Below, piece by piece: positions 1 through 64,000 of a stretch of 64,000 bases of DNA. The position numbers and the translations under genes were made by a program. The notes under the pieces were generated by a model, which was not told where the DNA came from, searched no databases, and saw nothing but the letters and a program-made list of their open reading frames with translations. This DNA comes from Stenomitos frigidus ULC18 (GTDB lineage Bacteria; Cyanobacteriota; Cyanobacteriia; Leptolyngbyales; Leptolyngbyaceae), in the NCBI RefSeq assembly GCF_003003795.1, contig NZ_PVWK01000142.1:124001-188000 (forward strand), in the 5' to 3' direction. How positions within the stretch are numbered: position 1 is the stretch's first letter; each line of letters opens with the position of its first letter.

Positions 1-1949
1 AAACTAAACTGTGCCCGCAAGTTACCGACAAAAATCGTCGGATTACTGTCGAAGTTGTTGGCATTGAAGATGGCGTAGAACGCAGGCACCAGAGCGATAT
101 TATCCGTCAGCGGGTAGAAGTAGGAGGCTTCTAACTCGTACATGGTGCCGCCATCACCAGCACCCGCTGCAAAGTAGCGATCGCCCCGAATGATGTCCAT
201 TGGCATCAAGAACGTCACAACTCCCAAGGCACCTTTTTTGAGTAAATCGGGGAAACCAACACCCACCTGGAAGGATTGGACATCAACGGCCTTGTCGATT
301 GGCTTCAGATTAGTGTTACCAAAGCCATAGCGTCCAAAGATGCCAAAGCCAGGTGTAATCAGCCAATCAAAGTTAAAGGTAAACGTGTTGGCATAGGCGT
401 ATTTCAGACCGCCACCAACCCCGTTTTCAGAGAAGCCCGGACCCGCATCAACATAACCATAAGGAATGGGTTCACCGATCGCACCACCGACCTGACCACC
501 GTAGGCTTGAATCCGGCTGTAGTTGTATAGAAAGCGGAAGTTGAGCGTGCTGCTAGGTGAGAAGGTCAACTCAGCTGTTGCGGTGTTTGTACCACCAAAC
601 AAGCCGAAGGTAGGACTGCTTGAGGTGTTAAAGCCAAACTGGCTGGGTAGAAACTCGGTATTCTCACCCAAATAAGCGGCTGCAAACCGGAACTGCTTGT
701 TGATATTCCACTCAACGATCGCACCCGACCCACGATCGATTGCGTTTGTCTGGGTACTACCGATCGAGTCAAAGCTACCTGAACCGGTTAGGAAGAAGGT
801 AAAGCGGTTGAAGTCAAAGGCACGGTACCAGTTAACACGAGGCCCAACGGTGACTTTAATGGAGTCACCAACTGGGAAACTGTAGAACAAATCGTGAATG
901 ACCACATCGCTGCGACCGTTGACCGTTCCCGCTGTTTGATCGGTAAACGGAGCACCGAAGGCGTTAAAGAAGCCCGCCGACGCATATTGGTTGATTGGCG
1001 AAATACCGTTACCTGCCGATAGCTGCGTGACCAGGTTGTCTTTACCCGAAAACGAGGTATTGAGAGTCAACCAGGTCAAAAAGCTAAACGTTGGTTCTGG
1101 CGAACCGGTGACTTGTCTGGTTGGCTGACCGTTAGTCCGAGTCGTAAAGAACCGTCCGTTGGCAGCATCATTCACACCGCTAGCAGGGCCTTCATAGGTC
1201 ACGTCGCGGCTGGCACCAGCGCCTGAGAGGTTAAACCAAACTAAACCATTCAGCTTGGTCGTCGTCGAAAACTGCTGCTTCTCCAGCGTGGCAGTACGAG
1301 CTTCCAAGGCACCGACCCGACCCCGTAAGGTGGCTAGTTCCGCTGCAAACTCTTCTTGAAGCTTTTGTACGGCTAATAAGTCTTCTTTTTTGACCAGGTC
1401 AGCCGTTCCCGCCGCAATCAGTTCGTTGATGCGATCCATGCAGGCGTTTAGACCAGCCGCAAATTCATAACGGGTCAACGCACGGTTGCCGCGGTAGGTT
1501 TTGTTGGGATAGCCCACAATACAGCCGTACCGTTCAACTAACGATTGCAACGCCTGGAAAGCCCAGTCAGTTGGTTTAACGTCAGTCAACTGAGAAACAG
1601 ATGTCACCTGATCCAGTACGCTAGGCTCAACTTCTTGAGCGTCGGCTGCATATAGCATTGGCTGGATCTCAGCCCCTTGGACAAGCGGATCGCTTGCCAC
1701 TGCACTTGCCACCAGACGTGGGCTCAATGCTTGCCGATCAGAAACAGCTGGGGTCGCTTGTGTGTTCGCTGAGAGCACAGGCGCTTGAGGCACAACCGAT
1801 ACGACACGCTGTGATGCGTCGATCGAGCTTTGCGAAGCCTTGGCACCAGACGCTAGTAGCCCTGTTGCCGTGCTTGCAAGGAACAACGCTGTCCACAGGC
1901 TCACTGGCGAAAGCAACAAAGATTTCCATCGATTATTAAGACTAGACAT
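1..1949 (-). CDS. Iron uptake-type porin, SLH domain + OprB barrel (3' end cut)
   Basis: Outer-membrane beta-barrel porin of the cyanobacterial SLH/OprB class, which lets small solutes and ions (reported for iron) cross the outer membrane. The 649 visible codons start with a Sec-type signal peptide (charged start, hydrophobic stretch, cleavage near residue 38). An SLH-like segment follows at about 120-180 (DWAFQALQSLVERYG, YEFAAGLNACMDRI), then a short coiled coil (about 185-215) that links to peptidoglycan in this family, then a long Gly/Asn/Phe-rich barrel with alternating strands. The visible end reads QFS plus two bases of a further codon; such porins usually finish with a terminal Phe, so only a codon or two is probably missing. 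ATG at 1949 is preceded by GAGGA, six bases upstream. Substrate is not deducible from sequence. Confidence 0.9.
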   Translation of the reverse strand, partial: MSSLNNRWKSLLLSPVSLWTALFLASTATGLLASGAKASQSSIDASQRVVSVVPQAPVLSANTQATPAVSDRQALSPRLVASAVASDPLVQGAEIQPMLYAADAQEVEPSVLDQVTSVSQLTDVKPTDWAFQALQSLVERYGCIVGYPNKTYRGNRALTRYEFAAGLNACMDRINELIAAGTADLVKKEDLLAVQKLQEEFAAELATLRGRVGALEARTATLEKQQFSTTTKLNGLVWFNLSGAGASRDVTYEGPASGVNDAANGRFFTTRTNGQPTRQVTGSPEPTFSFLTWLTLNTSFSGKDNLVTQLSAGNGISPINQYASAGFFNAFGAPFTDQTAGTVNGRSDVVIHDLFYSFPVGDSIKVTVGPRVNWYRAFDFNRFTFFLTGSGSFDSIGSTQTNAIDRGSGAIVEWNINKQFRFAAAYLGENTEFLPSQFGFNTSSSPTFGLFGGTNTATAELTFSPSSTLNFRFLYNYSRIQAYGGQVGGAIGEPIPYGYVDAGPGFSENGVGGGLKYAYANTFTFNFDWLITPGFGIFGRYGFGNTNLKPIDKAVDVQSFQVGVGFPDLLKKGALGVVTFLMPMDIIRGDRYFAAGAGDGGTMYELEASYFYPLTDNIALVPAFYAIFNANNFDSNPTIFVGNLRAQFS

Positions 1950-2271
1950 CGAATCCTCACACCACGCGATTAAACAAATCAAGACGTAAGCATACTAAAG
2001 CTACAGGTCGAGATATGTAATTTTAGACACAATAAAGCGTTCTAAAGGCTTACTAAAGCTAGTTGACAGGTATGAGAAAAGTTCTACAGCCCATTCCAAC
2101 AAACGAACTACAGAAACTCTATGGCTAGGGCAGAAAAGCCTGGCTCCATTGGCTCCATTGGCACTAAAGACCTTAGCCTTGGGAGGCAGTAGTGTGCGAC
2201 CTGATTGTCAGGGTGGAACCGTATCTTTACTGTCAGGTGGAACCGATGTATAAACGCCACACGATCGCGGC
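1950..2271. other. Intergenic spacer between porin and CPBP gene
   Basis: About 320 bases without a convincing gene. It must hold the porin promoter. A short tandem TGGCTCCAT duplication lies near 2141-2161. A small forward reading frame at 2192 has no recognisable features and runs into the 3' end of the CPBP gene, so it was not called. Confidence 0.5.
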
Positions 2272-3021
2272 TTATCGTTTAACTATTCCTTCGCGATTAC
2301 TCCATTTCCAGATCGTGCTGGAAACTAGATTGGTTGTGATGTGTGCCACGATCGGTACTAGAAGATTGCCCGTCAGCAGGGCGCTGTAGCCTAATAGAAC
2401 ACCAATCGTTGTCGCCCAGACCACATAAGACCACTGCCGTGGGCTACTCAAATGCAAGACACCAAAACAAAGGCTCGAAATAATCACACCTTCAAACGTC
2501 AAGCCGAAAGCAGGCAGCATGACGCCGCGAAACAGTAACTCTTCGCTTAAGCCTGGCAAAAGCCCCAGCCAGATTAGATCAGGCAAAACCAGTGGTTTGA
2601 GTACGAGTGCCAGGTAATAATCAGCACTTTGACGATAGGCTGGCCAAACGCGATACACCACCGCACTGGCAAGCGTAATGACAACCCCTAACCCAAGCCC
2701 TTGCAGCACTGCGATCGCTGACCATTGCAGCGGCAATAGAATGACAGTGCCAAACTGAACCCACAGTTTGGCAACCAGCAACAGCACAACGGCTGTAACG
2801 CCCATCGCAATGAGTACTTGAGTGCGGCTAAGAGATTCAACTTCGGGATGATCGGGACGTTGTTCTGCCACGGGAAAGAGCGTTATAGGAAAAAGGACGC
2901 TGACTTTAGAGCGATCGCTAAGTGCCTTGTACCGATTTAAGCCGTTCTTGCTGTCAATGCAGTCAGTCGTAGGAGTGGCTTTGGACGCTATATCATCGGT
3001 TTCGCTGTGGCTTAAGGACAA
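2272..3021 (-). CDS. CPBP family intramembrane metalloprotease
   Basis: Membrane-embedded protease of the CPBP (CAAX protease/Abi) family. It carries the family motifs: EELLFRG at about residue 160 (the glutamate pair plus Arg), FGVLHLSS with the second metal-binding His, and a third His in VAHITTN near the C terminus. Several hydrophobic segments span residues 65-240. In cyanobacteria such proteins are of unknown substrate. The 249-residue reading frame opens with TTG, and the first 60 residues are polar and poorly typical, so translation may begin further in; an internal ATG lies just before the first membrane segment. It stands alone on the minus strand. Confidence 0.82.
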   Translation of the reverse strand: MSLSHSETDDIASKATPTTDCIDSKNGLNRYKALSDRSKVSVLFPITLFPVAEQRPDHPEVESLSRTQVLIAMGVTAVVLLLVAKLWVQFGTVILLPLQWSAIAVLQGLGLGVVITLASAVVYRVWPAYRQSADYYLALVLKPLVLPDLIWLGLLPGLSEELLFRGVMLPAFGLTFEGVIISSLCFGVLHLSSPRQWSYVVWATTIGVLLGYSALLTGNLLVPIVAHITTNLVSSTIWKWSNREGIVKR

Positions 3022-3208
3022 ACCCTATCCCAACAAATATCTGCCTCGATCACAGTCCGCCTCGATCACAATGCAATTTGCGATCAAATTCAGTCAGGCC
3101 ATGTCAGTCAAGCTATGCTGGAGCTGTGGCAAACTGAGCTCTGAGCCAATGAATCTTAACCAGTCTAGCGCCTTGTGCTGAAAGTGCAGCGTTCCTTTTC
3201 TTGAGCGC

Positions 3209-4297
3209 TCATTGATCCAAAGAGGCAAGAGATCCCATTGAAGGTCTCAGTGCCGTGTGACTAATGCCTGCTCGCTGAGTAACCAGTACGCCCAACGCTT
3301 CCAGGTAAGAATCGACCTCTATCGCGGCCATCCCCAACGACCGAGGCGATGCTTGCATCGTCGTCTGATTATCCCGTACAGCTATAATACGGGGCGATCG
3401 CGCTTCAGATGCCGACGCTGGCTGGCTCAGGCTCAAAACAGCGCTACCACCACAGGCCGTTGCTGGCACCACAACCGCATCCACTTGATCAGCCCAAAGG
3501 TCTCCCTGTTGCGGGGTAAACGTGGGGTGCGATCGCACGATAAATTGTGGAGCACGACTTAAACCGACCAAGACGCACGGTAAAAAGGTATGGCCTAATT
3601 CCTCAGCTGCCGATCGAGGGGCGACGTGAGGATCGAGCGGCAGCGGTAAAAGAGCAGGTGCATGGGCACAAGGCAGCCGGAATGTGCGCACAACAAGATG
3701 GCTAATGACCGCTTCTGCGCCTGCGATCTGGTCTACCCCTTGACCCTGACGGTAGCTTTGGAGTGCGTCGCTACTAAAATCGTCTGGGAAACGGGCAACC
3801 ACTGCGATCGCTTCTGCACCGGCCTTTTGAATTACGGTTTCAGTTGCTCGCAACAAACTGTCCGGGTTCCGAATGGTGCCCCAGGTTGCACCTGATGAAG
3901 CGGTTTGCAGATCGACCGCCAACGGCGCGTCCGTCACAACATACTCAGTGAGATCTAGCCCTAATGTGGCTCTTGCTGCGTCAGCCGCCTGGATGTGTCG
4001 CAGCCGCAGCTCTGGTTCAATGCCTTGGTCAAGCACTAAACCCACACGATTTTGGTGGACTGGACGTAAACCCCAAGATCCCGCTGCGAATTGGTCTAGA
4101 CCATAGCCCTCGACGTATAGAGCGTTAGGGAGCGGCCAATATAACTGCGCGCCATTCAGTACGTTCGGATGGGTAATCAGACAGTCAGCAACCTGGGCGA
4201 TCGCACGCGCAATCGGCAATGCATCACCTGCATACCCGCCGATCGCGGCTCCCACACCAGTCGGCACAATCAGTACAACGGTAAAAGGGCGTTTCAT
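3209..4297 (-). CDS. DUF3326 domain-containing protein
   Basis: A 362-residue soluble protein that I recognise as the DUF3326 family found in cyanobacteria and plastid-bearing eukaryotes. It has a Gly-rich start (PTGVGAAIGGYAGDALP, residues 11-27), a central NALYVEGYGLDQF segment and a conserved C-terminal AIEVDSYLEALG region. No enzymatic activity is established for the family to my knowledge; the Gly-rich N terminus suggests nucleotide or cofactor binding, but that is inference. ATG at 4297. It lies downstream of the ferredoxin gene on the same strand, separated by a hairpin-forming repeat, so cotranscription is possible. Confidence 0.8.
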   Translation of the reverse strand: MKRPFTVVLIVPTGVGAAIGGYAGDALPIARAIAQVADCLITHPNVLNGAQLYWPLPNALYVEGYGLDQFAAGSWGLRPVHQNRVGLVLDQGIEPELRLRHIQAADAARATLGLDLTEYVVTDAPLAVDLQTASSGATWGTIRNPDSLLRATETVIQKAGAEAIAVVARFPDDFSSDALQSYRQGQGVDQIAGAEAVISHLVVRTFRLPCAHAPALLPLPLDPHVAPRSAAEELGHTFLPCVLVGLSRAPQFIVRSHPTFTPQQGDLWADQVDAVVVPATACGGSAVLSLSQPASASEARSPRIIAVRDNQTTMQASPRSLGMAAIEVDSYLEALGVLVTQRAGISHTALRPSMGSLASLDQ

Positions 4298-4372
4298 AGA
4301 AAGGATAAAGTCTAAAGGATTAAGGCTAAATAGAAAACGTTTGATCCTTTAGCTTTTATCCTTCAGCCTTTC
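4298..4372. repeat. Hairpin repeat of the AAAGGATAAAGGC family
   Basis: Imperfect inverted repeat built from AAGGATAAAG / CTTTTATCCTT and AAGGCTAAA / TTTAGC units. Related hairpins lie at 29079-29135 and 33757-33838. It overlaps the last codons of the small gene ending at 4356. Confidence 0.6.
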
Positions 4373-4541
4373 TAGTGACGATCGCTTCAACAATCGCTTT
4401 TTGCTCTGCCGTATTGACTTCGGTGATCGCCCAACGTAACGGTTCACCGTGCTTCTGCAGTTCCGCTTCGATCGATCGTTGCATAACAAACGGTGACTTC
4501 TGGAGAGCGACCTCGGTGGTGATGAACTGAGTGATCAGCAC
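4356..4541 (-). CDS. Small conserved-looking protein after ferredoxin
   Basis: Predicted 61-residue protein, unrecognised. It opens with GTG six bases after the ferredoxin stop codon, an arrangement that suggests translational coupling. It is mildly amphipathic with no membrane segment or cysteine, and ends AIVTRKAEG. The sequence SPFVMQRSIEAELQKHGEPL looks like genuine protein rather than chance coding. Its position makes it a possible accessory of the ferredoxin, which is inference from spacing only. The last codons overlap a hairpin repeat, so the C terminus may have been remodelled. Confidence 0.6.
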   Translation of the reverse strand: MLITQFITTEVALQKSPFVMQRSIEAELQKHGEPLRWAITEVNTAEQKAIVEAIVTRKAEG

Positions 4542-4547
4542 GTGCCG

Positions 4548-4877
4548 TTACTTCTTTTGCTGAAACTGGCCAAATTGCAGATGATAAACCGTGTCTTCTT
4601 TCTCAGTCTCAACTTTCAGATCCGAACGTGGATAGGCAACGCAGAGCAAGGCATACCCTTGCTCCCTCAACTCTGGGCTAACACCCATAGCATCTGGCTG
4701 CTCGATCGTGCCTTCAACCACCTGAGCCGCACAGGTGGTACAAATGCCAGCGTTGCAAGAGTTCGGGAGATCCAACCCTGATGCCTGAGCAACCGCCAGA
4801 ATGGTCTGGTCGTCTGGCACTTGAAGGGTGTGCGTACTACCCTGATGATGGATTTCAACGGTGTAAAGTTGGGACAT
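4548..4877 (-). CDS. 2Fe-2S ferredoxin, plant/cyanobacterial type
   Basis: A 109-residue electron carrier with a beta-grasp [2Fe-2S] fold. The four cluster ligands are visible at C41, C46, C49 and C79, in the pattern CxxxxCxxC...C (SCNAGICTTCAAQ and ALLCVAYP). A short C-terminal extension (FGQFQQKK) sets it apart from PetF1, the main photosynthetic ferredoxin, which is about 97 residues. It is therefore probably one of the auxiliary ferredoxins of unknown partner. ATG at 4877. It is followed directly by a 61-residue gene. Confidence 0.92.
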   Translation of the reverse strand: MSQLYTVEIHHQGSTHTLQVPDDQTILAVAQASGLDLPNSCNAGICTTCAAQVVEGTIEQPDAMGVSPELREQGYALLCVAYPRSDLKVETEKEDTVYHLQFGQFQQKK

Positions 4878-4900
4878 GTGCTAAAAATCCAAGAAAACAT

Positions 4901-4930
4901 CGTAGGGACGTTACAGGTAACGTCCCTACG
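4901..4930. repeat. Perfect palindrome, 14-bp arms
   Basis: CGTAGGGACGTTAC, a 2-base centre (AG), then its exact reverse complement. The same core (GTAGGGACGTTAC) forms a longer palindrome at 34221-34260, so this is a dispersed repeat. It lies just upstream of the ferredoxin gene and downstream of atpG. Confidence 0.8.
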
Positions 4931-5040
4931 GACGTAAACAACGCTTTGAAATACGACCGATTACTTACCTATTGTTGGGGCTTTGCCACCAAAGATGACC
5001 GGGAACCCAACGCAGAGAATACTGATACTCGATGACCGTT

Positions 5041-5991
5041 TTAACGCTGAGCCTCAGCACCACCGACCACTTCCAGAATCTCCTGGGTGATGGCAGCCTG
5101 ACGCGCTTTGTTGTAGCCTCGCGTTAGGGTATTAATCAGTTCCTTGGCGTTGTCGCTGGCGTTGCTCATGGCAGTCATCCGAGCCGCAAGTTCGCTGGCA
5201 GCAGATTCTTGCAAGGCTCGCAGCAATTGGTTATTCAAATACAACGGCAAGAGTGCATCCAGAATTTGAACCGGATCTTGCTCAAAAATCATATCCTGAG
5301 GAAACGTTTGAGGCGCAGAAGCCGTCACTTTCTCCCGTTCTACCTGGAATTGCCCACCCCGTGACGTCAGCCGGAAGATTTCATCATCTGCTGCCTCCAA
5401 CCCTTGAGGGTCAAGCGGCAGCAAGGTCTGAATGACGGGACGAGAGCTAATGAGCGAGACAAAACGGGTGTACACCAACTCAACGCGATCAACCGTTTCC
5501 GAAAGAAAGAGAGCGAGTAACTGATCGGCAATCTGCGACGCTTCAGAAGCGGTCGGAATCTGCTCCAGGTTCACGAAGGTTTCCGCGATCGGCTGTTCAC
5601 GACGCTGGAAATACTGCGTGGCTTTACGACCGACCAACACGAAGCGATAGTTAACACCTTCGGCTTGCAGTTCCTTGGCTCGCGTTTCGGCTCGGCGAAT
5701 CACGTTGGAATTGTAAGCACCGCATAAGCCTCGATCACCCGAAATCACCAGGATGCCGACGGTTTTAACCGTGCGGCGGCTCAGTAGCGGCAGGTTCGCC
5801 TCCTCAAACCGCAGGCGAGTTTGCAATCCGTAGAGGACTTGTGCCAGACGGTCAGCAAACGGACGGGTCGCAATCACTTGCTCTTGAGCACGACGCACTT
5901 TGGCAGCAGCAACCAGTCGCATCGCCTCAGTGATTTTTTTGGTGTTCTTGACCGACTTAATGCGATCGCGAATGCTTTTAAGGTTTGCCAT
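5041..5991 (-). CDS. atpG: ATP synthase F1 gamma subunit
   Basis: Central rotor shaft of F1, coupling c-ring rotation to ATP synthesis at the thylakoid (and plasma) membrane. The 316 residues match the cyanobacterial length. They start [20 protein letters not shown], contain [11 protein letters not shown] near residue 83, and end in the helical [20 protein letters not shown] segment. The extra central segment typical of cyanobacterial/plastid gamma is present, but the only cysteine is the one in GLCGAYN, so the plastid redox switch is absent. Last gene of the atp operon; called atpC in many cyanobacterial papers. ATG at 5991. Confidence 0.97.
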
Positions 5992-5999
5992 ATCAGGGT

Positions 6000-6122
6000 G
6001 AGGGGTGAGGGGTAAGGGGTGAGGAGTACGTCACCAGATCAAAGCTAAAGCAGTCAATGTAAGCAGCGGGATGAAAAGAGGGATAAGGGCGCGTTACACC
6101 TCTCTCCTCACCCCTCTCTCCT
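6000..6122. repeat. GGGGTGAGG-type repeat spacer between atpA and atpG
   Basis: Short GGTGAGGGGTAAGG units on one side face CTCCTCACCCCTC units on the other, so the spacer can fold into a long hairpin. Similar low-complexity hairpins of different sequence fill two other spacers of this operon. Confidence 0.6.
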
Positions 6123-6127
6123 CACCT

Positions 6128-7744
<1,617 letters not shown>

Positions 7745-7753
7745 GCTAAAAAC

Positions 7754-8311
7754 TTAAGTGGCGCTGCCGAGTTTTAACGAAATCCGTCGAAGCTGTCCGC
7801 GTAGGCTGGCATCAATGATTTGGGAGCCAACTTTGATAATGACGCCGCCGATCAAATCGGGATCGATCGTGGTCTCCAGATCAACCTGGCGCGCACCTGT
7901 GAGAGCAACGACTCTGTCGCGTACCGTCTGCTGCTGCCCTTCATTAAGTTCAACTGCAGAGATGACTTCAGCCAAAGCCGTTTGATTCAGTTCGCGTAGC
8001 AAGGCTTGATACTGCCTGAGAATGCCGCTCAAAAAGGCTACACGGCGATGGTCAACAATGAGCAGCAAGAAATTACGCACGTGGGGATGCACTTGATCGC
8101 CCAAAACTTGCTGCAAAACGGCCTTCTTGGCATCCAAATCGATGACGGGGCTTGCCAAAAACTGGTCTAGATCAGGTGATTCTTTGAGGAGATTCAAAAT
8201 GCTGGCAGCATCTTCACCAAAACGATCGCTCAAGTCTTCAGACTTTGCCAGAGACATCAATGCTTGTGCATAGGGGGCAGAAATTTCACTGGTAATGACG
8301 CTATCGTTCAC
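7754..8311 (-). CDS. atpH: ATP synthase F1 delta subunit
   Basis: Peripheral-stalk subunit joining the top of F1 to the b/b' dimer. It has 185 residues. The N-terminal helical domain begins ITSEISAPYAQALMSLAKSE, and the C-terminal signature DPDLIGGVIIKVGSQIIDASL is at about 150-170. The start is GTG at 8311, and its GTGA overlaps the TGA stop of atpF by four bases, a tight coupling. Called atpD in older cyanobacterial nomenclature. Confidence 0.96.
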   Translation of the reverse strand: MNDSVITSEISAPYAQALMSLAKSEDLSDRFGEDAASILNLLKESPDLDQFLASPVIDLDAKKAVLQQVLGDQVHPHVRNFLLLIVDHRRVAFLSGILRQYQALLRELNQTALAEVISAVELNEGQQQTVRDRVVALTGARQVDLETTIDPDLIGGVIIKVGSQIIDASLRGQLRRISLKLGSAT

Positions 8312-8874
8312 TGGTCGCCTCCTACTAGCATGGCAATACTGCGATCGATCAACTGTTGCTGCACCGAATCATTCAGCCGAGACGGCAATTCTGCTTCGAC
8401 TCGCTGGATGGCGAGTGCTGCCACCCGTTGACGCAGCTCGGTGATCACTCGGGCCTGGTCAGCGCTGAGATCCTGACTGGCTGCTTCACGCATGCGCTGA
8501 ATATCTTGCTCTGCTTTTGCCACGATTTCAGCTTTAGCCGCTTTAGCCGCTTCTTGAGCAGACGCCCGAATGGTTTCCGCTTCTCCCTGTGCCTGTGCCA
8601 GCTTTTGTTGCTGTTCTGCCAGAGCACTGACCGCCTGCTTCTTACGCTGCTCAGCTTCTTTGATTGCGGTTTCAATTGCAGAGCGACGATCGCCCAGCGT
8701 TTTGGTCAGAAAGCCGCGACCGAAGTAAATGAGAACACCAATCACGATCGCCAGGTTGATCAGGTTCGTTTCGAGAATGTCAAAATTGATGCCAAACCCG
8801 CCCGTTTCAGCTGATTCTGCCGCTTCTGCGGCGAGTACATTGGCACCGATCGCCAACTTTAAGAGCATTTCCAT
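8308..8874 (-). CDS. atpF: ATP synthase F0 b subunit
   Basis: Peripheral stalk subunit. It has 188 residues, with one membrane helix near residues 30-55 (NLINLAIVIGVLIYFGRGFL) followed by a long charged coiled coil (about 60-160). Pairs with the b' protein encoded just upstream, giving the b/b' heterodimer characteristic of photosynthetic organisms. Overlaps the atpH start by four bases. ATG at 8874. Confidence 0.96.
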   Translation of the reverse strand: MEMLLKLAIGANVLAAEAAESAETGGFGINFDILETNLINLAIVIGVLIYFGRGFLTKTLGDRRSAIETAIKEAEQRKKQAVSALAEQQQKLAQAQGEAETIRASAQEAAKAAKAEIVAKAEQDIQRMREAASQDLSADQARVITELRQRVAALAIQRVEAELPSRLNDSVQQQLIDRSIAMLVGGDQ

Positions 8875-8946
8875 AGTGCTAGATCCAAAACGGTTGGAGT
8901 TGATGGATGTTCGTTTAGAAAGGGTTTAAAGAGTCACAATCCACAA

Positions 8947-9369
8947 CTAAGAACTGACTAAAAGTTTGTCTAAAATCTGATGGCTCAGCGACTCGACCTG
9001 CTGTTCCAGGGTTTGCATGGCTTCTTGCTTCTGCTGGTCAAGTTCGCGCTGCACCTGCTCTCGTTGGGCTTGAGCCTCCTGCTGTGCAGCCGCAATCTGC
9101 TGATCAGCAAGCGCTTGCGCTTCGGCCTGCGCAGTGGCGATCGTTTGTTGGTATTGCTTGCGAGTTGTCGCCAATTCTTGCTCGTACTGCGTCGCTAGAT
9201 GCTCAGCTTTTGCCAGTCGTTCACGTGCTTCCGTTTCGTTCGTGCGAATGTAATCGCTGCGGTCTTCGATTGCTTTTGTCAACGGCTTATAGAACACCGC
9301 ATTCAAAAGGACAACCAGGAGAAGGAACTGAACTGCCATCAGCGGCAGAGTGGCATCAAAATCAAACAT
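8947..9369 (-). CDS. atpF2: ATP synthase F0 b' subunit
   Basis: Second peripheral-stalk subunit (called atpG in older cyanobacterial naming). It has 140 residues starting [18 protein letters not shown], with one N-terminal membrane helix and then a Gln/Glu/Ala-rich coiled coil. The start was placed at the ATG at 9369; a longer upstream frame would read through the repeat spacer and has no family support. The divergent b and b' copies form a heterodimer instead of the b2 homodimer of E. coli. Confidence 0.95.
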
Positions 9370-9399
9370 TGTCTTGGGGTTGAGTGGAGATTTTTCCTT

Positions 9400-9475
9400 A
9401 CTTGGCAATGGGTAATTGGTCATTGGCAATGGATTGAAATCGCTTACCGTTGACCAATTACCGATCACCCAATGG
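9400..9475. repeat. Hairpin-forming spacer between atpE and atpF2
   Basis: GGCAATGGGTAATTGGTC on one side and GACCAATTACC...CCCAATGG on the other can pair. Third spacer of the atp operon with this design, each using a different repeat sequence. Confidence 0.6.
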
Positions 9476-9509
9476 CTGTAAACCGCTTTTATTGCTTGAG
9501 CGAGAGCGC

Positions 9510-9836
<327 letters not shown>

Positions 9837-9889
9837 TCAACCTCAGTCTCTCACCCAACAGCGAGCAAGCTGAAAGTTAAAAGCGAAAT

Positions 9890-10645
9890 CTAGGCGTGCT
9901 CCTCGTGCTCGTCTCCATGACCCTCAAGTGCTTCATGTATGTAAGCACCCGCAAGCGTCGCAAAGACCAGCGCCTGAATCGCACTCGTAAACAAGCCCAA
10001 CAGCATGACGGGCAAGGGCACAAACAACGGCACCAGCAGCACCAACACTGCTACGACTAACTCGTCTGCCAGGATGTTACCGAACAGACGGAAGCTAAGC
10101 GAGAGCGGTTTGGTAAAATCTTCCAAAATCGCGATCGGCAGCAGGATGGGCGTTGGTTGTACATACTTGGCAAAGTAGCCCAACCCTTTCCGGCTGAAAC
10201 CAGCGTAAAAATACGCCAGAGAGACTAACAGTGCCAGCGCCACCGTTGTATTAATGTCGTTGGTTGGAGCGGCGAGTTCACCTTCAGGTAGCTTAATCAG
10301 CTTCCAGGGAACCAGTGCACCCGACCAATTGGAGACAAAAATGAATAAAAAGAGCGTGCCAATGAAGGGCACCCAGGGGCGATATTCCTTTTCGCCAAGC
10401 TGACTCTTGGCAAGGTCGCGCACAAATTCCAACGCATATTCCATCAGGTTTTGAATTCCTTTGGGAACACGTTGGATGTTGCGCGTCGCCGCGATCGAGG
10501 CAATCAGCAAGACCCCAATCACAATCCACGAAACCAGGAAAACCTGTCCATGAATTTTGAGGTTGCCAATCTGCCAGTAAAGGTGGTGCCCCACTTCGAG
10601 ACTAGCAAGCGGAAAAGCGTTAAGCGTTGGGAGAAAACTTAGCAT
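9890..10645 (-). CDS. atpB: ATP synthase F0 a subunit
   Basis: Stator channel subunit forming the two proton half-channels next to the c ring. It has 251 residues and several membrane helices. The essential arginine lies in [15 protein letters not shown], and the C-terminal segment is [16 protein letters not shown]. It ends with a His/Glu-rich tail ([11 protein letters not shown]). Cyanobacterial naming: atpI. ATG at 10645. Confidence 0.97.
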
Positions 10646-10713
10646 TAGACTTTGAGCGGTTTTCCCAAATTAAGGGGTTATTACAAAGGGCAAAATGCTT
10701 CAGACCCGATCGA

Positions 10714-11133
10714 CTAGCGAGAGTCAGGCAGTAGCAAGAGGCGCAGGGTGTAAACAATGAGCGTTGCCTTGTAGGTCAGAAAACCTAAAAAGATTGGTAG
10801 TACCTCTAGCTGATTCCATTGAGTTGCTACTATAATCAGCCCAATAAAAATCGCAAGCTGGGACTTACCGACCTGGCTCTTTTCCTTGCCAAGTTGCTCA
10901 ACGTTTCTAGCCAACACTTTCAAGTAAACCACACCTGTGCACGCTCCAAGTAAATAATTCAGAGCAATGTTGACGGGGTAGAAAGCCCAAACAGTGATGA
11001 AAATTATCCCTGTCAGAACCAGCGTCGTGACCAACAACTCTTTCTGAAGCTGGTAGTACTCCTGCATAGAAGCAGTTAACTCCACTGGGAGCTCGCTGGG
11101 TATAGAGGACGTCCCCGTTTCAGGTGTTTGCAT
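10714..11133 (-). CDS. atpI: ATP synthase protein I
   Basis: A 139-residue protein with about four membrane helices (about 35-130), at the head of the operon directly upstream of the a subunit. Proteins of this position (atp1/AtpI/UncI) help c-ring assembly and magnesium handling in other bacteria and are not part of the finished enzyme. Recognition rests on position, length and helix pattern more than on strong motifs. ATG at 11133. The promoter of the whole operon should lie in 11134-11306. Confidence 0.85.
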
Positions 11134-11306
11134 AAATCAAAGTCGTCGCCTGTTACTAAAGCCGTATGTGCGTCACAAAAGAACTCAACGATCGCAAGAT
11201 TCTGTCAAAGAAGCTCTGTAATTGATGAGCCCCAGGCACCCATAGACTGACCTGAGAACGATGTCATCATATCACGCAGAGAGTAATAATACTTAATGAC
11301 GTGACG

Positions 11307-12518
11307 TTAAGCTGGGGTTAAAAGAATTAAGCGTTGTTCCCAGAGTGAGCGCACTTGAGCTAGGTCAACGCCAACGTCAGAAAGCAATGCACGCACGGTT
11401 TTACGGTGTGATGACGTCAATGTAGGCGTGTTCGCATCGCAGGCTTTAAGAAGCGCAAAGGCCTCTTCACTCAAATTCACAATTTGATAGTCTTCGTTGA
11501 ATAAACAGCGGCTTTCCCACCCGTCCATGCAGGGGTTGCGATCGGGGATCGCGCTCAGCAATGCCTCATCGGAGTACCAGTCGTTTTTGGGTAAGGGTGA
11601 ACGACCCAGGAAAAACTCGTAGTGAGTAATCGCACTGGGGTTGAGCAATTCGATCAACCGATAGCGCTGGCGATCGCTCAGTCCTTCCGTTCGCTTCATT
11701 AACTCCGGTGCTTTGTCTAGTAATGCTTCCAGCGACCAATTACGTGGATTGGAGAAGCCAAGAAACTCCAGCCCAGACGTTTCAATGAGATCAAAAAGGG
11801 TGTCGATCGTGTAGTCAATCTCTTGAGGATGAACGTACATATCGGCAAAGTTTTCGTCACGCTGGTTTTCTAGCGACCAACGCTCTTTCTCTCGCTGTAC
11901 GAGTCGATTGTCTTCGGGCAGTGCTGCAAAAATCTGACGCCCAACTTTTACCCCATCTTTATAGTCACCACGCCGATCGCCCTGGAGAAGCGCGATCGCC
12001 TCTTGCATTAACGTAATTTCCCAGCGTCCCAAGGCGGCATAGACAAAGATGTGCATAATGCCACCCGGAGCCAGCTTTGCCGCCAAGGACTGAATGCCCC
12101 GAATCGGGTCAGGAAGGTGATGCAGTACGCCAACGGAGTTAATCAGGTCAAACTCACCGGGAAGCTGGTCAGCATCGTAAAGACTCAGGTGGTGAAACTC
12201 GACGCGATCGGCTCCTGATCGCTGGCAACGCTCTTTCGCAACGGCTAAGGCTCCTGCACTGAGATCGATCGCCGTAATCTGCGCCTTGGGATTTAGATGC
12301 ACTAAATATTCTGTACCCACACCTGTCCCGCAGCCTGCATCCAGAATGCGCGGATCATCCTTCTCAGGTTTTCGTCCTGTACAAAAACTGTACGCGGCTA
12401 GCCAATTCCAGCGCCAGTTGTAGCCAGGAGGTGGCTCGTCTAGTAACGGTTCGGGGGGAAACGGATAGGTGTCGTAGAGTTTGGCGACAGCAGCACTAAC
12501 GGCTTGAGAATCTGGCAT
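11307..12518 (-). CDS. Class I SAM-dependent methyltransferase
   Basis: A 403-residue cyanobacterial methyltransferase. It begins MPDSQAVSAAVAKLYDTYPF, then carries motif I LDAGCGTGVG (residues 59-68), an acidic strand end (AIDLSAGAL) and motif IV-like FDLINSVGVLHHL. The second half (about 190-400) is a family-specific domain with no motif I can name. Substrate is unknown. The start was set at the ATG at 12518; a longer in-frame extension lacks sense and overlaps the divergent promoter region. Confidence 0.87.
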   Translation of the reverse strand: MPDSQAVSAAVAKLYDTYPFPPEPLLDEPPPGYNWRWNWLAAYSFCTGRKPEKDDPRILDAGCGTGVGTEYLVHLNPKAQITAIDLSAGALAVAKERCQRSGADRVEFHHLSLYDADQLPGEFDLINSVGVLHHLPDPIRGIQSLAAKLAPGGIMHIFVYAALGRWEITLMQEAIALLQGDRRGDYKDGVKVGRQIFAALPEDNRLVQREKERWSLENQRDENFADMYVHPQEIDYTIDTLFDLIETSGLEFLGFSNPRNWSLEALLDKAPELMKRTEGLSDRQRYRLIELLNPSAITHYEFFLGRSPLPKNDWYSDEALLSAIPDRNPCMDGWESRCLFNEDYQIVNLSEEAFALLKACDANTPTLTSSHRKTVRALLSDVGVDLAQVRSLWEQRLILLTPA

Positions 12519-12629
12519 GGCACACACTATTGCAGCGATCTTGAGTGTACCGAATAGAGTAGCGCTTACCTGCTTATGATTATGGCAGGAGTGCATAAGC
12601 GCTCGACGCTTTTCCCAGTAAAGATAGCC

Positions 12630-12815
12630 ATGACAGAAATTATTTTTTTGGTGGAAGACGATCCAGACGGTGGTTACGTTGCGAGAGCGATCGGGGAATC
12701 TATTTTTACGCAAGCTGAAAGCATCAAAGAATTAGAAGCACTGGTAAGAGATGCCGTTCAGTGCCATTATCCCGACCAACAACGCTGCTCTAACATGATT
12801 CGTCTAGTTCTCTAA
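12630..12815 (+). CDS. HicB-like small protein
   Basis: A 61-residue protein starting MTEIIFLVEDDPDGGYVARA. The pattern (short beta strand, DDPDGGYVAR, then SIKELEALVRDAVQCHY) is that of the HicB antitoxin N-terminal fold. Such solitary proteins are common in cyanobacteria and are often mislabelled as 2-oxoisovalerate dehydrogenase. No HicA toxin follows, so it is probably an orphan. It ends four bases inside the 3' end of the convergent gene. An upstream in-frame ATG exists, but the sequence before 12630 does not look coding. Confidence 0.75.
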   Translation: MTEIIFLVEDDPDGGYVARAIGESIFTQAESIKELEALVRDAVQCHYPDQQRCSNMIRLVL

Positions 12816-13450
12816 TCCCAATACAAATGGAGAGCCTGCTTCTGCTGAAGACAATCTGCCAACGTTTGAATATTTCCTTGTGGCACGCCGTTTTCATCTG
12901 CTTCAATTTCACCGCGATCGGCTAGTTCGCCTAACCACTCGTTCTCAGTCTCAAAAGCAATGCGGTTGATTAGTTCTGCAAACATTTCCGCTTGTTGTCG
13001 AGTAATCGGTTCTAAGAAAGCAGCGTTAAGGCTTGCAGTACCAGCATAAAGAATCTCAAACGGGCAATGATGATAGATTTCTGCCAACGTATCCTGCACT
13101 TCTCGAAGAGCATCTTCTTCCCTGTCCCAGCTATTGTGTGTGCCGACACGCTCACAAGCAGGAATTGCCAGTGCGGGCATTTGGGGAATGGCGAAGAGAC
13201 TACCCGTACCATTTATCCACAGCCGAATATCGCGTCCATGACATAAACGCCACGCTTGCTCAACGCTATCCCTGTTTGCCTTCGTCTTTAAGTGAGCAGC
13301 AAACACATCGGACTCTTTGAAGGCACCCTCTTTTAACCTGCCTTTTTGCCATCCTTGCCAACTTTGTCCATTCACAGTAAGAGTGACAGGGTGAAGGTCA
13401 TCATCACCTAAAATTGAGCGCACAAAGGATTCGGTATTTTCAGGGGTCAT
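12812..13450 (-). CDS. Hypothetical protein, about 212 residues
   Basis: An unrecognised soluble protein. Visible features are an N-terminal half with GQSWQGWQKGRLKEGAFKES, a central LRLWINGTGSLFAIP-like stretch (text RDIRLWINGTGSLFAIPQ), and a C-terminal helical half with EIEADENGVPQGNIQTLADC. No signal peptide, membrane segment or catalytic motif. ATG at 13450 is used; an in-frame TTG at 13480 would add ten residues. Convergent with the HicB-like gene, overlapping by four bases. Confidence 0.65.
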   Translation of the reverse strand: MTPENTESFVRSILGDDDLHPVTLTVNGQSWQGWQKGRLKEGAFKESDVFAAHLKTKANRDSVEQAWRLCHGRDIRLWINGTGSLFAIPQMPALAIPACERVGTHNSWDREEDALREVQDTLAEIYHHCPFEILYAGTASLNAAFLEPITRQQAEMFAELINRIAFETENEWLGELADRGEIEADENGVPQGNIQTLADCLQQKQALHLYWD

Positions 13451-13657
13451 GCCGTCTAGGGTTGTACAAGGTTTAAACAACGTGCAGTATGCGTTCCATT
13501 CACCGAAATCGATCGAGCCACAGACTACCGTTTCTGCACTCGACGAAGATTTGTAACAAAACGTTTGTGCCTTCTCAGGAGCGTTACCTCCATCCCCTAT
13601 GATCGGACGATACAGTGAGCGATCGCGTCTACATACTTTTTAATCAACGAGTCTTGA

Positions 13658-13721
13658 GGCTCGAATCGTTCTAACCTAAATATTGAACTGGTAGACCCTG
13701 TGCCGTCATTAGATTCGAGCC
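13658..13721. promoter_or_regulatory. Inverted repeat in the apcE upstream region
   Basis: GGCTCGAATC at 13658-13667 is the exact reverse complement of GATTCGAGCC at 13712-13721, separated by 44 bases, about 110 bases before the apcE start. The whole 13451-13831 spacer holds no gene and should contain the apcE promoter and leader. A role for the repeat (mRNA leader structure or regulator site) is inference. Confidence 0.4.
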
Positions 13722-13813
13722 CTAACTAGATGCTTTTTCCTTAAAAGGCAAGGGCTTTGGGATGGTTGCCAGGTGCCGCTCTGGTCAGATTTAACACAGT
13801 CACGATCCGTTAA

Positions 13814-17185
<3,372 letters not shown>

Positions 17186-17251
17186 GCTTGTTCTGCTTGG
17201 TCACTGCCGGGTCGTTAATCAGTTTAGTTGGTTAAACATACCTGACGTTCT

Positions 17252-17286
17252 CCCTCGATCGAGCCTTCGATCGGGGGATTTCTTTT
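17252..17286 (+). terminator. Rho-independent terminator after apcE
   Basis: CCCTCGATCGA, loop GCCT, TCGATCGGGGG (one G:T pair), then a TTTCTTTT tract, 67 bases after the apcE stop. Confidence 0.8.
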
Positions 17287-17345
17287 AGTTCAGGATATTG
17301 GGGATGACCTGGGGCAGTTAACGCAACTTACAACGGAGAGAGCAG

Positions 17346-17456
17346 ATGGAACCATTGAATGGTGTAGACATGGTTTTAGGAGGATTAGCGATCGCCATTT
17401 TTGCGAGTGGGCTTTTGATGCTGGTGTTGGGAGCCTGGTCTGCAAGGGATAAATGA
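17346..17456 (+). CDS. 36-residue single-helix membrane miniprotein
   Basis: A very short gene, ATG at 17346 and TGA at 17454, with GGAG eight bases upstream. The product starts MEPLNGVDMVLGGLAIAIFA, has one hydrophobic helix at about 9-31 and a charged SARDK end. That is the build of small thylakoid subunits (Psb, Pet, Ndh types), but the sequence does not match any I know well. It lies just after the apcE terminator, so it probably has its own promoter. Function unknown. Confidence 0.6.
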   Translation: MEPLNGVDMVLGGLAIAIFASGLLMLVLGAWSARDK

Positions 17457-17647
17457 ACCGATGGCTCTTTAGTATTCATACCGTGTTGCGAGGGTAGTTT
17501 TGCTAACTGCGACGACCAGTCATTGGGCGTATGGGTCTGTAATTCAGCACTCCAACGATGATCGTATTACATCGATTTCAAGATGAGACTTAGGACTGAC
17601 GCAAACCTTGGAGGTTTTAACCGGAAATCAACCATCGCCAGAGATGT

Positions 17648-17680
17648 TAGACCTCCGAGGTTTTGAAAACCTCGGAGGTC
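17648..17680. repeat. AGACCTCCGAGGTTTT palindrome, copy 1
   Basis: Perfect 16-bp arms around one central G. Full or half copies recur at 18038, 19477, 19527 and 24481. Preceded by a half copy near 17600 (ACCTTGGAGGTTTTAA). Confidence 0.85.
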
Positions 17681-17720
17681 TTGCCTAGCTCTAAAATAAA
17701 GGGTGGGCATTGCTTGATGC

Positions 17721-17960
17721 TCATGACTCCGCGATGATGCGGGCGTTGATCAGGGTAAAGATGCGATCGAGTTCGGTGATGCCTGCCAATTCAGCTTCTT
17801 CTTGCGCGGTCAGGGTGTTGGCTTTTTGTTGGTCGATGAGGGCTTCGAGGCGAGCTTGCAGTTCATCGGTAAACTTGAACAGGTTGAGCCCACGAATGGT
17901 CTGAATCGTGACACCCGCTTCAACCCAGGAGGAGGGTTGTACCATTGTTTGAGTAATCAT
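17721..17960 (-). CDS. Small hypothetical protein (cyanobacterial, antitoxin-like size)
   Basis: A 79-residue protein. The C-terminal half, LTAQEEAELAGITELDRIF then ARIIAES, is a helix-rich conserved pattern I associate with small cyanobacterial proteins, sometimes next to HNH nucleases (recollection, not verified). Here no nuclease follows. A decayed paralogue with the same C terminus lies at 18954-19125, on the same strand, flanking the PIN toxin-antitoxin pair. ATG at 17960, with an alternative in-frame ATG five codons later. Confidence 0.65.
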   Translation of the reverse strand: MITQTMVQPSSWVEAGVTIQTIRGLNLFKFTDELQARLEALIDQQKANTLTAQEEAELAGITELDRIFTLINARIIAES

Positions 17961-18037
17961 ACCTGTTCACTCAGCAGCTAACTATTTTTATCTTATCGTT
18001 CTTGCTTCATCTGGCTGCTATCGTCCATCACTGACGC

Positions 18038-18052
18038 AAACCTCGGAGGTTT
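18038..18052. repeat. AAACCTCGGAGGTTT palindrome, short copy
   Basis: Core of the same palindrome family as at 17648, preceded by CTGACGCA as the first cluster is (GACTGACGCAAACC at about 17590). Confidence 0.65.
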
Positions 18053-18129
18053 AAGCCACCAATCCAGCCGTGACCAACGTGGTGCCTGAAATCTCCGATG
18101 TGTTGGTCAATATGCTTAAGTTCTATGAC

Positions 18130-18540
18130 TCATCTCAAGAGAGCAATGAAACCCGCTTGTTCAAAATGCTTGTCGTGGGTCAGCGCTTCCAGAAGCTTTT
18201 GTTGCTGCATGGTGAGAAACGAGGCACAGTCGGTATGGCTCCACGCTTGATCAAGGCGTTCTTCGTAAAACGTCAGCGCGTTGTTGAATAATTCACTGGT
18301 TTGAGGCACAACCTCGATCGCGGAGTCAGTTCTGATATCTTGCATCAGAGCAACTGTTGTTTTTCTCAGACCTAATCCCTTCCTGGAGAACGAGTTTAAG
18401 ACTTCAGTTAAGACCATTTCACTGGTAACAAGCTTGAGCGGTGCTAGAGAAGCAGAAACGACTGCTGCGTGGTGATGCAAATCATCGGCTGGGTTGACCA
18501 GGGCAATCCAGTAACCTGCATCCGCAAAGATGGTTCTCAT
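18130..18540 (-). CDS. PIN-domain toxin (VapC-like ribonuclease)
   Basis: A 136-residue PIN nuclease. The metal-binding acidic residues are in place: D7 (FADAGYWIALVNP), E46 (MVLTEVLNSFSRK), D104 (SHTDCASFLTM) and D123 (THDKHFEQAGF). These enzymes cut tRNA or other RNA when freed from their antitoxin. ATG at 18540 lies inside the stop of the upstream antitoxin gene (four-base overlap), the usual VapBC-style coupling. Longer upstream frames are rejected because the PIN fold starts at MRTIFADAGYW. Confidence 0.9.
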   Translation of the reverse strand: MRTIFADAGYWIALVNPADDLHHHAAVVSASLAPLKLVTSEMVLTEVLNSFSRKGLGLRKTTVALMQDIRTDSAIEVVPQTSELFNNALTFYEERLDQAWSHTDCASFLTMQQQKLLEALTHDKHFEQAGFIALLR

Positions 18541-18860
18541 TCGTCCTCTTTCGGTGAGCCGTACAGATAGTGATCCACGTTCTTCGACAAATCTTTGGGT
18601 AGTTTCGCCCACTCTTCGGGAGGCACCTGCGCTGAAATTTCCGCTACTCGTTCCCAAATGGGGCGCTTGTGAGATGGTTGGTTTTCTGCCAAAGATTGAC
18701 TACTGATGATAGGTGGCTGAGTCTGCTCAGGTATTGGGCTGGCTAAGTCAGTCAGCAGCACAATGATTCTGACCCGACCGGGATGAGCCACCGGCAGCGG
18801 CTGATCCAACGCGAGTTGTCCGTAGGCATCGATCGTTCCAGTGGCTTCAATCGCTTGCAT
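18537..18860 (-). CDS. Antitoxin partner of the PIN toxin
   Basis: A 107-residue protein. The N terminus MQAIEATGTIDAYGQLALDQ followed by GRVRIIVLL is the AbrB/DUF-like beta fold often seen in cyanobacterial antitoxins. A flexible Pro/Gln/Ser-rich middle and a C-terminal helix (RPIWERVAEISAQVPPEEWA) would wrap the toxin. Stop overlaps the toxin start by four bases. The start was set at the ATG at 18860; upstream sequence is not antitoxin-like. Confidence 0.82.
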   Translation of the reverse strand: MQAIEATGTIDAYGQLALDQPLPVAHPGRVRIIVLLTDLASPIPEQTQPPIISSQSLAENQPSHKRPIWERVAEISAQVPPEEWAKLPKDLSKNVDHYLYGSPKEDE

Positions 18861-18953
18861 GAGTCTAAAACAGATGGAGTCTGACGAAATTTTAACAGGA
18901 GGGCAAGGCTGAAGTGTGGGAAGCTGAGGTGTAAGGTGCATTGCTCACTCTAC

Positions 18954-19125
18954 TCATGATTCAGCGATAATGCGGGCGTTGATCACGGTAAAGATACGAT
19001 CGGGTTCCGTCATACCTGCCAATTCGGCTTCTTTCTGCGCAGTCAGGGTATGAGCTTTTAGTTGATCGCGTAGGATCTCTAAACCGAATCGCATTACGAA
19101 TAGTGATAGTTACAGCGTTGCCCAT
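18954..19125 (-). pseudogene. Decayed paralogue of the 79-residue protein gene at 17721
   Basis: The reverse strand reads LTAQKEAELAGMTEPDRIF then INARIIAES and stop, nearly matching the 17721 gene. The N-terminal part (AVTITIRNAIRF, from an ATG at 19125) is in a different frame, so the gene has a frameshift or small deletion near 19095. A 46-codon in-frame remnant opening MRFGLEILRDQLKA remains. Interpreted as a broken duplicate. Confidence 0.7.
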
Positions 19126-19171
19126 TGGTTAAAATCCTCAAAGGCAGATGCTTCAAAGCTAATCCGCCGAC

Positions 19172-19396
19172 TCATTCAAGTCCCTCAAGGCTGACCGTAA
19201 TGAGGTTAGTGCCATTTTCAGCGTTTTCTATTGCTTCAAGTAAGCGCCTTTGATTTGCCTCAGAGCGAGAGAGATAAGCCGTTTCATCAATATCGTAGAC
19301 AATAATCTCAATTTCTTTGTCTTGAAAAAGAGTCTTAAGTGATTCTAGAAAATGGTGATCCAGGTCTTTGGCATTGAGGCGATATGAGGTTTGCAT
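19172..19396 (-). CDS. Antitoxin-like small protein (orphan)
   Basis: A 74-residue protein starting MQTSYRLNAKDLDHHFLESL. Its make-up (an N-terminal polar part, IEIIVYDIDETAYLSRSEAN, then a helix LLEAIENAENG) resembles the antitoxins that precede RelE/ParE-type toxins in cyanobacteria. The expected toxin position just downstream holds only the broken 18954 gene, so it appears to be an orphan. An in-frame ATG at 19429 could add 11 residues. Confidence 0.7.
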   Translation of the reverse strand: MQTSYRLNAKDLDHHFLESLKTLFQDKEIEIIVYDIDETAYLSRSEANQRRLLEAIENAENGTNLITVSLEGLE

Positions 19397-19464
19397 CGTC
19401 GTCGAACCGCCAGTCGTAATGTTGTCCATTATAAATGGCAGAGCTTAGGGTTTAAATTGCTTCG

Positions 19465-19541
19465 ATCGATCGGCTTAAACCTCCGAGGTTTGAACCACGA
19501 ATCAAGCGTGACCAATCGATCGGCTTAAACCTCGGAGGTTT
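19465..19541. repeat. Two AAACCTCNGAGGTTT palindromes in a direct repeat
   Basis: CGATCGGCTTAAACCTC occurs twice, 50 bases apart, each followed by the palindrome core (19477-19491 and 19527-19541). They sit between the antitoxin-like gene and the STAND gene end. Confidence 0.75.
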
Positions 19542-19582
19542 TGGTCAATTCCCTCAACTCAAAACCAAAACTCTCCCCCACC

Positions 19583-22500
19583 TTATTGACCTTCCAAGCT
19601 TTTCAACTCTGTTGGTGTAAAAGGATTTTTGCCAGCGCGTAAGGCATCAATCCAGCGTTGCCGTTGCTGCTTTCGCTCCTGGTTTTCAGTGCCAGCGATA
19701 AACGCCTGAAAGTCTTCAATTGCACCCTGGGTATTGCCACTGAGCGCTCTGGCAAGCCCACGGCTGTCTCGAAACTCTATATTTTTAGGCGCGAGCTTAA
19801 CGGCGGTTTCACAAGCTGACAGCACAGCTTTAGCATTGCCCTGTAGGCTGCCAAACCAGCAGAGACTGTTCCAGTTTTGGGCAGAAACGGAATCGATAGA
19901 GCGAGGATCGAGTGTTTGCGCCTGGGTATAGGAATCCATCGCGGCTTTGATGTCGCGCTTGCCGACGAACTCATTGCCTTGAGCCAGAAGCGCGAGCGCT
20001 TTGAACTGCTGCTCTTTGGCGTCTAGCTGAACACCCAATTTGGGATTCCATTTGAGAGCAGTGCGGAGCATGGTCATTGCCTTGTCTACATTGCCTAAGC
20101 TTGCCTGCTGCTCTGCGGTTTTAACCCATGCTTGGGACGCAGTGATGAGATTGGCAGTAGTTTGGCACACTGGAAGCGTCGCTAGCTCTTCAGGATGGCT
20201 GCTCAAGTAAGCATCAAGCCAGCTACAGCCCCTTGCCATCAAATCATCCAGGTTCAGATTCCACAGCTTCACCGTGTTGTCATCACTGCCCGTCGCCAGG
20301 GTTTTGCCGTCCGGGCTGAAACTCACGCTCAAGACACTGCTGCTGTGCCCTTTGAGCGTTTGCAACTCCCGCCCCGCCTGCACGTCCCACAGCTTCACCG
20401 TGTTGTCCGCACTGCCCGTCGCCAGGGTTTTGCCGTCCGGGCTGAAACTCACGCTCCAGACACTGCTGCTGTGCCCTTTGAGCGTTTGCAACTCCCGCCC
20501 CGCCTGCACGTCCCACAGCTTCACCGTGTTGTCCGCACTGCCCGTCGCCAGGGTTTTGCCGTCCGGGCTGAAACTCACGCTCCAGACACTGCTGCTGTGC
20601 CCTTTGAGCGTTTGCAACTCCCGCCCCGCCTGCACGTCCCACAGCTTCACCGTGTTGTCCGCACTGCCCGTCGCCAGGGTTTTGCCGTCCGGGCTGAAAC
20701 TCACGCTCCAGACACTGCTACTGTGCCCTTTCAGGGTTTGCACCTCGCGGCCCGCCTGCACGTCCCACAGCTTCACCGTGTTGTCCACACTGCCCGTCGC
20801 CAGGGTTTTGCCGTCCGGGCTGAAACTCACGCTATAGACACTGCTGCTGTGCCCTTTGAGCGTTTGCAACTCCCGCCCCGCCTGCACGTCCCACAGCTTC
20901 ACCGTGTTGTCATCACTGCCCGTCGCCAGGGTTTTGCCGTCCGGGCTGAAACTCACGCTCAAGACACTGCTGCTGTGCCCTTCCAGACGATCGTGCTCTT
21001 GAACCCCATAGACGACCTGACGGAGCGTGGCAATGGCTCGCATGCGCGTATCGGGCTTTAGCATCTTGCCCTTCTCAAGCTGCTGGACTTGCTGCCCCGT
21101 TTTAATCGCGGCGATGAGGGATTCAAGCTCCAGATTGGATGCCAGCAAGTTTTGGGCGGTGACACTTTGAAAGTTAACATCCGCATTCGTTTTCTCATTA
21201 TCTGCTTCTTGCTGCTTCTGGAACGCAAACACGGCTGCGCCCACTGCCAGCAGCGACAACAGCCCCAGCCCCGCCAAAAACAGCCGCAGTCGCTTGAGTT
21301 CTCGCTTGCGATTCGCCTCCTTTTCCGCCGCTTCCTCGTCGCGTGCCGTGACGCTGGCATCCAAAAACTGCATCGTCTGGTCAAAGTTGGGGGCGTAGCG
21401 TTCTGCCCAGGCGGCATTGGGCTGTTGCTCCTGTCGCCAGGTAAGGGCGATCGTCAACTCCGGGTCGCGCAACAGTCCGGCTCGCTGCTGCTGGTAGAGC
21501 ACGGCTGTATCTGCCAGCCGTCGATAGATCTGGGCAGACTGGCTCTCTGCCTCCACCCAGCCATCCAGCCGTTGCCACACGCGCATCAGGCTTTCGTGGG
21601 AAATATCCAGCATGGAGTCAGCTTGCAGGGGGGTGGGCAACGGTGGGGTCAAAAACGTGCCGCTCCGTGTCCGAAAGGCTTCGACGATGGCGATGATGTC
21701 TGCGTCGGATGCATCCGCGATCGCACCCGCATCCCGCAACCGCGTCGGTCGTCGAATGCCGCGCCCATCGGCTCCCTTCTCCGTCAGGCACTGAAACAGC
21801 CATGTGGCACGCTGCCGCGCCTGATCGTCTGGTAACCCGTCGTACAGCTCATCCCCATGCTGCGACAGTGCCCGCTCCATGCCGCCGATCGTTTCGTAGT
21901 CCGGCACATCGATCGGTTCATTCCCCTCATGGTGTGCCGTCCAGTAGTCCCACGTTCGCATCAGCGCGTGCTGTAAAATGGGCAACTGATCCGGGTTATC
22001 GCCCACATCGTTGAGCAGGCGACTCACCAGACGCGGGGTAATCGTCGCCCCCCCGACCGCCACCGGAGCCTCGATCGCCTGTCGCTGCTGGTCGCGCGTC
22101 ATGCGGGGAATGAGATACTGGCTATCGTTCATCGTTTCGGGCAGATCGCGGAACTGGGCGCACTCACCCAAAAAGTCCGATCGCATCGTCAGCACCACAT
22201 AGATGGGGAGTGCCGTCTGTTGCGTTGCCTCCAGCAGCAGCTTCACAAACGCCGCTGCCTCATCCCCCGCATCCTCGCTGGACGACTGTTGCTTAAACCG
22301 AAACAATTCCTCAAACTGATCCACCACTACCAGCAAATTTTCATCGTCTGGCAACCGCGACTGCTGCACCGCTTCTACCAACCCCAGCGCGCCCCGTCGC
22401 AGCACCGTCTCCGTGATAATCGTTTGCAGGCGCTGGTCTTCCCCATCAGAACCGAACACATCTGTATGGTTCAAGGCCTCTGCCAGGTTCGCGATCGGTG

Positions 22501-22768
22501 CGTTCCCTGGTCGCAGCAGCGCCACTCGCCAGTTTGACCCCACGCCTGCCATAAAGCCGCTGTAGAGTGCAGGCAGCAGTCCCGCTCGTACCAGCGACGA
22601 CTTGCCGCTACCCGATGTGCCCACCACTGCCAGAAAGCGGCGCGATCGCAGCCGTCGCAACAGTTCATCCGTTTGCCCTTCGCGCCCAAAGAACAGGTGG
22701 TCTTCCTCAGCTTCAAAGGGTCGCAGCCCTGGAAAGGGATTGGTGCGGGTCTGGGTGCCAATCGTCAT
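19583..22768 (-). CDS. STAND NTPase (nSTAND1-type) with membrane helix, WD40 and TPR domains
   Basis: A 1061-residue sensor-type protein. It starts with the nSTAND1 signature NPFPGLRPFEAEEDHLFFGR and a P-loop GTSGSGKSSLVRAGLLPAL (about 49-67), followed by a Walker B-like LVVVDQFEELF and a winged-helix/arm region to about 430. A probable membrane helix lies at about 493-515. Six WD40 blades of 42 residues fill about 594-835, and a TPR-like tail ends the protein (about 850-1050, TAVKLAPKNIEFRDSRGLAR). STAND proteins act as ligand-gated oligomerising switches. WD40/TPR is the sensing end, and the effector is supplied in trans by the TIR protein whose stop codon overlaps this ATG by four bases. 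The WD40 blades are almost identical in DNA, unlike the rest of the gene. Confidence 0.92.
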   Translation of the reverse strand: MTIGTQTRTNPFPGLRPFEAEEDHLFFGREGQTDELLRRLRSRRFLAVVGTSGSGKSSLVRAGLLPALYSGFMAGVGSNWRVALLRPGNAPIANLAEALNHTDVFGSDGEDQRLQTIITETVLRRGALGLVEAVQQSRLPDDENLLVVVDQFEELFRFKQQSSSEDAGDEAAAFVKLLLEATQQTALPIYVVLTMRSDFLGECAQFRDLPETMNDSQYLIPRMTRDQQRQAIEAPVAVGGATITPRLVSRLLNDVGDNPDQLPILQHALMRTWDYWTAHHEGNEPIDVPDYETIGGMERALSQHGDELYDGLPDDQARQRATWLFQCLTEKGADGRGIRRPTRLRDAGAIADASDADIIAIVEAFRTRSGTFLTPPLPTPLQADSMLDISHESLMRVWQRLDGWVEAESQSAQIYRRLADTAVLYQQQRAGLLRDPELTIALTWRQEQQPNAAWAERYAPNFDQTMQFLDASVTARDEEAAEKEANRKRELKRLRLFLAGLGLLSLLAVGAAVFAFQKQQEADNEKTNADVNFQSVTAQNLLASNLELESLIAAIKTGQQVQQLEKGKMLKPDTRMRAIATLRQVVYGVQEHDRLEGHSSSVLSVSFSPDGKTLATGSDDNTVKLWDVQAGRELQTLKGHSSSVYSVSFSPDGKTLATGSVDNTVKLWDVQAGREVQTLKGHSSSVWSVSFSPDGKTLATGSADNTVKLWDVQAGRELQTLKGHSSSVWSVSFSPDGKTLATGSADNTVKLWDVQAGRELQTLKGHSSSVWSVSFSPDGKTLATGSADNTVKLWDVQAGRELQTLKGHSSSVLSVSFSPDGKTLATGSDDNTVKLWNLNLDDLMARGCSWLDAYLSSHPEELATLPVCQTTANLITASQAWVKTAEQQASLGNVDKAMTMLRTALKWNPKLGVQLDAKEQQFKALALLAQGNEFVGKRDIKAAMDSYTQAQTLDPRSIDSVSAQNWNSLCWFGSLQGNAKAVLSACETAVKLAPKNIEFRDSRGLARALSGNTQGAIEDFQAFIAGTENQERKQQRQRWIDALRAGKNPFTPTELKSLEGQ
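20262..20998 (-). repeat. Six 126-bp WD40-coding tandem repeats
   Basis: The block CGTCGCCAGGGTTTTGCC recurs at exact 126-base steps (20291, 20417, 20543, 20669, 20795, 20921). In protein, the blades differ essentially at three places: after SSV (L,Y,W,W,W,L), in GSxDNT (D,V,A,A,A,D), and in RExQTLK (L or V). Near identity implies recent expansion or gene conversion. Confidence 0.95.
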
Positions 22769-24330
22769 CGGTGCTGTCCTCCCTGTGCCTGAGCGATCTG
22801 ATCCACAAACGGTGCCAGTGCCGCTGGCGTAAAGGCATCAAAATTCTTGAGGACGATCGCCTCATGGCTTAGCAGCATTTGTTTCTTCGGCGTTTCCGGT
22901 GCTGCCACGTAAATCGCCTTTGCCAGCATAGGCTTGGTACGTCCGTAGCCCGCCACCTTTTGTAAATCCCGCAGTTTGGTACGTAGCCACAGGTCATTGC
23001 CGCTGCCGTAGTAGATTAACACCGCATCACACTCGCAGAGAGTGTCTTGATGCTCCTGCCGCACCGCAGCTTCATCGCCTTCAAACGCGGGTAACATTGG
23101 CTCCCAACCGCGATCGAAGAAGATGTGATTGTAGACAGGCACAACGCTCTCCAGGTCTTTTTGGTCGCAGATGAGGTAGACTCGCACCGTTGCGTCGTCG
23201 CTGGAGCCGTTGTCCAGTCGCGGCGTCGGCGCGGTGAGCCGATCCTGGATGACGGTTTTAAGCGCCTCAATGCCCGTTTGCAGCCAGTCCGGGTCGTTCT
23301 GGAGCGATCGAATCAATTCCTGCTGACGGGCATCCTGCGTTTGTAACCCCACAGGCATCCAGACCAACCGTGAGAACTCTGCACGTTCCCGACGCTGGGC
23401 GACTGCCAGATCATGCTGTAGCGCAATCAGCGATCGCTCCGCATCCTCTGGAATCATGCCGTAGCGCGACCCAACCAGATGAATGGAGAGCTTGCACCGC
23501 GCCAGGTTCTCCGTCACCACCCGCTCAAAGTCAGGATAATAGGTGGGCAACGTTTGGTCGGGCAACACCAGATGTCCCCGCTGCTGCAGCTCTCGCTTAA
23601 TCTTGTCGCGATCGTCCTGCAAATCGTAGCTCGTTTCTGCCAGGTAGACGGCAATACCGCTAGATCCAGCGATCGTGGCGGTCTTACCATTGCTCGCGCT
23701 GGCTGGCTCTGTTAACGCGGTCTGAGCACCATTTCCTTGAGTGGTGACCTCCGGAGGGGTTACCACCTCCACTCGCGAGAGCGCTTCCAAAAGCTGACAG
23801 ATGTCGTATGCCAGGTCAGACAGTTTAGCCCAGTACCGCTGCTCTGCCTCAGACCCAAAGATGCGATTAAACATCAGCGGATTCTCGTTGCGATCGCGCT
23901 GATAAAACTCATAGCCCAGCAGACCTTGTACTTCCTCTGGCTGCCGTTCCAGGGGTACGGGCGTTTTGATCACCTTAAAAATTCGGGCTTTGTCGGCAAC
24001 CCGCACGCCACCTGTCTGACTGGCAGCCGTGTGAAACCCCTTCAGTTCGCGTACACACCACTCCGACTTGATGTAGCGAGGCGAGAAGATCGACACCAGT
24101 AACGCCACTTTCGAGAACTGATCCACGATCGTGTCGGCAAAGTAATCATTGCCTTGCAGTTTCGGATCACGCCAGATACGGGGACGATCGCCCAGCAGTT
24201 GGGCTAGCAGTTTCTCTAATGATTGATGAAAGTCCGAAATCCAGCCCTCTTGCCCCTCCGTTAAGGGTTCATTGTCAATGTGGGCATAGCTGATGAAAAT
24301 GTCGTTCTCGAAAGCGGTTTCAACTGTCAT
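22765..24330 (-). CDS. TIR-domain protein with two further TIR-like modules
   Basis: A 521-residue soluble protein, the probable effector of the STAND switch. Residues 8-185 form a TIR domain: the DIFISYAHID box 1, RIWRDPKLQGND, then IFSPRYIKSEWCVREL, where E95 is at the position of the catalytic Glu in NAD-cleaving TIRs. A second module (about 218-330, IAVYLAETSYDLQDDRDKIK) resembles the DUF4062/TIR-like fold. A third (about 375-500, VRVYLICDQKDLESVVPVYN) is again TIR-like and has CDAVLIYYGSGND. The stop overlaps the STAND start (ATGA). ATG at 24330 chosen over an in-frame GTG at 24372 because the TIR fold follows it closely. NADase activity is inference. Confidence 0.9.
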   Translation of the reverse strand: MTVETAFENDIFISYAHIDNEPLTEGQEGWISDFHQSLEKLLAQLLGDRPRIWRDPKLQGNDYFADTIVDQFSKVALLVSIFSPRYIKSEWCVRELKGFHTAASQTGGVRVADKARIFKVIKTPVPLERQPEEVQGLLGYEFYQRDRNENPLMFNRIFGSEAEQRYWAKLSDLAYDICQLLEALSRVEVVTPPEVTTQGNGAQTALTEPASASNGKTATIAGSSGIAVYLAETSYDLQDDRDKIKRELQQRGHLVLPDQTLPTYYPDFERVVTENLARCKLSIHLVGSRYGMIPEDAERSLIALQHDLAVAQRRERAEFSRLVWMPVGLQTQDARQQELIRSLQNDPDWLQTGIEALKTVIQDRLTAPTPRLDNGSSDDATVRVYLICDQKDLESVVPVYNHIFFDRGWEPMLPAFEGDEAAVRQEHQDTLCECDAVLIYYGSGNDLWLRTKLRDLQKVAGYGRTKPMLAKAIYVAAPETPKKQMLLSHEAIVLKNFDAFTPAALAPFVDQIAQAQGGQHR

Positions 24331-24480
24331 GCGTTTATCCAGACGTGTGCCTTTCAGCACCCTGCCAGCCACCGTAAACCCGCACTCACCTGCAAGGGGT
24401 TTCGTGTAAGTGTCTTAGTCTGCTTTATTCTACAGCCGAAGTGCTTGAGAAAGACACGGGGGCGTGGCAAATGCCCTCTC

Positions 24481-24513
24481 AGACCTCGGAGGTTTTGGAA
24501 ACCTCCGAGGTCT
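24481..24513. repeat. AGACCTCGGAGGTTT palindrome, copy upstream of the TIR gene
   Basis: 15-bp arms around TGG, the second full copy of the palindrome at 17648-17680. The two full copies enclose the toxin-antitoxin and TIR-STAND block. Confidence 0.85.
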
Positions 24514-24538
24514 AACCCCCCGCACAGTTTCAGTGGCG

Positions 24539-24748
24539 ACATCGGCACCAACGTTGGTGACTTCGACTCAAGCGGTCCTTACCACCAGTCAAGCCGTCCT
24601 CACCGCCACTCAAGCCGTGGTCACTTCAGCACCAACGTTGGTGACTTACGCTCAAACGGTGGTCACTTCCACTCAAGCGTTGGTTACTTACGATGAAGCT
24701 GTCGTTACTTACGGTTAAGCTGTGGTGACTTACGGTGAAGCGTTCGTG
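24539..24748. repeat. Tandem array, 10 units of 21 bp
   Basis: Units of the form ACTtacgctCAAgcGgTGGTC run without gaps from 24539 to 24748. Two units contain the palindrome CACCAACGTTGGTG. Forward translation gives a 7-residue repeat (like TSTQALV), but a TAA in unit 8 and the lack of a proper gene start argue against coding. It lies about 210-420 bases upstream of the TIR start. Confidence 0.85.
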
Positions 24749-24770
24749 AAGTACGATCGTGCGCTTTGAG

Positions 24771-24838
24771 AGAAACCGGGTTTCTGAATGCCCTCTGAAC
24801 GCTGCAACGGCAGATGCTCGTCAAGAAACCCGGTTTCT
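24771..24838. repeat. AGAAACC(C/G)GGTTTCT near-palindrome pair
   Basis: Near-palindromic 15-mers at 24771-24785 and 24824-24838, reverse complements of each other. Rest of 24331-25002 holds only the repeats listed and the divergent promoters. Confidence 0.7.
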
Positions 24839-25002
24839 GCAACGTCTGCATCAGGCCTATCCGTATCGTACTGCCGTGCCATTAGCGGGCGATCGCCCAA
24901 CCCTTCTTAGAAACCACACACAACCTTGCGGGGTTCGCGGCTCTCAAAGCCATGACCCATCAGCCATGCTGGTCTTATCTACTCTCTAGCAGGCTTACCT
25001 CT

Positions 25003-25404
25003 ATGTCCCGCAAAAAACGTACCTCCCGCATGCTCGAAAACGCTGAACTCCGCTCTGCCGGATTGAAAGCCGTTGACCCTAAGATGGATTTTGGCGATGT
25101 TCGCACCTTAGCCAATCTCACCGCCCAGATGTCACAACTCCGCGCCAAACTAGACGCGTATAATACCGCTCTCGCCATCATCGATTCATCCAAAACTGAA
25201 ATTGATGCATTAGAGAAGACCCTCGGCGACCTGGCAGACCAGATGTTGATTGGCGTCGCCTTCAAGTACGGCAAAAACAGCCGCGAGTACGAAATGGCAG
25301 GGGGTGTCCGCAAGAGTGAGCGCATTCGCCGGAGTACCGTGAGCCGCCTCAAAGCAAGCGCAGACGAGCCAGCCAGCAGCAGCGCGAGTGGACAAGCCGT
25401 TTAG
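25003..25404 (+). CDS. Hypothetical protein, helical, about 133 residues
   Basis: Unrecognised. It starts MSRKKRTSRMLENAELRSAG, then a coiled-coil-prone helix (LTAQMSQLRAKLDAYNTALA, about 40-75), a segment VAFKYGKNSREYEMAGGVRK, and a Ser/Ala-rich tail. The basic ends suggest nucleic-acid contact, which is inference. ATG at 25003 chosen because the 17 codons before it are of different character and overlap repeat DNA. Divergent from the TIR-STAND operon. Confidence 0.7.
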   Translation: MSRKKRTSRMLENAELRSAGLKAVDPKMDFGDVRTLANLTAQMSQLRAKLDAYNTALAIIDSSKTEIDALEKTLGDLADQMLIGVAFKYGKNSREYEMAGGVRKSERIRRSTVSRLKASADEPASSSASGQAV

Positions 25405-25416
25405 TCTCCCAACGAG

Positions 25417-25450
25417 AGGGCGATCTTAGCAGGCTGCGATCGCCCTTTCA
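25417..25450 (+). terminator. Possible terminator with HIP1-type stem
   Basis: AGGGCGATC and GATCGCCCT pair across a 12-base loop, followed by a weak T-rich stretch, 13 bases after the gene ending at 25404. Confidence 0.4.
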
Positions 25451-25605
25451 GTTAAAGTCTCCTCTCAGAACGGGGCAAACGCCGCAAAAAGTCGCGCCAT
25501 TCTGCGAACTTCGTGCTACAACACCACTAAGTCACAACTCTACCTATGGTGTAGACTGTGATGTCTAGATGCTACATCTAGCCAAGCCCACCCCGTTCCA
25601 AAGAA

Positions 25606-26574
25606 GTGAGCGCTGAAATTATGGTTCAAGAGCTTGAACAGTTTTATTTGTCAACTCCTGAAGCAATCCCAGTATTTTTTAGAACTTATACTTGTTCGGG
25701 AGACAGGGTAATAAGTAAAGAGCTATGTAGCCTTCTGAACGAAAAAGTTTGTAGCACTTTAGGTGACAAGCTCTATTTGCTCAGAAAGTACGCCCCTGAG
25801 CTATCGAAGATTGATCCTTTCACTGAGAAGATTACAAACTCTCTGGAGCATTACGCAAATGGAATAATCTTTGAGCGTTTAGAATATGGCAGCCTACGGG
25901 TAAACAGTGCTGATCGTACCCTGAGCCTAAGCTTGGAAATTGTCGTAAAAATGGCTGAAGCAGTCCCTAAGCGTTTCTCTTCAGATAGACCTCAGCAATG
26001 GTTGCGTATGGCGTGCCTAGTATTCCTACTTCATGAAGTTTCTCACATTGCTCAGAAACTTGCGGAGTACGAAGATGTCCAGCGAATGAAAGAGGTTGAC
26101 GTAAGAATCGGTAGGGAGCGGATTGGAGAACTAGATTTAAGAAGTGATTATTTAGTAGTTCACACGCTTAGCTTATTTCTGATGTTCCACGATGAAAGAG
26201 CTTACAACCATCGAAAATATATCAGATGGTTTTATGAACTCTGGTGTGGAGTGTGCAGAGCAATGCTTGATGTCTTCCCTAACGATGGTCGTGAAGATAA
26301 GCAGCAGCGCATATTTGGCTACTTACTTATGTCCAAGTTGATTCGCGATGCCCATTTAAGCAACTATCCTCTAGAGTTTAATGGAGAGTTGTGGCCTGTT
26401 TGGAACCCCTCTTTAGACGGGTTATCGATTTACAGTCAAGGTGAGCCTTTTATTTCTGGCTGTCCAGTAGATTCAGCGCTAATGAAGCAGATTCTAGAGG
26501 ACATTTCTACAAGCAACTATGGTAGGGCTCTACCGAAAATTGATGAATTGTGGAAGTGCTTACCTCGTCGCTGA
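25606..26574 (+). CDS. HExxH protein of unknown family (putative zinc metallopeptidase)
   Basis: A 322-residue protein. The one clear motif is LLHEVSHIAQ (H143, E144, H147), the zinc-metallopeptidase HExxH in a hydrophobic helix, followed about 30 residues later by LDLRSDYLVVHTLSL, which could supply the third ligand (D181 or H186). No signal peptide, so the protein is probably cytosolic. Base composition is clearly more AT-rich than nrdJ next door, a sign of transfer. GTG at 25606 used; an in-frame ATG at 25621 would remove five residues. It has its own strong terminator, so it is a single-gene unit. Peptidase activity is inferred only from the motif. Confidence 0.75.
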   Translation: MSAEIMVQELEQFYLSTPEAIPVFFRTYTCSGDRVISKELCSLLNEKVCSTLGDKLYLLRKYAPELSKIDPFTEKITNSLEHYANGIIFERLEYGSLRVNSADRTLSLSLEIVVKMAEAVPKRFSSDRPQQWLRMACLVFLLHEVSHIAQKLAEYEDVQRMKEVDVRIGRERIGELDLRSDYLVVHTLSLFLMFHDERAYNHRKYIRWFYELWCGVCRAMLDVFPNDGREDKQQRIFGYLLMSKLIRDAHLSNYPLEFNGELWPVWNPSLDGLSIYSQGEPFISGCPVDSALMKQILEDISTSNYGRALPKIDELWKCLPRR

Positions 26575-26641
26575 TTGATACAGACCCGTCTCATCAAAAG
26601 AGAAGTCATCAAGATTACTTCTTTTGAGATTGCATAAATCT

Positions 26642-26674
26642 GGAGTAAGAGTCGTACACTCTTACTCCTTTTTT
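26642..26674 (+). terminator. Strong Rho-independent terminator
   Basis: GGAGTAAGAGT, loop CGTAC, ACTCTTACTCC, then TTTTTT. A second, imperfect hairpin (TCAAAAGAGAAGT / ACTTCTTTTGA) lies at 26594-26627. Confidence 0.9.
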
Positions 26675-26792
26675 GCTCTGAGTTTTTAATCTTAGATCTT
26701 GACTTGAACTCATTTGTATGGACATAATCCTTATTTTAACGCTACATATAGAGCCTTCTATTTGTATACCACGCTAGCAGGCAGCGCAACCT

Positions 26793-29078
26793 ATGGTTAT
26801 AGAACTTCAACGCAAACATTTGTCTGAGCAGTTTCCTGAAACCGCTCCCACTGCCAATCCTGTCTTCTACAGAACCTACAGTCGTCGCATTAACAACCGT
26901 CGTGAACCATTGGCAGACGTGATCCAGCGGACAACGCAAGGGTTGGTTGAGTTAGGGCGGCTGAGCGTCGAAGAAAAAGCCCTCATTCAACGCATGCAGC
27001 AGCAGCTTAAGAGCATGCCCTCAGGGCGCTGGCTGTGGGTCGGCGGCACAGACTGGATCAACAAGCCAGAAAATTTTTCGGGAGCCTACAACTGCACCAG
27101 CACCAACGTCATTGATTGGCAGGCGTTTGGGCTCATGATGGATCTCGCCATGATGGGCTGTGGTACTGGTGCGATTCTCGAACCACGCTACAGCAATCAA
27201 CTACCCGCCATTCGTAACCATCTACTCGTCAATTTAGAGGGCGAAATCGGCACGACACCCGCTGAGCAACGGCACGATCGCACGCAAGTCACCATTGACG
27301 GCAATCAGGTACACATTCTCGTAGGCGATAGCCGCCAGGGATGGGTGCAGTCCTACAAAACCTTGCTGGAACTTTCGACCGACGATCGCTTTACAGGCGA
27401 TGTTGCCGTAACCGTCAACGTGAGCGATGTCCGCGCTGAAGGGGAAGTGCTGAAAGGCTTTGGCGGCATGGCAAACCCCATTCGGCTACCAGGATTGTAC
27501 GAACGGTGTGCGGCACTATTGAACAAGGCGATCGGTCGTCAACTTACCTCTGTTGAATGCTGTTTGTTGATTGATGAAGCCGCTGCCACAGTGGTTGCAG
27601 GCAATATTCGGCGATCGGCGGGCATGCGTCAAGGCGTGAGCAACGATGCCGCGTTTGCCGTCGCTAAAGATAATCTGTGGCAGCAAGACGAGGCTGGCAA
27701 CTGGCGTATTGACCCAGAACGCGATGCGCTGCGGATGGCAAACCATACGCGCGTGTATCACCACAAGCCAACCGAGCAAGAATGTACCGATGCGGTGCGC
27801 AAGCAGTTTTACTCTGGTGAAGGAGCGATTCAGTATGCACCCGAAGCGATCGCCCGCTCCAACCGTGATCTGTTGACCACACCAGAACTCAAAACGGCCT
27901 TCCTGGCTGCTTACAATCAAGGCACAGCCAGAGAATGGCTGCTCCAACAGCAACCCCAAATGCCTGCGGCGGAGCTAGAACATCGTCTGGGTCGTTATGG
28001 GTTGAATCCCTGCGGCGAGATTTTGGGTGCTGACTTCCACTGCAACCTGGCAGAAGTGCATCTGAATCAGCTTGATCCAAACAATCTCGACGAACAGGCG
28101 GACGCTTTCAAGGCAGCCGCACTTTCTGTCGCAGCGCTCCTGAATCATCGTTTTGCGGAACCGCGCTATCAGAAATCGCGTGATCTCGATCCGATCGTGG
28201 GTGTCTCCTTCACAGGCTTATTTGATTTCTTCGTCCATGCGTTTGGCGTCGAGTGGTTGCGCTGGTGGGAAGCAGGTAGACCCGATACAGTGACAGGTCT
28301 GGCGTTCAAGCAAAAAGAGCAGGCATTCTTGTCGCGCTGGCGGGAAACCGTGAACCAGGCGGTATGGGAATACTGCGATCGCCATCACCTCAAGCGTCCC
28401 AACCGCTGCACCACCGTTCAACCTGCCGGGACTAAATCCTTACTCACAGGAGCCAGCCCCGGTTGGCATCCGCCCAAAGCCCAGCGGTTCATTCGTCGCA
28501 TCACCTTCCGCAAAAATGATCCAGTCGCCCTGGCGTGCTTGGATTACGGCTACAGCATTGTGCCGTCACAGTCCGATAAGGATGAGACGGGCAATCTACT
28601 GAACGATCCGTTTGATCCTCGCTGTACGGAATGGCTGGTTGAGATCCCCGTTGAGGTTTCATGGGCAAACCTGCCCGGTGCCGACACGATCGCGATCGAA
28701 AAGTTCTCGGCTCTGGCGCAGTTCGATTTCTACATGCAGGTGCAAACCTACTACACCGCGCACAATACCAGCGCTACGATCGAACTCACCGAAGCCGAAA
28801 TTGAACCGCTGGCACAGCGCATTTACCAGACGATCGCCAACGAGGAAGGCTACATTAGCGCGGCTCTGTTAGCTCGCTTTGATGCGCCCTTCCCCCGCCT
28901 ACCGTTTGAGAAGATTGATAAGGAAACCTTCGATCGTCTCCAGCAAGCGGTCGCCACCAAACAGCAAACCAGCGACTTTTACGCCGCGCTCAGCCGTTAC
29001 GACTCTGGCTTTAGTCTGGCTGAAGGACCCGCTGGCTGCGATAGCGACAAGTGCATGTTGCCGGAAGGGAAAGGCTAA
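26793..29078 (+). CDS. nrdJ: Adenosylcobalamin-dependent ribonucleoside-triphosphate reductase (class II)
   Basis: Makes deoxyribonucleoside triphosphates using vitamin B12 coenzyme instead of a metal-radical subunit. The 761 residues are like the monomeric Lactobacillus leichmannii enzyme. Active-site pieces are visible: the redox Cys in GAYNCTSTNV (about residue 100), the NPCGE loop with the radical Cys (GLNPCGEIL, about 405-410), and the C-terminal shuttle pair C749/C754 (CDSDKC). No intein is present, although cyanobacterial homologues sometimes carry one. ATG at 26793. Monocistronic, followed by a hairpin repeat. It works with cellular thioredoxin. Confidence 0.95.
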   Translation: MVIELQRKHLSEQFPETAPTANPVFYRTYSRRINNRREPLADVIQRTTQGLVELGRLSVEEKALIQRMQQQLKSMPSGRWLWVGGTDWINKPENFSGAYNCTSTNVIDWQAFGLMMDLAMMGCGTGAILEPRYSNQLPAIRNHLLVNLEGEIGTTPAEQRHDRTQVTIDGNQVHILVGDSRQGWVQSYKTLLELSTDDRFTGDVAVTVNVSDVRAEGEVLKGFGGMANPIRLPGLYERCAALLNKAIGRQLTSVECCLLIDEAAATVVAGNIRRSAGMRQGVSNDAAFAVAKDNLWQQDEAGNWRIDPERDALRMANHTRVYHHKPTEQECTDAVRKQFYSGEGAIQYAPEAIARSNRDLLTTPELKTAFLAAYNQGTAREWLLQQQPQMPAAELEHRLGRYGLNPCGEILGADFHCNLAEVHLNQLDPNNLDEQADAFKAAALSVAALLNHRFAEPRYQKSRDLDPIVGVSFTGLFDFFVHAFGVEWLRWWEAGRPDTVTGLAFKQKEQAFLSRWRETVNQAVWEYCDRHHLKRPNRCTTVQPAGTKSLLTGASPGWHPPKAQRFIRRITFRKNDPVALACLDYGYSIVPSQSDKDETGNLLNDPFDPRCTEWLVEIPVEVSWANLPGADTIAIEKFSALAQFDFYMQVQTYYTAHNTSATIELTEAEIEPLAQRIYQTIANEEGYISAALLARFDAPFPRLPFEKIDKETFDRLQQAVATKQQTSDFYAALSRYDSGFSLAEGPAGCDSDKCMLPEGKG

Positions 29079-29135
29079 AGGCTAAAGGATGAAGGCTAAA
29101 ACGTTTTATCCTTTAGCCTTCATCCCTTAGCCTTT
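29079..29135. repeat. Hairpin repeat between convergent nrdJ and C39 gene
   Basis: AAAGGATGAAGGCTAAAACG facing CGTTTTATCCTTTAGCCTTC, the same family as 4298-4372. It can act as a two-sided terminator for the convergent genes. Confidence 0.7.
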
Positions 29136-29897
29136 GGAAATAAAGTGCACCCAAAACTGATTGTCGCCACAGCAGAGGTCATAAACCAGTCTGTACGAGT
29201 AGGTCAGCCCCACACCACTGGCATAAATGTCGTATTGACTATCGCCAGGACCGTTGTAGGTTAATTCGCCGTAGGGATCATTCACAATGAACCCGTTTTC
29301 GTTGTAGCCAACGAAGACGACAATATGCCCAGAGGCTGTGAAATAGCCGTGGACAACGACTGGATTGCCCTGGATGAGCCACTCTTTCACATTCTCAAAG
29401 CTTGCAGTCGTTTTGAACGTGTCTTTACAGCCGTAGACTTCCACGACTTTTGCCAGTACATCGGGTACATGGCGATCGAGCCCATTGGCCGCGCAGTAAT
29501 CCTGGAGTTCATCCGGGAAGCGCTGTTCAGGATGTTTGCGCGATGCTCCTAGATACGCCAGGCACATCGCGATCGAGGTCACATTACAGGTACCGTAGGG
29601 ATTTTCAGAGTTATCTAGCTGATCATAATAGGGCACCGAGAGTTTGACGGCTTTCGGAAAGACAACGTTGTTGTCCTCTAAAATGGCACCGTGCCGCTGA
29701 TAGATATACCAGGTATTTTTTCCTTGAAAGCTCTGATCTGACAGCGCTACCTTAATGTGATCACTCGCTGCTCCGTAGGACTGAACGTTAAGCAGCGTGC
29801 CAGCCTGCACCGTCTGCAATTGATCAGCGGCTAACTTTCCCGCTTGGATGGGCTGTTGCTTAAGTACCGTATCGCAAAGGACTTTAAGTTGAGTCAT
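29127..29897 (-). CDS. C39-like papain-fold cysteine peptidase
   Basis: A 256-residue protein. Residues about 15-75 look like an SH3-type beta domain (AGTLLNVQSYG...KNTWYIYQRHG). A C39_2-type peptidase domain then follows: C104 in NPYGTCNVTSIAMCLAYLG, H191 in ASGHIVVFVGY, and N206/D207 in FIVNDPYGEL complete a catalytic triad. No signal peptide or ABC transporter partner, so it is not a bacteriocin-processing C39. Substrate unknown. ATG at 29897. Confidence 0.82.
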   Translation of the reverse strand: MTQLKVLCDTVLKQQPIQAGKLAADQLQTVQAGTLLNVQSYGAASDHIKVALSDQSFQGKNTWYIYQRHGAILEDNNVVFPKAVKLSVPYYDQLDNSENPYGTCNVTSIAMCLAYLGASRKHPEQRFPDELQDYCAANGLDRHVPDVLAKVVEVYGCKDTFKTTASFENVKEWLIQGNPVVVHGYFTASGHIVVFVGYNENGFIVNDPYGELTYNGPGDSQYDIYASGVGLTYSYRLVYDLCCGDNQFWVHFISKG

Positions 29898-30413
29898 AAG
29901 ACAATGCCGTTTTACTAAATGGACTCTATGGATTCAGGGCTGATGCAGTAACTGGGGTGTTCACGAATCGGTGCCAGGAGAGCGTCCAGGTTGTGACCAG
30001 AAACGCGCTTGCTTTCAACCCTGCGTCAGGCTTATGAAGGTGAGGCGATCGAGGCTACTAATATGACCAGGGTTCTCACCTCAGTCCGCGGAACATCAAC
30101 GAACAGGTGACTGCTGACTGCTTCGTAGCTTGCTAGCGTGGTGTTGCCATCGTATGTCAAGTTTGCCCAACCAATGAGGCTGCTTCGCTTTGACACATCT
30201 AGCCTCATGACCAGCGCTCCATCATTACCAACGCGCTACAATCACCAAAGAGTCGGCGTTTAGCTCGCGCTAGAAACTGAGCCGTACAGCAATCGTTGAT
30301 TGTTAGCTAAACAATGTCTTCAACCCGTTGATCACTGATTCCTGACCACTGTTAACGGATAGTTTCTCACCGCTCACTAACCAACCAAACCCATAACCCA
30401 AAGGAGTCCACTC
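29898..30413. other. Gene-free spacer, about 515 bases
   Basis: No reading frame of protein-like composition seen on either strand, and no strong palindrome. It holds the promoters of the C39 gene (leftward) and the 71-residue gene (rightward); AAAGGAG at about 30400 is the ribosome site of the latter. Confidence 0.4.
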
Positions 30414-30629
30414 GTGTTTCTTGATGAACTAACCCCTGTCTGGAAAGAGCTTTCGCAGCAGCCTGTTGCGTTTCTAGGTGGCTTCTTATCAGGGCTGTTT
30501 CGCCTCAATCTTTCAGAAGACCCCGTCAAAAGCTGGCTGGATCAACAGTCAGGTAGCACGACGTCTGGCTCAACGACTGGATCGAATAATGGCAACAGCG
30601 GTGCTCCCAAGTCGATTTCGATCGACTAA
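30414..30629 (+). CDS. Small conserved-looking cyanobacterial protein, 71 residues
   Basis: GTG start at 30414, with AAAGGAG about eight bases upstream, which decides the start. The N-terminal part (FLDELTPVWKELSQQPVAFL, GGFLSGLFRLNLSEDPVKSWL) is amphipathic and looks conserved; the tail is a Ser/Thr/Gly/Asn-rich low-complexity stretch. It may associate with a membrane surface. Function unknown. Confidence 0.7.
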   Translation: MFLDELTPVWKELSQQPVAFLGGFLSGLFRLNLSEDPVKSWLDQQSGSTTSGSTTGSNNGNSGAPKSISID

Positions 30630-30772
30630 ATAAATTAAATGAATAAAACCGTGATGCTTGATACCAACGACGTCTAACAAGTATCAGGCTTTTCAGAATG
30701 AGGTGTGGCTGGTGTGCTATCACCGGATTTAGGGTTTGATACGAACCCTTCGTCCCATCTGATCAAGCTCCT

Positions 30773-31039
30773 ATGACTATTTACGTTGGCAATTTGTCTT
30801 ACCAGGCAACTCCAGAAGACCTATCGGAAGTCTTTACTGAGTACGGTGCAGTGAAGCGTGTCTCTCTGCCGACCGATCGCGAAACGGGTCGGATGCGTGG
30901 GTTTGCCTTTGTGGAACTCGCTGAAGACGCTCAAGAAGATGCGGCGATCGTGGCATTAGACGGTGCCGAATGGATGGGTCGTCAGTTAAAGGTGAATAAG
31001 GCAAAACCGCGAGAAGACGCTCGTAGCGCTGCACGATAG
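30773..31039 (+). CDS. RRM-type RNA-binding protein (Rbp)
   Basis: An 88-residue single RNA-recognition motif of the cyanobacterial Rbp family. RNP2 is IYVGNL (3-8) and RNP1 is RGFAFVEL (42-49). It lacks the Gly-rich tail of cold-induced Rbps and ends in basic KPREDARSAAR. Such proteins bind mRNA and are linked to cold response and, in some strains, to placing photosynthetic mRNAs at the thylakoid. Monocistronic, ATG at 30773. Confidence 0.93.
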   Translation: MTIYVGNLSYQATPEDLSEVFTEYGAVKRVSLPTDRETGRMRGFAFVELAEDAQEDAAIVALDGAEWMGRQLKVNKAKPREDARSAAR

Positions 31040-31207
31040 CGGCAGTCACGAGCATCAGCGGTCAAAGATTGAGAGTTCACTGCGGTAGCAACGCTAGCGC
31101 ACCAAAGATTTTCTCGCGTTTTAACCGTCAAACTTAACCTATCTATGGCAATCTGTAAGAACAGAGACAACTGATACTGTCTTACTGCCAAGCTTTACCC
31201 ATAGCGT

Positions 31208-32431
31208 ATGCAAACTCTGCCCAGCCCACCAACCGCCACAACGCCTCTCGCTGCACCTACCGATACTGCTATCCAGCGTCGCAAAACGCGATCGGTGCCT
31301 GTGGGCAGCATCACGATCGGCGGAAGCTATCCCGTTGCCGTGCAGTCCATGATCAACGAAGATACGTTGGACATTGATGGCTCGGTGGCTGCCATTCGCC
31401 GTCTGCACGAAATCGGTTGCGAAATCGTGCGTGTGACCGTCCCCAGCATGGCGCACTCTAAGGCAATGGAAGAAATCCAACAGCGGTTGCGTGCCACCTA
31501 TCAACCCGTACCGCTGGTTGCAGATGTGCATCACAACGGGTTGAAGATTGCGCTAGAGGCGGCTAAGCACGTCGATAACGTGCGGATCAATCCAGGCTTA
31601 TATGTGTTTGAAAAGCCGAAGAGCGATCGTACTGAATATACCCAAACCGAATTTGACGAAATTGGCGAGAAGATTCGCGAGACTCTAGCACCACTCGTCA
31701 TTTCTCTGCGCGATCAAAACAAATCGATGCGAATTGGCGTGAATCACGGGTCTCTGGCAGAACGGATGCTGTTTACCTACGGTGACACGCCCGAAGGCAT
31801 GGTGGAGTCAGCGCTGGAGTTCATCCGCATCTGCGAATCGCTCGATTATTACCATTTAGAACTCTCGCTCAAAGCCTCCAGAGTACCCGTCATGTTGGCT
31901 GCCAATCGTCTTATGGTGCAGCGCATGAACGAGCTGGGCATGGCATACCCGCTCCATCTCGGTGTGACCGAAGCAGGCGATGGCGAATACGGTCGCATCA
32001 AATCCACCGCTGGCATCGGGACGCTCTTGGCAGAAGGCATCGGCGACACCATCCGCGTCTCTCTCACCGAAGCACCCGAAAAAGAAATTCCCGTCTGCTA
32101 CGGCATTCTGCAAGCCTTGGGGCTACGCCGCACGATGGTCGAGTATGTCGCCTGCCCGTCCTGCGGACGCACGCTCTTTAATCTCGAAGAAGTGCTGCAC
32201 AAAGTTCGAGACGCGACCAATCACCTGACTGGCTTGAACATTGCGGTAATGGGCTGCATCGTCAACGGACCTGGCGAGATGGCAGACGCAGACTACGGCT
32301 ATGTGGGCAAGCAAGCAGGCTGGATTTCCCTCTATCGGGGACGCGATGAAATTAAGAAAGTCCCTGAGGCTCAAGGCGTTGAGGAGTTGATTAGTTTGAT
32401 CAAGTCGGACGGCTGTTGGATCGAGCCGTAA
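31208..32431 (+). CDS. ispG: 4-hydroxy-3-methylbut-2-enyl-diphosphate synthase (ferredoxin type)
   Basis: Penultimate step of the MEP isoprenoid pathway: reduces methylerythritol cyclodiphosphate to HMBPP with a 4Fe-4S cluster. It has 407 residues. The TIM-barrel half contains [11 protein letters not shown] and LVADVHHNG. The C-terminal cluster domain has Cys in [10 protein letters not shown] (about 315 and 318) and in [10 protein letters not shown] (about 350), the latter Glu being a cluster ligand. The first 28 residues are a Pro/Thr-rich extension typical of cyanobacteria. Reduced by ferredoxin in cyanobacteria. ATG at 31208. Confidence 0.96.
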
Positions 32432-32453
32432 GAAAGGAAACAGTAGAAATAAG

Positions 32454-32556
32454 TAGGACTTACGCAAAGATCCCCGACTTCTATCGCACGGGAAGCTGGG
32501 CAGCGCTAATTTTTCGCCAGAAGTCGGGGATCTGAAGACTTCATGCGTAAGTCCTA
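32454..32556. mobile_element. MITE, 103 bp, with 13-bp TIRs and 5-bp target duplication
   Basis: TAGGACTTACGCA (32454-32466) and TGCGTAAGTCCTA (32544-32556) are exact inverted repeats. A second inverted pair AGATCCCCGACTTCT / AGAAGTCGGGGATCT lies inside. ATAAG flanks both sides directly (32449-32453 and 32557-32561), a target-site duplication. No coding capacity. Confidence 0.85.
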
Positions 32557-32728
32557 ATAAGCATACGAGTACTGAGTTTTGCTGTCATCTGTTTAGCTCA
32601 ACCCAGGTTGCATTTGCAAAAAAAAAATCACATGTCATTGTTACAAGCAACAAGTGATGGCATACAAGAGTGATGGCATACAAGTCCAGCAGTTAATACG
32701 CTAAGGTTGTTTCTACAGGAGTGTTCAC

Positions 32729-32910
32729 TTGCCAACACGCGAGCAAGCTGAAGCAGCCATTTTTGTCTGTCAACTGTTTTCTAACCTGTTTCAGCCAATC
32801 AACGTTTTTCGATACGACCAAAAGGCGAAGACGATCTATGTTCAAGGTGGAAGCGCGGACGAATTGCGATCGTAATTTTTGAGGATGGGAACTGGGAGTT
32901 CGTTCTATGA
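32729..32910 (+). pseudogene. DUF6888 family protein, frameshifted
   Basis: TTG start at 32729 with AGGAG seven bases upstream. The first 48 codons read PTREQAEAAIFVCQLFSNLF...YVQGGSADELRS and stop at 32873. The missing family C terminus, IVIFEDGNWEFVL and TGA, follows in another frame with no gap, and its TGA (32908-32910) overlaps the ATG of the next gene. One base has been lost at or before GAATTGCGATCG. The intact four-base overlap shows that the original gene ended at 32910. Confidence 0.75.
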
Positions 32911-33137
32911 CTCAAGACTTAAATCAACTGACCAACGCTGAACTGAAGCGCTATCTTTCAGAGCATCGGAACAATGATGATGCGTTTCATGATGCGCTGC
33001 AAGTTTTAATGAGCCGTCGCGATCCAAATGCTCCGAGGTATCCCTATCCATACGATATGGTTGATCCCGAACGCGAGGTTGAGGCAATTTTCAGGGCGAG
33101 AATCCGCCAGATTGAGCAGGATCAGTCAGCCGATTGA
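32907..33137 (+). CDS. DUF6887 family protein
   Basis: A 76-residue protein starting MTQDLNQLTNAELKRYLSEH with NNDDAFHDALQVLM, the pattern of the DUF6887 proteins that are paired with DUF6888 in cyanobacteria. The pair resembles a toxin-antitoxin arrangement in size and overlap, but the function is not established to my knowledge. The tail (YPYPYDMVDPEREVEAIFRA) is longer than usual. Its ATG lies in the overlap with the restored DUF6888 stop. Confidence 0.8.
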   Translation: MTQDLNQLTNAELKRYLSEHRNNDDAFHDALQVLMSRRDPNAPRYPYPYDMVDPEREVEAIFRARIRQIEQDQSAD

Positions 33138-33213
33138 TAATAGTAGGCAGCTGACTTTGGGGTTAGGGCAACAATCGTGTCTAGCAAGTCTCTCAGACCT
33201 ATTGACCGTTGCG

Positions 33214-33756
33214 TTACTTCAGATCTAACAGCCCTGCTTCTTTGAGTTTAGGGTTAAAGCGAATTTCCACCTGAACGTCGCGAGACTTCAATACTTCCAG
33301 TATTTGTGCTTCAACTCGTCGGGCGAGTTGTTTCAGCACTTTCATTTGGCTCAGTTCATCGATCGCCCCAGCATAGCTTGCCTGTTCCTCTGGCGTCATT
33401 TGCGCTTTTGCATCGATCGCTTGTGTCCATCGACTTTCATCAGCACCGTTTCCGACTGGCACCGAACCATTCTCGCTCATCCAGGCTGTGCGAATTTCCT
33501 CCAGGATTGTGCGACTGGGGCGATCGATCGTCTGTACCTTCAGCCCATAACACCGCTCTGGCTGACGGACTAAGTGCTGCTTCAGGCTCAAATAAACATC
33601 CCGTGAGTAGCCAATATACTGCAACGTTTGCTGTTGATCAAAAATGGCATACACGCCGACTTTGCCCTGAAATTGTTCTGGCAGTTGACCACGATCGTCA
33701 ATATAGGCAAGGTGCTCCAAACCAGAGAGCACAGGTGTATCAATTTGAGAAGACAT
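33214..33756 (-). CDS. GIY-YIG nuclease-fold protein
   Basis: A 180-residue protein. GVYAIFD (about 34-40) and LQYIGYSRDVYLSLKQH (about 45-61) form the GIY-YIG core with an Arg at about 52. The rest is a cyanobacterial extension with no named domain. The catalytic Glu typical of true nucleases further along is not obvious, so DNA cleavage is uncertain. ATG at 33756 chosen, as residues before it are encoded by repeat DNA. Confidence 0.82.
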   Translation of the reverse strand: MSSQIDTPVLSGLEHLAYIDDRGQLPEQFQGKVGVYAIFDQQQTLQYIGYSRDVYLSLKQHLVRQPERCYGLKVQTIDRPSRTILEEIRTAWMSENGSVPVGNGADESRWTQAIDAKAQMTPEEQASYAGAIDELSQMKVLKQLARRVEAQILEVLKSRDVQVEIRFNPKLKEAGLLDLK

Positions 33757-33838
33757 TTTATAAAGAATGAAGGGTAAGGGATACAAGGATAAAAGGTTGA
33801 TTTAGTCTTTAGCATTCAGCCTTGATCCTTTCTTTGAA
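33757..33838. repeat. Hairpin repeat, AAGGATAAAAGG family
   Basis: GAATGAAGGGTAAGGGAT and CAAGGATAAAAGG face TTTAGCATTCAGCCTTGATCC. Third member of the family seen at 4298 and 29079. Confidence 0.55.
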
Positions 33839-34180
33839 CTACGCCTCGTTTGTGTTTCGATAAATCGCACAAAGCCGACTGGGCTTGAAGATTTTAGCTT
33901 TGAACATAAAGTTGGGCGGCACGTTAATAATGACATAATCAACGGCGTTCTGAAATTTCTCGAACTCGGTTGGCATCCCCTTTGGGGTGGCTGCACTGTA
34001 GGGAACAGGTTGAAACAACAGCTCGGTAAATTCAACTGCTGGATAGCTTGCCTGTTGAGCTACTTGTTGAAGAAAGGCGTCGCTTTTAAGCAACTCAAAC
34101 AACGCTGCTTTAGCGTCTGGGTCAAGCGTAAAACTGCCGTCGAAATGATCGATAATCTTGAGCGCCATGACACTACCCAT
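33839..34180 (-). CDS. Hypothetical protein, 113 residues
   Basis: Unrecognised. Starts MGSVMALKIIDHFDGSFTLD, with helices in KAALFELLKSDAFLQQVAQQ and a C terminus VIINVPPNFMFKAKIFKPSR. No membrane segment or catalytic motif. An in-frame ATG four codons in (34168) is an equally possible start. Followed by the GIY-YIG gene on the same strand. Confidence 0.55.
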   Translation of the reverse strand: MGSVMALKIIDHFDGSFTLDPDAKAALFELLKSDAFLQQVAQQASYPAVEFTELLFQPVPYSAATPKGMPTEFEKFQNAVDYVIINVPPNFMFKAKIFKPSRLCAIYRNTNEA

Positions 34181-34220
34181 TTAGAGAAGCACTAAGTATT
34201 CAGATCCTACTGTTTTACGG

Positions 34221-34260
34221 GGCATTGTAGGGACGTTACACGTAACGTCCCTACAATGCC
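34221..34260. repeat. Perfect palindrome, 19-bp arms
   Basis: GGCATTGTAGGGACGTTAC and its exact reverse complement around AC. Shares the 13-base core with 4901-4930. It sits five bases after the plsY stop and probably also ends that transcript. Confidence 0.85.
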
Positions 34261-34265
34261 GCCTT

Positions 34266-34961
34266 CTATTCTCCAGTCTCTGACAGTGATGAAGCGGTTG
34301 CATTTGGCACAGGTTGCCCTAAGCGTGGTTCGCTTCCGGCGAGCAACCGCTGAATGTTGGCACGGTGGCGCAAGATGACGTAGAGTCCGCCTAAAAGACC
34401 AAACAAGAGGTAAGGCAGGGGCTGATGGGTAAACATCATAAAGCCGGAGACTGCAATCGCACCCGCGATCGAGCTCAACGACACAATTCTAGAAATTGCC
34501 AGTACGAGAGCGAAGACTGCCAGCGTCCCAGCCCCAACCATCCAGTTCATCGCTAACAGCACGCCCAGACTGGTCGCCACCGATTTGCCGCCAGTGAAGC
34601 CAAGAAAAATCGATTTACTGTGCCCCAGCAACGCTGCCATACCAACTAACGTCACCATCCACGGTAGCCACACTGCTACGTCTAGCGTTGGCAAGGGGAG
34701 AGACTGAGCTTCGGCAACGGTATAGCACCAGCGAACCGCCGCGATCGCCACAGCACCCTTCAAAATATCGACCAGCAGCACTACCAGCGCTGGCGCTTTA
34801 CCCACTGTCCGCAACACATTTGTCGCTCCAGTTGAGCCAGACCCGTGCTCTCGAATGTCAATCCCTTTCAGCAACCGTCCCGCCCAGTAACCAGGCGGCA
34901 TTGAGCCTAATAAATACGCGCTTACTAGCAGCAGTCCATTCAAGGCAAGCCAGAGTACCAT
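34266..34961 (-). CDS. plsY: Glycerol-3-phosphate acyltransferase PlsY
   Basis: Transfers the acyl group of acyl-phosphate to glycerol-3-phosphate, the first step of membrane lipid synthesis. About 231 residues, five to seven membrane helices. Family motifs: LLGSMPPGYWAGRL, HGSGSTGATNVLRTVGK (the acyl-phosphate/G3P loop), and LGFTGGKSVATSLG. ATG at 34961 is preceded by AAGGA nine bases upstream, which favours it over in-frame ATG 34985. It follows the DUF3086 gene on the same strand. Confidence 0.94.
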   Translation of the reverse strand: MVLWLALNGLLLVSAYLLGSMPPGYWAGRLLKGIDIREHGSGSTGATNVLRTVGKAPALVVLLVDILKGAVAIAAVRWCYTVAEAQSLPLPTLDVAVWLPWMVTLVGMAALLGHSKSIFLGFTGGKSVATSLGVLLAMNWMVGAGTLAVFALVLAISRIVSLSSIAGAIAVSGFMMFTHQPLPYLLFGLLGGLYVILRHRANIQRLLAGSEPRLGQPVPNATASSLSETGE

Positions 34962-35071
34962 TGCTTGATTTCCTTCGTACGTCATGGCATCGCTCGTCGC
35001 AAGCGATGGGCCGCGATCGCTGTACCCTTTCTTGAATGCCCAAAGGGCTTTACGACCAGCACCTAACAACT

Positions 35072-36280
35072 TTAATACGAATAGGTCTGCGCTTGAGGAT
35101 TTGGTGCAAATGCCAGCCAGAGCGAAAATTGTAGCAGCGATAAACTAATATCCTCTTCCGTTTCGTCAATGATGATGAGCGGCATGAGCCCATCTTTCAT
35201 CAGTCGATCGGCCTTCTGTGCCAGCGCGAACGGGTCTTCAAACAAACCAACACCTCGCTCTGGGCCAAACTCACTCCGCGTAATGCCAAGGCAGTCTTGC
35301 AGACCACGCCGCCATTCGCCTAGCCGCTCTGGTGACTGGGCAAGGACAAGAGCCCGTAAGCGATCGCCATACAGCGTATGCAAAATCGAAATCGCCGCCG
35401 AGGCAATCAGAATATTCTGCAAGCGGCTACCCATTGTGCGCACGGCACCGCGTCCACCCTGGGTAAAAAACCAATTCGAGACGCGCTCAGCATGAACGGG
35501 TTCAAACGTGCGCCGAAGCTGCCACGCCGACCCATAATAGTCTGGCCGATTGCGGTACTGATCCAACAAATTACGGATTTTTTTCGTTTGCTCTTGAAAG
35601 CTCTGCTCAGCAAACTGAGGAGTGGTCGCCGCTTTGGATACTCGTTCTTCCTTCACAGCTGATCGCTCAGGACTTTGTGTCATTGGCGCTCCAGGCTGCG
35701 GTAGTTCCAATTGCTCCGCGGCCAACGCTAAATCCTGTAGGCTGCCGACTAAGTAGTCCTTGAAGCTCTGCACTCGAATCGCCAAATCCTGCGACACGCC
35801 CGCAAACGTCGTTCGCATCTCATTACGAATTCGTTCTTGACGGCGCTCTAGCTGCTCCACGCTAATTTGCAGTGACTGCTTCCGTTGTTCTAGCTCTTTC
35901 AGACCTTCTTGCACGAGCCGCCCCATTGCTGCCTGAGCCGCTGCCGTTTCTTCCTGTAAACGAGCTTGCGATGCTTGCAACGTGGCAATCTCTCGCCTTA
36001 GCGCCTGTTCTCGACGTTGGAGATCGACAACCCGCTGCCCAACCTCAGTGCTCGTCGAGGTTCCCACAGCCGAGATCGATGGCAGCACTTGCTCGGCTTC
36101 AACCCGCTCCACTAACGTCAGTCTTTCCTCTTCCATTAGTGTCTGCGCAGAGGCTTCTTGTATCCCTAACGGTTCGCCACTGGGGCGATCGCTCACCTCT
36201 TCCTGTTCACGCGTGTCAGCGATCGATTCAGACTGACGCGTATCCGCCGTCGATGGCATTGGCAATTCGTCTGAGTTCAT
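35072..36280 (-). CDS. DUF3086 domain-containing protein
   Basis: A 402-residue cyanobacterial protein. The N-terminal 75 residues are acidic and low complexity. A long coiled coil follows (about 80-170, RREQALRREIATLQASQARL). The C-terminal DUF3086 domain (about 235-402) has NRPDYYGSAWQLRRTFEPVH and GDRLRALVLAQSPERLGEWR. Function unknown; the strict neighbourhood with DUF3119 and plsY suggests a role linked to membrane or lipid. ATG at 36280. Confidence 0.85.
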   Translation of the reverse strand: MNSDELPMPSTADTRQSESIADTREQEEVSDRPSGEPLGIQEASAQTLMEEERLTLVERVEAEQVLPSISAVGTSTSTEVGQRVVDLQRREQALRREIATLQASQARLQEETAAAQAAMGRLVQEGLKELEQRKQSLQISVEQLERRQERIRNEMRTTFAGVSQDLAIRVQSFKDYLVGSLQDLALAAEQLELPQPGAPMTQSPERSAVKEERVSKAATTPQFAEQSFQEQTKKIRNLLDQYRNRPDYYGSAWQLRRTFEPVHAERVSNWFFTQGGRGAVRTMGSRLQNILIASAAISILHTLYGDRLRALVLAQSPERLGEWRRGLQDCLGITRSEFGPERGVGLFEDPFALAQKADRLMKDGLMPLIIIDETEEDISLSLLQFSLWLAFAPNPQAQTYSY

Positions 36281-36356
36281 AATCAATGCAAATTGAAGAT
36301 AGGGGTTATTAGTGGTAAAGCTCTGGAGCCTAACATCTACCAACTAACAACGGCGC

Positions 36357-36740
36357 TTAGGTAATACGGGGGCAATGAGCCTCCAAGCAAGTCTGCAGCA
36401 TTTTAGGATCAAAGAGAATCGGTAAAAAGTGGATGCTGTTGACTTCTTTGAAATAAAAGAGAACCGGTACAGGCAACCAAAAGATTCGCCAATTCTGCCA
36501 ATCTTGATAAGGAAAACGCCGGATCAGCGTCTGTCCGCGCTCAATATCAAGTACTGCCTCAGTGAAGCAAAGGCGCAAGGTCGCTGCCTGAAACAGCAGA
36601 AACAGCCCAAATAGCGCCATTACCAGACTGACCCAAACTTGCACGAATAGCAAGGGGGCTGCCAAAACCACCAGCGCGATCGGCAGTTTATAACTTGGCG
36701 ACAGTACGATTGTTTGGGTTGAAGCGGGCGTTGTTGTCAC
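36357..36740 (-). CDS. DUF3119 family protein
   Basis: A 127-residue protein with two adjacent membrane helices (about 20-60, LPIALVVLAAPLLFVQVWVS) and a PH-like C-terminal part (LIRRFPYQDWQNWRIFWLPV, VLFYFKEVNSIHFLPILFD). GTG at 36740 chosen because AGGAG lies eight bases before it; an upstream GTG at 36749 overlaps that site. First gene of the DUF3119-DUF3086-plsY cluster. Confidence 0.83.
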   Translation of the reverse strand: MTTTPASTQTIVLSPSYKLPIALVVLAAPLLFVQVWVSLVMALFGLFLLFQAATLRLCFTEAVLDIERGQTLIRRFPYQDWQNWRIFWLPVPVLFYFKEVNSIHFLPILFDPKMLQTCLEAHCPRIT

Positions 36741-37572
36741 AGACTTCACTCCTATAGATTCAGACTGACCGAAGCGCGTCTCTTTATTCTATGCTGAGCT
36801 GCTCAATGCTGACCCCTGAGTTACCAGTGAGGCACAACTCCAGCATTGATCACTCTGTCATCAACATTAGGGCTATGAGGAAAACCATAAGTTTTTAGCA
36901 GCTTCTTCACCGCTCTCATCAAGCCCTATTGACAGGCTGAAATACCTCTGTTAGCAGACTTTGGCGACATCGATTCACTTAATAAAGCTGTAATTGTCGT
37001 ACATCAATTCAGTTTGAAGCTGCACATTGCACGATTGACAGCATGCCTTTCCGTAAAGACTTTGAGCAATCGTGAAGCTCTATATGCTTCACATAAAACT
37101 GATATTGCAGTGCGTTCTTAGAGTAATGGAGACCTGATCAATAAAGTTTGAGTAAAATTACTGTTGGTTTTGCTCTAAGCAATTGTAATATTCCAAAACT
37201 GCGAGTAGCCTAAATATTACGTGAGCCTGATCAAGATACACGAATCGCAGTCAGCTCTCAAAAACACAAGAGGGAAGTGGTACTAACGAAGGCCAAATCG
37301 CTAACTACGTGCATGTCGCTAGCTTGGACTGGTTGTGAATTTCACTATAGAAATCAATCTTGAAAGCAGCATCTAAATTTGGGTTTTAGAGAGTTACTAT
37401 TCCGTCTTTAATCATTCAGTGACATGATGGCTTCATGTATGAAACGCACGTTCTTCAACAGTTAGTGCCCGAAAAAATTACTGCTCAGTCTGGATGGGCT
37501 GGGCCTAGTTGGTTCTAATTCGGCTCACACGGACGCTATAGATTGTTGTACATCCATCTTTTGGAGGTTATT
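36741..37572. other. Gene-free AT-rich spacer, about 830 bases
   Basis: No credible gene. A 27-codon frame (37435-37518, starting MYETHVLQQLVPEK) has no homology I can name and poor start context. Contains the promoters for DUF3119 (leftward) and the aminotransferase (rightward). More AT-rich than its surroundings, which may mark the border of the polysaccharide segment. Confidence 0.4.
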
Positions 37573-38811
37573 GTGAAAGCTATTGATTTTACAGCAGATG
37601 TTAATGTTAATGAGGGTATAAACAGCTCTTATCCTCTAGATAATCCTAGCGTTGATATCGCGATTGGAAATAGTACAAATAACATTCCTTTTAACAAGCT
37701 CTACACAACGAATCAAGAGTTGGAATACATTTCTCAGGCGATCGCGAATGGTCAAATTGCTGGCGATGAAGCGTTTACCAAAAAGTGTCAGCAGTGGCTG
37801 AAGCAAGCGCTTGGCAGCCAAAAAGTCTTGCTGACTCATTCGTGTACAGCTGCTCTAGAGATGGCGGTCATTCTGGCTGGCATTCAGCCTGGGGATGAGG
37901 TGATCATGCCATCTTATACGTTTGTATCAACGGCGAATGCTGTTGTTTTGCGCGGTGGCATTCCAGTTTTCGTTGATATTCGACCAGATACGCTCAATAT
38001 AGACGAAACACTGGTAGAAGCCGCGATTACGTCTAAGACAAAAGCGATTATGCCTGTACACTACGCAGGCATGAGTTGCGAGATGGACACTATCAAAGCA
38101 CTGGCGGCAAAACATGGCCTTGCACTCATTGAAGACGCAGCGCAAGGCTTCGGTTCTACTTATAAAGGTCAGCCTGTCGGTAGCTTGGGTCAGATGGCCG
38201 CTTTTAGCTTTCATGCCACCAAAAATATTGTGTCTGGTGAAGGTGGGGCGCTTGCAATCAACGATCCGGCGCTGATTGAACGAGCAGAGATTGTTTGGGA
38301 AAAAGGCACAAACCGCAGCCAGTTTTTCCGTGGCACGGTAGACAAATACACCTGGGTTGATGTGGGATCATCCTACCTGCCAAGTGACTTACTGGCAGCC
38401 TTTCTTTGGGCTCAGTTGGGCTATGCCGATGAGATCAAACAGCGGCGTCTAAGAATCTGGCATCGCTACAACAAAGCGTTTGCTGAACTGGAGTTACAGC
38501 GTAGGGCGCAACGTCCAACGGTACCTTCCGAGTGCCAGCACAATGCTCACATCTATTACCTGTTAGTGAATGATATTGAAACTCGAACACGAGTCTTATC
38601 GGTGCTGAAACAGCATGGGGTTCAAGCCACTTTCCACTATGTCCCGCTCCATAGTGCACCGGCAGGGCGTAAGTATGCTCGAGCGCATGGTGAACTCAGC
38701 GTCACGGAAGATATTTGCGATCGCATTGTGAGACTGCCACTGAGTGCCGCGCTGACCACTGAAGAGGTCGATCGTGTCATCGGTCTGGTCTTGCAAACAT
38801 TAGCAGCCTAA
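37573..38811 (+). CDS. rffA: dTDP-4-amino-4,6-dideoxygalactose-type sugar transaminase
   Basis: PLP-dependent DegT/DnrJ/EryC1 aminotransferase that makes an amino sugar nucleotide for surface polysaccharide. About 412 residues. TSHSCTAALEMAVILAG-type substrate loop (text THSCTAALEMAVILAGIQPG), GDEVIMPSYTFVSTANA, IEDAAQGFGSTYKGQPVG, and the PLP lysine in SFHATKNIVSGEGG (K near 217) are all present. Closest in pattern to RffA/WecE. GTG at 37573 chosen: GGAGG lies five bases before it. A glycosyltransferase follows. Exact sugar cannot be read from sequence. Confidence 0.88.
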   Translation: MKAIDFTADVNVNEGINSSYPLDNPSVDIAIGNSTNNIPFNKLYTTNQELEYISQAIANGQIAGDEAFTKKCQQWLKQALGSQKVLLTHSCTAALEMAVILAGIQPGDEVIMPSYTFVSTANAVVLRGGIPVFVDIRPDTLNIDETLVEAAITSKTKAIMPVHYAGMSCEMDTIKALAAKHGLALIEDAAQGFGSTYKGQPVGSLGQMAAFSFHATKNIVSGEGGALAINDPALIERAEIVWEKGTNRSQFFRGTVDKYTWVDVGSSYLPSDLLAAFLWAQLGYADEIKQRRLRIWHRYNKAFAELELQRRAQRPTVPSECQHNAHIYYLLVNDIETRTRVLSVLKQHGVQATFHYVPLHSAPAGRKYARAHGELSVTEDICDRIVRLPLSAALTTEEVDRVIGLVLQTLAA

Positions 38812-38964
38812 GCTATGAGCGTGGCTTCTGTTCGTCTTGATTAATTGTTCTAAACAGTTGGGTGCAACCAAATTAATGCTGGTTTCGTGGGTAGAAGCAG
38901 TTCCTACCCCATCTACCCCTCTTTGACGATTAATAATGACTACCTAGGGATAGGAATAGAAGCC

Positions 38965-40242
38965 ATGCGCGTAATTATCACTGCTGCAAATGTTTCACAG
39001 CGGATGAGCGGCGAGACGGTCTTACCGTTGTATTACTTCAACCGTTTACGAGCACGTGGGGTAGAGGTTTGGGTTGTCACTCATGCCCGTTGCCGTGAGG
39101 AACTTCGGAGCATCTTCCCCAATGACGACGATTTTCAAAAGTTTCAATTTGTCGAAGATACGCGCTCACAAATTTTGATTGATCGACTGAGCAACCTCTT
39201 TCCTTATCGTATTCAGGACTTGATCTTTGGCCAAATCATTCATTTCCTGGCGCAGCGTTCTGCAAGAGCGATTGTGCAGCAACTAGTGAAGGAACATGAT
39301 GCTGACTTGGTCTTTGAACCCACTCCTATTACGCCGAAAGGGCTCAGCTACATGTATGGGCTAGGCGTGCCGGTCGTCATTGGACCCATGTGTGGGGGGT
39401 TGGAGTTCCCACCTGCCTTTCGCTACATGGATTCACCGTTTACCCGCTTTTCCATTCATGCTGGTCGTGCGTTGGCTCAAATTGGTCATGTGCTGGTACC
39501 GGGTAAGTTGCAGGCAAGTGCGTTGATTGTCGGCAACGATTTTACGGCAGCAGCCTTGCCGAAAAGCCATCGTGGCAGGGTTTATAGAGTGGAAGAAAGC
39601 GGCGTTGATTTATCGCTTTGTCAACCGGTCACACAAGTCGAACTGACGCCTGATCAACCCGTGCGCTTTGTTTTCTTTGCCCGTTTTGTGGACTGGAAAG
39701 GCGTGCAGTTTTTAGTGGAGGCTTTTAAGCAGGTTGCACCCAAAACAAAGGCTGTGCTGGAGTTGATCGGGAATGGAATGCTATTTGAAGCAACTAAAGC
39801 ACAAGTCGTAGCGCTTGGACTGCAAGATAAAGTCAATTTCCACGGGCGGTTAACGCTGGAGGATAGCATTAAATTGATTGCTGGCTGCCAGGTGTATGTG
39901 GTTCCGTCTTTGCGAGAGTGTGGTGGTAACGCCATTTTGGAAGTAATGGCGATGGGGTTACCGTTGATTGCTACAAACTGGGCTGGTCCGGGGCTATTCG
40001 TCAACGATTCCTGCGGTATTTTAGTTGAACCCAGTTCACGACAGGGCTTTATTGATGGCTTAGCCGAGGCAATGTTGCGGTTGGCTGAATTGCCTGAGCT
40101 AAGGCGCAAGTTGGGTCATGGCAGTACGAAACGAGTGACAGAAAGCTATTTTGATTGGGATTCTAAAGTCGATCGGATGATTGAGATCTTTGAAGAGACG
40201 ATCGCTCAACACCAACTTGAGGTTATACCGAAGATGGCTTAA
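38965..40242 (+). CDS. Glycosyltransferase family 4 (GT-B fold)
   Basis: A 425-residue retaining glycosyltransferase. Starts MRVIITAANVSQRMSGETVL. The C-terminal Rossmann half has FVFFARFVDWKGVQFLVEAF, ELIGNGMLFEA, and the donor-binding VVPSLRECGGNAILEVMAMG with both glutamates of the EX7E-type motif. Probably adds a sugar to an exopolysaccharide or O-antigen, possibly the amino sugar made by the upstream gene. ATG at 38965, 153 bases after the transaminase. Confidence 0.88.
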   Translation: MRVIITAANVSQRMSGETVLPLYYFNRLRARGVEVWVVTHARCREELRSIFPNDDDFQKFQFVEDTRSQILIDRLSNLFPYRIQDLIFGQIIHFLAQRSARAIVQQLVKEHDADLVFEPTPITPKGLSYMYGLGVPVVIGPMCGGLEFPPAFRYMDSPFTRFSIHAGRALAQIGHVLVPGKLQASALIVGNDFTAAALPKSHRGRVYRVEESGVDLSLCQPVTQVELTPDQPVRFVFFARFVDWKGVQFLVEAFKQVAPKTKAVLELIGNGMLFEATKAQVVALGLQDKVNFHGRLTLEDSIKLIAGCQVYVVPSLRECGGNAILEVMAMGLPLIATNWAGPGLFVNDSCGILVEPSSRQGFIDGLAEAMLRLAELPELRRKLGHGSTKRVTESYFDWDSKVDRMIEIFEETIAQHQLEVIPKMA

Positions 40243-40435
40243 CATGTGGCGCAATCTGCTGTGTTGTTTTAAAGGGGTAGTACCACTTGTGGCATGAACG
40301 ATTGCAAGCAAGTTGCTACAACCCCCTTAGGGAAAACATTACAACGCAGAGAGCGCACATGATAAGGCGGTGGTGCTTACAAGTTTTGACTGTGGCAGAG
40401 ACAGCAGTCACGGTTAGGTAAACGCTCTCATGGAC

Positions 40436-40843
40436 TTAACCTGGAATAAATTTCAGTGCTACACCGTTCATGCAATAGCGCTGACCAGTCGGCTTGGGGC
40501 CATCCTCAAACACATGCCCTAAGTGCCCACCACAGCGGCGGCAGTGGGTTTCAACACGGGTCATAAACAGCGATCGATCGGTTGTTGTTTCAATCGAGCC
40601 CTCGATCGGCTTAAAGAAGCTGGGCCAGCCGGTACCGCTGTCAAACTTAGTATCGGATGAAAATAAGGGTAAGCCGCAACCGGCACAGGCATACGTCCCA
40701 TGGCTGTACTCTTTATCTAACGAACTAGTGCGAGGGCGTTCTGTACCATGCTGACGCAGCACTTGAAACTGTTCTGGTGTTAGGGCGCTACGCCACTCGT
40801 CCTCACTTTTTTTAATTTCAAATTCATGATCTGCGGTTGTCAT
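40436..40843 (-). CDS. msrB: Peptide-methionine (R)-S-oxide reductase
   Basis: Repairs methionine-R-sulfoxide in proteins. It has 135 residues. The zinc site is C53/C56 (YACAGCG) and C101/C104 (CRRCGGHLGH); the catalytic cysteine is C124 in QRYCMNGVALKF. The substrate motif SGTGWPSFF is present. ATG at 40843. Convergent with the glycosyltransferase. Confidence 0.96.
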   Translation of the reverse strand: MTTADHEFEIKKSEDEWRSALTPEQFQVLRQHGTERPRTSSLDKEYSHGTYACAGCGLPLFSSDTKFDSGTGWPSFFKPIEGSIETTTDRSLFMTRVETHCRRCGGHLGHVFEDGPKPTGQRYCMNGVALKFIPG

Positions 40844-41391
40844 GCTCGCGTTCTCCCAAGGAAGTAGTGTGATAGACCGGCTGTACTGACTATGACAGCA
40901 CTGGTTTCTAAAAGCGTTCTTCTACCCATTCTAGGTAGATCATCGTTTCCGTGGTGGCCTGGATGAACAAAGGCGGCTTTTGTCTCCATACTTTAAAGTC
41001 TAACTCAACGACTGGGCCGCATGATTGGAGGAACCAAGTCATTGAGCGCGCTTTGCTCTATGTCAGGAACCGGACGTTAGGTACCGGATGTTAGCGATCG
41101 CCAAAGAGCAGACTACAAGCCTGAGCGCCAATCTTCACCAGGGCTTCAAGAAAGCTGACGATATTAAAGATTTTGATAAATTTCATCGCTATGGGCGTTG
41201 TTCTAGACGAATCAGAGTGATAGTTAACCCGGGATTCCGTAAATATGACTATCACACAGACTGCGTGCAACTGTGTATGGGACAGACTTTGACCACGCGA
41301 GACTGTTATAGGTTCAGCTTTACGTACATCCTTTGTCTGCCACGGGCTTACTTGGTCTTCATGCCATTCCCTATATACCGTGAGATTGCTT
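40844..41391. other. Spacer of about 550 bases before a broken radical SAM gene
   Basis: Contains no gene I can support. A frame from 41088 codes for a Cys/Tyr/Arg-rich sequence without protein-like pattern and runs into the radical SAM remnant, so it was rejected. Confidence 0.4.
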
Positions 41392-41637
41392 ATGACCACT
41401 ACTTTCAGAGGCGTATCTTTATACGGCTTCGCCGATCACATTAGCACCCGTATGCTTCGCCCTCTCAAACGGCATGTGGGTCGTTTGCTCGATCTTGTCT
41501 TGACCGAGTATTGCTTTAGGCTCCAGCGGCAGCCGATTCGACAAGTTCTAGAGTCCACCCGAAAGTTACCTCAAAACCTTCATCTTGAAGGCACAAACAT
41601 CTGCAACGCCAAGTGTGTTTTCTGCGCCTATCCTTAA
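41392..41637 (+). pseudogene. Radical SAM protein, N-terminal fragment
   Basis: MTTTFRGVSLYGFADHISTR opens a plausible N terminus. LHLEGTNICNAKCVFCAYP then shows the CxxxCxxC cluster motif that begins a radical SAM/SPASM domain. TAA follows immediately (41635-41637), where relatives continue with a Gln-Met-Glu-like sequence; a C-to-T change of CAA would explain it. After ATGGAA the similarity to a radical SAM protein is lost and repeat DNA follows, so the gene is both stopped and truncated. Confidence 0.7.
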
Positions 41638-42098
41638 ATGGAATGGGTAGTGTACACCCCGTCATCGGCTAGGCTGTGGTTTAAAACTCATAATCGCTTG
41701 GTTGCTGAAAGCTGCTGCCCCCTCAATCCCCCTTTCTTGTCGCTTGCTTCCCGTAGGGTATGCCCGATCGGGCTATAGGCTGTGGGACTTTGAAGATGGT
41801 TTTGAAGCCTTCAGAATTGGGGGTTTGGGGCTTCCGAGGGTTTTAAAACACGCCCTAGTGTCGGCGGGTGATGATGAATCTCACCCATTTTTTTATTAGT
41901 GCATGTTCAGAAAAGCTCTTTTGCAAGCTCCTTTTTAACCTCATCCTCCAACTCCTTCTCCCAATGCTGAGAGAAGGGCGTCAGAGTGTCTTGAAGTCCC
42001 TCTCCCAAATCTGGGAGAGGGATTAGGGAGACGGCAGAGGGTTAGCCATGCAAAATGGGTTTGTTGAGATTATATTAGGCTGCTCGAGAGAATTATCT
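41638..42098. other. Repeat-rich spacer behind the radical SAM remnant
   Basis: Holds typical cyanobacterial intergenic repeats, including CCCTCTCCC-AAATCT-GGGAGAGGG at 41998-42021 and CCTCATCCTCCAACTCC at about 41940. No credible gene; a 65-codon frame at 41702 is repeat-derived. Confidence 0.6.
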
Positions 42099-42797
42099 AT
42101 GAATCAGCTCCAAAGTATTGCGAAAGCCGTTTTACCCTCCCAGGTGCAGAAGGTTCTTTTGGCACCGCATCGTGATTTTGTTTTCGATCGCGCTATGAAA
42201 CGCTTTCTGAGCAATCCTGACGCGTGCAAACAGCCTAGAAATCCCGTACTCATTGACTTGATTTATGGTTGGGGCAACAAGGGTTGGAGTGCTCTAGATG
42301 AATATCTGGCTGCTTGCATCGAACATGCGCTGACATCAAACGGCCCGATTTTAGAATGTGGTTCTGGATTGTCCACCCTTTTGCTCGGCGCGATCGCGCA
42401 AAAGCAAGGTCGAAGCCATTGGGCACTGGAACACACGCCGGAGTGGGCAACAAGAGTCCAACACTACTTAAATCGCTATCAGTTAGATGCTGTTGTTCTG
42501 TGTTCAACACCTCTCAAGGATTATGGTGATTTCTGTTGGTATGAAGCGCCTTTGGCATCGATGCCTGACAGTTTTTCGTTAGTGATCTGTGATGGCCCTC
42601 CTGGGGCTACCAAGGGAGGACGCTATGGGCTTGTTCCAATCATGAGCGATCGGCTGAAGTCTGGTTGCGTCATACTCCTTGATGATGCTGAACGAGAACA
42701 AGAGCGCACGATCGCAGCCCGTTGGCAGGCTGAACTGGGTGCTTCCTTTGAAACTCTTGGTCCCAACAAGCCCTTTATCGAGATGACGCTACATTGA
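42099..42797 (+). CDS. SAM-methyltransferase-fold protein
   Basis: About 232 residues. Motif I-like GPILECGSGLSTLLLGAIA (about 80-98), then HWALEHTPEWATRVQHYL (acidic end of strand 2) and SFSLVICDGPPGATKGGRYG (motif IV-like). This is the pattern of class I methyltransferases acting on sugars or small molecules. A charged DDAEREQERTIAARW helix ends the domain. ATG at 42099 preferred over 42048 because the extra residues are repeat-adjacent. May belong with the polysaccharide genes upstream. Confidence 0.72.
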   Translation: MNQLQSIAKAVLPSQVQKVLLAPHRDFVFDRAMKRFLSNPDACKQPRNPVLIDLIYGWGNKGWSALDEYLAACIEHALTSNGPILECGSGLSTLLLGAIAQKQGRSHWALEHTPEWATRVQHYLNRYQLDAVVLCSTPLKDYGDFCWYEAPLASMPDSFSLVICDGPPGATKGGRYGLVPIMSDRLKSGCVILLDDAEREQERTIAARWQAELGASFETLGPNKPFIEMTLH

Positions 42798-42915
42798 GAT
42801 GCTGATTCGGCACTAGAAGAGACTCAGCCTCATGCGTGGCGCTCTGATAAGATTTCGTGTTGGTGGATCGCTTCTGGAGTCTGACCAGAGCGATCGTTCT
42901 CACACTTGTCTCGCT

Positions 42916-44253
42916 TCAGCGCTGAAAACCTTTTTTGGCTTTTTGTCCATCCTTTTCTTTGGGTTTTGACTTACTCACTTCCTTCAGCGCTTCCTGGAAG
43001 AGGTCGTGGAGATGAAGTGGGACGCTGGCAATTTCTGGAAGCTCTGGCTGCAAAGGCTTTTTATGCTCTTCCAAGAGTGAGTCTAAATCCTTCTGAAGGT
43101 CAAAGGTGGGACGTTCTAACACCGATCGCAGCACCGTTTCTAACGAGGCTGGATAGGTTGCTGCTAAGTGATGCCAGACAAAAGCATTGGTGTTGGCATC
43201 ATCTAGATGTTTACGAATAAGCTTTTCCGCTCCGGGGACGCTCTGCCAATCCTCGGCTTGCAGTACTGTTTCCAACTGGGTATAGGTTGGCAAAAACACC
43301 TGTCCCCAGCGGGGATGCGCTAAGACGGTCACTGCCTCTGCTTTCTTCAATTCAGGCGGCAGGTCAATTTTAGGCGTGACCATTTTCGCGGCCGTTTCTT
43401 TGCTCTTCAGCATCGTTGACACTGCTTTCGCATCAGCGCCCATCGCTTCAGCAGCTTCCTCGATCGCGGCTTCATCCATCCCAGCTTCGGCTGCCAGATC
43501 CGCCATCGATTTCGATTCGTCGATGCCTGCTTCTGCCAGTTGTTTTTTGGTCAACACTTCTTGGAATTCAGTGATTTTTTTCACTAGCTGGTAGCCTGGT
43601 AGCGTTATCGCATCACTGCCAAAAAAGTCCAGGAAGTCCTGGTGATAGCGTTCCACCGATCGCCAGGCTTCTTCCAAAAGTTCTGGTGCATCGCTGTAGA
43701 GCGATTCTTTATAGTTCTGCTTGAAATTGCCGATCGCCACTGCCAGCTTTGGCTTACCCAGACTGCCCATTGCTTTCCAGGGTGCTGAAAACGTCCAGGT
43801 CTTATCCGTGATGGGGGCGATTTGGGTCAGCAGAATCTCACCTAGCTTCAAGCGCTGCATTTCTTCTAGCGCCGCTGGATCGTTTGGCTTGACGCTGTAG
43901 GGCTTTGCTGTGAGCCAATTCATCAACTCGAACCCATCGGGTAGCTTTTGCGTGACGGCAAACAGCCCGACAAAGCTGCGCTTCCAGCCCTCAAGCAGCT
44001 GTCGATCGCTCTTCGATAGATCAGACGTTTCGGCAATAAACAAATCGATCGGAGTTTGCTTGCCGACTGTCCCTTCGACCACGAAGCGATCGATCACCAA
44101 CGCCTGCTGGTGCTGATCCGACTGTGGCGATCGCGCCAACTGTTCTGCGGAGTAGCACTCTAACGCGGTGGCCAACTCTCCTTCGGCATCCAGCACAAAA
44201 TCAGCTAAAGCTTGTTTGAGTGATCGCGATCGCACCAAAGTTGCATCATCCAC
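42916..44253 (-). CDS. Large conserved-looking cyanobacterial protein, function unknown
   Basis: A 445-residue soluble, helix-rich protein, unrecognised. N-terminal segment SLKQALADFVLDAEGELATA and DRFVVEGTVGKQTPIDLFIA; middle Ala/Glu-rich helices (AGIDESKSMADLAAEAGMDE); Lys-rich C-terminal tail (SKPKEKDGQKAKKGFQR). No membrane segment or catalytic motif. GTG at 44253, with GAGGTC seven bases upstream. Stands alone. Confidence 0.75.
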   Translation of the reverse strand: MDDATLVRSRSLKQALADFVLDAEGELATALECYSAEQLARSPQSDQHQQALVIDRFVVEGTVGKQTPIDLFIAETSDLSKSDRQLLEGWKRSFVGLFAVTQKLPDGFELMNWLTAKPYSVKPNDPAALEEMQRLKLGEILLTQIAPITDKTWTFSAPWKAMGSLGKPKLAVAIGNFKQNYKESLYSDAPELLEEAWRSVERYHQDFLDFFGSDAITLPGYQLVKKITEFQEVLTKKQLAEAGIDESKSMADLAAEAGMDEAAIEEAAEAMGADAKAVSTMLKSKETAAKMVTPKIDLPPELKKAEAVTVLAHPRWGQVFLPTYTQLETVLQAEDWQSVPGAEKLIRKHLDDANTNAFVWHHLAATYPASLETVLRSVLERPTFDLQKDLDSLLEEHKKPLQPELPEIASVPLHLHDLFQEALKEVSKSKPKEKDGQKAKKGFQR

Positions 44254-44329
44254 AGTCTGACCTCAATATGTGTCTCGCAAGCATACGCCTTTAACATTAT
44301 GACAAGCAAATAGCTGGAATGTTAGGGAG

Positions 44330-44455
44330 GGGGAGTGGAGGGGAGTAGGGAGTAGGGAGTAGGGCTTAAGGCTAACGCTCAAAACTTCTATCCCTCATGC
44401 CTTTCTTCCCAAGCAAAACTCAAAACTCAAAACTCCCCTGCTCCCCCTGCCCTTC
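44330..44455. repeat. GGAGTAGGGAGTAGGG / CAAAACTCAAAACTC repeat spacer
   Basis: GGGAGTA heptamers in tandem at 44336-44365 and AAAACTC heptamers at 44408-44430, followed by CCCCTGCTCCCCCTGCCC. Similar units have entered coding DNA at 58710-58785. Confidence 0.6.
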
Positions 44456-45103
44456 TTACTCCTCTCTGCTGCTTTTCAAAATTAAGTTGATCAGGGTAGT
44501 GACCACGCGATCGCGCTCTATGGGAATGAGTTCTTTGCCGTAGAGCATTTCTTGCGTCAACATAAACGACACTAGCGACCCGAAAAAAATGTGCGCCATC
44601 GCTTCAGAGTCTTCGATGCCAAGCTCTGGGTGGGCATCAAAGTAGCGGGACAGTAAGCTACGACCCCGATGAATCACGGTGCTTGTCCAAAGTCGCGCCA
44701 GTGCAGGAAAGCGTTCTGATTCACCAATGATGATTCGGGTGAGCGCAAGATAGTTTTGATCGGCAACCTTGGTCAGATAGATTTCGGCAAGCTGACGCAA
44801 CCGCACGGCTGGGTCGCCCTCGAAGTCTTCCAGGCAGAACACACTGCGGAACCGATCGAGCGTGACTTGTTCCATCAGCGCTTTAAACAATCCTTCTTTA
44901 TCCTGAAAGTGACTATAGATCGTCTGCTTGGCGACCCCGGCTTCAGCCGCCACCCGATCCATACTCGTCCCGGCATAGCCCGATTGCAGAAAGACTTGCA
45001 TTGCACCCTGCAAGATCTGCTCTCGCTTTTGATTAGCAGCCGATGACCCCTCTTGATAAAGCGTCGAAAGGTCTTCAGGCTGAGATCGAGAATCTTTGAG
45101 CAT
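44456..45103 (-). CDS. TetR/AcrR family repressor
   Basis: A 215-residue dimeric repressor. N-terminal helix-turn-helix at about 30-75 (REQILQGAMQVFLQSGYAGT, MDRVAAEAGVAKQTIYSHF), with a C-terminal ligand domain containing FFGSLVSFMLTQEML. Divergent from the exporter operon and next to a perfect palindrome, so it almost certainly controls that operon and itself. Matches the CecR(YbiH)-type regulator of E. coli ybh genes in context. ATG at 45103. Confidence 0.9.
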   Translation of the reverse strand: MLKDSRSQPEDLSTLYQEGSSAANQKREQILQGAMQVFLQSGYAGTSMDRVAAEAGVAKQTIYSHFQDKEGLFKALMEQVTLDRFRSVFCLEDFEGDPAVRLRQLAEIYLTKVADQNYLALTRIIIGESERFPALARLWTSTVIHRGRSLLSRYFDAHPELGIEDSEAMAHIFFGSLVSFMLTQEMLYGKELIPIERDRVVTTLINLILKSSREE

Positions 45104-45152
45104 GGTAGTGAGTCTGTGCGAAAGCAAAAAATGAGATTAGGGTTTACGCCAT

Positions 45153-45215
45153 GCCCCCAACCCCCAACTTTGGGGGCTTTAACTAGTTCTACCCCCAAAC
45201 TTGGGGGCTAGGGGG
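45153..45215. repeat. CCCCCAAxxTTGGGGG intergenic repeat
   Basis: Two CCCCCAA...TTGGGGG inverted units in the TetR/exporter divergent region. A common type of cyanobacterial intergenic hairpin. Confidence 0.6.
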
Positions 45216-45276
45216 CGACCTCCGACGGCTTTTGCGTAAGTCTTGGAGATATTAAATTTTCCAGCGTTTTGTTGTC

Positions 45277-45305
45277 TAATCATACTAGACAGTCTAGTAT
45301 GATTA
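45277..45305. promoter_or_regulatory. Perfect 29-bp palindrome, probable TetR operator
   Basis: TAATCATACTAGAC, central A, GTCTAGTATGATTA: 14 exact inverted base pairs, 50 bases before the HlyD start and 174 from the TetR start. It includes the hexamer TATGAT, usable as a -10 box, so repressor binding would block RNA polymerase. Role is inferred from position. Confidence 0.75.
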
Positions 45306-45354
45306 GCACAATCCACATAGCAAGGTTTGACCGTTAGTCATTAAAGGTCTCACT

Positions 45355-46572
45355 ATGACGACAAGTATTCCAGGTTCGAGTGACAGTGCTCCAGGATCGT
45401 CATCGCTGCCAGTCAAGCGACAGCGCAAGCTGAATCCGCGTTTACTCATAATGCTTGGCGTGCTTGCGATCGCTGGGGTGAGCGCAACTATCTGGTATGT
45501 TCTGTCCCGTCCGTCCGATCGTGATTTGCATCTCAGCGGGCGCATTGAAGGCTACGAGACGGATGTTGGCGCGAAGACGGGCGGACGAGTGGATACGATC
45601 ACCGTGCGAGAAGGCGATCAGGTCAAGCAAGGTCAATTACTGGTGCGCATCAGCGATACCGAAGTGCAGGCACAGTTGCGGGGTGCGGCTGCAAAGGTCA
45701 TTGCGGCTCAGCAACAGGCGCAGCAGGCACAGCTTCAAATTGCCGTCGTGGAAAGCCAGATTCGTGAATCGCAGCTGAATGTCTTGCAGTCGCAGCAGGA
45801 TAGCCAGGGGCGCGTTTACCAGGCGGCTTCGACTGTGGCATCACTAGAAGCGCAGCTGAAGCAAGCAAAGTCGCAGCTAGATTTGGCAAGGGTGACTCGC
45901 GATCGCTACGCCCAACTGGTACAAGAAGGAGCGGTCACGCAAGAGCAATACGATCAACAAGAAACCAGCTACCGGAACGCCTCAGCCAATGTTGAAGCGG
46001 CTCAGAAACAAATTGATGCGGGTGTGGGTGGTCTTGCCTTAGCCCAAAGTTACAAGATTAACCCGGGTATTCGGGATGCCCAACTGGGCGCACTGTTACG
46101 CCAGCGGCAAAGCGCACAGGCACAGCTAAAAGCCGCCGAAGCCGAGATTAAAAATGCGCAGGAAGCGCAGAAGCAAATTCAAGCGCAGATTGACTATCTC
46201 AACATCACCAGCCCGATCGACGGTGTTGTGACGGCACGCAGCAAAGAGCCTGGAGCCGTTGTTACGAATGGGCAAACTGTCCTATCTTTGATTAACCTCA
46301 ACACGGTCTATCTGCGAGGCTACGTGCCTGAAGGCAATATTGGCAAAATTCGGGTTGGTCAAAAAGCACGCGTGTTTATTGACTCCGATCCAAAACACGC
46401 ACTCGATGCCAAAGTTGCCGCGATCGATCCCCAAGCTTCATTCACACCTGAGAACATCTATTTTCGAGACGATCGCGTCAAGCAAGTGGTTGGCATTAAA
46501 CTCACGATCGACAATCCCGGTGGTTACGTCAAACCCGGAATGCCAGCCGACGCTGAGATTGTGCTGGAATAA
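45355..46572 (+). CDS. HlyD family periplasmic adaptor subunit
   Basis: Membrane-fusion protein linking the inner-membrane ABC exporter to an outer-membrane channel. It has 405 residues. A membrane anchor lies at about 31-50 (LLIMLGVLAIAGVSATIWYV), a split lipoyl/barrel domain (GYETDVGAKTGGRVDTITVR, then ITSPIDGVVTARSKEPGAVV) surrounds a long coiled coil (about 100-280), and the C terminus is a beta barrel. Corresponds to E. coli YbhG by sequence style and gene order. Confidence 0.92.
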   Translation: MTTSIPGSSDSAPGSSSLPVKRQRKLNPRLLIMLGVLAIAGVSATIWYVLSRPSDRDLHLSGRIEGYETDVGAKTGGRVDTITVREGDQVKQGQLLVRISDTEVQAQLRGAAAKVIAAQQQAQQAQLQIAVVESQIRESQLNVLQSQQDSQGRVYQAASTVASLEAQLKQAKSQLDLARVTRDRYAQLVQEGAVTQEQYDQQETSYRNASANVEAAQKQIDAGVGGLALAQSYKINPGIRDAQLGALLRQRQSAQAQLKAAEAEIKNAQEAQKQIQAQIDYLNITSPIDGVVTARSKEPGAVVTNGQTVLSLINLNTVYLRGYVPEGNIGKIRVGQKARVFIDSDPKHALDAKVAAIDPQASFTPENIYFRDDRVKQVVGIKLTIDNPGGYVKPGMPADAEIVLE

Positions 46573-46578
46573 ATCCCT

Positions 46579-48546
46579 ATGCATACGACCTCTCCATCCC
46601 CTCACCCCGTCACCCCTCCACTCCATCACCCCTCCACTCCCCCCATCATCCAGGTCAACGGGCTCCACAAGCGCTATGGCAGACTGTCAGCCGTGCGGGG
46701 CATTGACTTTTCCGTGCAGACAGGCGAAGTCTTTGGGCTGATTGGACCGGATGGTGCGGGGAAGACGACGACCTTCCATATTCTCGGTGGCATTATGGAA
46801 GCCACGTCGGGAGAGATTCAGGTGCTGGGGCAAGCACCGCGTAAAGCACGACTGGGCATCGGTTATTTGACGCAGCAGTTTTCGCTGTATCTGGATCTGA
46901 GTATTGACGAGAATCTGCGCTATATTGCCGGATTGCGGAGCGTGAGCGATCGCGACTTTGCTGAACGGCGCGACAAATATCTGCGGCTAATGAGTCTAGA
47001 ACAGTTTAGCGATCGTCTCGCAGGTCAACTTTCGGGCGGCATGAAGCAAAAACTAGCGCTCTGCTGTGCCCTGATTTACAAGCCAGAAGTGCTGCTGCTG
47101 GATGAACCCACGACAGGCGTTGACCCCGTATCGCGGCGCGAGTTTTGGGATGTGTTAGCCGCGCTTGCCAGTGAGGGCGTGACGATCGTCGTTGCCACAC
47201 CCTACCTGGATGAAGCGGAGCGCTGTAACCGCGTAGCGTTGATGTACGAAGGGCAGATTCAGCAGATTGGCACGCCTGCGGAGCTAAAAAATAGTTTGGG
47301 ACTGCATCGTCTAGAAGTTCGCACCAGTCAGCTACAGGCAGCCGAAAAAGTGCTTGAAGCACAAGTGTCCGAATCAGGTGAAGCGACGGCGATTCGTGAT
47401 GTGCAGACCTTTGGCGATCGCCTGGATATCCTTGTCAGCGACATTGAAGCGGGTGAATCCCAGGTACGTGGTCTACTGCGCCAGGAGCACCTACCGCTCG
47501 ACAGCCTTGACCAGACACAGCCAACATTGGAAAACGTCTTCGTGACTCGGTTACGCCAACAGGGTTTAGAACCGCCTTTTATTTCGTTTCCCCGATCGAT
47601 CCGGCGCGATCGCACGTCTAGCGAGGCAGCCATTTACGCACGGAACCTGAACCGGATGTTTGGCACCTTCCAGGCCGTCAAAAACGTCAATGTTGAGGTA
47701 CGCTACGGCGAGATTTTTGGCTTGCTGGGAGCCAACGGAGCCGGAAAAACCACCACGATTAAAATGCTGTGTGGTTTGCTCGAAGCCACTTCGGGCGATA
47801 TTGCTCTCGGTGGCGAACGGGGCAACCTGCGCAGCGGCAACCTGAGACGACGTATCGGCTATATGAGCCAGAAGTTTACGCTGTACGATGACCTGACGAT
47901 CGTCCAAAACCTGGAATTTTACGCTGGAGTTTACAGTATTCCTCAACGCCTGCGACGCGAAAAAATCGCCTGGGTCATCGCCATTTGTGGGTTGGAAGGG
48001 CAAGAGAACCTGCTGACCGGACAACTTCCTGGAGGCTGGAAGCAACGCGTCGCGTTCGGCGCATCAGTCATGCACGAACCTGACATTCTGTTTCTCGACG
48101 AACCTACGTCTGGCGTTGATCCGTTGGCGCGTCGGCAGTTCTGGCGCTTAATCAACGATTTTGCCCGTCAAGGTACAGCCGTTCTCGTCACCACGCACTA
48201 TTTAGAAGAAGCCGAACAGTGCAACCGCATGAGCTTTCTGGTCGCAGGCGAAACCGTAATCGAAGGCTCTCCCAGCCAGATCAAAGCGGCTCAACCCGGC
48301 AAGCTCATCGAAATTACACCCGATCAAAATCAAGCCGCCTCTAATTTGCTTAAACAAACGCTGGAACCCTGGCGCGTTTCTATCTTCGCCGATCGCCTCC
48401 ACGTTGTTGTGGATAATCCCGACACCGAAATTCCTCAATTGCGCGATCGCCTCCAAGCTGCCAACATCACCGTTCATTCCCTCCGATCCATTCCTTACTC
48501 GCTAGAAGATGCGTTTATCGGCACAGTACAAAGAAGCCAGAAATAG
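46579..48546 (+). CDS. ABC transporter ATPase, two fused nucleotide-binding domains
   Basis: A 655-residue double ATPase. Domain 1: Walker A GPDGAGKTTT (about 56-65), signature LSGGMKQK, Walker B LLLDEPTTGVDP. Domain 2: GANGAGKTTT (about 385-394), signature LPGGWKQR (degenerate Ser to Pro), FLDEPTSGVDP. Matches YbhF, powering drug export. The first 22 residues are a Pro/His/Thr tract encoded by a CACCCCTCCACTC-type repeat, which looks like repeat DNA captured at the 5' end of the gene. Starts six bases after the HlyD gene. Confidence 0.93.
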   Translation: MHTTSPSPHPVTPPLHHPSTPPIIQVNGLHKRYGRLSAVRGIDFSVQTGEVFGLIGPDGAGKTTTFHILGGIMEATSGEIQVLGQAPRKARLGIGYLTQQFSLYLDLSIDENLRYIAGLRSVSDRDFAERRDKYLRLMSLEQFSDRLAGQLSGGMKQKLALCCALIYKPEVLLLDEPTTGVDPVSRREFWDVLAALASEGVTIVVATPYLDEAERCNRVALMYEGQIQQIGTPAELKNSLGLHRLEVRTSQLQAAEKVLEAQVSESGEATAIRDVQTFGDRLDILVSDIEAGESQVRGLLRQEHLPLDSLDQTQPTLENVFVTRLRQQGLEPPFISFPRSIRRDRTSSEAAIYARNLNRMFGTFQAVKNVNVEVRYGEIFGLLGANGAGKTTTIKMLCGLLEATSGDIALGGERGNLRSGNLRRRIGYMSQKFTLYDDLTIVQNLEFYAGVYSIPQRLRREKIAWVIAICGLEGQENLLTGQLPGGWKQRVAFGASVMHEPDILFLDEPTSGVDPLARRQFWRLINDFARQGTAVLVTTHYLEEAEQCNRMSFLVAGETVIEGSPSQIKAAQPGKLIEITPDQNQAASNLLKQTLEPWRVSIFADRLHVVVDNPDTEIPQLRDRLQAANITVHSLRSIPYSLEDAFIGTVQRSQK

Positions 48547-48548
48547 TT

Positions 48549-49652
48549 ATGAAGCGTATTCTCGCTCAGTGTGTGAAAGAATTGGCGCAATTTCGGCGCG
48601 ATCGCCTGACATTGGCGTTGGCTTTTTTGCTGCCGTTAATGACGCTTTTAATCTTTGGGTTTGCGATTCGCTTAGAGTCCAAAAATATTCCCTTAGTGGT
48701 GCAAGATTTTGACCATAGCAATCTGAGCCAAACGTATATTGAGCGACTGTTTGCAACGAATCAGTTTCAACCCGTGCGCTGGTCGGGTGATGATCCCATG
48801 CATGACGCGATCGACAAAGGCATTGCCAAAGCAGCAGTGATTATTCCACCCGATTTCAGTCGGCGCATCAAAGCGGATAAACAAAGTTCTGTACAGGTGT
48901 TAGTAGATGGCACGGATGCGAACAATGCACGCGTGATCAAGAACAGCATTAAAGCGACGACCAACTTTTTCTTGACCAATGATGTGTCATCCAGCACACA
49001 AAAGATTCAGGTTCATACTCGCCTTTGGTTTAATCCTGGACGCAAAGAATCGCTCTACATTGTGCCCGGAGTGTATGCCGTAGTGCTGTGGATTTTTCCG
49101 TCATTGCTAGCGGCGATCGCGATGGTGCGCGAGAAAGAAAAAGGCACGATTTTGCAAGTGTATGCCTCTAGCCTCACCGCAGCGGAATTGTTGTTAGGAA
49201 AAGCGTTGGCTTATTTGGTGGTTGGTCTATGCGAAGCGTCGATCATCATGGTTTTGGGTTCACTGATTTTTCGCGTGGGCTTTGCTGGCGATCCAACACC
49301 GCTATTGATTGGTACGCCTATTTATCTCAGTGCTGCAGTCATGTTTGGGTTGCTGTTGGGTGTTCGCAGCGCCAATCAAAACGCGGCTGTGCAGGGTGTT
49401 TCACTCGTTGGTTTTCTCACTGCCTTTCTGCTTTCTGGCTTTATTTATCCTTTGAGTAACATCCCATTTCCGCTATCGATCTTGCCCAATGTTGTGCCTG
49501 CTCGTTACTTCATTATTGTTACTCGTGACGCATTTGTCCGTGGCGTCGGTTGGGCAAGCGTCTGGTTTGACATTCTGATGATGTTGGTTATTGGATTGTT
49601 CTTTTTTAACGTTGCTCGTCGTGCTTTAAGCCGTATGCAGCTACCGGATTAG
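48549..49652 (+). CDS. ABC exporter permease (YbhS-like)
   Basis: A 367-residue ABC-2 permease. One N-terminal helix (LTLALAFLLPLMTLLIFGFA), a large extracytoplasmic domain (about 45-175), then five helices including VVLWIFPSLLAAIAMVREKE, the conserved ABC-2 loop. Starts two bases after the ATPase stop. Forms the membrane pore with the next gene. Confidence 0.92.
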   Translation: MKRILAQCVKELAQFRRDRLTLALAFLLPLMTLLIFGFAIRLESKNIPLVVQDFDHSNLSQTYIERLFATNQFQPVRWSGDDPMHDAIDKGIAKAAVIIPPDFSRRIKADKQSSVQVLVDGTDANNARVIKNSIKATTNFFLTNDVSSSTQKIQVHTRLWFNPGRKESLYIVPGVYAVVLWIFPSLLAAIAMVREKEKGTILQVYASSLTAAELLLGKALAYLVVGLCEASIIMVLGSLIFRVGFAGDPTPLLIGTPIYLSAAVMFGLLLGVRSANQNAAVQGVSLVGFLTAFLLSGFIYPLSNIPFPLSILPNVVPARYFIIVTRDAFVRGVGWASVWFDILMMLVIGLFFFNVARRALSRMQLPD

Positions 49653-49657
49653 AAAAT

Positions 49658-50794
49658 ATGAAGTCTCTTTCTACGTTCTTTAAAGGTTTCTTCGACGGTC
49701 GCTTGATGGCGTTGGTGCGAAAAGAAATCAACCAGATCTTGCGAGATAAGCAACTGCTTGTTTTGTTGATTGTGCCACCGACACTGCAACTATTGCTGTA
49801 TGGCTTTGCACTGAATCCAGATGTGCAATATCTCAAGCTGGGTGTCGTGGATTATGCCAATGTTTCTGCCAGCCGAGAACTGGTGTCGGCACTAACAGAA
49901 AATCAGATTTTTGTAGTGGATTCCTATCCAGCCACAGAACAAGAACTCAGCCGTCAGGTGGAAACGGGAAAGCTGACGGCTGGTATTGTGATTCCGCCAG
50001 AATTTAGACGCGACATTAGTCAGGGTAAAACGGCAGAAATTCAAGCATTTATTGATGGCGTGGATGCAAATACGGCTGGTATTGCGAATGGGTATATCAA
50101 CCAAATTATTCAGCAGTATAGTTTAAACCTAAGTGGCACTCCACTGAAGCCACTGGTTAAACCTGAGGTGATTTTTCTCTACAATCCAGGGCTAATCAGT
50201 AGCTGGTTTTTTGTGCCGGGTGTTATGGGGTTTGTGTTGACGCTCATTGGCAGTTTGGTTTCAGCCGTAACCGTCGTCCGTGAGAAAGATACTGGGACGC
50301 TAGAGCAGTTATTAATGACACCCGCTGAAGCCTGGGAAATTTTGCTGGCAAAAGTGGTGCCTCTGTTTGTGTTGTTAATGGGCGATGTTTTTCTGGCGCT
50401 CAGTTTAGGACGAGTCGTCTTTGGACTACCGTTTCGAGGCAATTTATTGCTGTTTATTGCGATGTCGGGGCTGTATTTATTTGTGGGCATTGGCGTCGGC
50501 ATTACGCTGGCGACGATCTCCAAATCGCAGCAACAGGTTGTTCTCACGGCCTTTTTCATTAACTTGCCGATGGTGCAAACATCGGGCGCGATCGCCCCCA
50601 TTGAAACGATGCCAACGTTTTTTCAGGTTGTCTCATTGCTCAATCCCCTGCGTCACTATATTGCGATCGTGCGTGGCATTTTGCTCAAAGGTGTCGGTCT
50701 AGAAGCACTGTGGATGCATGCGTTGGCGTTAGCAGTAATTGCGATCGTCTTACTCACTGTCAGCGTCAACAAATTCCGCAGTCAGCTTAGTTAA
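49658..50794 (+). CDS. ABC exporter permease (YbhR-like)
   Basis: A 378-residue ABC-2 permease, a partner of the previous one with the same layout: helix at about 35-52 (LLVLLIVPPTLQLLLYGFAL), periplasmic domain, then GFVLTLIGSLVSAVTVVREK with DTGTLEQLLMTP, the typical coupling segment. Ends the operon TetR | HlyD-ABC-permease-permease. Substrate is unknown; relatives export drugs and toxic organic compounds. Confidence 0.92.
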   Translation: MKSLSTFFKGFFDGRLMALVRKEINQILRDKQLLVLLIVPPTLQLLLYGFALNPDVQYLKLGVVDYANVSASRELVSALTENQIFVVDSYPATEQELSRQVETGKLTAGIVIPPEFRRDISQGKTAEIQAFIDGVDANTAGIANGYINQIIQQYSLNLSGTPLKPLVKPEVIFLYNPGLISSWFFVPGVMGFVLTLIGSLVSAVTVVREKDTGTLEQLLMTPAEAWEILLAKVVPLFVLLMGDVFLALSLGRVVFGLPFRGNLLLFIAMSGLYLFVGIGVGITLATISKSQQQVVLTAFFINLPMVQTSGAIAPIETMPTFFQVVSLLNPLRHYIAIVRGILLKGVGLEALWMHALALAVIAIVLLTVSVNKFRSQLS

Positions 50795-50884
50795 AAAAAC
50801 GCTCCTTTTGCTGGTGAATCGACCTTACTTGTGTTGCTGTTTTCATTGTTATAGCAATAGACAGATGGGTTAGGACGGGGTGCA

Positions 50885-50917
50885 GGGGTGGAACCCCTGG
50901 CTGGGGGCAACGCCCCC
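50885..50917. repeat. GGGGTGGAACCCC and GGGGGCAACGCCCCC hairpins
   Basis: Two adjacent GC-rich hairpins in the space between the convergent exporter and sensor-kinase operons, part of a common cyanobacterial intergenic repeat. They could end transcription from both sides, but no T tract follows. Confidence 0.6.
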
Positions 50918-51059
50918 ACACCCCCTTTGATCCCCATGTCCTAAACGTTGTGACGATCGCTATATTACCTACCGACGCTTCAGCCCGAAACGAATTTGCT
51001 AAGGTGGGATCGCCCCTTAACTGCATTCCGTGCAAACCTGTGCCCTATTCAACGTGCTG

Positions 51060-52610
51060 CTACGGCTCGACCATTGCATGGGCTGTGTCTGGAGGCACGA
51101 GCCATAAATTCACAATGAAACGGGTTTGCGCCGCATCACTCTCAGCCCAAACAGTACCACCGAGATACATTACCATTTGCTTGACTAACGCTAAACCTAA
51201 CCCAGTCCCACCCTGGCTATAGCGATCGCTGCTTGGAATGCGATAGAACTTGTCAAAAATACGCGGTAATTCAGCAGCAGCAATCTCAGTGCCAGTGTTG
51301 CTAATGCTAAGCTGCACCCGATCGGCGGGTTCGAGGCAAACGGTCACTGTGATCTCGCCGCCAGGAGGCGTGTATTTACAGGCATTTGTCAGCAGCTCTG
51401 CGAGGATGCGCGTCAGAATGTTTGGGTCTGACACTATGGCTGGAAGGTCGGGTGGAATGCTTGTTTGCAGTGCTTGCTCACGCCTCTGGGCACGTTCCTG
51501 AAACACCTCAATACTTTGCAAAAGCCATTGCTCGAGATCTAGAGAAAGCCACTCAATCGGACGTGCCCCGGCTTCAAGCTGCTGTAGCTCTAGCAAATCA
51601 TTCACCAGGGTTAGTTCTCGATTGCACTGGTCACGCAAAATAGACAGGTAGCGGGTCGTGCGATCAGGCGTCGTTGCGGCATCGAGCTCGCTCTGTTGCG
51701 TGAGCGCGATCTCTAGCATCTGAATTGCCATTTTAATGTTTGTCAACGGGGTACGCAGTTCGTGCGAAACGGTACTCAGAAAATCATCTTTGATTTGGTT
51801 CAGTTGTTCCAGTTCTGCCGACCGCAGTTGCAACAACTGGGCCTCTTGAACTGCCCGATCGCGTTCTTCCTGAAGTCGGCGTTGGGTATCGTCTCGGAAC
51901 ACCAGTACAGCGCCCGTAATCAAGCCTTTACGATCTTTAATGGGCGCAATGCTGTCTGTCACGGGAAGGGTGCTACCGTTTTTGGTGGTCAGTAGCAGGT
52001 GTTCGTTCAAAAAAATGATGGTGTCTTCTTGAATCGCCGTCAGGGCGAGGTTGCCGATCGGCAGACCGGTTGTTTCGGAGCTGACGTCGAAGACATCAGT
52101 CAAGTCTCGATCTCTAGCTTCGGTTTGCTGCCAGTCAGTGAGTAGCTCAGCCGAGCGATTCAGAAACATGACGCGTCCTTGAGTATTGACAACAATGATG
52201 CCGTCGCCAATGCTGCGAAGGACGGTAGACAACAGTTGTTCTCGTTCGTAGCGGTTGAGGGCAGTTTCGATCGCCACATACAGTTCCTGTTCCGTCACGG
52301 GCTTGAGGAGATAGCCGAACGGCAGGGTAACTTTTGCTCGCTCTAAGGTGCTTTTGTCAGAATGCCCGGTGATGAAAATAACCGGAATTTGCAAACGGTC
52401 CCAGATTTGCTCCGCTGCCTGGATGCCATCCGTTTCACCCTGAAGCTGAATATCCATCAGCACCAGATCGGGTTGCAGTGTCACAGCGCTTTCAAACGCT
52501 TCTGTTGCTGAACTGACAATAGCTGCTACGGTATAGCGCAGAGACTCCAGATTCTCCTGTAAGTTAGCAGCAAGAATGTATTCGTCTTCTACGACTAAGA
52601 TTTGAGTCAT
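51060..52610 (-). CDS. Hybrid REC-PAS-histidine kinase
   Basis: A 516-residue signalling protein. The receiver is at 1-120, with phospho-acceptor D53 (LVLMDIQLQ). A PAS domain lies at about 128-245 (DGIIVVNTQGRVMFLNRSAE), then HisKA with its His in STVSHELRTPLTNIK (about 282) and HATPase with NACKYTPPGGE, and GGTGLGLALVKQM (to about 500). The receiver first, kinase second layout suits a relay: a partner kinase phosphorylates the receiver, which gates this kinase. Third in the operon behind the ETR1-like kinase and the broken response regulator. Its receiver closely resembles that of the broken gene. Confidence 0.93.
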   Translation of the reverse strand: MTQILVVEDEYILAANLQENLESLRYTVAAIVSSATEAFESAVTLQPDLVLMDIQLQGETDGIQAAEQIWDRLQIPVIFITGHSDKSTLERAKVTLPFGYLLKPVTEQELYVAIETALNRYEREQLLSTVLRSIGDGIIVVNTQGRVMFLNRSAELLTDWQQTEARDRDLTDVFDVSSETTGLPIGNLALTAIQEDTIIFLNEHLLLTTKNGSTLPVTDSIAPIKDRKGLITGAVLVFRDDTQRRLQEERDRAVQEAQLLQLRSAELEQLNQIKDDFLSTVSHELRTPLTNIKMAIQMLEIALTQQSELDAATTPDRTTRYLSILRDQCNRELTLVNDLLELQQLEAGARPIEWLSLDLEQWLLQSIEVFQERAQRREQALQTSIPPDLPAIVSDPNILTRILAELLTNACKYTPPGGEITVTVCLEPADRVQLSISNTGTEIAAAELPRIFDKFYRIPSSDRYSQGGTGLGLALVKQMVMYLGGTVWAESDAAQTRFIVNLWLVPPDTAHAMVEP

Positions 52611-52675
52611 ATTGTAGGGTTTATGTTGTCAGCAATAGGGTGGCAAGGAGTAAACGCCGTCATGCGTAGTTTTCG

Positions 52676-53087
52676 CTACCAACAGTCTAAGGCAGTTGCG
52701 ATCGCGATCTGCAGATCTTGCACGTTGACAGGTTTGAGCATGTAACCAAAGGGAAAGGTTTTTTGGGCGCGTAGGACGGTGCTTTGGTCGGAGTGCCCAG
52801 TGACAAAAATAATCGGAATCTGTAGTTGGTTCCAGATAAAGGTAGCCGCTTGAATGCCATCGCCTTGATGCTCAAGCCGAATGTCCATCAGGCACAATCT
52901 GTGGGCGCAGGCTGACTGCTTTGCGAACTGCCTCTTCGACAGAAGCAGCGATTTCTGGCACGTCATAGCCCAAGCACTCTAGTTCTTCTTGCAGGGTGGC
53001 AGCAAGCATGTAGTTGTCTTCTACAATCAAGACGCATAAGCGCCTGGGAGGCGTTTTAGTGGGTAGAGCTTCACAATAAGGTTCCAT
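52676..53087 (-). pseudogene. Single-domain response regulator, frameshifted
   Basis: Receiver domain in two frames. The first part reads LCVLIVEDNYMLAATLQEEL...SLRPQIV and stops at 52872. The rest, LMDIRLEHQGDGIQAATFIW...FGYMLKPVNVQDL, follows in the next frame. One extra base (a second C in the GTGCCTGATGG coding sequence, near 52891) explains it: without it the protein reads IVLMDI with the phospho-Asp. The break falls immediately before the phosphorylation site, so neither half is functional. It may be a sequencing error. It lies three bases after the sensor kinase stop. Confidence 0.85.
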
Positions 53088-53090
53088 TTT

Positions 53091-56033
53091 TTAGGTTCTG
53101 GTGAAGGAAATACTAATGATCACTCCCTGCTGAGAGCTAATCTCTAAGGTGCCCCGAAGTTGTTTGACTAAGCCTTTCACCAGAGTGATCCCCAACGCTT
53201 TTGTTTGCTTGAGGTTGAAGTCTTGAGGCAACCCAATGCCGTTATCTCGCACACAGAGAGTCAGGCGCTGGTCGGGGTGTTGTTGAAAAAGCACTTGAAT
53301 CTCACCCGCGCGCTTTTTGGGAAAGGCATATTTCAATGCATTAGAGACCAGTTCGTTGATGATGAGACCGCAGGGAATAGCAGTATCAATATTGAGCGCG
53401 ATCGGTTCGATTTGTGTCATCAGTTTAATTTGATTGGCACGAGTGTTGTAAGAGTCGAAGAGGTGAGCGGTGAGATCGGCGATGTATTGGGCAAAATCGA
53501 TGTTTGCCAGATCTTTAGAGCCGTAGAGTTTTTCGTGCACCAGGGCGATCGACGCAATCCGGTTCTGGCTCTCTTTTAAAGTTGCAATCACTTGTGGATC
53601 GGACGATCGTCGCGACTGCATTTGCAGCAAGCCATCCACAATACCCAGATTGTTTTTCACCCGATGGTGAATTTCTTTGAGGAGCACTTCTTTTTCTTTC
53701 AGAGATGCCTGAATGACCGCTTCTGCCTGCTTCCGCTCTGTCACATCCTGATGTACAGCGACTAAGACAGTGCCATAGGTAGGATGTTCAAACAAGGAAG
53801 CGATGCCTTGCCCCCAAAAAGGAGTCCCATCCTTTTTGACATTGTGGACTTCATAAGTTGCTTCACCCTGCTGAAGAATGGTCGTGGCAATGGCTTGATG
53901 AGCTGCTACGGGGGTGGCTTCTGCGTCTGCGTAATTCACGATCGAGATATGTTTACCCTTGAGTTCTCCGGCATCATAACCAAACATCCGCTCAAACTTA
54001 GGATTGGCATAAACAATGGTGTCGTCAGCCGACTTGACCATGCAAACGCCCTCAGCCATGTTCCGGACAATGAGGCTCTGAAGCTCCAGCTCTACTTCTG
54101 CTTGTTTGAGTCGGGTGATATTGCGAAGACTGACCACAACGCCTGAAACGGCTTGATAGGCATTGTCAAAGTAAGGATTATAGGTAACGCTCAAAAATTG
54201 CGGTTTTAGAGTTGCGTAGTCCGCCCACATTTCATACTGCACAACTTGTCCGGCTAAACATTGGTCTAATCGGGGCTTAATCGTCGTTTCATAAACGTTC
54301 ACCGGTAAGAGTTCGCTGACTGGATGCCCCACAATTTCATCCTGCGGTTTGTTGTACCAATTGACATAGGTTTGATTGACGACTTGATAAACGTAGTTAC
54401 GATCGATCAACGAAATAGCGTCGGTGGTGGCAGAGACGATCCGCTCATACCGTCGCAGAGCTTCTTCTGCCTGCTTGCGATCGCTGATGTCGCGCACAAT
54501 CACCAAGACCTCGTCTTCCCCGCAGGGTATGATGCGAGCCTCTTCAAACTGAAGGTTGCCATCAAGCCTGAGTTGATATTCATACACCTGCAAGGCGCGG
54601 GTTTGCAGCGCCTGCTGCACATACTGCATACGTTCTTGGGCTTTGTCGGCTGGCAAAATGGCATGGATGTTGTTACCGATCACCATCCGACTGGCATTGT
54701 ACGGCAGCACGTTCCCGGTCGTCTGAATATCCAGGTAGGTGCCATCTTGCTTCATGCGGATCAGTAAGTCTGGAATAGCTTGAATCAGCGCCCGATTCCG
54801 GACTTCACTTTGACGCAAGGCTTCTTCGGTCTGCTTCAGATCATCAATATCTAGCCGCATGCCATCCCACACGATCGTTCCATTGTCCAGTCGGCGAGGC
54901 ATTGAGCACAGCCGCAACCAGCGGGTCTTGCCGTTGGGTAACTGCTCTCGCACCTGAAGATCAAAGACAGAGAGATTCTGTGCCGATTCTTCTCCTTTTT
55001 GAAGTACAGCAGGGAGATCCTCTTCAACCACCAGCTTAAACATGAGGCTGGAGTCTGCCAAAACTGCGTCTGGTTTGAGTCCACTCACCCGCTCAATGCC
55101 AGCGCTGACGTAGGTGTAGTGGTAGCGCCCATCCGGTTCGCGCCGCAACTGGTACAGGTAGCCATTGGGGATGTTGTCGCCGATCGCCCGCAAAAATGCC
55201 TCCCGCTCTTGCAAGGCGTGTTCGGCTCGTTTGCGATCGGTAATATCGGTCACCCGCACCAGATGCATCACTCGTTCCGCAACGGTAATCGGCTTGACAG
55301 CAAGATTGCCCCAGAAAATATTGCCCTGACAGGTCACATATTCAATTTCGCGGCTCCAAAAGCCCTTCGCCTGCATTTCAGCCCCAATCTCTTGCAACTC
55401 ATCCTGAGAAAACTGGTAGCGTTGCAGCATATGCCCTTCAATGCCAAGCAGATGAGTTTTGTCAACGGCTTGAAAAAGGTCTACTGCACGTTGATTGCAG
55501 TCCAGGGTGAATAATGTTTGTGCGTCAACCAGAAACAGCGCATCTGCCGATTCGTTAAAAATTGCCTCGCGTAAATCTCGGTTACGCCTAAGTTCAGCTT
55601 CGATGCGCGTGCGTTCGGCGACTTCTTGTTGCAATGCCTCGTTGGCTAACGCCAGTGCTGTAGGGCTGGGCAGTGCCAGAGCTTGGGGAACGATCGGCAC
55701 AAGCAGCACGGCTGTCGTCACTGAAACCATCGCCGTCAATAGTTTGACGCTCCCTGACAGCCAGTAGGTGGGATACCAGAGCGTCCAAATTTCTAACAGG
55801 TGAGTGGTGCCGCAAGCCACAATAAAGGCACTAAACAGCCAAAAAATCCAGATGAAAGGCAGATCCGATCGCCTGCGGACAAAATAGAACAGCGTCAGTG
55901 GAATGGAGTAATAGGCAAGGGCGATGAGAGCGTCTGACAGAATATGCAGCCCTACAAGCTCTGGTTTCCAGAGATAGCAGTGCCCATGAGGCATAAACAA
56001 ATTGCTTCCAGAAAGGCTTGTCCAGTTCAGCAT
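53091..56033 (-). CDS. ETR1-like (ethylene-receptor-type) multi-PAS sensor histidine kinase
   Basis: A 980-residue membrane sensor. Residues 30-120 are three hydrophobic helices matching the plant ethylene-binding domain: D34, Y41, P45, I71, C74 and H78 correspond to ETR1 D25, Y32, P36, I62, C65 and H69, with identical spacing. Five PAS/PAC units follow (about 150-760, each closed by a DITDRKRAE-like boundary). A HisKA_2-type kinase then has EIHHRVKNNLGIVDGLLQMQ (about 785-805) and HATPase NELVSNALKYAFP with DNGIGLP. Synechocystis Slr1212 (SynEtr1) is the known relative. Copper and ethylene binding are predicted by residue conservation. Head of the signalling operon; ATG at 56031-56033. Confidence 0.93.
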   Translation of the reverse strand: MLNWTSLSGSNLFMPHGHCYLWKPELVGLHILSDALIALAYYSIPLTLFYFVRRRSDLPFIWIFWLFSAFIVACGTTHLLEIWTLWYPTYWLSGSVKLLTAMVSVTTAVLLVPIVPQALALPSPTALALANEALQQEVAERTRIEAELRRNRDLREAIFNESADALFLVDAQTLFTLDCNQRAVDLFQAVDKTHLLGIEGHMLQRYQFSQDELQEIGAEMQAKGFWSREIEYVTCQGNIFWGNLAVKPITVAERVMHLVRVTDITDRKRAEHALQEREAFLRAIGDNIPNGYLYQLRREPDGRYHYTYVSAGIERVSGLKPDAVLADSSLMFKLVVEEDLPAVLQKGEESAQNLSVFDLQVREQLPNGKTRWLRLCSMPRRLDNGTIVWDGMRLDIDDLKQTEEALRQSEVRNRALIQAIPDLLIRMKQDGTYLDIQTTGNVLPYNASRMVIGNNIHAILPADKAQERMQYVQQALQTRALQVYEYQLRLDGNLQFEEARIIPCGEDEVLVIVRDISDRKQAEEALRRYERIVSATTDAISLIDRNYVYQVVNQTYVNWYNKPQDEIVGHPVSELLPVNVYETTIKPRLDQCLAGQVVQYEMWADYATLKPQFLSVTYNPYFDNAYQAVSGVVVSLRNITRLKQAEVELELQSLIVRNMAEGVCMVKSADDTIVYANPKFERMFGYDAGELKGKHISIVNYADAEATPVAAHQAIATTILQQGEATYEVHNVKKDGTPFWGQGIASLFEHPTYGTVLVAVHQDVTERKQAEAVIQASLKEKEVLLKEIHHRVKNNLGIVDGLLQMQSRRSSDPQVIATLKESQNRIASIALVHEKLYGSKDLANIDFAQYIADLTAHLFDSYNTRANQIKLMTQIEPIALNIDTAIPCGLIINELVSNALKYAFPKKRAGEIQVLFQQHPDQRLTLCVRDNGIGLPQDFNLKQTKALGITLVKGLVKQLRGTLEISSQQGVIISISFTRT

Positions 56034-56357
56034 TTTCCCGCTCCAGACCGATGACTCAGGTTTCTAATACCAATTTGAATTGAAAAGGCGACACATCTTG
56101 GAGGGGCAAGGCAATGCCTTGCCCCTACCCAGCGATTGGCTCTGTGGTCGTCATGCTTTAAATCGGTATGATTTCTTATAGTTCCTTTAATAGTGGTTAA
56201 AAGGGACAAACCCACTTTTCTCCAGGAAGCCTTAAGAGTTTGTTAAGGAACAAGAATTTAATCACCTCGGCGTTTTCCGTAGGGGCGCACGGGTGTGCGC
56301 CCCTACCTAATCGCAGTCACAAACTGTGCTAGTGGTTCTGCATAGCTCCTAAAACTG
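56034..56357. other. Spacer with two palindromic repeats
   Basis: GGGGCAAGGCA-A-TGCCTTGCCCC at 56103-56125 and GTAGGGGCGCAC-GGGT-GTGCGCCCCTAC at 56279-56306, both common types of cyanobacterial dispersed repeat. No gene seen. Holds the promoter of the sensor kinase operon. Confidence 0.7.
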
Positions 56358-57535
56358 TTACAGAATGGCTTGAACGATCGCCACCGTTTCCTCAATCATG
56401 CGTTCTTCGCGAAACATTTTTTCTGCTTGTTGTTTACATGCCAACCCCACCTGTTGCCGTCGCGTTGCATCACTTACCCAGTCCTTCAACGTTGTAACCA
56501 ACTCTTGAATCGTGGACTGAGGATTGCCAAACATCGGTGAAGTCAGGAGTTGTCCCGTATCGCCCAATCCTTCAGGCACACCGCTGACTGCTGATGCCGC
56601 TACAGGAAGCCCTTTTGCCATCGCCTCCATCATCCCAACGGCAACCCCTCCGATTCAGACGGCAGCAAAAAAATGTCGCTGGCATCCAGCCACTCATTAA
56701 TCTGACCCAGTTCGCCCAAAAACTTGACGCGATCGCCCACACCCGCTTGCTTCACCATTTGCTTAAAGTGATCCGCCAGTGTGCCTGTGCCTGCCCACGC
56801 AAAGTAGAGATGCTCCCAGGCAGGTGTTTGCTTCAGTCGCTTGATGGCACCAAGCTGATACTGATAGCCCTTGATGATGTCCATCCGAGCCGCCGTAAAG
56901 CAGACGACCGCATCATCAGGAATGCCCCACTGCTGGCGGAGACGCGATCGCACCTGTAAATCTGGCGGCTCAAAATAGGTGGCTGGTCGCCCACAGTAAA
57001 TCACCTGCCCTTTGTCCTCCGCCAGCCCAAACAGCTTTTGCAACAGTCGCAGGTTATCTTGCGACACCGCAATTACTGCCCTGGCATCGCGATACTGTTG
57101 TGCCAATTCTGCATAAGCTTCGGGCACTTCTTTTGGCTTAATCGGATGCACCAGATGTTCCACCACGATGAAGGGAATGCCATACTTGATCGCAGCCCGC
57201 TTAGGAAAAAAGTTGGCAACCGGACCACCATTGCTCACAATCAGCAAATCCGGTTTTGCTTCAGCAATGATTTTTTCTGCCTCTGCCGCCTTTGCGCCTT
57301 CCAGCCAAATATGCTTCTGAACGCCAACTTGCTTTTGCTGCGCCACGAACCAATCCGCTCGTTGCCGCGTTTTCTCCATCCCTTCGGAACCAAAAAGCTC
57401 TACTAACGCGTCAGGAATATCCTGCACATGCGTCATCTGGTAGCCTAGAGTGGCTAAGGCACACACAATGGCATGGTTATACGGCAAAAGACCGCCGATC
57501 GCAGGCGACGCATACAGCAGAATATGTTTGGTCAC
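56358..57535 (-). pseudogene. Glycosyltransferase family 4, split by frameshift
   Basis: Two frames together make one GT-B enzyme. The first (57535 to 56630) carries the N-terminal half, VVCFTAARMDIIKGYQYQLG and INEWLDASDIFLLPSESEGLPLG. The second (56633 to 56358) continues MMEAMAKGLPVAASAVSGVP to the end. The conserved donor-binding motif ESEGLPL-x-MMEAMAKG spans the break at GGATGATGG, where one base seems missing. As read, the first product lacks its final helix-rich subdomain. Stop and ATG overlap, so reinitiation could still give two chains. GTG start at 57535. Sequencing error is possible. Confidence 0.8.
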
Positions 57536-57659
57536 AGCAGTAGATGTTAGGGGCTTGGTTTTTTGTTGTTAGAGTACACGGTGCGATCGCCGAACTAACA
57601 CCGGACAGAAAGCATGAAATGAGATAGGTCATTCGATTAAGTACTAAAGTGAGCTTCTA

Positions 57660-58283
57660 ATGGGTGTCTCAGTCATCTATAGCGCCATTCCTCTTAGCAG
57701 TACGTTGTACACACGCCTTCAACGTGAGAAGCCACTGGCAATTCTCATGGTTTCTCTCTTTTCCTATGGCTGTGGCATCTTTAACTTCTTTGAAATTGAG
57801 CCTGAAGAGGTAAATGAAATTCTTGAAGAGGTCATTGAAGCGCATCAAGATACATTCGGATCTGAGCTAGATGCTGATCAAGTAATTGCTGAATTTCGGA
57901 CAGAACTAAGGCTCACTCGTAAAGCGTATCCGGGAATTGAAGATAGAACAGCATCATTGGAAAAGACATCTAATGAAATTGAGGAACGTTTGTCACAGGA
58001 ACTATCAAGAAGACAGATTGAGAACGCCAATAAAATTGTTGAAAAACTCATATTTGGAGACCAGTCTCTTGCTCCAAACTTATTGCCAGAAGCAGAATCG
58101 TTAGGGCTTATATCGCGTGAGTTAGTTAGCGAAGGAGCCAGAATTCTTCGACAGATTGATCCGGAAACACTATTTGCCTACGAAGGTAAGGATAGATGGT
58201 GCGTTGATCACTTTAGTGAATGGCGAGATTTGTATCTTGCAGCAGACGAGAAGAATGAGGAAATACTGCTTGGAGTTTTTTGA
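57660..58283 (+). CDS. Hypothetical protein, 207 residues, AT-rich gene
   Basis: Unrecognised. Starts MGVSVIYSAIPLSSTLYTRL; about 55-135 is strongly acidic and helical (EPEEVNEILEEVIEAHQDTF, NEIEERLSQELSRRQIENAN). C-terminal WCVDHFSEWRDLYLAADEKN. No signal peptide or membrane segment. The gene is more AT-rich than the flanking glycosyltransferases, suggesting separate origin. It separates two polysaccharide-type genes of opposite direction. Confidence 0.65.
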   Translation: MGVSVIYSAIPLSSTLYTRLQREKPLAILMVSLFSYGCGIFNFFEIEPEEVNEILEEVIEAHQDTFGSELDADQVIAEFRTELRLTRKAYPGIEDRTASLEKTSNEIEERLSQELSRRQIENANKIVEKLIFGDQSLAPNLLPEAESLGLISRELVSEGARILRQIDPETLFAYEGKDRWCVDHFSEWRDLYLAADEKNEEILLGVF

Positions 58284-58375
58284 AGCGTCCGTCAGAATTA
58301 ACTGTAAGTTTTGCCCAGCATAGTCCTAACGCATCACACCAAAACTAACAACCAATAACTTTTCGAGGAACTGCC

Positions 58376-59371
58376 GTGTTTTTCAGTGTGGTCATTCCGA
58401 CCTACAACCGCAAACCAATTTTAGAAAAGTGCTTGCAAGCGCTGGAGCAGCAGCAGTTTGATGCAGGCGAGATCGCAGGCTATGAGGTTGTTGTCGTGGA
58501 TGATGGTTCCACCGATGGCACTGTAGATTGGCTGCAAACAAACGCCAGCGAGTTTCCCCATGTCCGACTCTTTCAACAAGACCATCAAGGTCCCGCCGCT
58601 GCCCGCAATCTGGGAGTCGAAAAAGCCTCTGGCGATACCATTATTTTTATTGATAGCGATCTCGTTGTAACTGAAGGGTTTCTCCAGGCACACGCCGATG
58701 GCTTACAAAGCGGTCAGCGGTCAGCGGTCAGCAGTCAGCAGCCATTGGAAACTCAAAACTCTGCGCCCCCCACCCCCCACCCCATATCCTCCCCCGTCTT
58801 CACCTACGGTCGCGTCATCAACACTGCCAACTTCGACGACCCTACGGCAGAACCTTACAAAATCACCGATTTTTCAGCGGCGTATTTTGCGACTGGGAAT
58901 GTGGCGATCGCCCGCATCTGGCTCGAAAAAGCGGGACTCTTTGACACGCGCTTTCAACTCTACGGCTGGGAAGATTTGGAACTGGGTGTTCGCCTGAAGC
59001 AACTCGGCTTAACGCTGATCAAATGTCCCGATGCGGTTGGGTATCACTGGCATCCTCCCTTCGCCCTCAGCCAACTCCCAAATCTGATCGATAAAGAAAT
59101 TGAGCGCGGCAAGATGGGCGTACTGTTCTACCAAAAGCACCCGACCTGGAACGTGCGCATGATGATTCAGATGACCTGGATTCATCGCGTGCTGTGGGGC
59201 GTGTTGTCGATCGGTGGTCGGCTCAACGAACGCACGATGGCTCCCTTCCTGCAATGGCTGATCGATCGGGGCAAACCCCAACTGTCCCTTGAAGTCGCGC
59301 GCATTTTCCTCAACTGGTATAACGTCCAGGGCGTTTACGAAGCCTATGCCGAAATGCAGTCAGAACGCTGA
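58376..59371 (+). CDS. Glycosyltransferase family 2 with in-frame repeat insertion
   Basis: Inverting GT-A enzyme, 331 residues. GTG start at 58376 with GAGGA six bases upstream. FSVVIPTYNRKPILEKCLQA, the nucleotide-binding EVVVVDDGSTDGT, the DxD-like IFIDSDLVV and the acceptor loop GWEDLELGVRLKQLG are present. Between residues about 112 and 137 lies a foreign low-complexity tract (SGQRSAVSSQQPLETQNSAP) coded by intergenic repeat DNA. It falls in a loop after the DxD motif, so the enzyme may tolerate it. Likely acts on surface polysaccharide or glycolipid. Confidence 0.9.
   Translation: MFFSVVIPTYNRKPILEKCLQALEQQQFDAGEIAGYEVVVVDDGSTDGTVDWLQTNASEFPHVRLFQQDHQGPAAARNLGVEKASGDTIIFIDSDLVVTEGFLQAHADGLQSGQRSAVSSQQPLETQNSAPPTPHPISSPVFTYGRVINTANFDDPTAEPYKITDFSAAYFATGNVAIARIWLEKAGLFDTRFQLYGWEDLELGVRLKQLGLTLIKCPDAVGYHWHPPFALSQLPNLIDKEIERGKMGVLFYQKHPTWNVRMMIQMTWIHRVLWGVLSIGGRLNERTMAPFLQWLIDRGKPQLSLEVARIFLNWYNVQGVYEAYAEMQSER
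58710..58785. repeat. Intergenic-type repeat inside the GT2 gene
   Basis: GCGGTCA three times, then GCAGTCAGCAGCC, ACTCAAAACTC and CCCCCCACCCCCCACCCC. The same heptamer types occur between genes (for example 44408-44450). Confidence 0.75.
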
Positions 59372-59385
59372 GATTGGCACTTCGC

Positions 59386-60015
59386 TCAAAATTCGTCTTC
59401 ATCTTCAGTTGCCTGAATATCTTGAGCGACAAATTCTCGCCAAACGGTCAGTATGGCATCATCCACGTTGACCGCTTGCAGACAATCCATGACAGCACCA
59501 GCATCCGCTTTGAGTTCAGGAAAGGTCAGCAAAAGCATTGCCAGATCGCGCCAGTCGGTTCCGGCTTTTGGCTTGCCGCGTCGCTGGTGATAAGCAATGA
59601 CCTTACTCGCAATCAGTTCGGCAGGCGACAGTACTAGCAACTTTTCAATGCGTTGAGCAGACGGTAGGGTTGGCACGGGGCGCAGATCAACCAGATGGCG
59701 ATTCCCCGACTTCTGCACCTGGAATAAGCGATAGCCCCGTCCTTCACCCACTTCGCGCACCCGCACGGCAATATGAAATTGCTGACTCAAAGACTCCCGC
59801 AGTTCTTCAGCAAGTTCTCTGGCGCGGGTTGAGAGCAGATCAATGGCTTGCGTCATACGGGGTTCGCCGACATAGGCATTGACCGCTTGAGCGCCAAAGA
59901 TCACCGCATCATTGCGATCGCGCAAAAATTCCAGCACCGCCTCTTGAATGGTCGCTAGCGGTAATGGTTCACGCATGATAAATTCTCGGAGCGTTAAAGA
60001 GCCTGCGTCAAACAT
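59386..60015 (-). CDS. AbiEii-like nucleotidyltransferase-fold protein
   Basis: A 209-residue protein with the layout of the AbiEii/MNT-type nucleotidyltransferase family: VIFGAQAVNAYVGEPRMTQAIDLLS (written in parts: GAQAVNAY, GEPRMTQAIDLL) corresponds to the G-G/A-x-A...R-x-T-x-D-I-D core. The first catalytic Asp is replaced by Ala (TQAID), so nucleotide transfer is doubtful. The C-terminal half has LSPAELIASKVIAYHQRRGK and GTDWRDLAMLLL, as AbiEii proteins do. No AbiEi partner adjoins. ATG at 60015 used; 59976 is also possible. Confidence 0.72.
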   Translation of the reverse strand: MFDAGSLTLREFIMREPLPLATIQEAVLEFLRDRNDAVIFGAQAVNAYVGEPRMTQAIDLLSTRARELAEELRESLSQQFHIAVRVREVGEGRGYRLFQVQKSGNRHLVDLRPVPTLPSAQRIEKLLVLSPAELIASKVIAYHQRRGKPKAGTDWRDLAMLLLTFPELKADAGAVMDCLQAVNVDDAILTVWREFVAQDIQATEDEDEF

Positions 60016-60336
60016 AACGGTTGATTGATCGATCAAAAACTATTACGGCTCCAGGTCTTCATTCTCCTACACCTGCCGTAAGCCTGACATCGGTGATCAA
60101 TTGCTTCTCATTCTCATTAGATCAATCTGCTTCAAATCCTGTTACACGGCTGTGTTAACCTAGAGAAGTTGTCTAAAATCACACATTCAGGATTTCGGGT
60201 GCCTCAAAAGAGTTGTTAGGGGTTGGTTGTTAGTTGTTAGCAAGAAGTTCCTGTCTAAAAACTAAAAACTAAAAACTAAAAGCTTTCACAGGTGCTCCTG
60301 GATGGAGGATTAACCCGAATCAGGAGTTCAAAATCA
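60016..60336. other. Promoter region of rpsB with CTAAAAA heptamer repeats
   Basis: About 320 bases. GTTAGGGGTTGGTTGTTAG at 60219-60239 and tandem AACTAAA units at 60258-60283, able to pair. The rpsB-tsf promoter should lie here. No gene. Confidence 0.6.
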
Positions 60337-61131
60337 ATGCCAGTTGTTTCGTTGGCTCAATTACTAGAGTCTGGGGTTCACTTTGGGCATCAAACCCGCC
60401 GTTGGAACCCCAAAATGGATCCGTACATCTACACCTCGCGGAATGGGGTGCACATCATTGACCTGGTGCAGACTGCCCGGTTGATGGATGAAGCGTATAA
60501 CTATGTGCGCACGGCGTCTGAGCAGGGCAAAAAGTTCCTCTTTATCGGCACCAAGCGTCAGGCTGCTGGGATCATTGCTCAGGAAGCGTCTCGTTGTGGT
60601 GGTTACTACGTGAACCAGCGCTGGTTGGGTGGTATGCTCACCAACTGGGTGACGATCAAAACCCGTGTCGATCGCCTCAAAGAGCTAGAGCGTCGTGAAG
60701 AAACGGGTGGACTGGATCTACTACCCAAAAAAGAAGCGTCTGTACTGCGACGTGAGTTGGAAAAGCTCCAGAAATATCTGGGTGGCATTAAAGCGATGCG
60801 GAAAGTGCCTGACATCATCATCATGGTGGATCAAAAGCGCGAGTACAACGCTGTCCAGGAGTGCCAAAAGCTCTCGTTGCCGATCGTGGCATTGCTCGAC
60901 ACCAACTGCGATCCCGATTTGGTCGATGTGCCGATTCCGGCGAATGATGATGCCATTCGTTCGATTAAGCTAATTGTAGGCAGACTGGCAGACGCGATCT
61001 ACGAAGGTCGTCATGGTCAGCTTGAGTCTGACGACGAGTACGAAGACTACGAAGGCGGCGAGGAAGACTTCGACTACGAAGATAACGACACCTCGTTCAT
61101 TCCCGAAGAAACCGAAGAAACCGAAGCGTAG
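60337..61131 (+). CDS. rpsB: 30S ribosomal protein S2
   Basis: Small-subunit ribosomal protein. The 264 residues start [40 protein letters not shown] and [20 protein letters not shown] are classic. The last 35 residues are a strongly acidic tail ([20 protein letters not shown]). ATG at 60337, with AGGAG eleven bases upstream, is preferred over an earlier in-frame start. Followed by tsf, the usual order. Confidence 0.97.
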
Positions 61132-61205
61132 AGCGTTGTTAGTTGTTGGTTGTTAGTTTTTAGAGACTCTAGCAACTAACAACTAACAACTAACAACTAA
61201 TAACT
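61132..61205. repeat. GTTAGTT / CAACTAA heptamer hairpin between rpsB and tsf
   Basis: TTGTTAGTTGTTGGTTG on one side and four CAACTAA units in tandem on the other form a long imperfect stem in the transcribed spacer. It could tune rpsB against tsf expression (inference). Confidence 0.75.
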
Positions 61206-61222
61206 ATTCAGAGTGAAGGGTA

Positions 61223-61972
61223 ATGGCGGAAATCACAGCAAAATTAGTCGGTGAACTGCGCCAGAAAACGGGCGCAGGGATGATGGACTGCAAAAAAGCG
61301 CTCACAGAAACGGGCGGCGACCTGGAGCAAGCTGCCGATTGGCTCCGCAAAAAAGGCATTTCTTCTGCTGAGAAGAAAGCTGGTAAAGTAGCGGCTGAAG
61401 GCATTGTCGATAGCTACATTCATACGGGGAGCCGTGTGGGTGTGTTGGTCGAAGTCAACTGCCAGACAGACTTTGTGGCGCGGAACGATGCCTTCAAAAA
61501 GCTAGTGCAGGATATTGCCAAGCAAATTGTGGCATCACAGCAAGTTGAGTACGTGAAAATTGCCGACATTCCGGCAGAGATTGTTGATCGCGAAAAGGCG
61601 ATCGAAATGGGTCGCGATGACCTGGGCGGCAAACCCGAAGCCATCAAAGAAAAGATTGTGCAGGGCCGGATTGAAAAGCGCTTGAAAGAGCTTTGCCTGC
61701 TGGATCAGCCCTACATCCGCGACCAAAACATCACCGTGGATGAGTTGGTGAAGCAAAACGTCGCTCAGCTGGGTGAAAATATCCAGGTGCGTCGCTTTGT
61801 CCGCTTTGTGCTGGGTGAAGGCATACAGAAAGAAGAATCCGATTTCGCAGCGGAAGTCGCCGCTCAACTGGGTACAGCCGCACCGAAAGCAGAGCCTGTC
61901 GCCGAAGCCACACCTGAAGCGGCACCGAAAGAAGACAAGCAAGACGGTAAAGGCAGCAAGAAGAAAAAGTAG
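61223..61972 (+). CDS. tsf: Elongation factor Ts
   Basis: Nucleotide exchange factor for EF-Tu. It has 249 residues. The N-terminal UBA domain ([20 protein letters not shown]), the EF-Tu-contacting [11 protein letters not shown] motif (about 80) and a core domain to about 205 are present. An Ala/Pro/Glu then Lys-rich tail ends in [11 protein letters not shown] at 61223. Confidence 0.97.
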
Positions 61973-62119
61973 TCTTCGATCGCTCCAACCGAATCATGCT
62001 TAGAGGCAGTCCACTGGGCTGCCTTTGCCATTTGTAGCGTTTGTGAGCGCTTGATTCAGGTAGATTAAGGAAAGGGCTTTCATGTCTTGAATGCCGAAAC
62101 GTCTTGGAAAGGGTTGGGA

Positions 62120-63661
62120 ATGATTACTGCGATCACTGTACTGGTAGCGCTGGGGTTTCTGGGTTGGGGCTTCTACCGTGCCAGACCCTTTGGCAAACTG
62201 GGCTTGGTTGCCTGGTTGCAATCCGTCGTGCTGATTGCGCCCTGGCTGCTGTTCTTTGGGCTTTCGATCGTCGGCATTTACCTGAACATTGTCAGCGTGC
62301 TATTTCTGTTTGTGCTGTCCACTGGGCTATATATCTATCTGGGTAGCCGTCTACGATCGCTGGCTCAAAGTGAAGTTCTTGCCCAACGAGCAACGGCGAT
62401 CGCAGAGACTCAAGACACTCATAGCCTGGAAATTGGCAACGACACCGCCAATGCGTTGAATACAACTGACGCCGCTAAGACACAAGCTGAAAAGCTTGCT
62501 GAAGCACTGGCAGAACCTGACATTGTGCCCATTCCCGCAGACGACCTGAAGGCCATTCAAAGCATTTTTGGCATTGACACCTTTTTTGCCACCGAAACGA
62601 TTCCCTACCAAGAAGGTGTGATCCTACGGGGAAATTTGCGCGGCGAGGCAGAAGCAACGATCGCCCGTCTCTCAGAACGATTACAGGAGAAAGTTGGCTT
62701 TAGTGAGACCAATCCACAACAGCCTCGCTATCGGCTCTTTCTGGTGGAAGGACAGGACGGTAAGCCTGTGGTCATCGTTTTGCCTACGAGCAGAGACCCG
62801 CAGCCATCAACGTTGTTTCAGAAGGGTGTTGCGGTAATGCTGCTCTTCGCGACGATCGCGGCCAGTTTGGAGAGTAGTGGGCTCATGCTCGGTTTCGACT
62901 TCTTCACATCCCCCAATCGCATTGCAGAGGTTTTGCCCCTGTCAGCAGGACTTCTCAGCGTCCTTGCCGTGCATGAACTGGGGCATTGGCTGGTGGCGCG
63001 TCGCTATCAGGTGCGTCTGAGCCTACCGTTTTTTATTCCGACCTGGCAGATCGGTTCGTTTGGTGCCATCACCCGCTTTGAGTCGGTCTTGCCCAATCGC
63101 AGTACGCTGTTTGATATTGCGATCGCAGGCCCAGCCGCAGGCGGGTTACTCTCGCTGGTGATGGTGGTTGCGGGGCTACTACTATCGCACAAGGGCAGTT
63201 TGTTCCAGGTGCCAACGGAGTTTTTCCAGGGTTCTATTTTAGTGGGTACGCTCACACGAGTTGTACTGCGCGAGTCGCTCCAGCAGCCGATCGTCGATGT
63301 CCATCCACTTGTCATTCTGGGCTGGCTAGGTCTGGTGATCACGGCGCTCAATCTACTGCCAGCGGGACAACTCGATGGTGGACGAATCGTTCAAGCCATT
63401 TACGGACGTACCATTGCTGGACGCACCACGATCGCCTCCATCATTGTGCTGGGTTTCGCATCGATCGTGAATCCGCTGGCGCTGTACTGGGCGATCGTGG
63501 TGTTATTTCTCCAACGTGAGCTAGAACGTCCCAGCCAAAACGAACTCACAGAACCCGATGACACCAGAGCCGCGTTAGGGCTGCTGGCACTATTTTTGAT
63601 GATCGTGACGTTGCTACCACTCACGCCTAGCCTTGCTGGTCGCCTGGGTATTGGTGGTTAG
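62120..63661 (+). CDS. Site-2 protease family membrane metallopeptidase (M50)
   Basis: About 513 residues. Three to four N-terminal membrane helices, a soluble domain (about 125-240, IPADDLKAIQSIFGIDTFF, FLVEGQDGKPVVIVLP), then the M50 core: HELGHW at about 283 gives two zinc ligands, and NLLPAGQLDGGRI at about 410 gives the third. GPAAGGLLSL lies between. Plant relatives are the chloroplast EGY proteases. ATG at 62120 with AAAGGG upstream is preferred over a TTG 11 codons earlier. Possible role in releasing membrane-bound regulators. Confidence 0.9.
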   Translation: MITAITVLVALGFLGWGFYRARPFGKLGLVAWLQSVVLIAPWLLFFGLSIVGIYLNIVSVLFLFVLSTGLYIYLGSRLRSLAQSEVLAQRATAIAETQDTHSLEIGNDTANALNTTDAAKTQAEKLAEALAEPDIVPIPADDLKAIQSIFGIDTFFATETIPYQEGVILRGNLRGEAEATIARLSERLQEKVGFSETNPQQPRYRLFLVEGQDGKPVVIVLPTSRDPQPSTLFQKGVAVMLLFATIAASLESSGLMLGFDFFTSPNRIAEVLPLSAGLLSVLAVHELGHWLVARRYQVRLSLPFFIPTWQIGSFGAITRFESVLPNRSTLFDIAIAGPAAGGLLSLVMVVAGLLLSHKGSLFQVPTEFFQGSILVGTLTRVVLRESLQQPIVDVHPLVILGWLGLVITALNLLPAGQLDGGRIVQAIYGRTIAGRTTIASIIVLGFASIVNPLALYWAIVVLFLQRELERPSQNELTEPDDTRAALGLLALFLMIVTLLPLTPSLAGRLGIGG

Positions 63662-63716
63662 TGCGAAAAATAGACTGAAAGGTTCCTGGCTATCTAACTA
63701 AACCCCTGAGGTAAGC

Positions 63717-64000
63717 CACTGGTTCTACCAGTGCGACTCGCAAAGCGTTGAGCGTTCCAGCCGTAAAGTAACTCCCACGGTGGCTTGATGAGCCAGTTCC
63801 GTAGGAGGAAAGAACAATGTCGGCATTGTATCAAAGTCTGTCTCACTCGAAGTGGGACTGTAAGTATCACGTTGTGTTTGTACCCAAGTACCGTCGCAAG
63901 GTCATGTTTGGCGAGATTCGCCAGTTTTTGGGTCTAATTTTTCATGAATTGGCACGCCAGAAGGAATGTCGGAATGCTGATTAGGCTGCCGTTGCAAGTC
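63717..64000 (+). mobile_element. IS200/IS605-type element, left end and tnpA start
   Basis: A hairpin CACTGG-TTCTA-CCAGTG at 63717-63733, of the kind TnpA recognises near the left end, precedes a Y1-type transposase gene. The right part is beyond the window. Exact left tip not determined. Confidence 0.65.
63817..63984 (+). pseudogene. tnpA: IS200/IS605 TnpA transposase, truncated
   Basis: ATG after AGGAGG. Reads SLSHSKWDCKYHVVFVPKYR and FLGLIFHELARQKECRNAD, then TAG. The opening strand CKYHVVFVPKYRRK is diagnostic of IS200-type Y1 transposases. After KEC the expected HUH and Tyr regions are absent: the sequence diverges and stops after 55 residues. Probably a decayed copy; downstream DNA is needed to tell a frameshift from a deletion. 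Confidence 0.75.

Follow-up and report, generated by a model that had tools for sequence, protein, structure and literature searches.

The arrangement of a TetR-family regulator beside an efflux pump has been described in several systems. In E. coli, the exporter genes ybhGFSR are accompanied by CecR (YbiH), a regulator of this family whose gene lies on the same strand as the exporter genes and is the first before them. The available part of PMC7190983 describes drug or ion export activity for E. coli YbhFSR. In tetR-tetO-tetA of Tn10 the regulator gene is divergent to the pump gene, and an odd-centred 15-bp palindromic operator occupies the intergenic region, as given in the available part of PMC3511530. 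The same part of that source reports that TetR regulators separated from a divergent neighbour by under 200 bp act in most cases as its repressors, and that of four regulators tested with gaps greater than 200 bp one was an activator of the neighbour and three left it unregulated.

The window analysed here, 64,000 nucleotides of Stenomitos frigidus ULC18 (contig NZ_PVWK01000142.1, positions 124,001 to 188,000), contains a divergent pair of this kind, with the following genes.

44456..45103, minus strand: tetR, 215 aa, TetR_N and TetR_C_7 (AefR-like) domains; start ATG 45103
45355..46572, plus strand: hlyD/ybhG-like membrane-fusion protein, 405 aa; 22.7% identity over 357 aa to E. coli YbhG, E 8e-20
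46579..48546, plus strand: ybhF-like tandem ATPase, 655 aa, two ABC domains; 42.5% identity over 555 aa to YbhF
48549..49652, plus strand: ABC-2 permease, 367 aa; YbhS nearest in the E. coli set
49658..50794, plus strand: ABC-2 permease, 378 aa; YbhR nearest in the E. coli set

The start of tetR at ATG 45103 was favoured over TTG 45127 because close relatives align from the methionine at 45103. The product matches TetR_N (PF00440) at 63.2 bits against a gathering score of 24, and the AefR-like ligand domain TetR_C_7 (PF14246) at 52.8 bits against a cut-off of 22. Regulators of the AefR/NalC type belong to the same Pfam family, and the PDB chains 3cdl (AefR) and 8ke8 (NalC) are among the best sequence matches, though remote ones (E 1e-16 and 1e-14). 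On the other strand, an HlyD-type membrane-fusion protein is followed by a tandem ATPase and two ABC-2 permeases, the order of a YbhGFSR-type exporter. Given the matches of the ATPase to YbhF, of the HlyD protein to YbhG and of the permeases to YbhS and then YbhR when compared with E. coli K-12, the exporter was taken to be YbhGFSR-like; by analogy with E. coli YbhFSR, drug or ion export is its putative activity. A gap of 251 bp separates tetR from the exporter genes and contains the palindrome under study, whose distance to the nearest ATG is 49 bp on the exporter side and 173 bp on the tetR side. The sequence-only reading had placed a palindromic operator between this TetR gene and a divergent exporter of YbhGFSR type, and the strong phylogenetic footprint described below supports it. 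Adjoining tetR, at 42916-44253 on the minus strand, is a gene for a 445-aa protein without a Pfam match.

The same reading had equated the gene order with that of E. coli cecR-ybhGFSR. This holds for the composition and order of the exporter genes but not for the regulator, and orthology of the window's TetR with CecR was rejected. E. coli CecR carries the CecR_C domain (PF09209), which the window protein lacks, having TetR_C_7 in its place; similarity by blastp is confined to 28.6% over 56 residues of the helix-turn-helix, with no full-length match; and the window's tetR is divergent from its exporter whereas cecR is on the same strand as, and first before, ybhGFSR. The DNA upstream of cecR in E. 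coli K-12 has an inverted repeat, CTTAATCAA-TCAT-TTGATTAAG, that is unlike the window palindrome. The layout is shared with Tn10, from which the window differs in having one operator and not two, an ABC pump of YbhGFSR-like type, a TetR_C_7 regulator and another operator sequence.

The palindrome is a perfect inverted repeat of 31 bp (15+1+15), CTAATCATACTAGAC-A-GTCTAGTATGATTAG. It had been reported as an exact palindrome of 29 bp (14+1+14), which was correct as to exactness and understated the size by one base pair in each arm. Its extent and its parts, as defined by the sequence and by the conservation described below, are as follows.

45276..45306, no strand: very probable operator, 31-bp perfect palindrome, conserved from -12 to +12 with a free centre
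45279..45303, no strand: conserved 25-bp core
45284..45298, no strand: minimal 15-bp core, ACTAGACNGTCTAGT

Perfect odd-centred palindromes whose arms reach 15 or more are expected by chance at 6e-5 per window, or 0.0066 per 6.98-Mb genome. Three further palindromes of the window also attain this arm length, and the longest of them includes a dispersed repeat word with 35 strand-matches genome-wide, so the palindromic shape alone is not decisive for an operator. The hairpins at 34221-34260 and 4901-4930 have this word, GTAGGGACGTTACA, in common, and from its 35 matches in the genome they were assigned to a dispersed palindromic repeat. A near-identical pair of long palindromes, AGACCTC[C/G]GAGGTTTT..., lies at 17649-17681 and 24481-24513 with 6.8 kb between them. 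Within the intergenic region itself, at 45155-45217 between the operator and tetR, there are hairpin-like repeats with G/C tracts, CCCCCAACTTTGGGGGCT and a second copy; CCCCCAANTTTGGGGGCT from these repeats has three exact matches in the genome, and the repeats were not present in the order relatives in the alignment inspected around the operator.

With such company, the 31-bp palindrome might itself be an RNA or DNA hairpin (a terminator, an attenuator or a dispersed palindromic repeat) and not a site for a protein. A perfect inverted repeat is what this would require and the window does contain similar long palindromes, one of them with the dispersed word. The loop, however, would be a single base, and a terminator-like site was not found in the region. 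A search of the whole 6.98-Mb genome for the motif, as the sequence-only reading had proposed, returned one site and no second copy with either the 29-mer or the 25-mer core at up to three mismatches, quite unlike the word with 35 matches. The comparison with other genomes given next counts further against a hairpin: in 49 relatives the sequence itself, and not the pairing alone, is conserved while the centre is free, and every site has a TetR gene, or the remnant of one, downstream of it. The hairpin, terminator or dispersed-repeat explanation was therefore rejected as highly improbable.

The phylogenetic footprint was sought with the 25-bp core ATCATACTAGAC-N-GTCTAGTATGAT, allowing up to three mismatches, and with the reversed pattern as control. 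Among 42 genomes of the order, 30 gave TetR matches (E <= 1e-30), the best match being at 56% identity or more in 22. In all 22 the palindrome lies upstream of tetR, and on its far side there is a divergent HlyD gene. The core is found in 23 of the 42 genomes, once in each, and the reversed control in none; these 23 comprise the same 22 genomes and one other, G038. Extending the search to 388 genomes of the class, evenly drawn from a larger group, gave 55 sites in 54 genomes, as one genome has two, and again none for the reversed control. The genome with two is G158, where a pair of 25-bp sites abut directly (G158:C273:13781-13830).

In 53 of the 54 site-bearing genomes, coordinates or tblastn place a related TetR gene directly downstream of the site. 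The remaining one is G038, which keeps the exporter and where, from the site to the next gene, only a remnant of about 40 residues was found (locus L053 in G038:C10, at 1785-1904), matching TetR residues 173-212 at 52.5% over 40 aa. The two mismatches in its operator are both outside the 15-bp core. G038 is thus a natural case of repressor loss, in which the pump and the 15-bp core are retained beside a fragment of the repressor. A protein resembling the window's 445-aa neighbour comes after the remnant. Occurrence at many unrelated loci, which the sequence-only reading had named as evidence against itself, was looked for and not seen: its own genome has the one site, and in 54 of 54 class genomes the site is beside a TetR gene or, once, the remnant.

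Counting identical TetR proteins once, here and in the analyses of sites, residue code and tree below, 49 of 51 distinct TetRs with at least 55% identity, among the matches listed, have the 15-bp core upstream at 11 or more of its 12 fixed positions. For the two without it, L095 and L105, the contig stops about 231 and 115 bases upstream. The 25-mer pattern had missed three genomes despite TetRs of at least 55% identity (G233, G274 and G057): two of these cases are at contig ends (L095/L103 and L105), and G274 keeps the 15-mer core with different outer arms. When the 49 sites were aligned, conservation extended from -12 to +12 and dropped abruptly outside, and the centre base was free (0.02 bit). 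A free centre with sharp edges is as expected of a site for a dimer.

Given that the palindrome is kept beside the TetR gene in 53 of 54 genomes, that its core accompanies 49 of 51 TetRs, that it is rare elsewhere and that the controls gave nothing, the operator reading is backed by a strong footprint and the palindrome is very probably the docking site of the regulator. The site is a fresh instance of the already well-known divergent regulator/pump switch. Taking the evidence as a whole, we are highly confident that the best explanation is an operator of the TetR encoded at 44456-45103, whose dimer would repress the exporter, probably also its own gene, and would be released by a ligand.

A TetR homodimer would most likely occupy the central 15 bp, with one recognition helix in each half-site. 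Alternatively, two dimers could bind along the long palindrome in the manner of QacR. Close relatives do conserve 25 bp, which is more than the 15 bp common to the wider clade, and the abutting 25-bp sites of G158 are in keeping with paired binding. This alternative was nevertheless judged unlikely, as the 15-bp core persists between differing outer arms (in L104/G274 and in four f36 genomes) and the arms could be retained as -10 elements instead. With a single dimer on the core, bound TetR would cover promoter elements in or next to the palindrome and so block initiation of the divergent exporter operon. A small molecule, probably a substrate of the pump, would bind the TetR_C_7 ligand domain, whereupon TetR would be released and the pump turned on. 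The promoter elements that may be concerned are listed here.

45298..45303, plus strand: candidate exporter -10, TATGAT, in the operator arm; kept in 36 of 49 relatives
45279..45284, minus strand: mirror TATGAT, possible tetR -10, an alternative to the TAGACA/TAATAT pair
45249..45278, minus strand: candidate tetR promoter, TAGACA 45278-45273, 18-nt spacer, TAATAT 45254-45249; weak, 9/12 matches

The overlap of the palindrome with a possible -10 hexamer had also been pointed out from the sequence. A TATGAT does lie inside the palindrome, although the hexamer is frequent by chance (12 in the window against 18 expected) and the scan for sigma-70 pairs did not report the copy at 45298-45303. The arm facing tetR reads TATGAT in 37 of 49 relatives and TATAAT in 5, and the two arm hexamers are good -10 candidates. 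The -35 of the TAGACA/TAATAT pair touches the edge of the operator, and this pair is not significant, the scan having found one weak tetR-facing pair against 0.6 expected in shuffles. Since the hexamer is common and the pair scan weak, we infer the placement of the promoters rather than assign it.

The direction and the target of the regulation were also considered. TetR might bind the site and activate, or it might chiefly control tetR and not the exporter, and the 251-bp gap lends this some weight as it exceeds the range of less than 200 bp in which repression was found, three of the four longer gaps having shown no regulation and one activation (available part of PMC3511530). We consider it a good deal less probable than repression of the exporter. 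The operator is much nearer the exporter ATG than the tetR ATG, the operator arm holds an exporter-facing -10-like hexamer, a divergent HlyD gene was seen in the fetched stretch of 48 of 51 close relatives, and the exporter of G038 retains the 15-bp core after decay of tetR, though that loss may be recent. The case for an operator is thus strong; that for repression of the exporter is somewhat less so, because the gap is outside the range given for repression.

Related cyanobacterial TetRs have operators that vary at base pair ±3, and some of these TetRs, at least, are beside DevBCA-type exporters. A wider set of 159 distinct TetRs of the class, among the matches listed, was compared using the frame ACTA-x-AC-N-GT-x'-TAGT, which was fixed after the first sites had been seen and in which the centre and both ±3 positions were left free. 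The frame was present at 11 or more of 12 positions upstream of 132 of the 159 TetRs among the matches listed, and in five of the reversed upstream sequences. The 27 without a site at this threshold have Pro (11), Ala (7), Gln (5) or Thr (4) at residue 60; 25 of them are less than 55% identical to the window TetR, and all 27 were excluded from the code table and the tree.

Of 180 protein positions, the best single predictor of the ±3 base is residue 60, in the recognition helix, whose mutual information with it is the highest (0.986 bit, or 0.926 after shuffle subtraction), a result obtained with no structural prior. For the 132 TetRs the half-site base x' goes with this residue as follows: where it is Gln, 103 of 112 half-sites have C; where it is Ala or Pro, T is present in 73 of 94 and 16 of 16, respectively; His is accompanied by G in 12 of 16 and Ile by A in 13 of 18. 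The resulting rule agrees in 217 of 264 half-sites, whereas 1000 label shuffles gave 92 on average and never more than 120, a score taken from the same data as the rule and with a shuffling that ignores relatedness. We take residue 60 of the window protein to align with Pro39 of TetR. In the available part of PMC7102968, Gln38, Pro39, Thr40, Tyr42, Trp43 and Arg28 of TetR contact operator bases.

An out-of-sample set was assembled from 80 TetR loci of named genomes; 24 repeat earlier proteins, leaving 56, many of them close relatives. The site was found at 11 or more of 12 positions in 54 of the 56. With Gln-60, C occupied 31 of 42 half-sites and at least one half of 21 of 21 sites; with Ala-60, T occupied 45 of 66 half-sites and at least one half of 33 of 33 sites. 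The rule therefore holds imperfectly, one half-site often deviating. A tree built with the helix columns removed requires 10 or more changes of residue 60 and 35 or more of the base class. Independent starred-branch pairs number two for Gln versus C, of which on average 1.8 agree and 0 oppose, and one, uninformative, for Ile versus A. With so few independent pairs of rows, the correlation of residue and base is not significant and is phylogenetically confounded.

In the 80-locus set, the genes divergent to 37 of 43 Gln-60 TetRs include matches to the HlyD protein, ATPase and permeases of the window exporter, and none of the Ala-60 loci has matches to the window permeases. The one Ala-60 locus examined (L266) has TetR and then, divergently, DevB, DevC and DevA by NCBIfam cut-offs. 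Cyanobacterial DevBCA-type exporters are thus also neighboured by TetRs of this clade, which differ from the window system in the exporter class, in Ala at residue 60, in an operator of the form ACTAAAC-N-GT[T/C]... and in mostly having two sites upstream (two in 38 of 47 Ala-60 cases; one in 52 of 56 Gln-60 cases). It may be that an exporter-linked clade of TetRs, serving YbhGFSR- and DevBCA-type pumps at least, uses the one frame ACTA-x-AC-N-GT-x'-TAGT and has been re-targeted mainly via residue 60, Gln reading GTCTAG, Ala or Pro GTTTAG, His GTGTAG or GTGCAG and Ile mostly GTATAG; we regard the case for and against this as evenly balanced.

The open-licence PMC literature yielded no paper with these operator words, and no study of this regulator or operator was evident there. 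Fixing the operator for a widespread cyanobacterial TetR/exporter pair gives a regulon prediction of one site and one exporter. G038, with the pump, the 15-bp core and a fragment of the repressor, offers a natural comparison for repressor loss. If the residue-60 code is true, it would provide orthogonal repressor/operator pairs native to cyanobacteria, which would be useful as existing inducible systems are leaky or light-sensitive according to the available part of a review (PMC7007895). It would also mean that a natural code of one residue and one base pair separates paralogous pump switches within one cell.

Follow-up and report, generated by a model that had tools for sequence, protein, structure and literature searches.

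Whether a bacterial kinase with the copper-site residues of the plant ethylene receptors responds to ethylene, and through which partner it would signal, is the question raised by a gene on the minus strand at 53091..56033 of the window (the whole 64,000-nucleotide stretch of Stenomitos frigidus ULC18 DNA analyzed here). To our knowledge, the outputs of bacterial ethylene receptors are little known beyond Synechocystis and Azospirillum. Kinases with an ethylene-binding domain (EBD) are already known to be common in cyanobacteria, and the gene by itself is one among many cyanobacterial ethylene-receptor homologues. Taken together with its relatives, the locus offers a defined receptor-partner pair whose close orthologues exist with and without the copper-site residues, and this set would let the ethylene dependence of the pathway be probed by comparison. 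New here are a correction of the operon, a paralogous two-kinase pair in the same genome and the finding that the nearest orthologues have lost the ethylene site more than once.

Domain architecture and copper-site residues

The open reading frame encodes an ethylene-receptor-type sensor kinase of 980 aa. Its EBD (residues 26-121; 55671..55958, minus strand) is followed by five PAS units in tandem (residues ~145-772; 53718..55601, minus strand) and by a HisKA_2 phosphoacceptor domain with HATPase_c (53106..53675, minus strand). In the Pfam scan the EBD matched the ETR1_N profile (PF25487) with E=9.3e-43 and 144.9 bits against a curated cut-off of 27, which at the sequence level is homology and not chance. 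For residue matching and for the identity to ETR1 we used what we take to be the Arabidopsis ETR1 sequence, and the list of required residues is in part the one that Wang and colleagues reportedly gave in 2006. Seven residues are needed for ethylene binding in ETR1 (PMC6682694; PMC11819568), and all seven are present in the window kinase: D25, Y32, I35, P36, I62, C65 and H69 of ETR1 correspond to D34, Y41, I44 and P45 in helix 1 and I71, C74 and H78 in helix 2. K91 of ETR1 corresponds to K97 in helix 3. The preliminary description had placed D34, Y41, P45, I71, C74 and H78 at these same positions, with the D-to-C spacing of 40 residues found in ETR1; its claim that all residues are there holds, and I44 (ETR1 I35) is a required residue absent from its list. 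The complete set is the family default and thus unremarkable, as 95 of 123 distinct cyanobacterial EBDs possess it. About a fifth of the domains are short of at least one residue, so the seven-residue test is not empty even though the full set is normal.

An AlphaFold2 model of the domain alone (pLDDT 71, pTM 0.43, moderate confidence) has three long helices at residues 24-54, 60-84 and 88-118, as expected of a three-transmembrane-helix EBD. In the full-length model, which has low global confidence (pLDDT 66, pTM 0.29), the three long helices lead through a connecting helix into five alpha/beta units, and these are followed by a pair of long helices and an alpha/beta part resembling an ATPase. 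Searches of solved structures with the window EBD, alone and as a profile, returned no match. When the PAS region was cut into five, every segment alone scored above a Pfam PAS gathering score, and five PAS stretches were also picked up by TIGR00229. HisKA_2 (PF07568) lies at residues 787-862 (E=2.5e-29) and HATPase_c (PF02518) at 890-976 (E=2.3e-10), which makes the protein a HisKA_2 histidine kinase; the residues of its phosphoacceptor motif KEIHHRVKNN are invariant in ten orthologues. The Pfam scan found no GAF family match in the kinase at E<=0.01. The protein therefore belongs neither to the plant ETR/ERS type (GAF followed by HisKA; the kinase here is HisKA_2) nor to the SynEtr1 type of light and ethylene receptor, which has a chromophore-binding GAF. 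The earlier reading of five PAS units and a HisKA_2-type kinase, unlike the GAF-HisKA of ETR1, is thus borne out by Pfam and TIGR00229.

We also considered the conserved N-terminal motif PHGxCYLW as a second copper site. The motif disappears together with the copper-site residues, and all conserved positions go when the domain decays; since, in addition, the single N-terminal cysteine has already been proposed as a likely dimer disulfide (PMC6682694), this candidate was dropped. Copper-transporting ATPases in the genome were likewise discarded as support, being present nearly everywhere and hence uninformative.

Copper physiology is central to cyanobacteria and every copper-site residue is retained, which would also fit a domain that responds to the supply of Cu(I), or to some other gas or small olefin via the copper site, with ethylene incidental. 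We regard such a role as quite improbable, given that both bacterial members assayed so far, SynEtr1 (PMC6682694) and AzoEtr1 (PMC11819568), bind ethylene. According to the same papers these two proteins have the same binding residues. By analogy with ETR1, SynEtr1 and AzoEtr1 we infer copper and ethylene binding for the window EBD, and ethylene as its ligand is likely.

Loss and conservation of the ethylene-binding domain

A tree built on PAS4-5 and the kinase region places the window protein in a six-member clade with support 100/99. The EBD is intact in the window protein, L005 and L007 and decayed in L006, L064 and L012. Helices 2-3 are deleted in L006, L064 carries D25N, I62T and H69Y, and L012 carries Y32S, I62L and C65N (ETR1 numbering); all three keep the PAS and kinase domains. 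L006 and L064 group together (support 100/100) and L012 groups with L005 and L007, so that the loss of residues or helices would need at least two events on this tree. Because half of the clade has lost EBD residues or helices and kept PAS and kinase, ethylene input is probably not required for the kinase to work.

These losses, together with eight Nostocaceae relatives that retain the kinase and its partner gene and have no EBD at all, could mean that the window protein is mainly a PAS-driven cytoplasmic sensor and its EBD either a non-essential membrane anchor or a relic not yet decayed. The rates of change make this unlikely. EBD identity to the window protein is 84-86% in the intact L005, L007 and L008 and 61-70% in the three decayed orthologues, whereas kinase identity is 70-82% across both groups. 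Only dN was compared because dS is near saturation. Between the window protein and the outgroup L008, dN is 0.094 in the EBD, 0.153 in the kinase and 0.557 in PAS4-5. The EBD of L064 and L012 has a dN to L008 of 0.193 and 0.215, about twice the window value, while their kinase values (0.177 and 0.152) are similar to that of the window. The EBD of the window protein and its intact orthologues is thus conserved at least at about the level of the kinase, unlike a relic. Since the domain is conserved in the window lineage and evolves about two times faster in the decayed orthologues, the simplest reading is purifying selection on the EBD in the former and its relaxation in the latter.

A broader proposal is that ethylene input may be an optional module that has been dropped repeatedly from a conserved phosphorelay running from HisKA_2 to REC-PAS-HisKA, with the clade as a natural mutant series. 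We put this forward tentatively, at somewhat below an even chance. If it is true, the series of intact, C65N, D25N plus H69Y and helices 2-3 deleted would make ethylene-dependent and ethylene-independent versions of the pathway directly comparable.

Neighboring genes and the phosphorelay partner

The preliminary description had the gene heading an operon with a response regulator and a hybrid kinase. The second kinase stands: it is an intact REC-PAS-HisKA-HATPase_c protein of 516 aa (51060..52610, minus strand), identified by Pfam and by comparison with relatives and a paralogue. The response regulator does not stand as described. This single-REC gene (52676..53087, minus strand), whose start codon is 3 bases past the kinase stop, has in the assembly a frame broken around 52890, immediately before the phosphoacceptor Asp, and Pfam finds two REC fragments. 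In every one of the 22 relatives that have a receiver at this position, both halves lie in one continuous frame. A programmed frameshift was rejected, as there is no obvious slippery or stop signal and no shift in relatives. Upstream of the receptor, a glycosyltransferase gene (56358-57535, minus strand) is also frameshifted into two frames (301 and 91 aa). Two frameshifts within 5 kb make the assembly quality doubtful here. They might otherwise indicate that the locus is decaying and has no working signal chain, which we consider very improbable: both large kinases are intact with their catalytic motifs, a separate response regulator is absent from most relatives anyway, and two frameshifts so near each other could equally be assembly errors. 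An Rfam scan around the locus found no RNA element and so gave no hint of a known small RNA, and promoter and terminator scans at the locus gave matches no more numerous than in shuffled sequence.

A REC-PAS-HisKA kinase lies downstream in 20 of 23 relatives, a set collected by similarity to the window kinase. The three-gene arrangement of the window recurs in L005 and L007, and most other relatives have only the two kinases. Once its two fragments are joined, the window regulator shares 59.5% identity with the receiver of the second kinase, which suggests that the small regulator may have arisen by tandem duplication of that receiver. In the window's own genome, a paralogue on C160 (EBD-PAS-PAS-HisKA_2, residues intact) has the same two-kinase pair, also intact and with overlapping genes. 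Among the 107 EBD proteins taken irrespective of their likeness to the window protein, a REC plus HisKA gene comes next after 7 of 10 HisKA_2-type EBD kinases versus 3 of 77 HisKA-type ones (Fisher p=2e-6, overstated, as several of the ten HisKA_2-type cases are closely related and not independent). The partner pairing tracks the kinase type and not the ethylene domain, since the Nostocaceae relatives keep the pair without an EBD. Because the small response regulator is frameshifted, the REC-PAS-HisKA protein is probably the working partner of the two.

Taken together, the ETR1_N match, the seven residues, the conserved EBD, the conserved partner pairing, the C160 pair and the ethylene binding of SynEtr1 and AzoEtr1 support an ethylene receptor kinase, and we think it fairly likely that the window protein is a membrane-bound ethylene receptor that signals through the neighboring REC-PAS-HisKA kinase. 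In such a dimer with three transmembrane helices, Cu(I) would be held by C74 and H78 and positioned by D34, and ethylene would bind at that Cu(I). Binding would change how helix 3 (K97) is coupled to a signaling rod of five PAS domains, which would add cytoplasmic cues and set the autophosphorylation of the HisKA_2 histidine. The phosphate would then pass to the receiver of the neighboring kinase, a step that the gene order makes plausible, and also to the small response regulator where that gene is intact; the REC-PAS-HisKA kinase would in turn control an output.

Distribution in cyanobacteria and comparison with known receptors

An EBD over the Pfam cut-off was found in 72 of 292 genomes sampled across Cyanobacteriota, with up to nine per genome, and in none of 14 control genomes. 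The window kinase is an ordinary member of this known and common cyanobacterial family. Its own genome has four EBDs: besides the window gene and the C160 paralogue, one on C30 (L058, 4869-8039) has the order EBD-GAF-GAF-HisKA-REC and N at the D25 position, and one on C16 has intact residues and lies near a contig end, its frame stopping soon past the domain. D25N alone, with the other six residues kept, is also seen in L045, L172, L173 and L175, and an EBD with only this change may be a functional variant. Among 107 EBD proteins chosen without regard to likeness to the window protein, 77 have HisKA, 10 HisKA_2 and 4 GGDEF by approximate, motif-based classes, the remainder being cut or unclassed. 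A wide range of output domains in bacterial EBD proteins has already been published (PMC7700396). Intact EBDs occur on GGDEF-motif proteins in L106, L117, L087 and L165, and the GGDEF-motif sequences suggest that ethylene may control cyclic di-GMP. In L127 (minus strand) an intact EBD is fused straight to a PP2C/SpoIIE-type phosphatase-like part (GGDYYDVL and GDVTGHG, read by eye), which would be a non-kinase output. L167 and L168 (minus strand) have an EBD-like domain with C65 changed to G, a PAS and a methyl-accepting chemotaxis signaling-like domain, with a receiver-containing protein of >900 aa coming next; these are EBD-like putative chemoreceptors. Three genomes (L119, L124 and L132) have tandem EBD genes, namely a kinase of ~520 aa and an EBD-PAS-GAF-GAF-HisKA-REC protein, then a REC gene.

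Arabidopsis ETR1 shares the EBD (46.8% identity over 94 residues of our assumed ETR1 sequence) and differs in having GAF, HisKA and a receiver. It signals through CTR1 (PMC7700396). GeiEtr1 and GeiEtr2 of Geitlerinema PCC 7105 have a cyanobacterial EBD with all seven residues and the single N-terminal cysteine; unlike the window protein they contain GAF, and GeiEtr2 is a hybrid with a C-terminal receiver (PMC6682694). SynEtr1 (Slr1212, UirS) of Synechocystis sp. PCC 6803 is also a cyanobacterial EBD kinase with a response regulator downstream, and signals through Slr1213, a regulator controlling transcription; it differs in its chromophore-binding GAF, absent from the window protein, and is a light receptor as well (PMC6682694). 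The preliminary description had cited Slr1212 as a precedent for ethylene sensing in phototaxis. The precedent is real (PMC6682694), but nothing at the locus ties the window gene to phototaxis, pili or biofilm, and a phototaxis role would be an analogy with Slr1212. AzoEtr1 of Azospirillum brasilense is the second bacterial precedent: its ethylene binding has been measured, and a response-regulator gene overlaps its own (PMC11819568). Read from the Sp7 plasmid record, it is EBD-PAS-HisKA with all seven residues; its N-terminal EBD is 59.7% identical to that of the window over 119 residues, and in both proteins PAS and then a kinase follow, with a response-regulator gene directly downstream. 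AzoEtr1 is shorter (525 aa) with one PAS and a kinase of the HisKA and not the HisKA_2 class, and it has a single response regulator with no REC-PAS-HisKA partner reported (PMC11819568). The window locus therefore shares with SynEtr1 and AzoEtr1 the input domain and the logic of a kinase with an adjacent receiver, and differs in its kinase class and in that its receiver is part of a second kinase.
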